The translations under genes and the position numbers were made by a program. A DNA stretch of 23,289 bases from a virus. Positions 1 to 23,289 of this stretch are shown here, piece by piece. The stretch is taken from positions 1-23,289 of the IMG/VR virus record IMGVR_UViG_3300032093_000868; one strand, 5' to 3'. How positions within the stretch are numbered: position 1 is the stretch's first letter; every line of letters begins with the position of its first letter. The notes below the pieces were generated by a model, which was given only the letters and a program-made list of their open reading frames with translations, was not told the origin of the DNA and made no database searches.

Positions 1-107
1 GCAGTCACAATCCAAACATCGTAACCGCCAAGTAGCTTTCTTTTGGCAAGTTTTCTACCTCTCTCAGTAGTCAAAACGCCATCTACATCAAAGGATATTC
101 TTTCCAT
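1..107 (-). CDS. HAD-like phosphatase, N-terminal fragment
   Basis: Only the first 35 codons lie in the window; the gene runs off the left edge. Reading from the ATG at 107, the product starts MERISFDVDGVLTTERG. SFDVDGVLTT matches HAD motif I (hhhDxDGxhT/S): the first Asp would be the nucleophile and the second the general acid/base. About 25 residues later YDVWIVTA resembles HAD motif II (hhhhT). Proteins of this type in phages include 5'-nucleotidase or polynucleotide kinase 3'-phosphatase-like enzymes; substrate cannot be told from this fragment. It is the most distal visible gene of the leftward operon, 47 bp after the MazG-like gene, which fits a nucleotide-metabolism role. An ATG at 120 is out of frame. 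Family assignment is fairly sure, function is not. Confidence 0.7.
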   Translation of the reverse strand, partial: MERISFDVDGVLTTERGRKLAKRKLLGGYDVWIVT

Positions 108-154
108 ATTCTGATTTCATATAAATTAGGGTACAATAATATGCTATTTTGGAA

Positions 155-526
155 TCATTGCAACAAAATCTTTTCAAGATTAGGCTTTTCATAACTCTGC
201 GGCTTGAGAATCTTGCCGTCATCACGCTTTTTGATTCTTCCGTCAATAACCTTCGTCATATTGCTTCGGTGAATCTCATCAAAGATATCTTCAATCTTAT
301 CTGCAAGACCGTGTTCTACGATAGTTCCTACAAGTACATAAAGCATATCTCCAAGGGCATCTGCAAGCTCAATATGATTATCTGCGAGAATATATTCCGA
401 GTTTTCTTCATCCAGCAGGTCATAACGAAGTCGCATTCTATCTTTATGAAGCGCAATAAAGTGTGGAGGCGTATTAATTCCACAAGCCTGATTCCACTCT
501 TTCAGTTGTTCGATTTGCTTTCTCAT
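155..526 (-). CDS. MazG-like / PRA-PH-type nucleotide pyrophosphohydrolase
   Basis: 123-residue all-alpha NTP pyrophosphatase-like protein. Two metal-binding motifs of the MazG/HisE-like superfamily are visible: an E-rich helix LLDEENSEY (about residues 37-45) and IELADALGDMLYVLVG (about 52-67) with the ExxxD pattern. The C-terminal half (HRSNMTKVIDG, then KKRDDGKILKP) is typical of phage members. Such enzymes hydrolyse (d)NTPs to NMP plus pyrophosphate, to clean the nucleotide pool or lower alarmone signalling; the substrate here is unknown. The ATG at 526 overlaps the stop of the upstream paralogue-family gene as ATGA, so the two are probably translationally coupled. Located among small early genes. 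Confidence 0.85.
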   Translation of the reverse strand: MRKQIEQLKEWNQACGINTPPHFIALHKDRMRLRYDLLDEENSEYILADNHIELADALGDMLYVLVGTIVEHGLADKIEDIFDEIHRSNMTKVIDGRIKKRDDGKILKPQSYEKPNLEKILLQ

Positions 527-747
527 TGGTTATCGAATGTGGTTTCGTAATACTGAAGTCCATCCATGCTAACACCATTTGTAATGTTAGTCAATGCCTT
601 TTCATACGCCTCAGCGATAACCCACTTTTCAAACTCAAGCATATCATAAAGCATTTGCTCTACATGCTCAGTTTTAATCTGTGTTTTCATTGCAATGTTC
701 AGCGAATCAATCAGTTCGCGAACGGGGGTTCTTTTTGTTGTTGTCAT
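523..747 (-). CDS. Small paralogue family protein A (MKTPxxELI family)
   Basis: 74 residues, no recognised domain. It is one of four consecutive paralogues (with 744-998, 913-1203, 1200-1415). Shared pattern: an N-terminal (K)TPxxxLI segment (here RTPVRELIDSL), a central helix ending in E(K/R)xxIxxAYexg (here FEKWVIAEAYEKA), and a C-terminal aromatic patch YYxxxF (here LQYYETTFDNQ). The products are predicted to be helical and soluble. Start and stop overlap neighbours by 4 bp as ATGA at both ends (744-747 and 523-526). Function unknown; small helical early proteins in phages are often host-takeover or anti-host proteins, but nothing here proves that. Confidence 0.75.
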   Translation of the reverse strand: MTTTKRTPVRELIDSLNIAMKTQIKTEHVEQMLYDMLEFEKWVIAEAYEKALTNITNGVSMDGLQYYETTFDNQ

Positions 748-998
748 TTATACTGGTTATTGGGGTTTACAAAAGTTTTGTTGTAGTATATCGCTCCTGC
801 ATCAATCGGCATTATATCATCGAACATGCCGTGCCTTTGTCCTTCGTTAAAAGCCTTGATGATTGTTTGCTTTTCATCACGCTGAAGGTCAATGGCAAGG
901 TCAATTAAAGAATCAAGAAATTCTTTTTCTTTTGCGTTTTTTGACTTGTCCTGAGTCGAAGCCAAGCTGCATATCAATTCTTGCATTGGAGTTTTCAT
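744..998 (-). CDS. Small paralogue family protein B (MKTPxxELI family)
   Basis: 84 residues from the ATG at 998. An upstream in-frame ATG at 1040 exists, but the 998 start gives MKTPMQELICSL, which aligns with the first residues of paralogues at 1203 and 1415, and it sits in an ATGA tetranucleotide like all other junctions in this array, so 998 is preferred. Central segment DEKQTIIKAFNEGQRHG and C-terminal AIYYNKTFVNPNNQYK match the family pattern. Function unknown. The upstream gene (913-1203) does not stop at this ATGA and reads 86 bp into this gene in another frame, unlike the other junctions. Confidence 0.75.
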   Translation of the reverse strand: MKTPMQELICSLASTQDKSKNAKEKEFLDSLIDLAIDLQRDEKQTIIKAFNEGQRHGMFDDIMPIDAGAIYYNKTFVNPNNQYK

Positions 999-1203
999 TC
1001 GGGTCTGAGTAAAATCTTTTAAAATAATCCATAGCATCAATTTTCAAATCGTTTGAAGCAGCGAGCATTCCTGCTTCGTAAGCACCCACTACACATTCTT
1101 TCTCAAGTTGTAGTAAGTCCTTTATTTTTTCAAGTACTTGACAATCAAGCTGTTTAATATTGTCTCCAGCATTGTCTAAAAAAGTTTGCAAAGCGGTTTT
1201 CAT
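913..1203 (-). CDS. Small paralogue family protein C with overprinted basic C-tail
   Basis: 96 residues, starting MKTALQTFLDNAG. Its core matches the paralogue family (LEKECVVGAYEAGM; then DYFKRFYSDPNE aligning with YYNKTFVNPNN of protein B). Where the family normally ends, this frame misses the TGA of the ATGA at 995-998 and continues for about 26 residues into a strongly basic tail ending KKRKRKRIS, overprinted on the start of protein B. Either the tail is a genuine extension, or a one-base indel (natural or sequencing) or frameshift near 998-1010 has displaced the stop. Function unknown. Confidence 0.65.
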   Translation of the reverse strand: MKTALQTFLDNAGDNIKQLDCQVLEKIKDLLQLEKECVVGAYEAGMLAASNDLKIDAMDYFKRFYSDPNENSNARIDMQLGFDSGQVKKRKRKRIS

Positions 1204-1415
1204 TGATTATATCTTGAATTAAAAAAACTTTCAGGTTTTTGATGTACGTTCAATAATCCATCTCTCTTGCCGTGCAAAAAAGCATCTTCAATTTGTTTCC
1301 TTTCTTCAACCAGCAATTCTTCAATTGCATTCTTTATCGCTCTTAACTGAAAAAGACAACCATTCTCTTTGTTATCTTCAATCTCTGCAAGTAAGAGCTT
1401 TAAAGGTGTCTTCAT
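1200..1415 (-). CDS. Small paralogue family protein D (MKTPxxELI family)
   Basis: 71 residues beginning MKTPLKLLLAEIEDN; central LLVEERKQIEDAFLHGKRDG and C-terminal ESFFNSRYNQ fit the same family pattern as the three genes downstream. It is the promoter-proximal member of the array. ATGA overlaps link it to the membrane protein gene upstream (1412-1415) and to protein C downstream (1200-1203). Predicted helical, soluble, no catalytic motif seen. Function unknown. Confidence 0.75.
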   Translation of the reverse strand: MKTPLKLLLAEIEDNKENGCLFQLRAIKNAIEELLVEERKQIEDAFLHGKRDGLLNVHQKPESFFNSRYNQ

Positions 1416-1675
1416 TTTTGTTCAGTTTTGTCTGAACCAAATTTATACATTTTCTCGTCTTTTTTAATAAGTTTATTTAGCTTTCGCCCAACAATCATCA
1501 GTTTGGTTTGCTCAAATAGATAAATAGCAGCCCCAATCGTTCCTGAAAGATTCAAGAAAGAAGCGAAAAGAAATAAGAAGATTGCCATAACAGATAGGAA
1601 AGCAAACGCAACGAGTGTAATAGGAAAAGTCCAAGTCATTGCTACTTTTTCAATAATACTTAATTTTTTTTTCAT
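1412..1675 (-). CDS. Small membrane protein
   Basis: 87 residues. A hydrophobic stretch at about residues 16-52 (FPITLVAFAFLSVMAIFLFLF, then a short polar break and GTIGAAIYLF) is long enough for two membrane-spanning helices; the flanks are lysine-rich (MKKKLSIIEK at the N-terminus, KLNKLIKKDEKMYKFG at the C-terminus), suggesting both ends in the cytoplasm. No family recognised. Two-helix early phage proteins can be holin-like or superinfection-exclusion proteins, but the position among replication and nucleotide genes does not point to lysis. Starts just left of the tRNA-like element; stop overlaps the next gene as ATGA. Confidence 0.65.
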   Translation of the reverse strand: MKKKLSIIEKVAMTWTFPITLVAFAFLSVMAIFLFLFASFLNLSGTIGAAIYLFEQTKLMIVGRKLNKLIKKDEKMYKFGSDKTEQK

Positions 1676-1689
1676 AATTCTAATTTAGA

Positions 1690-1756
1690 ATGATGTGTAG
1701 GATTCGAACCCACATCAGCTACAATAGAGCCGTTTTTCCATTTAAACTAACATCAT
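1690..1756 (-). tRNA. tRNA-like element, short, anticodon uncertain
   Basis: On the minus strand the ends form a perfect 7-bp acceptor stem (1750-1756 with 1690-1696), followed by TA at positions 8-9, a weak D-arm containing AAATGGA, and a convincing T-arm (GTGGG TTCGAAT CCTAC, one G.U pair). The best anticodon stem is CGGCT/AGCTG, with 7-nt loop CTATTGT: this gives anticodon AUU (Asn) with an atypical G at 37. Read by loop context, UGU (Thr) is possible but leaves no stem. At 67 nt, with a 2-nt variable region, it is shorter than normal tRNAs and no CCA is encoded, so it may be degenerate or a tRNA mimic. Confidence 0.55.
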
Positions 1757-1776
1757 TGACTTGTAAAAAACAAATC

Positions 1777-2142
1777 TTAATTCTCGTAAACGTAATTGGT
1801 AACACTTTGTACATCAATTACAACCCCATCTTTTTTAAGCATCCAATCACAAAGCACATCGGGGTCAAAATTATTACCAGCAACTGCTGTAATTCTAACT
1901 GGTCTTGAAAAGTCTACATCCGTAACCTCAAGCCCTGATGGATTTGTCTTTAATTGGGTTTGACCATCAACATCGGTGTAACTGAATGTTGCGGTTTGGT
2001 ATCCTGCAAGCGGATTATACTCTTTGTACAATTTGAGAGTACAAGCAACGGGCGGTTCACTTGAATTGTTTTTGTCGTCAAGTTTTTCCTTTTTGCACGA
2101 TAGAAGGCTAACTGCCATAGCCAAGAATAGTAACTTTTTCAT
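1777..2142 (-). CDS. Small lipoprotein
   Basis: 121 residues. The N-terminus MKKLLFLAMAVSLLSC is a type II signal peptide with lipobox LLSC (Cys at residue 16). The next residues, KKEKLDDKNN, are charged, resembling the acidic/lysine-rich export signals that send Bacteroidetes lipoproteins to the cell surface. The remainder looks beta-rich, without a recognised domain. A lipoprotein in an early phage operon suggests a surface or periplasmic role such as blocking superinfection; that is inference. Lies between ssb and the tRNA-like element, starting 18 bp after the ssb stop. Confidence 0.75.
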   Translation of the reverse strand: MKKLLFLAMAVSLLSCKKEKLDDKNNSSEPPVACTLKLYKEYNPLAGYQTATFSYTDVDGQTQLKTNPSGLEVTDVDFSRPVRITAVAGNNFDPDVLCDWMLKKDGVVIDVQSVTNYVYEN

Positions 2143-2160
2143 TGTTGTTGTTTTTTAGGA

Positions 2161-2517
2161 TTAAAATGGTAAACTTTTGTCTTCTTCAAGTCCATTTGAT
2201 TCAGCTGGCGCATCAGTTTTGCCACCAATCAGTTCAACATTATCTGCGATTACTGATACAAAAAGACGCTTAACTCCATCTTTCTCAACCTCATCGAGTT
2301 GGATTTTGCCTTCAACCAAGACTTTTGTGCCTTTCTTGACGTATTTATTTGCAAACTCCGCACTCTTTCCGAAAGTTGTAATGGTGAACCATGTTGGTGG
2401 CGCGTCCTTCTTAAACTTGTCGTTTACTGCGATTCTGAAATTGCAGATTGCTGTTTTTTCAGTTTGTTTGAATTGTGGTTCTGCGCCCACATTTCCTGAT
2501 AGAATTGCTTTATTCAT
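2161..2517 (-). CDS. ssb: Single-stranded DNA-binding protein
   Basis: 118 residues, normal for a phage SSB. N-terminal OB-fold (MNKAILSGNVGAEPQFKQT, then CNFRIAVND, PTWFTITTFGKSAEFANKYV, KKGTKVLVEGKI and VSVIADNVELIGG) followed by a short flexible linker and the acidic tip EEDKSLPF, equivalent to the DDDIPF tail of bacterial SSB that recruits replication and repair partners. It coats single-stranded DNA during phage replication and Bet-mediated annealing. Sits in the same leftward operon as bet and the DUF1376 initiator, flanked on both sides by lipoprotein genes. Confidence 0.93.
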   Translation of the reverse strand: MNKAILSGNVGAEPQFKQTEKTAICNFRIAVNDKFKKDAPPTWFTITTFGKSAEFANKYVKKGTKVLVEGKIQLDEVEKDGVKRLFVSVIADNVELIGGKTDAPAESNGLEEDKSLPF

Positions 2518-2531
2518 TTGTTTTTATTTAT

Positions 2532-2801
2532 TTACCAAGGTGCTTGGTCGTTAATACAGATTCTGTCTCCCTGACCATAAGCTGACCATACGAGCTGGTC
2601 AACACAAAACTTTTTCATAGAGCCTGAACATTCGTTCTCAATTAAGAGCCAATAGCATTGATTTTCAGAGTCAACACCATATTCGCAAACTATTCCGCAG
2701 TTACAATAAGTTTCTTCTCCATATCCTTGTGGCTCGTCTTTGTCACATGAGTAAACAAAGAATGCTGTCCACATAAGTATGATTGCCAAAAGAGTTTTCA
2801 T
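2532..2801 (-). CDS. Small Cys-rich lipoprotein
   Basis: 89 residues. MKTLLAIILMWTAFFVYSC is a type II signal peptide with Cys at residue 19 followed by DKDEPQG, a charged stretch like the Bacteroidetes surface-lipoprotein export signal. The mature part has six further Cys (YCNCGIVCEYG, QCYW, NECSG, KKFCVD, RICIND), suggesting disulphides in the periplasm or at the surface. No family recognised. Lies 10 bp after the stop of 2812-3072 and directly before ssb. As with the other lipoprotein, an exclusion or envelope role is only inferred. Confidence 0.7.
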   Translation of the reverse strand: MKTLLAIILMWTAFFVYSCDKDEPQGYGEETYCNCGIVCEYGVDSENQCYWLLIENECSGSMKKFCVDQLVWSAYGQGDRICINDQAPW

Positions 2802-2811
2802 TTATTTTACT

Positions 2812-3072
2812 TTACATACCAGGCTTCACAATCTTGAGAGGCTTGGCATTTGGGTTAATGATGGTGCTTTCGCTAACAACAAGCTGATGAAATTCACACC
2901 ATTGCTTGAAGGTCTTGCCATCCTGATGCTTGGCTTTTTGGATGCCGCGACCTTTTTCATCTTTCTTTTGGTTGCCCTCTTCATCCAATTCGGGTTCAAA
3001 AGTGCATTCATTGAAGTACATATTCTTTAGGATGAACATGACCGCTGCTGGATAATTTACCATTTCATTCAT
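2812..3072 (-). CDS. Hypothetical protein in replication operon
   Basis: 86 residues from ATG 3072 (MNEMVNYPAAVMFILKNMYF). A further in-frame ATG at 3096 is possible; 3072 is preferred because it overlaps the stop of the upstream gene by only 8 bp (ATGAATGA). Central part is very charged (ELDEEGNQKKDEKGRG) and the C-terminal part, CEFHQLVVSESTIINPNAKP, looks globular. No domain recognised. Placed directly after the putative loader-position gene, so a role in replication is possible but not shown. Confidence 0.6.
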   Translation of the reverse strand: MNEMVNYPAAVMFILKNMYFNECTFEPELDEEGNQKKDEKGRGIQKAKHQDGKTFKQWCEFHQLVVSESTIINPNAKPLKIVKPGM

Positions 3073-3937
3073 ACTGTTCTTGTTTAAATTGTTCAATAAT
3101 TTGGCGTAAATCTCGTTTATTTTTAATCAAATCGTCATAAAAAGTTTTAACGCACATTTCGTAACACATCTTTTTGATTTCTCCCTCATAAACATTGTCG
3201 TAACCCTCTTTCAATACTTTCTCAGCAAGCAACCTAAATGTTTTCGCCTCGTCTTTACTTGATGCTTTTTTTACCTCTCCTCTCTTTTGATGAAGAGACC
3301 TTGCAATCTCATAAACCTGTTTCTTTTCATCAATTGACAGCTGAAGTAGTTTTAGATTGTCTTCCAGCGTACTAAATACTGCTCCAAATCCACTAAGCGT
3401 TCCTTGAAGCACACCTGTATCTCTGTAATGCTCAAACTTTTTTACAATATAAGTTTCAACAAATTCGTAAAACACAAGTGTCTTTTCTTCTTGGGTCATC
3501 TCTACTTCAACAGGGGCTTGCTCAAGTTGCGACTTGTATTCTCTCATTGCATTTGCTTTGTAGTTTGAGTATGCGTCCATGACTCTTCCAACATAGTTTG
3601 CGCTGAAATTCTGAAAGTGTTCAACATCACAATTTAGCTTTTTTGCCGCAGCAAGTTTGAAGGCAATTTTAAACTCTTCAGGACTAAAATAACAAAGTTC
3701 GCTCTGAATAAAATCCAACAATACCATTTTTTGCGATTCTGAGGGCATATTTTCGGACTTTAATCCGATTAAGGTGATAACATACCGCAGAGCCTGTTTG
3801 AGTGGCTCTAAATCGCTTAAATCGCAAATTCGGGTTTCATGGTGAGCAAGAACGATTTCTTTGCCCTTAAAAGTTCCGAAGCGCATTTTCGTAATTTGCT
3901 CCTCGATTGTTTGGGTTGTTGCGGGTAGATGATTCAT
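3065..3937 (-). CDS. Putative phage replication protein, helicase-loader position
   Basis: 290 residues, mostly helical. Recognisable is the segment FKIAFKLAAAKKLNCDVEHF then QNFSANYVGRVMDAYSNYK (about residues 88-126), of a type I associate with replication proteins next to DUF1376 genes in Bacteroidetes phages. No Walker motifs, so it is not an AAA+ DnaC-type loader, but its place directly downstream of a DUF1376 initiator mirrors lambda P after O. Role in recruiting the host helicase is inference. Its start at 3937 overlaps the DUF1376 gene by 71 bp; a later in-frame ATG at 3886 (MRFGTFKGKEIV) would cut the overlap to 20 bp and cannot be excluded. Confidence 0.6.
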   Translation of the reverse strand: MNHLPATTQTIEEQITKMRFGTFKGKEIVLAHHETRICDLSDLEPLKQALRYVITLIGLKSENMPSESQKMVLLDFIQSELCYFSPEEFKIAFKLAAAKKLNCDVEHFQNFSANYVGRVMDAYSNYKANAMREYKSQLEQAPVEVEMTQEEKTLVFYEFVETYIVKKFEHYRDTGVLQGTLSGFGAVFSTLEDNLKLLQLSIDEKKQVYEIARSLHQKRGEVKKASSKDEAKTFRLLAEKVLKEGYDNVYEGEIKKMCYEMCVKTFYDDLIKNKRDLRQIIEQFKQEQYE

Positions 3938-4658
3938 TGGGTCTCCTGTTTAACCAGTTGTTTAATGTGAGATAGACGCTGACATACTTGCTTGTGAGTT
4001 GTTTGAAGTTCTCCATTGCCACAAGTGTGTCTGCTATTTCCGTGTTGTTGAATTTGGCAAGTAGCTTTTCACATTCCTCAGCGGTAATCTGTTTTTTAAG
4101 TTTTGAAACCTGAGGGCAGTTATCGCGGATGAAAACCTGAAGTGGGTGAGTAATCAAAAATTTCGACAAACTTTCTTTTTCTTTTTCTTTTTCTTTGAGT
4201 ATAGGTTCTAACTCATTAGATGTTTTACTAATAACTATATCTTCTAACTTAGTAATAGTATTATTATTTATATATATATTATTAGGCATTGCCGCGGCAT
4301 CTGCCGTGGTATATGCCGTGGCATGTGCCGTGGCATCAGTTTGGCAATCATTGTTTTTCCTCTTTTTCCATCCTTCGATAGCCCTAACTCGTTGTTTATC
4401 AGAATGATTCTTGCGTTTACCAATCTCTTCTTCAAGTCTTTCATTAAAAAACAAGCCCTCATTATCCTGCCGAAACTTTGCCATTACATCTGCCGTGGCA
4501 TTGCCGCAGCATAGCCGTATCATCTTTTCGGTAAGACGACCTTTCTGATGCTGCAAGCAAAGCAGGGTGATGTATTGACCTCGCTCTTCCATAGTCAGGT
4601 CTTGTGTTCCAGCCAAGAAATCAGATGAATAAAAAAGAAATGCGGGGTCTTTAGCCAT
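3867..4658 (-). CDS. DUF1376-type phage replication initiator
   Basis: 263 residues. The N-terminal about 90 residues (DPAFLFYSSDFLAGTQDLTM, EERGQYITLLCLQHQKGRL, FFNERLEEEI) match the DUF1376/YdaU-like winged-helix domain of phage initiator or primosomal proteins. A low-complexity linker follows (TDATAHATAYTTADAAA at about 107-123, NNIYINNN, KEKEKEKE), then a C-terminal helical domain (LPLQVFIRDNCPQ-like, residues about 170-240) probably contacting replication partners. The linker is encoded by 12-bp tandem repeats beside an AT-rich tract, as in lambda O where origin iterons lie inside the initiator gene. Expected to bind this origin and nucleate host helicase loading. Confidence 0.8.
   Translation of the reverse strand: MAKDPAFLFYSSDFLAGTQDLTMEERGQYITLLCLQHQKGRLTEKMIRLCCGNATADVMAKFRQDNEGLFFNERLEEEIGKRKNHSDKQRVRAIEGWKKRKNNDCQTDATAHATAYTTADAAAMPNNIYINNNTITKLEDIVISKTSNELEPILKEKEKEKESLSKFLITHPLQVFIRDNCPQVSKLKKQITAEECEKLLAKFNNTEIADTLVAMENFKQLTSKYVSVYLTLNNWLNRRPNESSTRNNPNNRGANYENALRNF
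4238..4288. other. AT-rich tract next to iterons (candidate DNA-unwinding element)
   Basis: About 50 bp almost wholly A/T (TAATAGTATTATTATTTATA and continuing alternating TA), immediately left of the 12-bp iteron array. The order iterons plus AT-rich segment within the initiator gene matches the arrangement of the lambda origin. The unwinding role is inferred from layout only. Confidence 0.5.
4290..4337. repeat. Iteron-like 4 x 12-bp tandem array (candidate origin)
   Basis: Four contiguous 12-bp units of TGCCGTGGCATn (4290-4301, 4302-4313, 4314-4325, 4326-4337). Each core is nearly palindromic; the first, TGCCGCGGCA, is perfectly so. They lie in the linker-coding part of the DUF1376 gene. 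Two more copies occur at 4491-4501 and 4502-4512. Phage initiators commonly bind such repeats inside their own gene. Confidence 0.7.
4491..4512. repeat. Two extra iteron copies in DUF1376 gene
   Basis: TGCCGTGGCAT (4491-4501) followed directly by the degenerate TGCCGCAGCAT (4502-4512). Same core as the 4-copy array about 150 bp away, here within the winged-helix-coding region (residues about 49-56). Confidence 0.6.
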
Positions 4659-4662
4659 TGGT

Positions 4663-5073
4663 TTATTGTGATATTACACTTAAAAAACGCTCATACTTTT
4701 TGTCCTTTTTTCTGCGCTGACCATTAATGATTTTAGATACGAAAGTGATGCTAAACTCCTCGTTGTTCATGCAAAAAGTTCTTACGTTTTTATGCTTAGA
4801 AAACATAAGTCCTCGGATGCTTTTTCTTTCCTCTTCAGTCATGATTTGGTTAGCCATTTGATTAACCATTTGATTAACCAAAACTGCAACTTCATTTATC
4901 ATCTTATCTTCAGTCTCTTTTTTCATCCGATTTGCAAAAAGCATGTTCATCTTAGAATAAGAAACCTGTGCAATCTCACAAAACTTTTGAATAGTTCCGT
5001 ACTTTTCTTTTATTTCTTTTTTTAGCTGTTTTTTTGCTTCAACATTTGTAATTACTTCTACCTGTGTTTCCAT
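4663..5073 (-). CDS. Small HTH-like phage regulator, internally duplicated
   Basis: 136 residues. Two similar segments are visible: residues about 17-47 (LKKEIKEKYGTIQKFCEIAQVSYSKMN split as KEKYGTIQKFCEIAQ and VSYSKMNMLFAN) and about 86-130 (KHKNVRTFCMNNEEFSITFV, then SKIINGQRRKKDKKYERFLS). Each has the look of a short Cro/CI-like helix-turn-helix unit (xTxxFCxxxxxSxxxxxxxx). Between them is a run of VNQM repeats encoded by three 12-bp DNA units (4849-4884). Probably a DNA-binding protein. Sits 4 bp before the DUF1376 start and 2 bp after bet. Family not certain. Confidence 0.55.
   Translation of the reverse strand: METQVEVITNVEAKKQLKKEIKEKYGTIQKFCEIAQVSYSKMNMLFANRMKKETEDKMINEVAVLVNQMVNQMANQIMTEEERKSIRGLMFSKHKNVRTFCMNNEEFSITFVSKIINGQRRKKDKKYERFLSVISQ
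4849..4884. repeat. Three 12-bp direct repeats in HTH-like gene
   Basis: Units GTTAGCCATTTG, ATTAACCATTTG and ATTAACCAAAAC in tandem, coding for repeated (V/A)NQM/I residues. The outer parts also form an inverted pair, TTGGTTA and TAACCAA. Could be simple coding repetition or an operator. Confidence 0.5.
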
Positions 5074-5075
5074 TT

Positions 5076-5936
5076 TTATTTATTTTGATTATTTAAAAGG
5101 TCAATTTTGTTTGCTCCTGCTTCAAGTATCTCCTTGTTTTTTTCATTCTCTAATAGCTCATAAACTTCTTCTTCTGTTTTACAGTTATTGATTTTCTCAA
5201 TCATGTTGTCATATCTATCAAATTCAGCGATAACTGCTTTGCGGTCGGTAACAAGTTTCTTAAACTCATCATTGGTGTGCAGTTCGGGATTTGACTTCCA
5301 TATCTCGGCAAGGCAATCCATTGTCACGCAAACAAGGATTTTGTCATATACCTCTTGGTGTGAATTGATTAAAAGTGGCTTTTCCTCCTTAGGCTCAATC
5401 ACGATTTGATTTTGCCCTACATGGTCGGGAAGTTCATCAGCTGTGTACGGCATGCCTCCTAACTCGTCAGAAAAGCAAAGTCGGAAACCTTGAGCCATCG
5501 CAACCTTCTTAATCATCGTATAGGGTTTATCTGCCCAAAACTTAGTAGGGCGACCTTCCTTAGTTCTTTGCACATATTCTGAGTAAAAAACTTCGTGAAC
5601 AAATGGGTGAGTAAAGTCGTTTCGGTGAATTGTGATAATTGCCCGTAAACTACTATCATCCAATTTACCATCGGTGGTTACATTCCATCCAGCAAGCCTG
5701 CCGCTTCTTTCCGCTCTTTTAATGTAAGTCTCATAGCCTACAATTACTGAAAAGTTGTTGCCGTACTTACTTGCGTAGATTTCACGCTTAAATGGATTAA
5801 GCCCAAATCCCTGTGCGATTTCAATAAATTGAGTTACCTCTGCTTGGGTTAAGTTTGAAGCAAGATTCATGCTTCTTAAATAGGTTTTGACGCGCTCAAT
5901 GTCAAAAGCCTGTGATGCTTTTTCAATCTGATTCAT
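5076..5936 (-). CDS. bet: Bet/RecT-family single-strand annealing protein
   Basis: 286 residues, typical for the Redbeta/Bet family. Hallmarks: EIAQGFGLNPFKREIYASKY (about residues 42-61), FSVIVGYETYIKRAERSGRL (about 65-84), then FTHPFVHEVFYSEYVQ and PTKFWADKPYTMIKKVAMAQ with GFRLCFSDELGG (about 143-166). The protein anneals complementary single strands during phage recombination and replication, working with SSB (gene in the same operon). The C-terminal about 90 residues form a charged variable tail. Preceded by a TAnnTTTG box (5952-5959). No lambda-exonuclease or YqaJ-type partner is visible in the window. Confidence 0.92.
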   Translation of the reverse strand: MNQIEKASQAFDIERVKTYLRSMNLASNLTQAEVTQFIEIAQGFGLNPFKREIYASKYGNNFSVIVGYETYIKRAERSGRLAGWNVTTDGKLDDSSLRAIITIHRNDFTHPFVHEVFYSEYVQRTKEGRPTKFWADKPYTMIKKVAMAQGFRLCFSDELGGMPYTADELPDHVGQNQIVIEPKEEKPLLINSHQEVYDKILVCVTMDCLAEIWKSNPELHTNDEFKKLVTDRKAVIAEFDRYDNMIEKINNCKTEEEVYELLENEKNKEILEAGANKIDLLNNQNK

Positions 5937-5951
5937 GTTGTTGTTGTTTTA

Positions 5952-5959
5952 CAAATATA
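5952..5959 (-). promoter_or_regulatory. Possible promoter -7 box for bet
   Basis: TATATTTG on the minus strand, matching the Bacteroidetes TAnnTTTG box, 16 bp before the bet ATG, in the only longer gap (38 bp) of this part of the operon. No good -33 TTG at the right distance, so probably weak or secondary to upstream transcription. Confidence 0.4.
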
Positions 5960-5974
5960 CAATAAAATTAATAA

Positions 5975-6451
5975 TTATTTTGATAAAGTGATGGCTACGG
6001 ACGTTTTTGAAGTTTTGATAGCAGGGTTCATCTCTATTAACTCGCCAGTACTCTCGTCCAAAATTGTCTGTTTTGCTTTGAGCACTTTCAGTTGCTCTTC
6101 CAGTTCTTTTCTTTGGGAGGCAATAGTATCTTCCTTTGCCTTAATTTCATTCCACGCGGGGGTATTTTCAAAGTTATACCTAACCCCTACTTCTCTTTGC
6201 TGGAACGTAACCCCGTGACGAACAACACCAACTTTTGCTTCTACCCCATATAGGTCTAATTCTTCAACCGCTCTGTGGCGTAGTTCTTCCTTTGCAAGTT
6301 CTATCACCTGAGCCATAAACTCAAGATGAGCAAGTGTAGATAGTGTATCAATACTACCTTCCTGTACTTCATCCAAAAGTGATTGAGCGGTAGTTTTAAC
6401 TTGAGATTTGCTATAAATCTCATAACCTTTGGTTTTCTGTAAAGTGTTCAT
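5975..6451 (-). CDS. Hypothetical coiled-coil protein upstream of bet
   Basis: 158 residues. N-terminal helical region (QVKTTAQSLLDEVQEGSIDT, LAHLEFMAQVIELAKEELRH), a middle part with VEAKVGVVRHGVTFQQREVG, a coiled-coil segment (AKEDTIASQRKELEEQLKVL, about residues 105-125) and a Thr/Ser/Ile-rich tail. Proteins of this size, with an N-terminal helical part and a late coiled coil, often sit beside recombination genes in phages (Gp157-like position), but no confident family match can be made by eye. Same operon as bet; it starts 2 bp after the stop of 6453-6788. Confidence 0.65.
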   Translation of the reverse strand: MNTLQKTKGYEIYSKSQVKTTAQSLLDEVQEGSIDTLSTLAHLEFMAQVIELAKEELRHRAVEELDLYGVEAKVGVVRHGVTFQQREVGVRYNFENTPAWNEIKAKEDTIASQRKELEEQLKVLKAKQTILDESTGELIEMNPAIKTSKTSVAITLSK

Positions 6452-6452
6452 G

Positions 6453-6788
6453 TTAAAGTGAATTTAAAAGTTTTGTTTGGATTATATTTTTTAGCAGCGC
6501 ACCATATTCAGCACATGGTGAATTGCTAATGACCTTTAGAACAAATTCCTGTTCAATATCTTTCAGCTCTATGCGGGTAATCTTTCTACCCATCATATTT
6601 TCTCTATTTAGTTGCATGAGAATAAACTTAATCTCAATATCGCTAAACTTTTGAATGCAGTCTATAAATAGTGGCATATCTTTGTGCTTGTTGTTGTTTT
6701 CCGATTCATTTAGTGATTCGATAGCATGGTGGGAGTTGTTAGCTCCCGCCATTGCTTTTTTATGCTGTTTAATTTGGGAAGTTTTCTT
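6453..6788 (-). CDS. Hypothetical protein
   Basis: 111 residues from ATG 6788 (MKKTSQIKQHKKAMAGANNS). A longer form from ATG 6836 would overlap the upstream gene by 68 bp; the 6788 start gives 20 bp overlap and a typical MKK beginning, so it is preferred. N-terminal third is polar and Asn/Lys-rich, the rest helical (LFIDCIQKFSDIEIKFILMQ, RIELKDIEQEFVLKVI). No family recognised. Lies in the leftward operon between two unknown genes. Confidence 0.6.
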   Translation of the reverse strand, partial: KKTSQIKQHKKAMAGANNSHHAIESLNESENNNKHKDMPLFIDCIQKFSDIEIKFILMQLNRENMMGRKITRIELKDIEQEFVLKVISNSPCAEYGALLKNIIQTKLLNSL

Positions 6789-7320
6789 CATCTTTATCAT
6801 AGAAAGGAAATTCATATTTATATAAAATTTCGTCAATTACTTCATTCCAGCTACTCATGGTTGAAGATACTTTCATTTGCCCTGTATCATCTACTGCTAT
6901 CATATTGTCACCGAGCAACAAAAATGTTTGGCAAGTATCGTCATTACGGCCTACTTTTTTCGCTCCAGCAAGTTGAAGGTTTAAGATAGCTTGCTTGCAT
7001 GTATTGTTATGGTGCGTAATAGCGTATTTACCGAAGTCTACTTCGTGAACTGATATAACCCCTTCAAAATATTCGGTAGTTCCATCAGCGGCCTCCAGCG
7101 TGCATTTTCCAACAAAATACTCATTAACAAAAGTTCCATTAAAATGAGTAACTTTCGGTGGCATAAAGTCGAAGTGTTCAAAATCTGACGGAATAAGTTC
7201 AATTAACGCTGGTTCTAATGGGTTAATTTGGCTCAGGTAATAGAAGCGTACCGCATCCATTGCATCGTTAAATTCATGGGTAGTAATTTGCTCCCCTCTA
7301 ACAAGGTGTACTTTGTGCAT
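6769..7320 (-). CDS. Hypothetical protein
   Basis: 183 residues, acidic, mixed alpha/beta (MHKVHLVRGEQITTHEFNDA at the start, MDAVRFYYLSQINPLEP, NEVIDEILYKYEFPFYDKDE near the end). No motif recognised. The ATG at 7320 is preceded at 10 nt by a variant (ATCACTTAAA) of the leader element seen before the genes at 7489 and 9701. Stop is 20 bp inside the next gene. Confidence 0.65.
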   Translation of the reverse strand: MHKVHLVRGEQITTHEFNDAMDAVRFYYLSQINPLEPALIELIPSDFEHFDFMPPKVTHFNGTFVNEYFVGKCTLEAADGTTEYFEGVISVHEVDFGKYAITHHNNTCKQAILNLQLAGAKKVGRNDDTCQTFLLLGDNMIAVDDTGQMKVSSTMSSWNEVIDEILYKYEFPFYDKDEENFPN

Positions 7321-7345
7321 AGTGTAAAATTTAAGTGATTGTTGA

Positions 7346-7489
7346 TTATGAATTTAAAACTTCGATTTCAGAGTCTGAAAGATAAAAAAAGAAGCCATTA
7401 TCTAATTTAATATAGTTGTCATGGGCTTCCACTATCTTGCTACCGACTAATAATTTTATAGCAGCATGATTAAATCGTTGAGATTGCAT
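7346..7489 (-). CDS. Small hypothetical protein, 47 residues
   Basis: A short reading frame from ATG 7489 to TAA 7346, product MQSQRFNHAAIKLLVGSKIV and on to SEIEVLNS. It resembles a compact beta-rich domain (AIKLLVGSKIVEAHDNYIKL, then DNGFFFYLSDSEIE). It is supported by position: first gene after a full consensus promoter (7530-7561), with the 13-nt leader element 10 nt before its ATG, exactly as in the DUF932 gene. Function unknown. The next gene begins 25 bp after its stop. Confidence 0.7.
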   Translation of the reverse strand: MQSQRFNHAAIKLLVGSKIVEAHDNYIKLDNGFFFYLSDSEIEVLNS

Positions 7490-7499
7490 AAGGTGTGAT

Positions 7500-7512
7500 T
7501 TTAAGTGTTTAT
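7500..7512 (-). promoter_or_regulatory. Leader element copy (5'-UTR of 7489 gene)
   Basis: On the minus strand ATAAACACTTAAA, ending 10 nt before the ATG at 7489. An identical 13-mer lies 10 nt before the ATG at 9701, and its exact complement occurs in the candidate small RNA (8146-8158). Confidence 0.6.
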
Positions 7513-7529
7513 TGATTAAATTATCGCCA

Positions 7530-7561
7530 CAAAGGTAATATCTTTTTTATACAAAAGTCAA
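7530..7561 (-). promoter_or_regulatory. Bacteroidetes-type promoter for the main leftward operon
   Basis: Minus strand: TTG (7559-7561), 21-nt spacer, TACCTTTG (7530-7537). The extended -33 region TTGACTTTTG is identical to that at 9745-9776 and to the + strand promoter at 8087. Expected start of transcription about 7523, giving a leader of about 34 nt before the 7489 ATG. Confidence 0.75.
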
Positions 7562-7602
7562 ATAATTTTGATAAATAGATATTAACATTTTTGTGTTTGT
7601 TC

Positions 7603-7830
7603 TCATGTACTTTTCAATATTTTTTGAATACTATCCGTTGTTTCGAGTCGCATGATTTCCACGAACACATGAAAGGACTCTTTCTGAAATAGCTCGATTA
7701 CCTGCTGGCTTGCTTCGATTTTCGTCAATACCCACATGGCGCGGTCATAGTCATAATTGGTGATTCTAATTTCGTTGTCATATAGAATTTTAGCTAAATT
7801 ATCAATTGCTTTTTTTTCTAAGTGTACCAT
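7603..7830 (-). CDS. Hypothetical protein
   Basis: 75 residues (MVHLEKKAIDNLAKILYDNE; RAMWVLTKIEASQQVIELFQ; FVEIMRLETTDSIQKILKST), predicted all-helical. No family recognised. Begins 7 bp after the stop of 7838-8074, and the last gene before the 7530-7561 promoter region. Codon use and AT content match the neighbouring small early genes. Confidence 0.6.
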   Translation of the reverse strand: MVHLEKKAIDNLAKILYDNEIRITNYDYDRAMWVLTKIEASQQVIELFQKESFHVFVEIMRLETTDSIQKILKST

Positions 7831-7837
7831 ATCAATT

Positions 7838-8074
7838 TTATTTTTTTATTTTAAAGAAAGTTTTAATAATATCACAAGTATCAGGTTCAAACCATTGTTC
7901 CAGATTTTCTGTAAAATGCTTTACATAATCATGCACGGAATTGATAGAGCGTATTTCCTGAAATATCTTTTTAGCTTGGTTTAATTGGCCGTTAAAATAA
8001 CTTTCAACCAAATACTGGTAAATCTCTTTTTCGCTTCTTAAACCATAGCTGGTATATATATCTTCTATGTTCAT
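7838..8074 (-). CDS. Hypothetical protein
   Basis: 78 residues (MNIEDIYTSYGLRSEKEIYQ; NGQLNQAKKIFQEIRSINSV; FEPDTCDIIKTFFKIKK), helical, with a tetratricopeptide-like feel but only one possible helix pair. No family recognised. Its leader carries AACACTTAA 5 nt before the ATG, overlapping the divergent + strand promoter of the candidate small RNA, so expression of this gene and the RNA may interfere. Confidence 0.6.
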   Translation of the reverse strand: MNIEDIYTSYGLRSEKEIYQYLVESYFNGQLNQAKKIFQEIRSINSVHDYVKHFTENLEQWFEPDTCDIIKTFFKIKK

Positions 8075-8086
8075 AAGAGTTAAGTG

Positions 8087-8116
8087 TTGACTTTTGTTTT
8101 TATGACTTTATATTTG
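8087..8116 (+). promoter_or_regulatory. Consensus promoter for candidate small RNA
   Basis: TTG (8087-8089), 19-nt spacer, TATATTTG (8109-8116) on the + strand, a textbook Bacteroidetes promoter with the same extended TTGACTTTTG as the two leftward promoters. It points away from the leftward genes and no + strand gene follows; start of transcription expected near 8122. Confidence 0.75.
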
Positions 8117-8120
8117 CAGC

Positions 8121-8156
8121 GTGTATATTTAAGTGTTTGTGTATATTTAAGTGTTT
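8121..8156. repeat. Perfect tandem duplication, 2 x 18 bp
   Basis: GTGTATATTTAAGTGTTT repeated without any change at 8121-8138 and 8139-8156. Each contains TTTAAGTGTTT, the complement of the early-gene leader element. Confidence 0.9.
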
Positions 8157-8196
8157 ATAGCTAAGCCCCCCCAAACGAGAGGGGGCTTAACTTTTT
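8122..8196 (+). ncRNA. Candidate antisense small RNA with tandem 18-nt units
   Basis: About 75 nt between a consensus promoter and a hairpin plus T5 terminator, with no reading frame of note. The 5' half is two perfect copies of GTGTATATTTAAGTGTTT (8121-8138, 8139-8156); the 3' half is the terminator hairpin. The sequence TTTAAGTGTTTAT at 8146-8158 is the exact complement of the leader element found 10 nt before the start codons at 9701 and 7489; the first unit pairs over 11 nt. It could therefore pair in trans with those mRNA leaders and alter translation or stability. Existence and targets are inferred from sequence only. Confidence 0.5.
8162..8196 (+). terminator. Intrinsic terminator (possibly bidirectional)
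   Basis: 9-bp stem TAAGCCCCC / GGGGGCTTA (8162-8170 and 8181-8189) with a 10-nt loop, then CTTTTT on the + strand (T5 at 8192-8196). No T-run follows on the minus strand, so it best ends the + strand transcript; it may also slow leftward transcription from the 8210-8455 gene. Confidence 0.75.
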
Positions 8197-8209
8197 AAAA
8201 CACACACAA

Positions 8210-8455
8210 CTACCCATTGTAAATTGCTAAAAATTTCCGTGGGTTAATATCTGATTGAATCAGCTCAAAATTGTTTTGTAAAATTTCTGTTTTCATCTTT
8301 TCAATACATTCCTCATAGGTTTTGTCAATTTCAAAATTGAAACAATATGCACCAAATTTATTTTGAGCAATCGGTGAAAAGTATCCTTTAAGGTAATACT
8401 TAAAGTAAAAGTCTCTGTAAAAATTCGATGCGTTTATTTTTTTATCTATTGTCAT
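8210..8455 (-). CDS. Hypothetical protein
   Basis: 81 residues (MTIDKKINASNFYRDFYFKY; GAYCFNFEIDKTYEECIEKM; QSDINPRKFLAIYNG), mixed alpha/beta, rich in aromatic residues. No family recognised. Third gene of the transcription unit that starts at the 9745-9776 promoter; its stop is followed by the hairpin at 8162-8189. Confidence 0.6.
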   Translation of the reverse strand: MTIDKKINASNFYRDFYFKYYLKGYFSPIAQNKFGAYCFNFEIDKTYEECIEKMKTEILQNNFELIQSDINPRKFLAIYNG

Positions 8456-8475
8456 GGCGTGTATTTTTAAATTGA

Positions 8476-8700
8476 TTAATTATACTTTACTTGATTAATT
8501 TCCATTTTCATCCGATTCATTTGGCGTACTATATACGCGGCCTCTTCATCCGTTAATTCATACCAAGATGCCCGTATTTCATTCTCATGCTTCCTATATT
8601 GGATGCACAGGTTACTGGCAAAGTGTAGCAGGAATAAGGCCGTATCTAAATCGGTTTTGAGAGCTATGTAAGGGGCTTTTTGTTCTAAATAAATATCCAT
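8476..8700 (-). CDS. Hypothetical protein
   Basis: 74 residues (MDIYLEQKAPYIALKTDLDT; ALFLLHFASNLCIQYRKHEN; ELTDEEAAYIVRQMNRMKME), mainly helical. No family recognised. Follows the DUF932 gene after a 74-bp gap that holds a stem-loop (8731-8754). Confidence 0.6.
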   Translation of the reverse strand: MDIYLEQKAPYIALKTDLDTALFLLHFASNLCIQYRKHENEIRASWYELTDEEAAYIVRQMNRMKMEINQVKYN

Positions 8701-8730
8701 AGGTAAATAGAAGGTGAGTAGGGGTAAATA

Positions 8731-8754
8731 GGGCGATACCGAATTGTACCGCCC
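8731..8754 (-). terminator. Stem-loop after DUF932 gene
   Basis: In the minus-strand RNA, GGGCGGUAC / GUAUCGCCC pair over 9 bp (one G.U) around loop AAUUCG, 21 nt after the DUF932 stop. On the + strand one pair is an A.C mismatch, so the structure belongs to the leftward transcript. No T-run follows: partial terminator, processing site or mRNA-stability hairpin. Confidence 0.45.
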
Positions 8755-8774
8755 ATTGAGTTTATTTTGATTGA

Positions 8775-9701
8775 TTAGGCAATAACTTCGCTCAGGTATG
8801 CAAAAGCGGTTGCATCCATTTTTTGAGCCTGTCCTATCAATTTACTTTCAGTTCTACCCTCTGCTCGATTTGGTGCTGATTGAACGTGTGAAGTGTAGTG
8901 TGTAACACCTGAAATAAGCCCCCACAACGTGTTGCCTTTGTAACTCATTTCACGCTTGATAGATGAAAGTAAACTTTCGGCAAGATTAATTTTACGGGTC
9001 GAATAGTTCTCTTTTAGTTCGTTCGGACGTTGATTAATATCAATTTCCAGCGTACGCTTCACTACTTCGGTTATGTGCTGAGGTGTAACAGCTACGTTTG
9101 CCATAGCGAAAAACTTTTCATACAGACTCTTTTCTTCCATTTTAAGTCCCTCAATCTGGCGTTTAGCGGCCTCAATGCGTTCATGCATGGATGAAGTGTG
9201 GCGTATACGACTCATGTTCTTTGAACGGGCCGCTGCAAAGAAAGTATTCTTGCAACTGATAGTAAAACCAAGCGAGCCGAAAGATAGGGAGGTAGTACAA
9301 TCGTGTGAATTTACCGCTGTGATATACCTGTTAATGGTATCGTTGTTTTCGCCGATGCCATACACGCTATCCGACTCAAGTTGAATGTAAACTTTGCGCC
9401 CACCGTCCATTTGTCCACCTTTGTGTATTTTGTAGTCAAAGGTATTAGCAAGAGATTCGCATAGCTCAACCATTTCCTCATTCTGAAAGATTTGGTAACC
9501 GTCACTAACTACTGCGAGCACCTCCGAATTGTCGGCACGCTGGTTAGCAAAATAGTCTACTGGTGTACCGTCAGGTGTGTATAGCTGTACACGATTAACG
9601 CGCCAATCTAAACCTACTTCCTGAAGCGTGCTGATGCTTGATGCCTGCGTAGATTCGATGCTTGACAACAAAGAGTCGATTGAAGAAAATTGTGTGTTCA
9701 T
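8775..9701 (-). CDS. DUF932-family phage/plasmid protein
   Basis: 308 residues from ATG 9701. An in-frame ATG at 9776 would extend it by 25 residues, but that stretch contains the promoter (9745-9776) and the leader element, so 9701 is chosen. Features of the DUF932 family (phage/plasmid-like proteins of unknown function): EVLAVVSDGYQIFQNEEMVE (about residues 60-80), GGRKVYIQLE, NRYITAVNSHDCTTSLSFGS and GFTISCKNTFFAAAR (about 117-158), then a helical C-terminal half and TLWGLISGVTHYTSHVQSAP near the end. First gene of its transcription unit, so made early and probably in quantity. Function of the family is unknown. Confidence 0.8.
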   Translation of the reverse strand: MNTQFSSIDSLLSSIESTQASSISTLQEVGLDWRVNRVQLYTPDGTPVDYFANQRADNSEVLAVVSDGYQIFQNEEMVELCESLANTFDYKIHKGGQMDGGRKVYIQLESDSVYGIGENNDTINRYITAVNSHDCTTSLSFGSLGFTISCKNTFFAAARSKNMSRIRHTSSMHERIEAAKRQIEGLKMEEKSLYEKFFAMANVAVTPQHITEVVKRTLEIDINQRPNELKENYSTRKINLAESLLSSIKREMSYKGNTLWGLISGVTHYTSHVQSAPNRAEGRTESKLIGQAQKMDATAFAYLSEVIA

Positions 9702-9711
9702 TGAATAAAAT

Positions 9712-9724
9712 TTTAAGTGTTTAT
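9712..9724 (-). promoter_or_regulatory. Leader element copy (5'-UTR of DUF932 gene)
   Basis: Minus strand ATAAACACTTAAA, ending 10 nt before the ATG at 9701; identical in sequence and spacing to the element before the 7489 gene and complementary to 8146-8158 of the candidate small RNA. Confidence 0.6.
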
Positions 9725-9744
9725 GTTGTTTTGAATTGCGGCGG

Positions 9745-9776
9745 CAAATATATATGCGCCGATTTGCAAAAGTCAA
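9745..9776 (-). promoter_or_regulatory. Bacteroidetes-type promoter for DUF932 transcription unit
   Basis: Minus strand TTG (9774-9776), 21-nt spacer, TATATTTG (9745-9752); extended -33 TTGACTTTTG as at 7530-7561. Predicted start about 9738, leader of about 37 nt. Confidence 0.75.
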
Positions 9777-10034
9777 GAAAAAAATGAAAAAAAAGCAAAC
9801 TTTTTTGTACTTGGTTGATTTTCAATGAATTCATCATGTACGTCATAGGTGTGTTTGTATATATGCGCTCATGTACGCACGCGAATTTCAATAGCACGCT
9901 CATGTGTGAAATTCAACAACCCCCTCATAGGTACGGGCGTAAAAAAAAAAAATTTTTTTTTGATTTTCATTTTTCACTTCATGCCTCATGGGCGTTTTTC
10001 ACGTACCCCCTCATAGGCGTTTTCGGGAGCGCAA

Positions 10035-10175
10035 ATGTGCGGGTATGTATGCACGATTGCACACAGGTGTATACACATACCCACGCGCCCACGTGCACAT
10101 GCCCACATGCATACGCGCATGTGTACACCCGCACCCGTGCACATACGCACGCACGCACGTACGTACGCACACAAC
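10035..10175. repeat. Alternating purine-pyrimidine (CA/TG/CG) tract
   Basis: About 140 bp dominated by GTATGCAC, ACACATAC, GTGCACATG, ACGCACGCACGTACGTACGC and similar steps. Such sequence can adopt left-handed (Z) DNA. Strikingly different from the AT-rich surroundings. Confidence 0.7.
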
Positions 10176-10219
10176 GCAAAGAGCAACCCAGAAACGAGCC
10201 AACCAACCACCACCGATTG

Positions 10220-10251
10220 AAACACCCAGGAGGGGAAAAACACCCAGGAGG
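10220..10251. repeat. 14-bp direct repeat
   Basis: AACACCCAGGAGGG appears twice, separated by a few A/G bases. Followed by two related CACCCCAGAAA motifs. Function unknown. Confidence 0.6.
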
Positions 10252-10410
10252 GAAGCACCCCAGAAACGCACCACAACCGCACGTTGATACACCCCAGAAA
10301 GCAAGCCCAAACGGGCCAAAAAACGCACGCCAGTAAAAAAAAATTAGGGGTTTAAATTACTGAAAGTAAATAAGTTACTAAAAAAGTTTAGGCTAAAGTG
10401 AATTTTTTTC

Positions 10411-10440
10411 TTGCTTTTGTGTTTTTCTCAATTATCTTTG
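10411..10440 (+). promoter_or_regulatory. Bacteroidetes-type promoter for rightward operon
   Basis: TTG (10411-10413), 19-nt spacer, TATCTTTG (10433-10440). Start of transcription predicted near 10446, exactly where a stem-loop begins. Drives 10488-12752. Confidence 0.75.
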
Positions 10441-10445
10441 CCCCG

Positions 10446-10464
10446 CCTTTCAACGGTTGAGAGG
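10446..10464 (+). promoter_or_regulatory. 5'-end stem-loop in rightward mRNA leader
   Basis: CCTTTCAA / TTGAGAGG form an 8-bp stem (one G.U) around a CGG loop at the predicted 5' end of the transcript. Might protect the mRNA from 5' decay or be a regulatory site. Confidence 0.45.
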
Positions 10465-10487
10465 TATAAACACAAAAACACAACACA

Positions 10488-10823
10488 ATGAAAAAGACAC
10501 GCGTTAAAATCATCAACAGCCGCCCGACAATCAAAGTCGGCGACATCGTAACCTTCACAACGCCAGAAGGTAAAACGGTAACGGAAGTAGTAAGTTACAC
10601 AAAGGGTGGAATAATAGAAGGCCAAAAATACGACCTCAGCTGCGTTGATAACCTCCGCAAGATAGGACAAGTATTTTTTGCGCTATTGTTGGCAGTAGCC
10701 CTCAATTCATGCGGCATCAGTAGCAACGCAACCCACCACCACCAGCAGCACCTCAAGAGCAAACACACAGGAGCGCACCACCTAAACAGCACCAACCGCG
10801 GTTGTGGTTGGGCTAACAACTAA
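10488..10823 (+). CDS. Hypothetical protein with internal lipobox-like segment
   Basis: 111 residues. Residues 1-60 look like a small soluble beta domain (KVGDIVTFTTPEGKTVTEVV, SYTKGGIIEGQKYDLS). Residues about 61-75 (VFFALLLAVALNSCG) look like the hydrophobic core and lipobox of a lipoprotein signal peptide, and the tail is His/Asn/Cys-rich (SNATHHHQQHLKSK, NRGCGWANN), as in tiny Bacteroidetes lipoproteins. The fusion is unusual: no ATG precedes the signal-like part. A T6 run at 10673-10678 marks the join. First gene of the rightward operon; composition rich in A and C. Function unknown. Confidence 0.6.
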   Translation: MKKTRVKIINSRPTIKVGDIVTFTTPEGKTVTEVVSYTKGGIIEGQKYDLSCVDNLRKIGQVFFALLLAVALNSCGISSNATHHHQQHLKSKHTGAHHLNSTNRGCGWANN

Positions 10824-10834
10824 ACAACCAACAC

Positions 10835-10858
10835 GGGCGGGTTGAAAGATACCCGCCC
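10835..10858 (+). terminator. Strong stem-loop after 10488-10823
   Basis: GGGCGGGT / ACCCGCCC, 8 perfect base pairs with an 8-nt loop, 11 nt after the stop. No T-run follows, so it may be an attenuator or mRNA-processing/stability hairpin between the first and second genes of the operon. Confidence 0.55.
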
Positions 10859-10889
10859 TAATTAATAACCCCATAAAACACCCAATAAG

Positions 10890-11438
10890 ATGAAACAGTA
10901 TTACAGCACCAGCAGAACAGTAACCGTTGAAAATTATCCATACGGGTACAATTTACGCACCACCTTAACCCACTCTTTAGAGTTTAAGAGCGGCAAAGGC
11001 TTTCGCCACGTAACGCAAACCGTAAACCCGAAAACGGGCCGATTAAATAACCCGAAACGCGGCACATACTACCCAATAATGTTATTGGGCACAGATAGCC
11101 AAACCAACTACACCCGAAGCTATGTGTTAAACCCAAACAGCGCGGAAACAGTAAATATTGCGGCCGATTGGATGCACCAAAAATACAGCCTATTTCAACA
11201 CCGCGAAATCGTGCACATTGCAACGCACCTGCTAAAGGTATTGAAGGCCGACACTTATTGCCGTGTTGCTTATTGTGGAAGCGAAGCGGCCGAGATTTTG
11301 CCATATTACAAACAAGCGGTTGAAGCACTTGCCAAGATAGCAAGCACAGGAGCAAACCACTTCGACCAAGTGCAGGTAGATACATTCGCGCTCGATGCGC
11401 TTAAAGTGCCAGACTTTCAACCATTCAAAGCAGTTTAA
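10890..11438 (+). CDS. Hypothetical protein
   Basis: 182 residues. N-terminal half is rich in Tyr/Thr/Asn and beta-like (RTVTVENYPYGYNLRTTLTH, KTGRLNNPKRGTYYPIMLLG); C-terminal half helical (REIVHIATHLLKVLKADTYC, YYKQAVEALAKIASTGANHF). No family recognised. The A/C-rich leader CCCATAAAACACCC before the ATG is similar to that of the next gene. G+C content and codon endings are higher in C than in the flanking phage arms, as for the whole operon. Confidence 0.65.
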   Translation: MKQYYSTSRTVTVENYPYGYNLRTTLTHSLEFKSGKGFRHVTQTVNPKTGRLNNPKRGTYYPIMLLGTDSQTNYTRSYVLNPNSAETVNIAADWMHQKYSLFQHREIVHIATHLLKVLKADTYCRVAYCGSEAAEILPYYKQAVEALAKIASTGANHFDQVQVDTFALDALKVPDFQPFKAV

Positions 11439-11463
11439 TAATAACCCATAAACACCAAACACA

Positions 11464-11661
11464 ATGTACACACTAATTTTCAAAAACTACGCAACCAGCC
11501 ACGCCCAGTTAACCACGTTCAGCAATATTGCCGAAGCACTCAAGCACTTTACCGAGCGATGCGAGCAACACGGCCTAAGTTACCGCCCCGACAACCTTGG
11601 CAACTTTTACGGCAGCAGCACAGCCAGCGAAATAGAAGTTGAACTAATCACCGAATTTTAA
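11464..11661 (+). CDS. Small hypothetical protein
   Basis: 65 residues (MYTLIFKNYATSHAQLTTFS, NIAEALKHFTERCEQHGLSY, RPDNLGNFYGSSTASEIEVE). Compact alpha/beta domain: beta strand, helix, then strands. No family recognised. Leader CCCATAAACACC precedes the ATG. Third gene of the rightward operon. Confidence 0.6.
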   Translation: MYTLIFKNYATSHAQLTTFSNIAEALKHFTERCEQHGLSYRPDNLGNFYGSSTASEIEVELITEF

Positions 11662-11681
11662 CCCCTTAACACACACAACCA

Positions 11682-12752
11682 ATGTACACAACAACAACAA
11701 CCCCAGAACAAACAGCCATGGAGCCAACAACCGAACGCAATTGGTGCCCGCCAACACCTAACCCGTTGACACGCGCAATTGACGAGATAATGAACCCAAG
11801 CACGGCCCGCAAATTCGCGGACGCTTGGAACGCCCAACCCAAACGAACGGCCGACCACATCCGCACGTTCACGGCCTTAACAGGGATAGAAGTAGCAAAC
11901 GAAGATGCCGACCAATTTACCCGCGCCATGCTTCATTGGCTAAACGTTTGGAACATCAAATTGAAACACGGAATACAGACGCAAGACGTAGTGCTGACAG
12001 TACCAACACCAACGGACGCGGACAAAGTGAAAGCACCCAAGCCCGCGCCCCTGTTTAGTGTGCTCCAGTCGTTTGCACGTAAGGACGAGACAACCCACAA
12101 CCAACACGCGGTACATTTGGAACTGTACACGGCCACAGCAACGGACCAACACAAGCTACTGAGCGTTGAACTATACACGGGCGACCGTACGTTGATAGCA
12201 GACGCAGCGCAAACGCTATACAGCACAGCAGCGTTGAAAGGCATCCAATACGGAGCAACAGGTGAACAGATAGCAGCCCAGATAGACAACAACGCCGACC
12301 AGCTAAACAACTACGAAGGGACGCGCCTAATTCACGCCAAAACAGGCCAAGTAATAGACGCGAAGCCGTTAGAATGGAGGAATGTAATTCCAACAGGTGA
12401 ACCAGAAGCGGGTATAAATATGTTGGCAGATACACTACACCGAGGACTAAAGCAAGCCGAGATAAGAGGCCGCAACATAAGCAAGGACGCGCCCAAATTG
12501 GTGTCGGTTAAGTTAGGACGCACAGAAGACGCGGCAACCGCTTGTTTCAACGCGGCAATGTTTCTCGAATGTGCCGAAGCCCTGTGCAGGTTGCAATGTA
12601 ATGTAGTGCAACTTGACTTCTATGGAGAATGTAAGGCCCTGAAATTTACAGCCAGAACAAACGAAGGTGCAACCGTTACCGCGCTCTTAATGCCTGTACA
12701 CAGGCCCAACGGAGGCGGAGTGATATTGAAACAGATGAACGCTTGGAACTAA
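11682..12752 (+). CDS. Hypothetical protein with sliding-clamp-like C-terminus
   Basis: 356 residues; a second in-frame ATG 12 codons later is possible. N-terminal about 110 residues: Thr/Pro-rich start, then helices (RAIDEIMNPSTARKFADAWN; FTRAMLHWLNVWNIKLKHGI). Middle: beta-rich region. The last about 65 residues (CFNAAMFLECAEALCRLQCN, VVQLDFYGECKALKFTA, ATVTALLMPVHR) follow the layout of the C-terminal part of DNA polymerase III beta (FNxxYLxxxL... vxLxf... P... MPvr). It might be a diverged processivity clamp or a clamp-like protein, but this rests on eye alignment of one domain. Last gene of the operon, followed by a strong terminator. Confidence 0.6.
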   Translation: MYTTTTTPEQTAMEPTTERNWCPPTPNPLTRAIDEIMNPSTARKFADAWNAQPKRTADHIRTFTALTGIEVANEDADQFTRAMLHWLNVWNIKLKHGIQTQDVVLTVPTPTDADKVKAPKPAPLFSVLQSFARKDETTHNQHAVHLELYTATATDQHKLLSVELYTGDRTLIADAAQTLYSTAALKGIQYGATGEQIAAQIDNNADQLNNYEGTRLIHAKTGQVIDAKPLEWRNVIPTGEPEAGINMLADTLHRGLKQAEIRGRNISKDAPKLVSVKLGRTEDAATACFNAAMFLECAEALCRLQCNVVQLDFYGECKALKFTARTNEGATVTALLMPVHRPNGGGVILKQMNAWN

Positions 12753-12773
12753 CCAAGCACCAACGATTGAAAG

Positions 12774-12800
12774 CGGGCCAAATGCGGCCCGTTTTTTTTT
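12774..12800 (+). terminator. Intrinsic terminator of rightward cargo operon
   Basis: CGGGCC / GGCCCG stem (12774-12779 and 12786-12791), loop AAATGC, then T9 (12792-12800). Classic rho-independent terminator 21 nt after the 12752 stop. Confidence 0.92.
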
Positions 12801-13266
12801 GCCCTATTCCAGATCAAAAACGACTTTAATTTTGTTTCAACTTTTTAGCCGGCACGAACTTGAAAACAACTTTTCAGGGTTTACACGGGTTGCAGAGCGT
12901 AAGCCTTAAAAATATACGCCAGCCAGAAGGGGTTGAAAGGAAGAAACAAGGACAAAGAAGAGGAAAGAAAAGGAAAGGAGGAGTGAAAAACGCGATGAAT
13001 GTATTGAGTCACGTTTTCAGAAACCCTGTTTTCTTGCTTTTTTTGACCATTAGCAGAACGAAAGGAAACGAACGCCCGAATGTAGCCAGTTGAAATTTGA
13101 ACCCCTGTAAAGGCCTGAAATTGAAAAACGCAAACGGGGGGGGGTACCATGGGAAAAATGAGGACGGAAGGGATAGGATGTACCCCCGCTCTATTTTTGA
13201 AATTTGACTTTGAGGTTTTGGTTCGGAATTTTATGCAACCGAAGGGAAGGTTCTGCGTAATTGTTT
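12801..13266. other. Gene-free region upstream of terminase genes
   Basis: About 470 bp with no convincing gene. A 77-codon frame starting at a TTG (12860) covers low-complexity Lys/Arg/Gly and is not believed. Contents: a polypurine stretch (about 12935-12990), a run of nine G (13136-13144), and an inverted repeat GGGGGTAC / GTACCCCC (13140-13147 and 13180-13187). Located just before the small terminase gene, the usual place for cos or pac recognition sites. Confidence 0.55.
13140..13187. repeat. Inverted repeat upstream of terminase
   Basis: 8-bp perfect arms GGGGGTAC and GTACCCCC separated by 32 bp of purine-rich DNA. Possible packaging or regulatory site; also possible transcript hairpin followed by CTATTTTT. 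Confidence 0.5.
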
Positions 13267-13274
13267 TATCTTTG
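13267..13274 (+). promoter_or_regulatory. Probable promoter -7 box for the packaging/tail operon
   Basis: TATCTTTG 13 bp before the terminase small-subunit ATG, in the right place for a Bacteroidetes promoter; no TTG is found 19-23 bp upstream, so it may be weak or need a phage activator, as expected for a late promoter. Confidence 0.45.
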
Positions 13275-13287
13275 ATTAATAAATAAA

Positions 13288-13794
13288 ATGGCTATGAAAG
13301 AAAACGGTAAAATAGATAAGGAGGAACAGAAGAAGTTGGAGAGTATTGATTGGGTTGCTCGTATCTGTGAGCATTACGCTACGGGTAATTACACCATTGT
13401 TAGTTGCTGTGGCAAGGAAGGTTTGAGTGAAAGAGCCTTCCATAAGTACTGTTCAAAGTACGCGGAGTGTGCAGAGCTATATAAAAACGCCAAAAGAGAG
13501 GCAACAAACGCATTTAAAACAGAACTGGTACATAAGGCTCAATCGGCCTTAGAAAAGGCCATAGAGGGCTATTATATTGAAGAAACAGAGAGTGTTGAGA
13601 GGTTCAATAAGATTGGTGATTCTGTTGGTCGGTCTGAGAGCAAGAAGAGGAGCTTTGTTAAGCCTAATGTGACTGCTATCATCTTTGCGTTAAAGAACTG
13701 TGACCCAATGAGTTGGAACAATGAAGGCTTGCATGAGGCTGTTGCTGATGAGCAAGTGTTTAAGATTGGCGACCAGGTGATTAAGTTTACTTAA
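13288..13794 (+). CDS. Terminase small subunit (putative)
   Basis: 168 residues. Starts MAMKENGK; the second Met is an alternative start. N-terminal helix-turn-helix-like region (WVARICEHYATGNYTIVSCC, GKEGLSERAFHKYCSKYAEC) is of the type seen in small terminase proteins that bind the packaging site; a central long helix (AKREATNAFKTELVHKAQSA) would drive oligomerisation, and a C-terminal segment (NVTAIIFALKNCDPMSWNNE) matches the usual K-x-x-DPxxW region of this family. It selects phage DNA and stimulates the large subunit, encoded three genes downstream. Confidence 0.8.
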   Translation: MAMKENGKIDKEEQKKLESIDWVARICEHYATGNYTIVSCCGKEGLSERAFHKYCSKYAECAELYKNAKREATNAFKTELVHKAQSALEKAIEGYYIEETESVERFNKIGDSVGRSESKKRSFVKPNVTAIIFALKNCDPMSWNNEGLHEAVADEQVFKIGDQVIKFT

Positions 13795-13807
13795 AAACTA
13801 ATTGCTT

Positions 13808-14023
13808 ATGACTAAGGCAGAGTATACTGTTATTAAGCGTTATGCGAGTAATGTTATTGCCGAGCATGGTGGTTTGTTACAAGCATACGCTTATATAGAA
13901 TATGTTTTGATGAAGATAGAGATGAGCATATTCCAAAATCATATAGTAGATAAGTTGATGGATGAGTATGAGTTCTTCTGTACTATTTTGGATGAGCTTG
14001 AGTGTAGGATTTATATGAATTGA
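13808..14023 (+). CDS. Hypothetical protein between terminase subunits
   Basis: 71 residues from ATG 13808 (MTKAEYTVIKRYASNVIAEH); a TTG at 13802 is less likely. Helical and acidic (LLQAYAYIEYVLMKIEMSIF, DEYEFFCTILDELECRIYMN). No family recognised. Followed after 1 bp by the next gene. Confidence 0.6.
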   Translation: MTKAEYTVIKRYASNVIAEHGGLLQAYAYIEYVLMKIEMSIFQNHIVDKLMDEYEFFCTILDELECRIYMN

Positions 14024-14024
14024 T

Positions 14025-14300
14025 ATGTGGGAGTTGCCAAAGTACATTAGGGGCAGGTTGAGTCTTAGTATCCCTGAGATTGAGTTGCTCATTGGCTCTC
14101 TTTGTAAGAGTCAGGATAATATTAGGATGGTGGATAGGTATATCCAAACAAGGCTAACTGATTATGAGATAAAGATGCGTGATAAGAGCATACTTGACTC
14201 TGAGGTTGAGGATTATAGAGATTGGAAGGATGTTGAGGCGTACTTTGGCTTGCATAAATACTCATTTGAGAGGCAATATTTTAAAAAGCGTATATGGTAG
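14025..14300 (+). CDS. Hypothetical protein before large terminase
   Basis: 91 residues (MWELPKYIRGRLSLSIPEIE, LLIGSLCKSQDNIRMVDRYI, DYEIKMRDKSILDSEVEDYR), helical and charged. No family recognised. Its stop overlaps the terminase large-subunit start by 7 bp, so translation is probably coupled. Confidence 0.6.
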   Translation: MWELPKYIRGRLSLSIPEIELLIGSLCKSQDNIRMVDRYIQTRLTDYEIKMRDKSILDSEVEDYRDWKDVEAYFGLHKYSFERQYFKKRIW

Positions 14301-15568
14301 CATTTGAACCTTTTCCTAAGCAGAAGGAGTTTATTGAGGCGGCACTAAGTGGTGATTATAGCTACTTGATGTACGGAGGAGCGGCAGGCGGTGGAAAGAC
14401 CTATGTTACAATGGCTATTGCTATTATGCTTGCTAAGTTTTACCCAGGCTCACGTTCATTTGTGGTCAGGGAAAGTTTACCTCGCCTTAAAAAGACATCT
14501 ATCAAGAGCTTTTTTAAGCTGTGTCCAAAGAACTTTGTCAAGAAATACAATCAGCAAGACAAGCTGGTTATCTTTAAAAACGGAAGTGAACTGCAATTTA
14601 TCTCAGAGAACTTTCAAAATGATAAGGATTTGACGCAGTTTGACGGATTGGAAGGTAACTTTTTCTTCCTTGAAGAAGGACAGGAGCTGCAAGAAAGGAC
14701 GTTTAACAAGGCTATCCTACGCTGTGGTCGTAACATCATCACGCCAATGCCTCCAAAACTCATCTTTGTTACTTGCAACCCAAGCCAAAATTGGACAAAA
14801 CAAAGATTCTATAAGCCTTATGTAGAGAAGAATATGCCTGAAAAGCATTTTTATCTACCTGCTACGATGGCTGATAATACCTTGCTTCCTGAGGATTACA
14901 TTGAGAGCTTAAATAACCTCGATGAAATCACACGGGCAATATTTGTGGATGGTAATTGGGATGCGGTTGACGTGGATAGACCATTTGCATACGCATTTGA
15001 TAAGAACAAAACAGTTAGACCAAATGTCAAGTACAATCCAAATGAGGACTTGTATTTGTCCTTTGACTTTAACGTAGACCCTATCACTTGCATATCAGCA
15101 CAGCACTATGGCGGCAAGATTAGGATACTCAAAGAGTTCAGATTGCGTAACTCAGACATCTTTGCCCTTTGTGATGCTATCCAAGCGGAATATGGTAGCG
15201 TTCCATTCATTGTAACGGGTGACGCCTCAGGTGCAAACCGCTCAGCAATGACCAAAGGAGCTATGAACTACTACATGATTATCAAAGAACAACTGCAAAT
15301 CACACGAAGCAGTTTCCGTGTTCCATCTTTCAACCCATCTATCAAAAACTCAAGGGTTCTGCTTAACTCGCTTTTAGAAAAACACCCCGACTTTTTAATT
15401 GATGCAAGCTGTCAATTCTTGATTGCCGACCTTATGGCTGTGGAAAGTAACGAGAGTGGTGCGATTGACAAGGCAAGAGACGCAACAAAAACTCACTTGC
15501 TTGACTGTTTCCGCTATTATTTGTGGTCATTTCATAGTAACTTTGTTAGATATTTAAAACAAGCATAA
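14294..15568 (+). CDS. Terminase large subunit
   Basis: 424 residues, usual length for PBSX/Terminase_3-like proteins. ATPase domain: Walker A GGAAGGGKT (residues 28-36), Walker B FFFLEE (123-128; Glu in the place of the usual Asp), coupling segment VTCNPSQNW. RNase H-like nuclease domain: LSFDFNVDP (Asp 258 and Asp 262), TGDASG (Asp 310) and THLLDCFRYYLW (Asp 404), the expected metal-binding acidic residues. It packages DNA into proheads using ATP and cuts concatemers, docking on a portal that is not encoded in the window. Confidence 0.95.
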   Translation: MVAFEPFPKQKEFIEAALSGDYSYLMYGGAAGGGKTYVTMAIAIMLAKFYPGSRSFVVRESLPRLKKTSIKSFFKLCPKNFVKKYNQQDKLVIFKNGSELQFISENFQNDKDLTQFDGLEGNFFFLEEGQELQERTFNKAILRCGRNIITPMPPKLIFVTCNPSQNWTKQRFYKPYVEKNMPEKHFYLPATMADNTLLPEDYIESLNNLDEITRAIFVDGNWDAVDVDRPFAYAFDKNKTVRPNVKYNPNEDLYLSFDFNVDPITCISAQHYGGKIRILKEFRLRNSDIFALCDAIQAEYGSVPFIVTGDASGANRSAMTKGAMNYYMIIKEQLQITRSSFRVPSFNPSIKNSRVLLNSLLEKHPDFLIDASCQFLIADLMAVESNESGAIDKARDATKTHLLDCFRYYLWSFHSNFVRYLKQA

Positions 15569-15569
15569 A

Positions 15570-15689
15570 ATGCCAAAGAAACTTGAACGATGTGTGAATG
15601 ACATCACCAAAACTGGCAAGAGTAAGTCATCAGCTTACGCTATTTGCACGGCATCACTAAATAAATCAAAGAAAAAAGGCAAAAAATGA
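15570..15689 (+). CDS. Small basic phage protein, 39 residues
   Basis: Frame from ATG 15570 to TGA 15687-15689, overlapping the next ATG as ATGA. The product starts MPKKLERCVNDITKTGKSKS and continues SAYAICTASLNKSKKKGKK. The pattern LxxCVxxhxxxGxSxxxAYAICxxS is one I associate with small proteins beside packaging genes in many tailed phages; function unknown. Very basic C-terminal tail. Real by its placement (1 bp after the terminase stop) and coupling to the next gene. Confidence 0.75.
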   Translation: MPKKLERCVNDITKTGKSKSSAYAICTASLNKSKKKGKK

Positions 15690-16270
15690 AGTGGTTTAAG
15701 CGAAAACAACAACAAACAGAGAGTGTAAAGGTAGAATCTGTGGTAAAAACGGGTTCTCAAATCCCTTTAACACCAATTTTTACAGATTCCCTCGGCAGAA
15801 ATTGGTATCAGTTCCAAAACGCCGTGACCATTCCTGCAAAAAGAGCGATTGCAGCAGAAGTTGCTACCAAATTCCAGGAAATGAATCTCACCAAGCAGAA
15901 TTTGCTTGATTTGATGAAGAAGATGAAAGAACACGCAAACAGCGGTAAAATCGTTGACTTGTTTGCTATCCTACATGAAATTGAATTTAGATTAAATTTT
16001 ATTGGTGAAGAGGAGACTCTAATCAACCTTGCAGCTGCTTATTTTGTTTTAGAAGGCGAGGATGAGACTGAATTTAGCGAAGTGGACAGAGTAAAGAAAG
16101 TTGAGTATATCAAGCAAGACAAGGAGGCTTTCAATTTTTTTGTCCAAAGGGCGTTCGAGTTCACAACGAACTATTCACAAATGTCAGAAATAGATATCCA
16201 AGAGTATTTGCTTCAGAACGCCCAAAACGCGGAAAGACTAAAGAAATATTTGCTCAGCAAGAGATATTAA
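15686..16270 (+). CDS. Putative tail assembly chaperone-like protein
   Basis: 194 residues. Start MKWFKRKQQQ, then DSLGRNWYQFQNAVTIPAKR (about residues 35-54), a helical middle (AEVATKFQEMNLTKQNLLDL) and an acidic C-terminal half. No sure family match. Position two genes before the tape measure protein and a -1-frame open stretch overlapping its end (16105-16485) are like the G/GT tail chaperone pair of lambda-type phages. A T7 tract in the right phase (16135-16141, aaT TTT TTT) and an A AAG site (16240-16243) could allow a -1 shift, giving a longer fusion. Identity is inference from context. Confidence 0.55.
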   Translation: MKWFKRKQQQTESVKVESVVKTGSQIPLTPIFTDSLGRNWYQFQNAVTIPAKRAIAAEVATKFQEMNLTKQNLLDLMKKMKEHANSGKIVDLFAILHEIEFRLNFIGEEETLINLAAAYFVLEGEDETEFSEVDRVKKVEYIKQDKEAFNFFVQRAFEFTTNYSQMSEIDIQEYLLQNAQNAERLKKYLLSKRY

Positions 16271-16293
16271 ACTACATAGACGACATCAATCAC

Positions 16294-16485
16294 ATGAACC
16301 AGTTGATATGTGATAACAAAGTGTCGGAGATGAAAGTGTTAGAATCTTTAAGCGTGGATGAGTACTATATGACTTTAAGTACTTATATTCGGATTGCAGA
16401 AGAAAGGGCTGAGGCGTATGAGAAAGGAACATCAAGTGATAAAGGCGGCAACAACAACGAAAAACGTACATCACTAAGAAGTTAA
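16294..16485 (+). CDS. Short ORF before tape measure (own gene or frameshift extension)
   Basis: 63 residues from ATG 16294 (MNQLICDNKVSEMKVLESLS, VDEYYMTLSTYIRIAEERAE). The same frame is open upstream to 16105, and the segment just before the ATG (EIFAQQEILNYIDDINH) also looks like real protein, which suggests it may be expressed as a -1 frameshift extension of the preceding gene instead of, or besides, from its own ATG. Tail polar and basic. It ends 4 bp before the tape measure start. Confidence 0.6.
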   Translation: MNQLICDNKVSEMKVLESLSVDEYYMTLSTYIRIAEERAEAYEKGTSSDKGGNNNEKRTSLRS

Positions 16486-16489
16486 AAGC

Positions 16490-19400
16490 ATGGCAGTTAA
16501 GAATGTAGTCTTTGAGGTAACCGCAGATACAGATAAAGCACAACAATCGTTGGCTAAACTTATTGAGCAACTCGATAAGATAAAGGAGTCTTCTAAACTC
16601 AGCATTACTGCTGGTGTAACAAACTTAGATAAAGAAATTCAGAATTTATCTAAGAAACTTGACGAGGTTGCCAAAAAGAACATAGACAGAAGTAATAAAG
16701 AAACTTCTACTGTTACTGCCAATAAGAAAAAGCAAGCGCAGTCTGATATTGACATAATAAATGCTGAAGAAAAAGCAAGAGACCAAAGAGAAAAGGACAT
16801 TAAAGCCTTTTATGACCAGCAAGCTAAAATACAAGCAGAAAACCAGGCTAAACTAACCAAGGCTGCTAATCAGCGTTTACAGCAAGAGGTAAAAGACACC
16901 AAGGCGGCAGAAACACAAAAGGCTAAAGATACTAAGGCTGCTTTTGATGAAAAAGAAAAGACCTTACAACAAGGTCAAAAGCAAAGCGAAGCCAATACTA
17001 AGGCTGAGATTAAAAACTACGAGCAAGGTCAAAAGCAAAAATCAGAAGCTGAAAAAAAGGCAAACAAGGAACTTGAGAAAGAAAAACAAGATTTTCTAAA
17101 GCAAGAAACAAAAAGTTTCAATCAGCAACTCAAGCAACAGCAGGACATTGAGAAAGAAAAGCGCAACTTCATAGAGCAAGAGCAAAGAGACATTGAAAAG
17201 CAAAGAGCCGCTCAAGCTAAGCAAAATGAAAAAGCGGCAAAAGCCAATGAAAAAGCTCAAAAAGTAGAGGCTTTTAAACAAAGCCCATTTGGACAACTTA
17301 CACAGCAAGCTCAAGCAGCTTCTGAAAAGGCAAGGCAACTTGGGGCGCAACTTATTCTTTTAGAACAAGCGGGTAAAAAAAACACAGTTGAATACAATGC
17401 TTTAGCAAAAGAGTTTAAGAAAGTATCAGCGGACGCTCTTAAAGCAAGCGAGGCTTTAAATAAATTAAAGTTTAGTTCAAGTGTTCCTGGAGCAAGACAA
17501 TCACTAACGGGTCTTGCAGGTGCTATCAACTTCATATCGCAGTCAGTAGCCAACTCTTCAACAAACTTTGTGCGTTTGCGTAATATCATTGCGCGTACGG
17601 GTGTTGCTCTTGGCGCAGTATCAATCGGTGCTTCCATACTTTCATTTGGACGCGCGGCGGTAGATGCCGCAAAGAACTATGAGACATTGAGTGTATCTTT
17701 TGGTACTTTGATTGGCAATGCTACACTTGCTCAACAAAAAATTAGAGAACTTCGAGTATTTGCCGCTGAAACCCCATTCACCGTTGATGACGTATTCCAA
17801 GCATCAAGAACACTTCTTGGATATGGAGTAACCGTTGGTGAACTTATCCCAACTATTAAAACACTTGGTGATGTTGCGGGTGGTGTTGGTGTTCCGCTTG
17901 AACGTATTGCACTTGTATTTGGTCAGGTACGCGCAGCAGGTCGTTTATATGGACAAGACTTGCTTCAGCTTGTTACAGCTGGTTTTAACCCGCTTAGTGA
18001 AATATCACGCACAACGGGAGAGTCTTTTGATTCACTCAAAGACAAGATGCGTAAGGGATTGATTACGTTTGAGGATGTACAAAACGCATTTAAGACAGCT
18101 ACAAGTGAAGGTGGTAAGTTCTTTGGATTGACCAATGCTCTTGCTAATACTACTACTGGTCAGCTTGCCCGTTTGAGCGAAGAGTATAATGAGCTTTTGC
18201 GTCAAATCGGTGAAGGATTGCTTCCCGTATATAACAACCTTCTTAATTTAGGCAAGACCTTACTTGAGTTCTTCAGAGAGCTTCCAAATACAATTAAACA
18301 AAATGCGACTGTATTTACTCTTTTGACCACAGCAACTACTGCTTTAACAGCTGCTTATTTTGCCAATTCATTAAATATAGTAAAAAACACAGGTGCTACT
18401 GTATTAAACACAGCAGGAAAAGTTCTAAATAGAATTGCAACTGCCGCATTAGCTGGAGCAAATGTTATTGCAACACAAGGAATATCTGCCCAAACTATTG
18501 CACAAGCAGGTCTTACTACCGCCACAAGAATAGGAACATCAGCGGTTAATGCTTTTAAAGCCGCATGGGCATCAAACTCTCTTGGTCTTATCATTACTCT
18601 TTTGTCTACCGCTGCCGCTGCTTGGTATGCCTTTGGCGATGCTGTTGATACAGCCAATGATGGCTTTATTGATTCAAAAGAGGCATTTAACGAGTTTGAT
18701 GTTGCTGCTAAAAAAGCTATTGATGAAGAAACTGCGGCAACAAAGAAATTGTTTGATATAGCAAGAGATGGTAGCAAGTCTTTAAAAGAAAGACAAAAAG
18801 CACTTGATGAGGTAAATGAAAAATACGAAACAAGTATTAAACTCATTGGTGATGAAAAGAAAGACTTAGCAGAGATTGAAAAGGGATGGCTAAATGTTGA
18901 GCAAGCTATTATTGCTGTAAATAACGAGATTGTTTCGGGTGAAATAATTAAAAAACTTCGCAGTCAAATTGCTGATGTGCAACTTGAATTATTGAATTTA
19001 GCTGATAAGGCTGGTGTTGAAATACCACTTACCTTAATAACGTCAGATAAAGAGATTCAAGGTGGATTTAAAGAAACAAGAGCAATAATTCAAAACCAAC
19101 TTGACTCTCTAAATCAAGCACAGCCAAGTTTATTAAACATTTTCGGAAGTATTACCAACCAAACAATTCCAATTATAGGAACTCTTAAAGGAATTGGTGA
19201 GGCTGTAAGTTATATTGGAACTGAAAAGCAAATAAACGGAGTAGAACTACTTAACGTACAGCTTGATAAACTTGTTTCATCACAAGGAACATTAGGTGCT
19301 TTTATTAAATTGATAACAGACGGAGCGGCAGGAACTGGAGGAGGAGGTGGCGGAGATGATACCGAGGAAAAAGAAAAAGAAAGATTAAGAAGGCTTAAAG

Positions 19401-21265
19401 AATTTGAAGACCAGTACGCCTCATTACTTGACCGCATACGAAAGAATAACGAGGAAATAAGAAAGCAAGGCATTGAGTTTCAATTTATTAATGCCGCAGA
19501 TTTTGAAGAAGAAATTTTCAAATTACAACAGCTTGATAAAATTAATGAAGAGACAATAAATAGAGAGATTGATAGAGAGATTGAGGCTGTTCGCAGAAGA
19601 GAACTTACAGAACAGCAGAAGACAGACCTTATAGCACAGCTTGAAATCATTCGTGGACAAGAGCAAACAAAACGCGCTTCTGATTTGCAATTGCGTCTTA
19701 TTGAAATTGAAAGAGATGGCATCAGAGAAAGAAGGGCTTTAGCACTTGAAATAGGTGCTTTATATGATGATGTAATTAGTGAAAGAGCCGCAAAAGAAGT
19801 TGAAGCGATTGATGAATTAAGAAGTCAAATTGATGATTTCTATAACGAACTATACGAAGGAGACCCATTTGCTAAGAGGAGATTTATTGTAGAGCCAAGA
19901 GTAGAATTTGGTGGTACTGAGTTTCAGTTTGAAGATGTTTATCAGCCGCCTATTGAGGCTGTTAGAGAATTAACACAAGCAATATCTGAACTTGGTCAAG
20001 CAACTTCTGACCAAGCATTATTAGGTCAGACCGAGTTTGAATTAAGGAACGAACTTATTGATGAGTTCAATGCTAAATACGGAACTACACTTGGATATGT
20101 TCAAAACGAAATTGAACTTTCAGACGAACTTAGTAAATCATATAAACAACGCATAAAAGAAGCCAAAGAACTTTATGATGCACAGAACAAGCCTCCAAAA
20201 TTAGTAAACATAGCAAGATTTGCTCGTGGAGTAGAAAGAAGGGGTAAGGAAGACCCATTCATTAAGGCTATTGAAGATAATCAAAGAGAATATTTTGAGT
20301 CATTGGCTGCTTTTGAAAATGCTGAAAAAACAAGATTATTGAACAAAAGAAACGCTGATGTTGAAAGACTTGCGGGAGATGAGAATTATTATTTAAAGGT
20401 TAAAGAATTAGATTTTCAATACAATACTGATGTAAACAATTTAGAAGAAGAAACATCTAAAAAAAGGAAAAAAAGACTTAAAGAGGATGGCGATGCTGTT
20501 AAAGAAAACAGCAAGAAAAATCAAGATGTAATTAAGGAAGACAGAGCCGCAAGATTACAAGCCCTTGAAGATATAAAAGATTCTATTCTTGATTTAACGA
20601 AGGCTTTTATAGACGCTCAAATAGCGCAAACTGAGATTGCCATAGCCCAACAAGAAAAGCGGGTTGAGGCGGCACAAGAAATAGCTGAAAAAGGCAATGC
20701 TGAAATTTTAGAGTTAGAAAAGCGCAGACTTGACGCATTAACTCGCGAAAGAGCAAAGTATGTAAGGCAACAGCAAAATCTTGCGGTTATTGAAATTGCC
20801 GCCAACTCAGCTATTGCCATAGCTAAAGCAGCAGGTCAACCTGGTTCGCCATTTACTATTGCGGCTATCTTGGTTGCTATGGCAGCTGGATTTGCACAAG
20901 CAAGAGCACAAGCGCAAAGCTCTTTGGCGGGATTTGCAGAGGGTGGTTACACGGGAGATGGCGGAAAGTATCAGCCAGCAGGAACTGTTCACCGAGGTGA
21001 GTTCGTTATCAATGCTGAAAAAACAAGACAATTCCGTCCACTTCTTGATGCAATCCACACGGGTCGTCATCCAAAATTGGCAAGCACAATCGGTGATAAG
21101 TTGGTTGTTGTAAACAATAAACTTACTGATGAAAAACTATCTCGCATAGAAAGGGCAATTAGAGAGCAAAGCGGGTTAACTTTGTCTATTGACGAAAGAG
21201 GTATTCACGGAATAGTTTCTACCGTTCAATTTAAACAAGAAAGAATTAGAAAAGCACTCAAATGA
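16490..21265 (+). CDS. Tail tape measure protein
   Basis: 1591 residues; sets tail length and helps DNA exit. Residues about 1-310: long coiled coil with Lys/Glu/Gln/Ala repeats (KAAETQKAKDTKAAFDEKEK, QGQKQSEANTKAEIKNYEQG). About 395-580: tape measure domain (YETLSVSFGTLIGNATLAQQ, GVPLERIALVFGQVRAAGRL, QDLLQLVTAGFNPLSEISRT). Hydrophobic stretches near 605-625, 697-720 and 1428-1475 (IAAILVAMAAGFAQARAQ) may insert in the host membrane. A Gly6 linker lies near 945. C-terminal GFAEGGYTGDGGKYQPAG and HRGEFVINAEKTRQF are typical tape-measure ends. At about 1.5 Angstrom per residue the tail would be roughly 240 nm. Stop overlaps the next start by 4 bp. Confidence 0.95.
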   Translation: MAVKNVVFEVTADTDKAQQSLAKLIEQLDKIKESSKLSITAGVTNLDKEIQNLSKKLDEVAKKNIDRSNKETSTVTANKKKQAQSDIDIINAEEKARDQREKDIKAFYDQQAKIQAENQAKLTKAANQRLQQEVKDTKAAETQKAKDTKAAFDEKEKTLQQGQKQSEANTKAEIKNYEQGQKQKSEAEKKANKELEKEKQDFLKQETKSFNQQLKQQQDIEKEKRNFIEQEQRDIEKQRAAQAKQNEKAAKANEKAQKVEAFKQSPFGQLTQQAQAASEKARQLGAQLILLEQAGKKNTVEYNALAKEFKKVSADALKASEALNKLKFSSSVPGARQSLTGLAGAINFISQSVANSSTNFVRLRNIIARTGVALGAVSIGASILSFGRAAVDAAKNYETLSVSFGTLIGNATLAQQKIRELRVFAAETPFTVDDVFQASRTLLGYGVTVGELIPTIKTLGDVAGGVGVPLERIALVFGQVRAAGRLYGQDLLQLVTAGFNPLSEISRTTGESFDSLKDKMRKGLITFEDVQNAFKTATSEGGKFFGLTNALANTTTGQLARLSEEYNELLRQIGEGLLPVYNNLLNLGKTLLEFFRELPNTIKQNATVFTLLTTATTALTAAYFANSLNIVKNTGATVLNTAGKVLNRIATAALAGANVIATQGISAQTIAQAGLTTATRIGTSAVNAFKAAWASNSLGLIITLLSTAAAAWYAFGDAVDTANDGFIDSKEAFNEFDVAAKKAIDEETAATKKLFDIARDGSKSLKERQKALDEVNEKYETSIKLIGDEKKDLAEIEKGWLNVEQAIIAVNNEIVSGEIIKKLRSQIADVQLELLNLADKAGVEIPLTLITSDKEIQGGFKETRAIIQNQLDSLNQAQPSLLNIFGSITNQTIPIIGTLKGIGEAVSYIGTEKQINGVELLNVQLDKLVSSQGTLGAFIKLITDGAAGTGGGGGGDDTEEKEKERLRRLKEFEDQYASLLDRIRKNNEEIRKQGIEFQFINAADFEEEIFKLQQLDKINEETINREIDREIEAVRRRELTEQQKTDLIAQLEIIRGQEQTKRASDLQLRLIEIERDGIRERRALALEIGALYDDVISERAAKEVEAIDELRSQIDDFYNELYEGDPFAKRRFIVEPRVEFGGTEFQFEDVYQPPIEAVRELTQAISELGQATSDQALLGQTEFELRNELIDEFNAKYGTTLGYVQNEIELSDELSKSYKQRIKEAKELYDAQNKPPKLVNIARFARGVERRGKEDPFIKAIEDNQREYFESLAAFENAEKTRLLNKRNADVERLAGDENYYLKVKELDFQYNTDVNNLEEETSKKRKKRLKEDGDAVKENSKKNQDVIKEDRAARLQALEDIKDSILDLTKAFIDAQIAQTEIAIAQQEKRVEAAQEIAEKGNAEILELEKRRLDALTRERAKYVRQQQNLAVIEIAANSAIAIAKAAGQPGSPFTIAAILVAMAAGFAQARAQAQSSLAGFAEGGYTGDGGKYQPAGTVHRGEFVINAEKTRQFRPLLDAIHTGRHPKLASTIGDKLVVVNNKLTDEKLSRIERAIREQSGLTLSIDERGIHGIVSTVQFKQERIRKALK

Positions 21266-22929
21266 AAGCTCCCATAAAAGTATATCTAAACAATACTTTG
21301 ATAAATGGCAGGATTGACGGACTTGACAAATTTGAAATAACTATTAGTCAAGACCTTGAATCAGGTGTAGTTGAGCGTTCTTATACAAGCGAACTTGAGT
21401 TTTACGATGATGGCTATGCAATCTTAAAGGCTTTGCTGATTGATGACCCAAATGCTTTTTCAAACGAGGTCGAGGTAAAGTTCTATGACGATTGTTGCTC
21501 TCAAACAAATTTGTTTTTACAGCCAGCTTTTGTTGGTATAATCACGGCGGAAAAAATAGACTGGTGTGACCCAATATGCTCAATCAAAGCAAATGTTTTA
21601 AAGAAAAACCCACAATACGATTGCATTCAGTCAACTATTATTTGGGATGACCAAAATGGTTTTTTACAAGAAGATAGGGTTAACGTTAGATATTGCACAG
21701 AACCAAGACCTGAGGCTCTTGCTTGGGTGATGTTTATTTTTTATTCGATTTTAAATTTAATTCTTTTTTTGCCAGGTATTATTTCATCAGCAGTCGGCGA
21801 GAATGATTGGTGGCAAGAAATGAACGCAAGATTGATTTTGTGTAATTGGTATCATCCATCTGCAAAAGTAGTAGATTATGTTGAAAATGTTTGCCGTATT
21901 TGTGGTCTTAATTTAAAAAGTTCTATACTTAAATCACCAACCTCCCCATATAAAGACACTTTGCTTTTTGCTGCTCAAGTAAGAAAGGGATATAAACCAT
22001 CTAAAACAACCAAAAAACTAATAAACCAAAACCTTCCCGTTGAAACGTTGGAGACATTAATGAAGCAGCACTTGATGCCGCTTTTTAATGCTAAATATTG
22101 GATTGTTGGTAATGATTTTATTTTTGAGAGAAAGGATTATTTTGATGGAACAAATATTTGGATTGATGCGGAGCAGCTCTACAATGATAAAATGATTATT
22201 GATGACTCAATCTGTTATAGCTATTTAGGAGACCCAAGACCTGCATTTGCGGATTATTCTTATGGACTTGATGGAATTGATGTTTGCTCTCACGAGTGTA
22301 AGCAGCGATTTGATGATATTGTAGAATGGAATCCACAACCTTCTTCACCAACACAAAAAGGAAGAGATGAGCGTCAATTCTTATCTTCTCAAGCAAGATT
22401 TAGAAATGATGGAATTGAGAAAACTGTTTATGACAAACTCCAAGATATTGGAGCAATAGATAGTTTATTTGGTAATCAATTCAGCAATACATCACTAAAT
22501 CTATTGATGAGTCAACACACGTGTACAAACTATAAGTTTTTGATTTGGGATGAAACTGATTCGCAATATGGGAACATACAAAGATATTTTATTCCAGGAT
22601 TCACCGACATTAGAATAGACGAAGACACAGGAAACGTACAACCATTTACCCCTAATGTAACTCAATTAGTAAACTATCCTTTTAGTTTTAGAGAAGATTT
22701 ACCTGGAAATCTTTATTCAGACTACCATGTAATAAACAATCCAAGACTAAACTTATTAGAAAAATACAAATTTGAATTTGAGTTTAGCTTTTCTTGTGGT
22801 CAATTAGAATCGTTTGACTTTTCAAAGAATGTAAGACTTTTTCAAAACAACACAATAGTCTATGGTGAGGTTACAGAGTTAAAGGTTGACTATGTGAGAA
22901 GAACAATTAAGGTTACTGGACGAGTATAA
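21262..22929 (+). CDS. Putative distal tail / baseplate protein
   Basis: 555 residues, beginning MKAPIKVYLNNTLINGRIDG. Directly after the tape measure gene (ATGA overlap), where the distal tail or baseplate hub protein lies in siphophages. Beta-rich, with several Cys in the N-terminal half (DDCCSQ, DWCDPICSI, NVCRICGLN) and an unusual long hydrophobic stretch at about residues 153-180 (ALAWVMFIFYSILNLILFLP) that looks like a membrane segment. The C-terminal end (GEVTELKVDYVRRTIKVTGRV) is strand-rich. No family is recognised with certainty; the assignment is by synteny. Confidence 0.6.
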   Translation: MKAPIKVYLNNTLINGRIDGLDKFEITISQDLESGVVERSYTSELEFYDDGYAILKALLIDDPNAFSNEVEVKFYDDCCSQTNLFLQPAFVGIITAEKIDWCDPICSIKANVLKKNPQYDCIQSTIIWDDQNGFLQEDRVNVRYCTEPRPEALAWVMFIFYSILNLILFLPGIISSAVGENDWWQEMNARLILCNWYHPSAKVVDYVENVCRICGLNLKSSILKSPTSPYKDTLLFAAQVRKGYKPSKTTKKLINQNLPVETLETLMKQHLMPLFNAKYWIVGNDFIFERKDYFDGTNIWIDAEQLYNDKMIIDDSICYSYLGDPRPAFADYSYGLDGIDVCSHECKQRFDDIVEWNPQPSSPTQKGRDERQFLSSQARFRNDGIEKTVYDKLQDIGAIDSLFGNQFSNTSLNLLMSQHTCTNYKFLIWDETDSQYGNIQRYFIPGFTDIRIDEDTGNVQPFTPNVTQLVNYPFSFREDLPGNLYSDYHVINNPRLNLLEKYKFEFEFSFSCGQLESFDFSKNVRLFQNNTIVYGEVTELKVDYVRRTIKVTGRV

Positions 22930-22941
22930 AAAAATATTTCG

Positions 22942-23289
22942 ATGTCAAGAAAAATAGAAATCATATCAGGAATAAATGTAAACGACAACGGAGGCGGTAC
23001 ATTAACCAATAACATGGTTATGTGTATAGGTTGCCAAAATGTGGTAATAACGGCTCAGAACGTACATAACCAAGCTCTTGATTTAGATGGAATTTTAACC
23101 AGTTTGGATAGTGGCAATGGTTTTCTTACACTTATAGATATAAATGGCGCACCAGTATCCTATCCATACAACATACCCGTTGGAGGTACTTTTACATTTA
23201 CTTTACAAGTGTGTTCTGATGGCTCTTTAACTGAGATTAATTTTAGAACACAATTTTCAACCGTTCAACATCTTGTTGAGAATCCATAT
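22942..23289 (+). CDS. Putative tail protein, N-terminal part
   Basis: 116 codons from ATG 22942 running off the right edge. Starts MSRKIEIISGINVNDNGGGT; Gly/Asn/Thr-rich, beta-like (MVMCIGCQNVVITAQNVHNQ, YNIPVGGTFTFTLQVCSDGS). No domain recognised. Follows the putative distal tail gene after 12 bp, so probably a tail or baseplate component. Confidence 0.6.
   Translation, partial: MSRKIEIISGINVNDNGGGTLTNNMVMCIGCQNVVITAQNVHNQALDLDGILTSLDSGNGFLTLIDINGAPVSYPYNIPVGGTFTFTLQVCSDGSLTEINFRTQFSTVQHLVENPY

Follow-up and report, generated by a model that had tools for sequence, protein, structure and literature searches.

Between two leftward genes of a phage genome, on the opposite strand, sits a promoter that has no gene to serve. 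What would be made from it, and what would the product do? The window, meaning the whole stretch of 23,289 bases analysed here, belongs to a tailed phage: it has recognisable genes for the tape measure, both terminase subunits (large and small) and RecT. Its weak matches are to Bacteroides and Riemerella phages. Together with the TANNTTTG promoters, these matches point to Bacteroidota as the host group. The early operons of the window diverge: the leftward one starts near 9776, the rightward one near 10440.

Positions 8087-8196 are predicted to be the gene of an untranslated small RNA, about 75-80 nt long. The reading of this RNA as antisense to a leader tag common to many genes of both early operons is well supported. 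It most likely would pair with these tags and repress the translation of the early genes together.

Two features of the early regions can be noted on their own. The stretch 9985-10330, between the divergent early promoters, is of low complexity and G/C- and CA-rich (CACGCACGTGCACAT...); it is a possible origin region. The early operon of the closest relative also holds a MazG-like nucleotide pyrophosphohydrolase (L077:12173-12544).

Anatomy of the small-RNA gene

The locus is made up of the following parts:

8087..8116, + strand: small-RNA promoter TTG-N19-TATATTTG (TTG 8087-8089, 19 nt, TATATTTG 8109-8116)
8121..8138, + strand: unit 1, GTGTATATTTAAGTGTTT, 18 nt
8139..8156, + strand: unit 2, 18 nt, identical to unit 1
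8159..8196, + strand: strong intrinsic terminator, hairpin and T5

A sequence-only reading had described this promoter, the two identical 18-nt units, the hairpin with T5 and the lack of a close + strand gene, and all of these are present. There is no open frame, and no nearby + strand gene downstream that uses the promoter at 8087-8116. The 5’ end of the RNA would lie about at the start of unit 1. The terminator arms (8159-8170 and 8181-8192) are 12 nt each and 92% complementary, and the T-run spans 8192-8196.

The body of the RNA is UUUAAGUGUUUGUGUAUAUUUAAGUGUUUAU and its core is UUUAAGUGUUUAU. Unit 2 and the next two bases contain TTTAAGTGTTTAT (8146-8158), which is the antisense of the leader tag. 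The 3’ part of unit 1 and the start of unit 2 form GTGTTTGTGT, the antisense of ACACAAACAC. Units 1 and 2 can also form a hairpin with each other in the window, a point against the antisense reading; such a body hairpin was rejected as a functional part because the fold is not conserved.

An Rfam search at gathering score leaves the small-RNA region unmatched, and returns one tRNA model only in the whole window. That match scores 43 bits at 1689-1756 (-), where ARAGORN reports none.

Conservation in related phages

Relatives were sought with a blind scan for a Bacteroidota promoter followed by a terminator within 125 nt, which has no knowledge of the units. The scan recovers the RNA gene in 8 virus records, the window and seven others. 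As G003 and G004 are identical at this locus, these make up 7 distinct sequences. The distance from the -7 box to the T-run is 71-75 nt in all 8 records, and the gene is always opposite the early operon. TTG-N19/20-TATATTTG is present in 7/7 distinct homologues, with the promoter boxes kept in each and a varying spacer. This conservation of promoter, body and terminator supports a discrete small-RNA gene. The earlier claim that the RNA and its targets share a promoter type is supported as well.

The hairpin and T-run are on the + side in all homologues, and changes in the stem affect both arms. L010, the closest relative, is 93% identical around the RNA region. It retains both promoter boxes, the entire unit 2 and the terminator, with an altered promoter spacer and unit 1, and one base lost from each arm of the terminator stem. 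In L054, the stem is rebuilt from different pairs. The 13-nt core and the promoter boxes are unchanged while spacer and flanks vary, and the blocks invariant across the 7 distinct sequences are TATATTTGC, TGTTTGTGT, TTTAAGT and much of the terminator. The gene downstream changes between phages; the RNA gene stays.

One unit has decayed in five relatives (L011, L016, L017, L018 and L019), so perfect duplication is not essential. Two perfect units are peculiar to the window. The antisense body proposed by the sequence-only reading survives this comparison; two perfect units as a general layout do not.

Terminators of the type AAGCCCCTCAAACGTGAGGGG-T6 end genes in other phages, which supports the terminator reading of this locus. 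A covariance model finds all eight records at 60-110 bits, as expected, since it was built from the same eight. Run on 395 Bacteroidota genomes, it gives one weak match, in which the core is missing and which resembles any ordinary terminator. Other searches were equally bare. A pattern of two TTTAAGTGTTT units in viral contigs yields unrelated repeats only, and promoter-plus-unit matches in genome contigs are chance-like, with neither terminator nor second unit. Searching by terminator sequence finds ordinary gene-end terminators only in other phages. A nucleotide search of named phages gives no match, and a DUF932 search in genome contigs finds no relative.

The same phages carry a second conserved small-RNA-like gene, at L077:18050 (+), L079:17306 (+), L084:15455 (+), L087:9271 (-) and L090:6788 (-). 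It consists of TTGAT-N19-TATATTTG, 59-74 nt and a terminator GCCTCACTAACGAGTGGGGC with a T-run, opposite to the flanking late-side genes, and in L084 there is an apparent tandem duplication. No clear targets among the leaders emerge for it.

Leader tags and predicted targets

The leader tag is AUAAACACUUAAA, with variants such as ACACAAACAC. Many early genes, in the leftward operon as well as the rightward one, have it ahead of their AUG, usually at about -23 to -13 from the start codon. The shorter AACACTTAA, the complement of the RNA core, has 14 copies outside the RNA gene, in G000, G001, G002 and G007. All 14 are on the sense strand and no more than 35 nt ahead of a predicted gene start, in a class of stretches that makes up 2.7% of the sequence. 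A binomial calculation gives 1e-22 for this placement, which is overstated because G000 and G001 share some leaders. The orientation is fixed: leaders have the sense form and the RNA has the antisense, 14 to 0. A simple decoy would need the sense tag and the RNA holds the antisense, so the decoy idea was rejected.

In the window, the elements are as follows:

9712..9724, - strand: tag ATAAACACTTAAA of the DUF932 gene (ATG 9701), 13-nt complement
7500..7512, - strand: tag ATAAACACTTAAA of a 47-aa gene (ATG 7489), 13-nt complement
7329..7337, - strand: element CACTTAAAT of a 183-aa gene (ATG 7320), 9-nt complement, predicted -12.0 kcal/mol
8080..8088, - strand: element AACACTTAA of a 78-aa gene (ATG 8074), 9-nt match, overlapping the small-RNA promoter on the other strand
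10465..10487, + strand: leader TATAAACAC...ACACAACAC of the first rightward-operon gene (ATG 10488), 9-nt match, strongest predicted interaction at -16.3 kcal/mol
11447..11463, + strand: leader CATAAACACCAAACACA of a 65-aa gene (ATG 11464), predicted -13.3 kcal/mol

The leaders of 9701 and 7489 had been proposed as the targets, and TTTAAGTGTTTAT of unit 2 is indeed an exact 13-nt complement in both, while unit 1 matches 11 nt. For 37 start regions, interaction energies were predicted in a way that also counts folding within each molecule. The order is 10488, 11464, 7320, 9701, 7489, 8455 and 11682, so that both proposed targets are among the top seven. These seven range from -16.3 to -8.0, with a median of -2.3 for start regions; intragenic stretches lie at -2.6 plus or minus 2.2. 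The top-ranked interactions span both divergent operons, which means leaders of both are predicted to be involved. The two predicted targets hold up and their number was too low: the leaders of 10488, 11464, 7320 and 8455 also match the small RNA. In G007, seven leaders on the early strand have a match of at least 10 nt.

Several early genes have a short G/C-rich hairpin, for example GGGCGGGTTGAAATATACCCGCC, immediately ahead of tag and ATG: at L019:2523, L011:886 and 1188, and G009:5002.

Controls for chance and composition

The RNA is U/G-rich and the leaders are A-rich, which leads to much non-specific pairing. Shuffled RNAs produce 0.5-4.8 9-nt matches per phage owing to the AT-rich composition. 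Matches of the window RNA go beyond this. When RNA bodies are shuffled with dinucleotides preserved, the longest match to the 37 window leaders reaches 13 nt in 0.7% of shuffles, and there are five window leaders with at least 9 nt of match in 0.8%. For the longest exact match of own RNA to own leaders, p is at most 0.04 in 5/7 phages.

Leader counts at a fixed energy threshold are dominated by composition and show no excess over shuffled RNAs. This threshold was replaced by a control in which each leader is compared with its own shuffles. For the six best window leaders, the real RNA then beats 60/60 shuffled RNAs. Over the seven phages, 0, 1, 5, 4, 11, 1 and 0 of 60 shuffles are equally good: the real RNA beats all or nearly all of them in G000, G001, G006 and G007, and less clearly so in G002, G003 and G005. 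By these measures, the predicted RNA is complementary to phage translation start regions beyond chance.

The tag might also have been a general Bacteroidota leader. In 395 Bacteroidota genomes it occurs before ATG at background level (99 with any match, and similar numbers for reversed-pattern controls), so this was rejected and the tag is taken as a phage feature.

Relatives that lack the RNA gene

G010 and G011 (L091 and L092) have a RecT that is 91% identical to that of the window. They have neither the RNA gene nor the tag, and their leader is TTTAATCCTATG. Their leaders have no 10-nt match to 6/7 RNAs, and one to the seventh.

Two other relatives are exceptions that count against the antisense reading. 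In G008 and G009 (L088 and L089), leaders carry AAACCCTTTTAAA, plus the tag in two or three of them; in G009, AAACCCTT, from the AAACCCTTTTAAA tag, has 7/13 of its occurrences in leaders. An RNA gene with the same promoter was not found in these two. There is a weaker candidate in a 3’ UTR, where a rightward gene ends: G009 23,876-23,959, which is L090:3876-3959 (covariance model, E 0.0013), with its G008 counterpart at L088:17536-17619. It contains TTTAAGTTTAAGTGTTTAT before a different terminator. The G009 candidate is complementary to its own 7320-orthologue leader along 19 nt, one of them mismatched, and pairs with it better than all the other RNAs compared. This stretch could be the regulator in a relocated form, now part of a 3’ UTR, or the match could be due to chance.

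Covariation of RNA and leaders

If RNA and leaders pair, changes in one should be found in the other. The RNA of G003, G005 and G006 has lost TTTAAGTGTTTAT and kept GTGTTTGTGT, and the leaders of these phages carry ACACAAACAC, which pairs with GTGTTTGTGT. Here ACAAACAC has 7/13 of its occurrences in leaders. The pattern holds by block: ATAAACACTTAAA leaders go with RNAs that have TTTAAGTGTTTAT, and ACACAAACAC leaders with RNAs that do not. The 7320-orthologue leader differs between G003 (AAACTTACACAA) and G005 (AAACTTAAAA), and both versions match the RNA of their own phage. In G002, GACTATAAACAC before gene 3519 is a 12-nt match to the phage’s own RNA, including bases absent from the window RNA.

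Exact-match counts are in favour of own pairs at some lengths, with p values of 0.010, 0.054, 0.19, 0.015 and 0.0024 for 9 to 13 nt; like the other p values of this section, these are indicative only, because the phages are related and not independent. By raw duplex energy on one orthologous leader (7320), the own RNA is not the best partner (permutation p 0.33). Once row and column means are removed, three measures give 0.024, 0.085 and 0.011, with the G009 candidate included. The sequence-only reading had named covariation beforehand as a check, and the outcome is weak and mixed: the blocks agree, the raw energy does not. Covariation is present but modest, and can be called suggestive.

Interpretation

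The host RNA polymerase would transcribe the RNA rightwards from TTG-N19-TATATTTG, and the intrinsic terminator would end the transcript. The body would then pair with the tag, about 13-25 nt before the AUG of early genes. Initiation in Flavobacterium does without Shine-Dalgarno pairing, and in F. johnsoniae it needs an A at -12/-13 and no structure from -20 to +20 (PMC6847099). Since the tag occupies this A-rich, unstructured initiation zone, pairing is expected to stop 30S binding. Because its promoter is of the same type as those of its targets, the RNA would accumulate with the early mRNAs and then shut them down. What the sequences show directly is the anatomy of the gene, its conservation, the leader tag and the complementarity between the two; expression, pairing in the cell, repression and timing, and with them the feedback control suggested by the sequence-only reading, are inferences.

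The 8 records, several of which are about 40 kb and some of which are fragments, yielded no integrase or resolvase and no recombinase of the tyrosine or serine type. As no integrase was found, timing in lytic growth is probably the role of the RNA, rather than immunity, and lysogenic use is unlikely.

How else could the locus be read? The other strand might be the functional one, with the hairpin and the two tags belonging to the 8074 leader and the + promoter being fortuitous. The region does lie upstream of this leftward gene, and the order of hairpin, tag and ATG is found elsewhere on the gene strand, at the L019, L011 and G009 sites given above. But the units are 47-80 nt from the 8074 ATG, far from where tags mostly are (about -23 to -13), and 8074 has its own tag. 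The T-run follows the hairpin on the + side only, the promoter is invariant, and the RNA gene stays where the downstream gene differs, all of which makes this reading quite improbable. A protein regulator would also give short repeats close to promoters and start codons: the tag would be an operator or the site of a RegA-like repressor, and the units further sites, not antisense. T4 RegA has such sites beside the AUG in about 30 early leaders (PMC3014915), and early operons of several relatives contain a small HTH protein. Against this, the element is without symmetry, is also found in short intercistronic gaps away from promoters (for example the G003 leader 21759), and lies within the transcribed body of the RNA locus, between promoter and terminator. 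Its fixed orientation does not fit a protein site either, and such a site is held to be quite improbable too.

The direction of the effect is another matter, as sequence alone cannot give it. The RNA might pair and then activate or protect leaders, target mainly host mRNAs, or act in cis on the antisense operon transcript, given that the mRNA of the leftward operon would run through the RNA gene on the opposite strand, giving a perfect duplex of 75 nt. The tag however is immediately upstream of the AUG, a place at which pairing as a rule prevents initiation, and it is not enriched before ATG in the Bacteroidota genomes covered, which need not include the true host. This family of readings is considered unlikely. 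Least credible by far is pure chance, with a fortuitous match beside a terminator in AT-rich intergenic DNA: composition does make 9-nt matches common, but conservation in 8 records, terminator changes in both arms and 14/14 leader placement contradict it.

Joint repression of the early genes by the small RNA is the preferred reading, with fairly high confidence. It can be taken further, with slightly more belief than doubt: one small RNA may be the global translational switch of a virulent phage, with the tag as the address on many early genes of two divergent operons. This would be an RNA counterpart of RegA, for host ribosomes that work without Shine-Dalgarno pairing.

If true, one RNA and a common leader tag would provide compact timing of early gene expression. 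It would also be an easy system in which to study the block of initiation by small RNAs in Bacteroidota, whose A-rich leader positions take the place of Shine-Dalgarno sequences. The sequence gives precise predictions for this: both ends of the RNA, its core of 13 nt and the set of leaders that have a tag.

Comparison with known systems

T4 RegA works in a similar way: a single regulator stops the translation of about 30 mRNAs through A/U-rich sequence that includes their AUG or lies immediately ahead of it (PMC3014915). RegA is a protein, whereas the window regulator would be RNA.

Small antisense RNAs of phages are not new. According to the available part of a review on them (PMC12197685), most characterised ones have one named target each, and none described there has a tag common to many phage genes. 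The lambda OOP RNA is likewise small, 77 nt, with its own promoter (PMC12197685), but it is a cis antisense on cII, where the matches of the window RNA are short and in trans. Lambda PreS and VpdS of VP882 are trans-acting phage small RNAs (PMC12197685) that differ in being Hfq-dependent, in having host mRNAs or small RNAs among their targets, and in their phages and hosts.

The P22 sar RNA, as that part of the review has it, is phage-encoded, acts in trans, measures 68/69 nt and blocks translation initiation of a phage mRNA (PMC12197685). It has a single target, ant, in a temperate phage of an enterobacterial host, unlike the many tagged leaders of the window RNA and a phage in which no integrase was found. 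The c4 RNA pairs through two short complementary stretches. In P1 and P7 this antisense RNA pairs around a phage ribosome-binding site (PMC12197685), which means that an earlier statement that no phage regulator of this layout had been described went too far. c4 targets ant and needs its folded structure, whereas the window RNA comes with a promoter and a terminator of its own, lacks a conserved body fold and an Rfam match, and has many predicted targets. It is a well-supported prediction that the window RNA belongs with the trans-acting antisense RNAs of phages, and that tag-sharing across many genes sets it apart from them.
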